Positions 1-6,417 of a stretch of DNA of 6,417 nucleotides are shown here, piece after piece (the stretch's first letter is position 1; the number at the start of each line of letters is the position of its first letter). Source of the stretch: Pseudomonadales bacterium (GTDB taxonomy: Bacteria; Pseudomonadota; Gammaproteobacteria; Pseudomonadales; Litorivicinaceae); the NCBI GenBank assembly GCA_012269655.1, contig JAAXJV010000059.1, forward strand, positions 1 through 6,417, given 5' to 3'. A program made the translations under genes and the position numbers. The notes below the pieces were generated by a model that ran no database searches, was not told the DNA's origin, and was given only the letters and a program-made list of their open reading frames with translations.

Positions 1-3
1 TGT

Positions 4-1086
4 TTATCCGGCTAGCGATTTAAATAATTTGTCATAGTCTGCCTTGATCACGGTGTCCGTGTTAAGCAGTTCTTTTACTTTTCGACAGGCATGAAGAACG
101 GTCGTATGGTCTCGCCCACCAAAGGCCTCACCAATTTCAGGCAAACTATGACTGGTTAGCTCTTTCGCCAATGCCATCGCAATCTGACGTGGCCGCGCGA
201 TAGACCGATTTCTGCGAGCGGATAACAGATCACTGACCTTTAACTTAAAGAAATCCGCTACCACTCGTTGAATGTTGTCCAGACTCACCTGACGATCATG
301 CAGCGCAATCATGTCTTTTAACGTTTCTGCAATGAATTCAATCGTGATCGGCTGATTCAAGAATTTTGAATTAGCAATCACACGTTTTAACGCACCTTCT
401 AGGTCTCGGACGTTGCCTCGGACCTTCTGCGCAATAAAAAATGCACTGTCCCGTTCTAGCTCACAGCCGGCTTCACTGGCTTTATTGATCAAAATAGCCA
501 CGCGGGTCTCAAGCTCTGGAGATTCCAATCGAACGGTTAAGCCCCAACCAAACCGGCTCTTCAGTCGATCTTCCATCCGGTCGATTTCTTTGGGATAACG
601 ATCCGACGTCAGGATGATCTGCTGCCCCCCTTCAAGCAAGGTGTTGAAGGTGTGGAAGAACTCTTCTTGGCTTTTGTCTTTGCCAGCAAAAAATTGAATG
701 TCATCGATCAGCAACGCGTCTACGTTACGATAGACCCGTTTGAAGTCATTGATTGCGTTCAATTGCAGTGCTTTGACCATGTCGGCTACAAAGCGCTCGG
801 AGTGCACGTAAATAATTTTCGCATCCGGGTTTCTGGTCTGAATCTGATTGCCTACCGCATGCATCAAGTGTGTTTTGCCTAACCCCGTATCGCCATATAG
901 AAACAGTGGGTTGTATTCTGCGCCCGGATTCTCGGCCACCCTTTGAGCCGCTGCCCGGGCCAATTGGTTACTTTTCCCTTCGACAAAATTATCAAAGGTG
1001 TGATTGGGGTTGAGCCGACTGGTGTGTTTAACCGACCCTTCGACCTGAACGCGGCTGCCTTTACTTTGGCCCGCACTGGGATCCAC
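4..1086 (-). CDS. dnaA: DnaA replication initiator, C-terminal part (domains III-IV) after an in-frame stop
   Basis: This segment encodes the AAA+ ATPase and DNA-binding portion of DnaA, which binds DnaA boxes and melts the origin. In the 360-residue product, Walker A is GDTGLGKTH (about 65-73), Walker B is LLIDD (125-129), sensor 1 is ILTSD (158-162), the arginine-finger region is RLKSRFGWG (174-182) and the sensor 2 region is NVRDLEGAL (225-233). The domain IV signatures are RSIARPRQ (294-301) and [11 protein letters not shown] (323-333). The stop TAA is at 4-6. The frame is the same as that of the domain I segment upstream, separated by TAG at 1093-1095 and two codons. GTG at 1084-1086 is the first possible restart, six bases after the TAG, but no Shine-Dalgarno sequence precedes it. 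The second Walker A residue is Asp where gammaproteobacterial DnaA usually has Gly; this still fits GxxxxGK[ST]. The family call is certain; whether the segment is translated separately is unknown. Confidence 0.95.
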
Positions 1087-1092
1087 CGATCG

Positions 1093-1095
1093 CTA
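1093..1095 (-). other. In-frame amber (TAG) codon interrupting dnaA
   Basis: On the plus strand the bases are CTA, read as TAG on the minus strand, preceded by CAA and followed by CGA TCG GTG. Both flanking segments are in the same frame, so this is a nonsense codon and not a frameshift. A CAG (Gln) codon differs by one base and would suit the linker. It lies in domain II, the least conserved part of DnaA. Confidence 0.9.
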
Positions 1096-1383
1096 TTGTA
1101 AGGCTGATACAGTGGTGGCCGGCTTCTGAGTGTCATCAGTAGGGCTTGTGGCTCTCGCAACACTGCCGACTTCTAAGATGACACGCATATCGCCCTGGTC
1201 GTTTACCAGCTCTTTAATACGCGCGAGGTAGCGATCCGTGACCCAATCTTTCACAAACCTATTAGGGGCCAATATCTTTACCCGATCCGAGCTAGGTTCT
1301 ACCTGAAGTGGGCGAATCCAAGTATTAAATTGATCAGAGGGCAGCTCTTGTTCCAAAGATTTTAAGCAAGTGTTCCAAACCAC
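1093..1383 (-). CDS. dnaA: DnaA N-terminal part (domain I and start of the domain II linker), ending at TAG
   Basis: This 96-residue segment matches DnaA domain I, which in E. coli mediates self-association and contacts DnaB helicase and DiaA. Visible signatures are VWNTCLKSLEQELP at the start, F-x-x-WIRPLQ (about 19-27) and APNRFVKDWVTDRYL. The tail, rich in Ala, Thr, Ser and Pro, is a typical variable domain II linker, and the stop falls inside it. I chose GTG at 1381-1383 because the product then begins where DnaA proteins normally begin, and AAGG lies 8 bases upstream. The frame is open further upstream to TTG at 1465-1467, but the extra 28 residues do not resemble DnaA and are probably leader. 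Adding both parts, the TAG and two codons gives about 459 codons, close to the 467 residues of E. coli DnaA. Nothing is missing except the sense codon at the TAG. Confidence 0.85.
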   Translation of the reverse strand: MVWNTCLKSLEQELPSDQFNTWIRPLQVEPSSDRVKILAPNRFVKDWVTDRYLARIKELVNDQGDMRVILEVGSVARATSPTDDTQKPATTVSALQ

Positions 1384-1469
1384 GAAGGAGGCCTTTTTAA
1401 TTCTAGTTAGTGATCTACCAATCTCGAAAAAGTCCGGCAGATGAAGCATGGCGATAGAGTCTGCCAAAC

Positions 1470-1478
1470 TTATTCACA
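1470..1478 (+). promoter_or_regulatory. DnaA box TTATTCACA
   Basis: Perfect match to TTATNCACA, 87 bases upstream of the chosen dnaA GTG. Together with the preceding AAAC it forms a 13-mer that recurs exactly at 5756-5768. Confidence 0.8.
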
Positions 1479-1564
1479 GGGACAAGAGCTTTTTCATATT
1501 TTTTCACTCGAAACACCTAACTCTATGTTTTTAATGAACTAAAATTTTTAATCCTGTATAATTC

Positions 1565-1573
1565 TGTGGATAA
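1565..1573 (-). promoter_or_regulatory. DnaA box TTATCCACA
   Basis: The plus strand reads TGTGGATAA, a perfect consensus box on the minus strand. It is flanked by TGTATAA at 1555-1561 and 1576-1582, exactly 21 bp apart. Confidence 0.8.
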
Positions 1574-1619
1574 CTTGTATAAAAACAGCAGCCATTTGAC
1601 CGCCACTGGGTTCGGCGCG

Positions 1620-1628
1620 TGTGGATAA
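1620..1628 (-). promoter_or_regulatory. DnaA box TTATCCACA
   Basis: The plus strand reads TGTGGATAA. Like the box at 1565, it is preceded by CAAG on its own strand. The box lies about 30 bp upstream of the proposed rpmH promoter, so bound DnaA could influence rpmH transcription (inference). Confidence 0.8.
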
Positions 1629-1659
1629 CTTGATTTGTGTGGAAAACCACTCGAACTGC

Positions 1660-1688
1660 TTGCAATGACTCGCCTGAAGCCGTATATT
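1660..1688 (+). promoter_or_regulatory. Putative sigma-70 promoter for rpmH operon
   Basis: TTGCAA at 1660-1665 (4 of 6 to TTGACA) and TATATT at 1683-1688 (5 of 6 to TATAAT) are separated by 17 bp. This predicts a transcript start near 1695 and a leader of about 37 nt before the rpmH GTG. It is a pattern match only. Confidence 0.5.
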
Positions 1689-1731
1689 TCGCGCCCACTT
1701 TTGCGCACCAGCGCACAACGAGGAAATATTT

Positions 1732-1866
1732 GTGAAACGTACATTCCAACCCAGCGTTATCAAGCGTAAGCGCACCCACGGTTTCCGTGCTCGCATGGCA
1801 ACCAAGAACGGCCGTCTGGTACTCAAGCGCCGTCGCGCCAAAGGCCGCAAGGTACTCAGCGCTTAA
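1732..1866 (+). CDS. rpmH: 50S ribosomal protein L34
   Basis: The 44-residue, very basic product begins MKRTFQPS and contains the L34 signatures [12 protein letters not shown] and [14 protein letters not shown]; 44-46 residues is the usual length. L34 is a small component of the large ribosomal subunit bound to 23S rRNA. The start is GTG at 1732-1734, with GAGGA at 1720-1724 as a well-spaced Shine-Dalgarno sequence; the stop TAA is at 1864-1866. It is divergent from dnaA and is the first gene of the plus-strand cluster. The likely rnpA start is one base after its stop, and an inverted repeat covers this junction. The gene is too short for length-filtered gene calls, but the match to L34 is unmistakable. 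Confidence 0.97.
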
Positions 1867-1880
1867 TTTGATTAAGCGCT
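1858..1880 (+). repeat. Perfect 9-bp inverted repeat at the rpmH stop / rnpA start
   Basis: The arms AGCGCTTAA (1858-1866) and TTAAGCGCT (1872-1880) are perfect complements around the 5-nt loop TTTGA. The left arm ends with the rpmH stop codon TAA, and the loop contains the proposed rnpA start TTG (1868-1870). No T tract follows, so it is not a standard intrinsic terminator. It could form an mRNA hairpin that limits rnpA initiation or stabilises the rpmH 3' end (inference). Confidence 0.75.
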
Positions 1881-2224
1881 CGCCACTGCCGTTGCGTGGC
1901 TCTGTACAATTCCAAGACGTCTTTTCGAATGCAGATTCACGTCAGCATTCAAAAGACGTTTTAGTGTTGGTAAAGAAAAATTCTTGCACTAGACACCGAA
2001 TCGGTTTGATTACCTCTAAAAAGAAGTTGCGCCGCGCAGTTGACCGCAACCGATTTAGACGAATCGCTCGCGCATCGTTACAAACCTTAGATACGAACGC
2101 CGGGCTTGACGTGATCTTTATGGCCAAAGCGCCAATAGCGGATTTACATCAAGCGACCTGTTCTAATCGACTGGGACAGCAACTGTTAAAAGCGGTCTCG
2201 AAGGCGACCCCCAAAGCACAATGA
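1868..2224 (+). CDS. rnpA: Ribonuclease P protein component
   Basis: The product, about 118 residues and basic, is the protein subunit of RNase P, which with the M1 RNA removes 5' leaders from pre-tRNAs. The core signature [19 protein letters not shown] (about 44-62) contains the conserved RNR motif (R60-N61-R62), followed by FRRIARASL. The N-terminal element FQDVF (15-19) matches the usual F-x-x-VF position. The start is not certain. TTG at 1868, one base after the rpmH stop, gives a normal family length, but no good Shine-Dalgarno sequence precedes it (AAGG at 1849-1852 is too far) and the codon lies in a hairpin loop, so translation may be coupled to rpmH. The frame stays open upstream to 1787, but that part is rpmH in another frame. 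The stop TGA overlaps the yidD ATG (ATGA). Confidence 0.93.
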
Positions 2225-2466
2225 TCGACAAGGTCCTTAAATGGATTTTTAGGCGATTGGTTCGTGGCTATCAGCTGGTCATCTCTCCACTTTTGGGTCC
2301 GCGCTGCCGTTATCTACCGACATGTAGCGAATATGCCCTTGAAGCTGTGGAGATTCACGGCATACTGCGGGGCGCTTTACTAACAATCCGGCGAATAGGC
2401 CGATGCCACCCTGGTGCACCAGGAGGCTTAGATCCAGTACCGACAAAAACGGACACTGACGAGTAA
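2221..2466 (+). CDS. yidD: YidD family membrane protein insertion efficiency factor
   Basis: The 81-residue product matches the YidD family: an amphipathic N-terminus ([17 protein letters not shown]), then [22 protein letters not shown], a HG motif with glycine spacing, and [14 protein letters not shown]. Cysteines at 29, 35 and 62 are at family positions. YidD sits at the inner face of the cytoplasmic membrane and assists YidC-dependent insertion of membrane proteins; its exact mechanism is not well established. The ATG overlaps the rnpA stop by four bases (ATGA), which suggests translational coupling, and no strong ribosome binding site is visible. The acidic tail KTDTDE is a normal short variable end. 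yidC begins four bases after the stop, the usual arrangement. Confidence 0.95.
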
Positions 2467-2470
2467 AAAC

Positions 2471-4165
2471 ATGGATATCCAAAGAATCGTATTAGGTGGC
2501 GCCCTCGCCGTAACTACATATCTGTTGATATTGCAGTGGAATCAGGATTACGGCCAACCCGAGGTGGTGCCGACTACAGCTGAACAGCCTGCGGCGGTAT
2601 CTCGCGATTCGGTATCATTAGATGCCCCTGCAACCCCAACCTCTACATCGTCTGATGCCTTGCCCTCTGGCACGGCGACCACTGCCCCAGCCGTCAGCAT
2701 CGATGACACCACCCGTACCAACGAATGGGTTATTGAATCCGATACACTCCGGTTGACAATTGACCTGAACGGCGGCGACGTTGTCCGCAGTGAATTAATT
2801 CAATACCCCATTGTTCAAGCTCGTCCAGACCTTGCATTTGCTCTGTTGGATAACCGTGAGCGCACTTACTTGGCCCAATCTGGCCTAACCCAGATCGATA
2901 CCGCCGAAGGCCGTCCTCTATACCAACCTGCAAGTGATGTGCAGGTGATGCGAAACGATCGGTTAGAAGTTCCTTTGGTGTGGGAAAACGATCAGGTTCG
3001 TGTCACTAAGACTTTTACCCTGCAACAGGGCTCTCACACGGTCGAGGTGACTCATCAGGTCGAAAACCTATCAGCAGAGCCGCTGCGCACGGCACCTTTT
3101 TTGCAGCTGAAGCGTGACAACTCTACTGATCCGTCTACCCAGACCAGCATGGGTGTTCAGGCATTCTTAGGCTATGCGCTGAAAACCGCTGAAGAACGTT
3201 ACTTTAAAATTGATCTGGATGAAGTGGCTGACCGTCCTTACATTGCGGGTGTAAATACAGACTTACAAACGCAATCCGTTGCCGGTTCATACCTAGCCTT
3301 GGTCCAGCACTACTTTGTTTCCGCCTGGGTCCCCAATGCGGCCGATCAGCCGATTTATAGCTTCACCCAAACCGCCGCGGGCGATAATGTCGGTCGAATT
3401 GTCGGCCAAGCCGTTCAACTAGCACCCGGTCAATCCACCACATTTACGGCTAATCTATACACGGGCCCCAAAGATCAGGACACACTCGAAAGCCTGTCTG
3501 ATGGTTTAAACCTGACCGTCGACTACGGATGGCTTTGGTTTATTTCTCAGCCGATCTTTATTGTTCTGAGTTTCCTACAGGAGTACTTGGGCAACTGGGG
3601 TCTCTCGATCATGGCGGTGACTTTGTTAGTTAAGTTGGCATTCTTTAAATTGTCCGCATCTGCCTATGCATCAATGGCCAGGATGCGTAAATTTACGCCG
3701 GAAATGACCCGCTTGCGTGAGCTATACGGCGATGACAAACAGCGTCTATCAAAAGAAATGATGGATCTGTACAAAAAAGAAAAAATTAATCCACTAGGCG
3801 GCTGCTTGCCCATCTTGGTCCAGATGCCGGTTTTCTTGGCCCTTTATTGGGTGTTGCTAGAATCTGTCGAACTTCGCCACGCGCCGTTCTTCCTGTGGAT
3901 CACAGACTTGTCGGTCAAGGATCCTTACTTTGTCTTGCCTCTGTTGATGGGCATTTCTATGTTCATCCAACAGATGCTGAACCCAACACCACCCGATCCC
4001 ATGCAAGCGAAAATTATGCGCATCATGCCGGTCGCCTTTACTTTCTTCTTCCTTTGGTTCCCGGCTGGCTTGGTTCTGTACTGGGTCACCAACAACGTCT
4101 TGTCGATTGCCCAGCAATACGTCATTACCAAGCGTATTGAACAAGGCGACGCCGACACCGCCTAA
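2471..4165 (+). CDS. yidC: Membrane protein insertase YidC (Oxa1 family)
   Basis: This 564-residue protein inserts and folds inner-membrane proteins, alone or with SecYEG. The gram-negative layout is clear. A signal-anchor helix is at about 5-22, followed by a low-complexity Thr/Ser/Ala/Pro linker and a long periplasmic beta domain to about 345. The Oxa1 core then contains GNWGLSIMAV (374-383), SMARMRKF, KEKINPLGGCLPILVQMP, a helix from about 486 and the C-terminal helices with FFFLWFPAGLVLYWVTNN. K388 aligns with E. coli R366, the positive residue of the hydrophilic groove; I believe Lys is common there in related bacteria. The C-terminus is short and ends soon after the last helix. The ATG follows the yidD stop by four bases with only a weak GAG as ribosome binding site. 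The stop TAA overlaps the mnmE ATG by one base (TAATG). Confidence 0.98.
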   Translation: MDIQRIVLGGALAVTTYLLILQWNQDYGQPEVVPTTAEQPAAVSRDSVSLDAPATPTSTSSDALPSGTATTAPAVSIDDTTRTNEWVIESDTLRLTIDLNGGDVVRSELIQYPIVQARPDLAFALLDNRERTYLAQSGLTQIDTAEGRPLYQPASDVQVMRNDRLEVPLVWENDQVRVTKTFTLQQGSHTVEVTHQVENLSAEPLRTAPFLQLKRDNSTDPSTQTSMGVQAFLGYALKTAEERYFKIDLDEVADRPYIAGVNTDLQTQSVAGSYLALVQHYFVSAWVPNAADQPIYSFTQTAAGDNVGRIVGQAVQLAPGQSTTFTANLYTGPKDQDTLESLSDGLNLTVDYGWLWFISQPIFIVLSFLQEYLGNWGLSIMAVTLLVKLAFFKLSASAYASMARMRKFTPEMTRLRELYGDDKQRLSKEMMDLYKKEKINPLGGCLPILVQMPVFLALYWVLLESVELRHAPFFLWITDLSVKDPYFVLPLLMGISMFIQQMLNPTPPDPMQAKIMRIMPVAFTFFFLWFPAGLVLYWVTNNVLSIAQQYVITKRIEQGDADTA

Positions 4166-5484
4166 TGGTCGACACCATAGCGGCTATTGCGACGGCACCT
4201 GGGATGGGTGCCGTTGGCGTGGTCAAACTGGCCGGACCAGATACCGAAGCCATCGCGAGTGCATTAGGCCTACCTTGCCAACCTAGGCTGGCTAAACTTT
4301 GCACCATCAAAGACATCGAATCGAACCCGATCGATACGGGATTGGTTCTTTATTTTCCTGCGCCACATTCCTATACCGGCGACAGCACTCTGGAATTCCA
4401 TGGTCACGGCGGTCCAGTGGTATTGGATCAGGTGTTAAACCGCTTTATTCAGTGCGGTGCCAGAATTGCTCGGCCAGGGGAATTCAGCGAGCGGGCCTTT
4501 CTCAATGACAAATTGGACCTCGCACAGGCTGAAGCCGTTGCAGATTTGATTTCTGCCTCCAGTGCGCAAGCAGCACAGCGCGCGATGCAATCACTGCAAG
4601 GTGAATTTAGTCACGCTGTAAACGCCCTACATGACGAAATTGTTCGCCTCAGGGTTTACGTTGAGGCCGCCATTGATTTTCCTGAAGAAGAAATTGATTT
4701 TCTAGCTGACGGTCAGGTCAGTCAGCAATTACACACCATCGAACACGACCTTGAGCATTTGCGACAAAATGCTCGCGCCGGCCAACGTTATAACGAAGGC
4801 ATTCAAATCGTATTGGTCGGCAAACCCAATGCTGGCAAATCCAGTTTGCTCAACGCCCTGTCTGGCCAAAACATCGCTATCGTTACTGATCAAGCAGGTA
4901 CTACCCGAGACGTATTAAAGGAACGCATCGTACTCGATGGCATTCCTTGCGAGATTTTGGATACCGCCGGTTTGCGTGAAACCCTAGATCCTATCGAAGC
5001 GGAAGGCGTTAAGCGTGCGAAAAAAGCCATGCAGACTGCCGACCTTATTCTATTTTTAGCCGATCCGACCGAGTCCTCAGATCAGTTGAATCGGGATTTA
5101 TCAGAACTACTCGATGGCCAGGTACCGGATCTTGTCTTGTTTAATAAAACAGACCTATGCCCGGCCTTTGAATTTCCCAACTCACTCTCTATTTCGGCTA
5201 AAACAGGAGCGGGTTTGGATGAGTTAATCCAGTACATTGTTCATACCACGGGCGCTGATCAGGGTGAGGCAAAATTCTTAGCTCGCACCCGTCATCTCGA
5301 TGCTCTTGCTCAATGCCAAGTCGCCTTGGACCAGGCTCGCATACAGCTCGATACCGCAAGCGCTGGAGAACTGTTAGCCGAGGATTTGCGGTACGCGCAT
5401 GAACATCTAGGTGACATCACGGGTCGTATGACGGCAGATGACCTGCTGGGCGAAATTTTTTCTAGTTTTTGCATCGGCAAATAG
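4165..5484 (+). CDS. mnmE: tRNA uridine-5-carboxymethylaminomethyl(34) synthesis GTPase MnmE
   Basis: MnmE (TrmE) is a GTPase that works with the FAD enzyme MnmG to modify the wobble uridine U34 of certain tRNAs. The 439-residue product has the N-terminal folate-binding domain (IAAIATAPGMGAVGVVKLAG at the start, GHGGPVVLD, RPGEFSERAFLNDKLDLAQAEA) and a helical domain with YVEAAIDFPEEEIDF. The inserted G domain has G1 GKPNAGKSS (219-227), G2 TTRD (246-249), G3 DTAG (266-269) and G4 NKTD (327-330). It ends in the invariant FCIGK (435-439) with the functional cysteine at 437. It is slightly shorter than the 454-residue E. coli protein. The ATG overlaps the yidC stop and has no clear ribosome binding site, so coupled translation is likely. 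The stop is TAG, which shows that TAG is a normal terminator in this genome. Confidence 0.98.
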   Translation: MVDTIAAIATAPGMGAVGVVKLAGPDTEAIASALGLPCQPRLAKLCTIKDIESNPIDTGLVLYFPAPHSYTGDSTLEFHGHGGPVVLDQVLNRFIQCGARIARPGEFSERAFLNDKLDLAQAEAVADLISASSAQAAQRAMQSLQGEFSHAVNALHDEIVRLRVYVEAAIDFPEEEIDFLADGQVSQQLHTIEHDLEHLRQNARAGQRYNEGIQIVLVGKPNAGKSSLLNALSGQNIAIVTDQAGTTRDVLKERIVLDGIPCEILDTAGLRETLDPIEAEGVKRAKKAMQTADLILFLADPTESSDQLNRDLSELLDGQVPDLVLFNKTDLCPAFEFPNSLSISAKTGAGLDELIQYIVHTTGADQGEAKFLARTRHLDALAQCQVALDQARIQLDTASAGELLAEDLRYAHEHLGDITGRMTADDLLGEIFSSFCIGK

Positions 5485-5488
5485 ATTA

Positions 5489-5800
5489 TCACCGAGCTTT
5501 ACGACCTACCTTTACCCGTGTGTATTGGGTTTTACAGTAACCTCTTTGCACATCTGGACTGCGAAGCGCCCTGTGCTTTGTTTTACGACCAGACACTCGA
5601 GCCCGCCATAACCTAAACGATGACGGTTTCAATTCCGCTCTCATCAACTGAATGACTGCGGCTTCGGATAATCCATAATCCTCTTCAATCGCTTCAAAGG
5701 GCGTTCTGTCTTCCCAAGCCATTTCGATGATCCGAGATCGATCTGTTTCAGATAAAAACTTATTCACAAGGTTTTCATTACCCCTAACTCGAGTATTCAC
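5489..5800 (-). CDS. DUF2805 / TIGR03643 family small basic protein
   Basis: The protein has no known function. The core FLSETDRSRIIEMAWEDRTP, then FEAIEEDYGLSEAAVIQLM, ELKPSSFRLWRARVSGRKTKHR is what I recall of the DUF2805 (TIGR03643) family, found in many marine and other proteobacteria and in Bacteroidetes. Residues about 33-57 look like a helix-turn-helix and the second half is rich in Arg and Lys, so nucleic-acid binding is plausible (inference). The 23 residues after GRKTKHRALR appear to be a basic C-terminal extension. The start is uncertain: GTG at 5798-5800 has no ribosome binding site, while GTG at 5765-5767 has AGGGG about 13 bases upstream and would leave 92 residues. A perfect DnaA box overlaps the second GTG. 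The stop TGA is four bases from the mnmE stop, tail to tail, with no terminator between. It flanks the origin-like region, as mioC does in E. coli, but is read away from it. Confidence 0.8.
   Translation of the reverse strand: MNTRVRGNENLVNKFLSETDRSRIIEMAWEDRTPFEAIEEDYGLSEAAVIQLMRAELKPSSFRLWRARVSGRKTKHRALRSPDVQRGYCKTQYTRVKVGRKAR
5760..5768 (+). promoter_or_regulatory. DnaA box TTATTCACA inside the 5' end of the DUF2805 gene
   Basis: Perfect consensus. The reverse strand supplies codons GTG-AAT-AA of the small gene, including its alternative start. The 13-mer AAAC plus box equals that at 1466-1478. Confidence 0.75.
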
Positions 5801-5868
5801 GGGCTAATCAAAGCCGTTTACAAAACTGTCCACTGCCTGGCTGACTGAGTTATTGCTCGAGTTAAGCC

Positions 5869-5877
5869 TGTGGGTAA
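5869..5877 (-). promoter_or_regulatory. Degenerate DnaA box TTACCCACA
   Basis: The plus strand reads TGTGGGTAA, one mismatch to consensus. It lies in the gene-free region between the DUF2805 gene and mnmG. Confidence 0.45.
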
Positions 5878-5939
5878 TGTATTGAGCTCACGACAGAACA
5901 ACACAAGGGGTAAGTCTGTGGATGCTTTTGCGAATAAAG

Positions 5940-5948
5940 TTATCCACC
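5940..5948 (+). promoter_or_regulatory. Degenerate DnaA box TTATCCACC
   Basis: One mismatch at the last base. It is preceded by AAG, as are the TTATCCACA boxes at 1565 and 1620, and is the box nearest the A+T-rich stretch. Confidence 0.5.
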
Positions 5949-5975
5949 AAGCATCTACATCTCATGTGCCGGTTT

Positions 5976-5995
5976 AACACGGGCAACCCCGTGTT
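5976..5995 (+). repeat. Perfect hairpin in the origin-like region
   Basis: The arms AACACGGG (5976-5983) and CCCGTGTT (5988-5995) are perfect complements around the loop CAAC. No T tract follows on either strand, so it is not an obvious terminator. It lies between the DnaA boxes and the A+T-rich stretch and is a G+C-rich island there. It could be a protein-binding palindrome or a structural element (inference). Confidence 0.7.
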
Positions 5996-6222
5996 CTATT
6001 CTAGAAAAAAGTGGCCCTAAGCATCTGTTTTTGCGTATAAAAAAATAGTTATCACCAGCACACTAGCAGATTAATAATCAACAATATTTATACGTATATA
6101 TATTCTTTCTATTTATTTCTTAACGCGCTCTTACGACGCAGCTGAGCATAAACAGACAATTTCTTAACCGATTCCACGAGCTGAGGTAAACTGTCCACAA
6201 CTTCATTTCTTGGATATCTGAC

Positions 6223-6417
6223 ATGGATTTAACCAAAATCTATGACGTTATTGTCGTCGGTGGCGGGCATGCAGGCACAGATGCGGCTTTGGCTTCTGCT
6301 CGAATGGGGGCAGACACCCTACTGATAACACATAGCATTGAGACCCTGGGGCAAATGTCATGCAACCCGGCGATCGGTGGTATTGGCAAAAGTCACCTGG
6401 TGAAAGAGATCGATGCC
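6223..6417 (+). CDS. mnmG: tRNA uridine-5-carboxymethylaminomethyl(34) synthesis enzyme MnmG (N-terminal 65 codons, cut by window end)
   Basis: MnmG (GidA) is the FAD-dependent partner of MnmE in modifying U34 of tRNAs. The visible N-terminus has the dinucleotide-binding motif [14 protein letters not shown] (9-22) and the family signature [20 protein letters not shown] (36-55), including C47, the position of a functional cysteine in E. coli. The next residues read [10 protein letters not shown], where nearly all relatives I know have KGHLVKE, so residue 57 is Ser (AGT) and not Gly. The start is ATG at 6223 with only TGGA about 8 bases upstream, and the length from start to signature matches E. 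coli exactly. The gene runs off the right edge. It lies directly beyond the A+T-rich origin-like stretch, and in E. coli transcription of gidA next to oriC influences initiation. Confidence 0.97.

Follow-up and report, generated by a model that had tools for sequence, protein, structure and literature searches.

The window, which is the whole stretch of DNA that was analysed, is one complete contig (C239) of 6,417 bases. Its plus strand carries rpmH, rnpA, yidD, yidC, and mnmE, and its minus strand carries dnaA at positions 4-1383, adjoining rpmH. The dnaA gene lies in one frame from a likely GTG start at 1381-1383, placed by alignment with an intact relative (protein record P0001), to a terminal stop at 4-6. 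As sequenced, it is not one uninterrupted reading frame, because codon 97 of its 459 codons is an in-frame TAG at 1093-1095 of the minus strand. The 5′ part of the gene (1096-1383, minus strand) spans 96 codons and encodes domain I and part of domain II. The TAG falls within domain II, the variable linker, and the 3′ part (4-1092, minus strand) encodes the rest of domain II, the AAA+ domain III, and the DNA-binding domain IV, ending with the stop at 4-6.

The description of this locus in the initial annotation, a stop that splits DnaA and leaves its signatures intact on both sides, is borne out by profile matches in one frame. The upstream half matches PF11638 (DnaA_N) with 76.9 bits (profile run on 1093-1467). 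The downstream half (run on 4-1086) matches PF00308 (Bac_DnaA) with 250.4 bits, PF08299 (Bac_DnaA_C) with 107.7 bits, and TIGR00362 with 538.2 bits, and domains I, III (AAA+), and IV (DNA-binding) are thus all present across the two halves. The combined length, described as normal, is indeed so, since 459 with the TAG counted is the length of P0001. The lost codon had been guessed to be a glutamine (CAG), a guess that does not fit P0001, which has another residue there in a poorly conserved linker. In its domain order, its length with the TAG counted, and its position next to rpmH, the gene resembles other members of the DnaA family (TIGR00362; PF11638, PF00308, and PF08299); it differs from them in the one in-frame stop in the linker.

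Codon changes relative to a dnaA from the same genus number 27, 14, and 44 at the first, second, and third positions in the N-terminal half (69 codons) and 49, 21, and 190 in the C-terminal half (346 codons). The excess of third-position changes in both conserved halves suggests that the gene has likely long been kept as a working gene. The linker, with 12, 13, and 16 changes over 29 aligned codons, has no third-position bias.

dnaA in related bacteria

The relatives compared were 56 other genomes, of which 2 belong to the same genus, 22 to the same family, and 32 to the same order. A whole-length dnaA frame of 459-610 amino acids is found in 47 of the 56, a call that rests on frame length, with 18 of the 47 inspected. 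Five more have a partial dnaA (G023, G007, G002, G021, and G035), the first two being cut by a contig end. A true dnaA is absent from the results in the other four: G012 and G019 gave no match, and G026 and G054 gave weak matches that are probably to a DnaA paralogue. No internal stop is listed in the dnaA match of any of the 52 genomes with a whole-length or partial gene. Seven weak second matches with internal stops, at 23%-32% identity, were left uncounted; they are not dnaA and probably represent a DnaA paralogue. Close relatives had been proposed as a check on the TAG, and the 47 whole-length frames show that the split is not common to them.

Among the matches listed, the nearest protein relatives with organism names are Litorivicinus and its family, and the nearest DnaA is P0001, an intact protein of 459 amino acids with 98% identity over the C-terminal half. 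The P0001 protein is found on contigs of up to 2.14 Mb. The two dnaA halves of the window are not themselves among the matches listed, so the protein database may not hold this contig. A scan of genome contigs, which may leave out records near the window's own genome, kept 80 loci, and the best segment reached at most 74% identity, so there is no same-species DNA among these 80. The nearest relative of YidC stands at 94% identity, and no same-species record was seen there either.

Could the two halves be a natural pair? In such an arrangement, the TAG would close domain I, and termination followed by reinitiation would give domains III-IV, with domain I perhaps acting in trans. A possible restart codon, a GTG at 1084-1086 (minus strand), lies six bases past the TAG, and both halves are otherwise intact. 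The stop also falls in domain II, which in E. coli DnaA tolerates the insertion of GFP, according to PMC5448010. The same paper reports that when E. coli DnaA lacks a working domain I, DNA is unwound and DnaB cannot be loaded, which counts against a natural split. The initial annotation saw no Shine-Dalgarno sequence before the GTG, and a simple motif test agrees, with no such motif at GTG 1086 or at TTG 963 and GTG 939, the two in-frame starts that follow it.

A search for domain I as a protein of its own, at a similar length, gave 284 matches. The best 120 of these are all at or below 63% identity, with the top match at 59%, so no near-identical N-terminal half and no second example of the TAG allele is seen among them. 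A literature search for phrases describing a natural split dnaA gave no report. With relatives whole, no near-identical N-terminal half, and no Shine-Dalgarno sequence, a natural split with restart at the GTG finds no support and is regarded as very improbable. A real split would be a test of whether the helicase-loading domain needs a covalent link to the origin-binding part of DnaA.

Three of the 120 listed DnaA records, all of them protein records only, lack the DnaA_N domain. Two DnaA records of related bacteria, P0024 (357 amino acids) and P0067 (354 amino acids), start within the linker, so that domain I is missing; the likely reason is a contig end or the choice of start codon.

Decoding of TAG and the search for a second dnaA

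A whole DnaA could be made if a suppressor tRNA or leaky decoding allowed the TAG to be read through, and the sequence on either side of the stop is indeed open and well kept. The usage of stops in the assembly (GCA_012269655.1; 1.63 Mb in 310 contigs, 78.09% complete, 3.75% contamination) points the other way. In a 60-contig sample, 304 open segments of at least 200 codons end in TAG (56), TAA (119), TGA (110), or contig run-off (19). TAG is therefore an ordinary stop, not a reassigned codon, as the initial annotation had held. The two other stops found within genes of this assembly, described below, are TAA rather than TAG. None of the 24 tRNA genes found has a CUA anticodon, in a set that is incomplete and includes no tRNA for Ala, Ile, Met, Phe, Thr, Trp, or Tyr; a suppressor could be among the missing genes. 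Readthrough and suppression thus find no support and are rated as extremely improbable.

The search of the genome for a second dnaA and for a CUA tRNA revealed neither. For dnaA this holds for the assembly as it stands, which lacks roughly one fifth of the genome.

Other in-frame stops and the origin of the TAG

The quality of the assembly was examined by comparing 100 of its 310 contigs (584,398 bases) with 736 open reading frames (ORFs) from 800 kb of one family member. This gave 107 conserved alignments, covering 32,787 residues at a median identity of 51%. A stop lies within the gene in 3 of the 107, namely dnaA (TAG), nusA (TAA), and a gene on contig C216 that we take to be dsbA-like (TAA). 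Before filtering there were six stops in five genes; two in q110 and one in q612 were dropped, since the likely gene start comes after them. Outside these six, four stops in q713, a likely antisense ORF, were dropped as well. An apparent frameshift at about 4085-4098 of contig C224, in what is presumably an S-adenosylhomocysteinase-like gene, was traced to a stretch of 10 N.

The control consisted of 397 gene pairs (194,174 residues, 23 genes) from the 80 named loci kept by the scan of genome contigs. Five stops were seen, each ahead of the likely gene start at the N-terminal edge of its alignment, and none of the 397 pairs has an internal stop. Because these loci had themselves been retrieved by way of dnaA, they are not a fully independent control for that gene. 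A scan of codon usage for in-frame stops flanked by coding sequence, run on 60 contigs, flagged 8 and 22 places. By eye, most looked like ordinary junctions between genes, where a start codon directly follows the stop, and a few looked like antisense frames. Because of these junction-like places, and because the scan missed dnaA, it was replaced by the homology comparison.

In nusA the stop is a TAA near one end of contig C217, at bases 54-56. In both same-genus relatives the nusA frame is 508 amino acids, and it is at least 495 amino acids in 21 of 23 other genomes, these two relatives included, being shorter in G012 (219) and G013 (290). The dsbA-like TAA lies 158 bases before the end of C216. 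This locus is present twice in the assembly, at C216:7997-8437 and at C58:1-441; the two versions agree at 415 of 441 bases (94%), and C58 carries a sense codon where C216 has the TAA. Two versions at 94% point to a bin in which strains are likely mixed or some bases wrong, and the two versions likely come from two strains. A further pair of contigs overlaps over 123 bases at 93.5% identity, and three pairs have exactly 55 bases in common at their ends. The TAG in dnaA is covered by one contig only, no second contig over the gene being found in the assembly.

Close relatives keep dnaA whole, and the conserved nusA and dsbA-like genes of the same draft are likewise interrupted, the latter in disagreement with C58. 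For these reasons the TAG at 1093-1095 appears to be a wrong base or a fault of assembly in a draft that is fragmented and seems to mix strains, with a probability of roughly three in four judged from sequence comparison. The TAG would then have arisen like the other stops, by consensus error or as a strain chimera; dnaA would be unbroken in the living cells, which would make a normal DnaA of 459 residues. Some observations count against an error. Whereas the nusA and dsbA-like stops sit near the ends of their contigs, 1,093 bases separate the dnaA stop from the closer end of its own, and the causes may therefore differ. The six other whole genes of the window are uninterrupted, each scoring above its NCBIfam cut-off. 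A test of the C-terminal half of DnaA for odd residues at conserved sites gave no clear excess (6, compared to 5 in P0001 and 1-5 in nine others), and the contig is not visibly error-rich.

These same observations, the clean neighboring genes and the stop away from the contig end, are also what a real and very recent nonsense mutation would leave, in which one codon breaks an otherwise well-kept gene. It would be carried by some cells only, and the assembly would have captured an allele that is likely a dead end or slows growth. The free-living gammaproteobacteria studied so far need DnaA to live, so an allele of this kind would not be expected as the consensus. The assembly's other in-frame stops, one of them at odds with a second contig, also argue against it, and a nonsense allele is considered unlikely. 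The simplest explanation in the initial annotation, a sequencing error or a very recent mutation, is the one favored by the evidence.

Both kinds of break have known counterparts. Spurious stops caused by assembly or sequencing errors have been sought by means of protein-length ratios, as described in PMC6785717. The case of dnaA is similar in having a single break, a gene that is whole in relatives, and more breaks in the same assembly; it is dissimilar in that the errors described there are indels in long-read assemblies, whereas the window has an in-frame stop codon without an indel. Among genuine losses, dnaA has disappeared from some insect endosymbionts, and Blochmannia obliquus, like the genome studied here, is a gammaproteobacterium with a broken dnaA, there a pseudogene (PMC4389277). 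B. obliquus, however, is an obligate ant endosymbiont with 15 pseudogenes found in its intergenic regions, whereas both halves of the window's dnaA are well kept and the gene is kept in relatives.

With an error as the preferred reading, the biology is most likely ordinary unless reads prove the TAG. The case also calls for caution: when a lone in-frame stop turns up in an essential gene of a fragmented draft, recoding or a split gene should be claimed only after a comparison with the bin's other genes and with any contigs that overlap.

Further features of the window

A small protein of the uncharacterised family TIGR03643 is encoded at 5489-5800 of the minus strand, between mnmE and mnmG. 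Sites resembling DnaA boxes occur in two clusters. The first, at 1470-1646 between dnaA and rpmH, has two perfect copies of TTATCCACA and two near matches. The second, at 5760-5948, has three near matches beside an AT-rich stretch (5900-6199; 35%-38% GC) that precedes mnmG. Either cluster could be a candidate replication origin.
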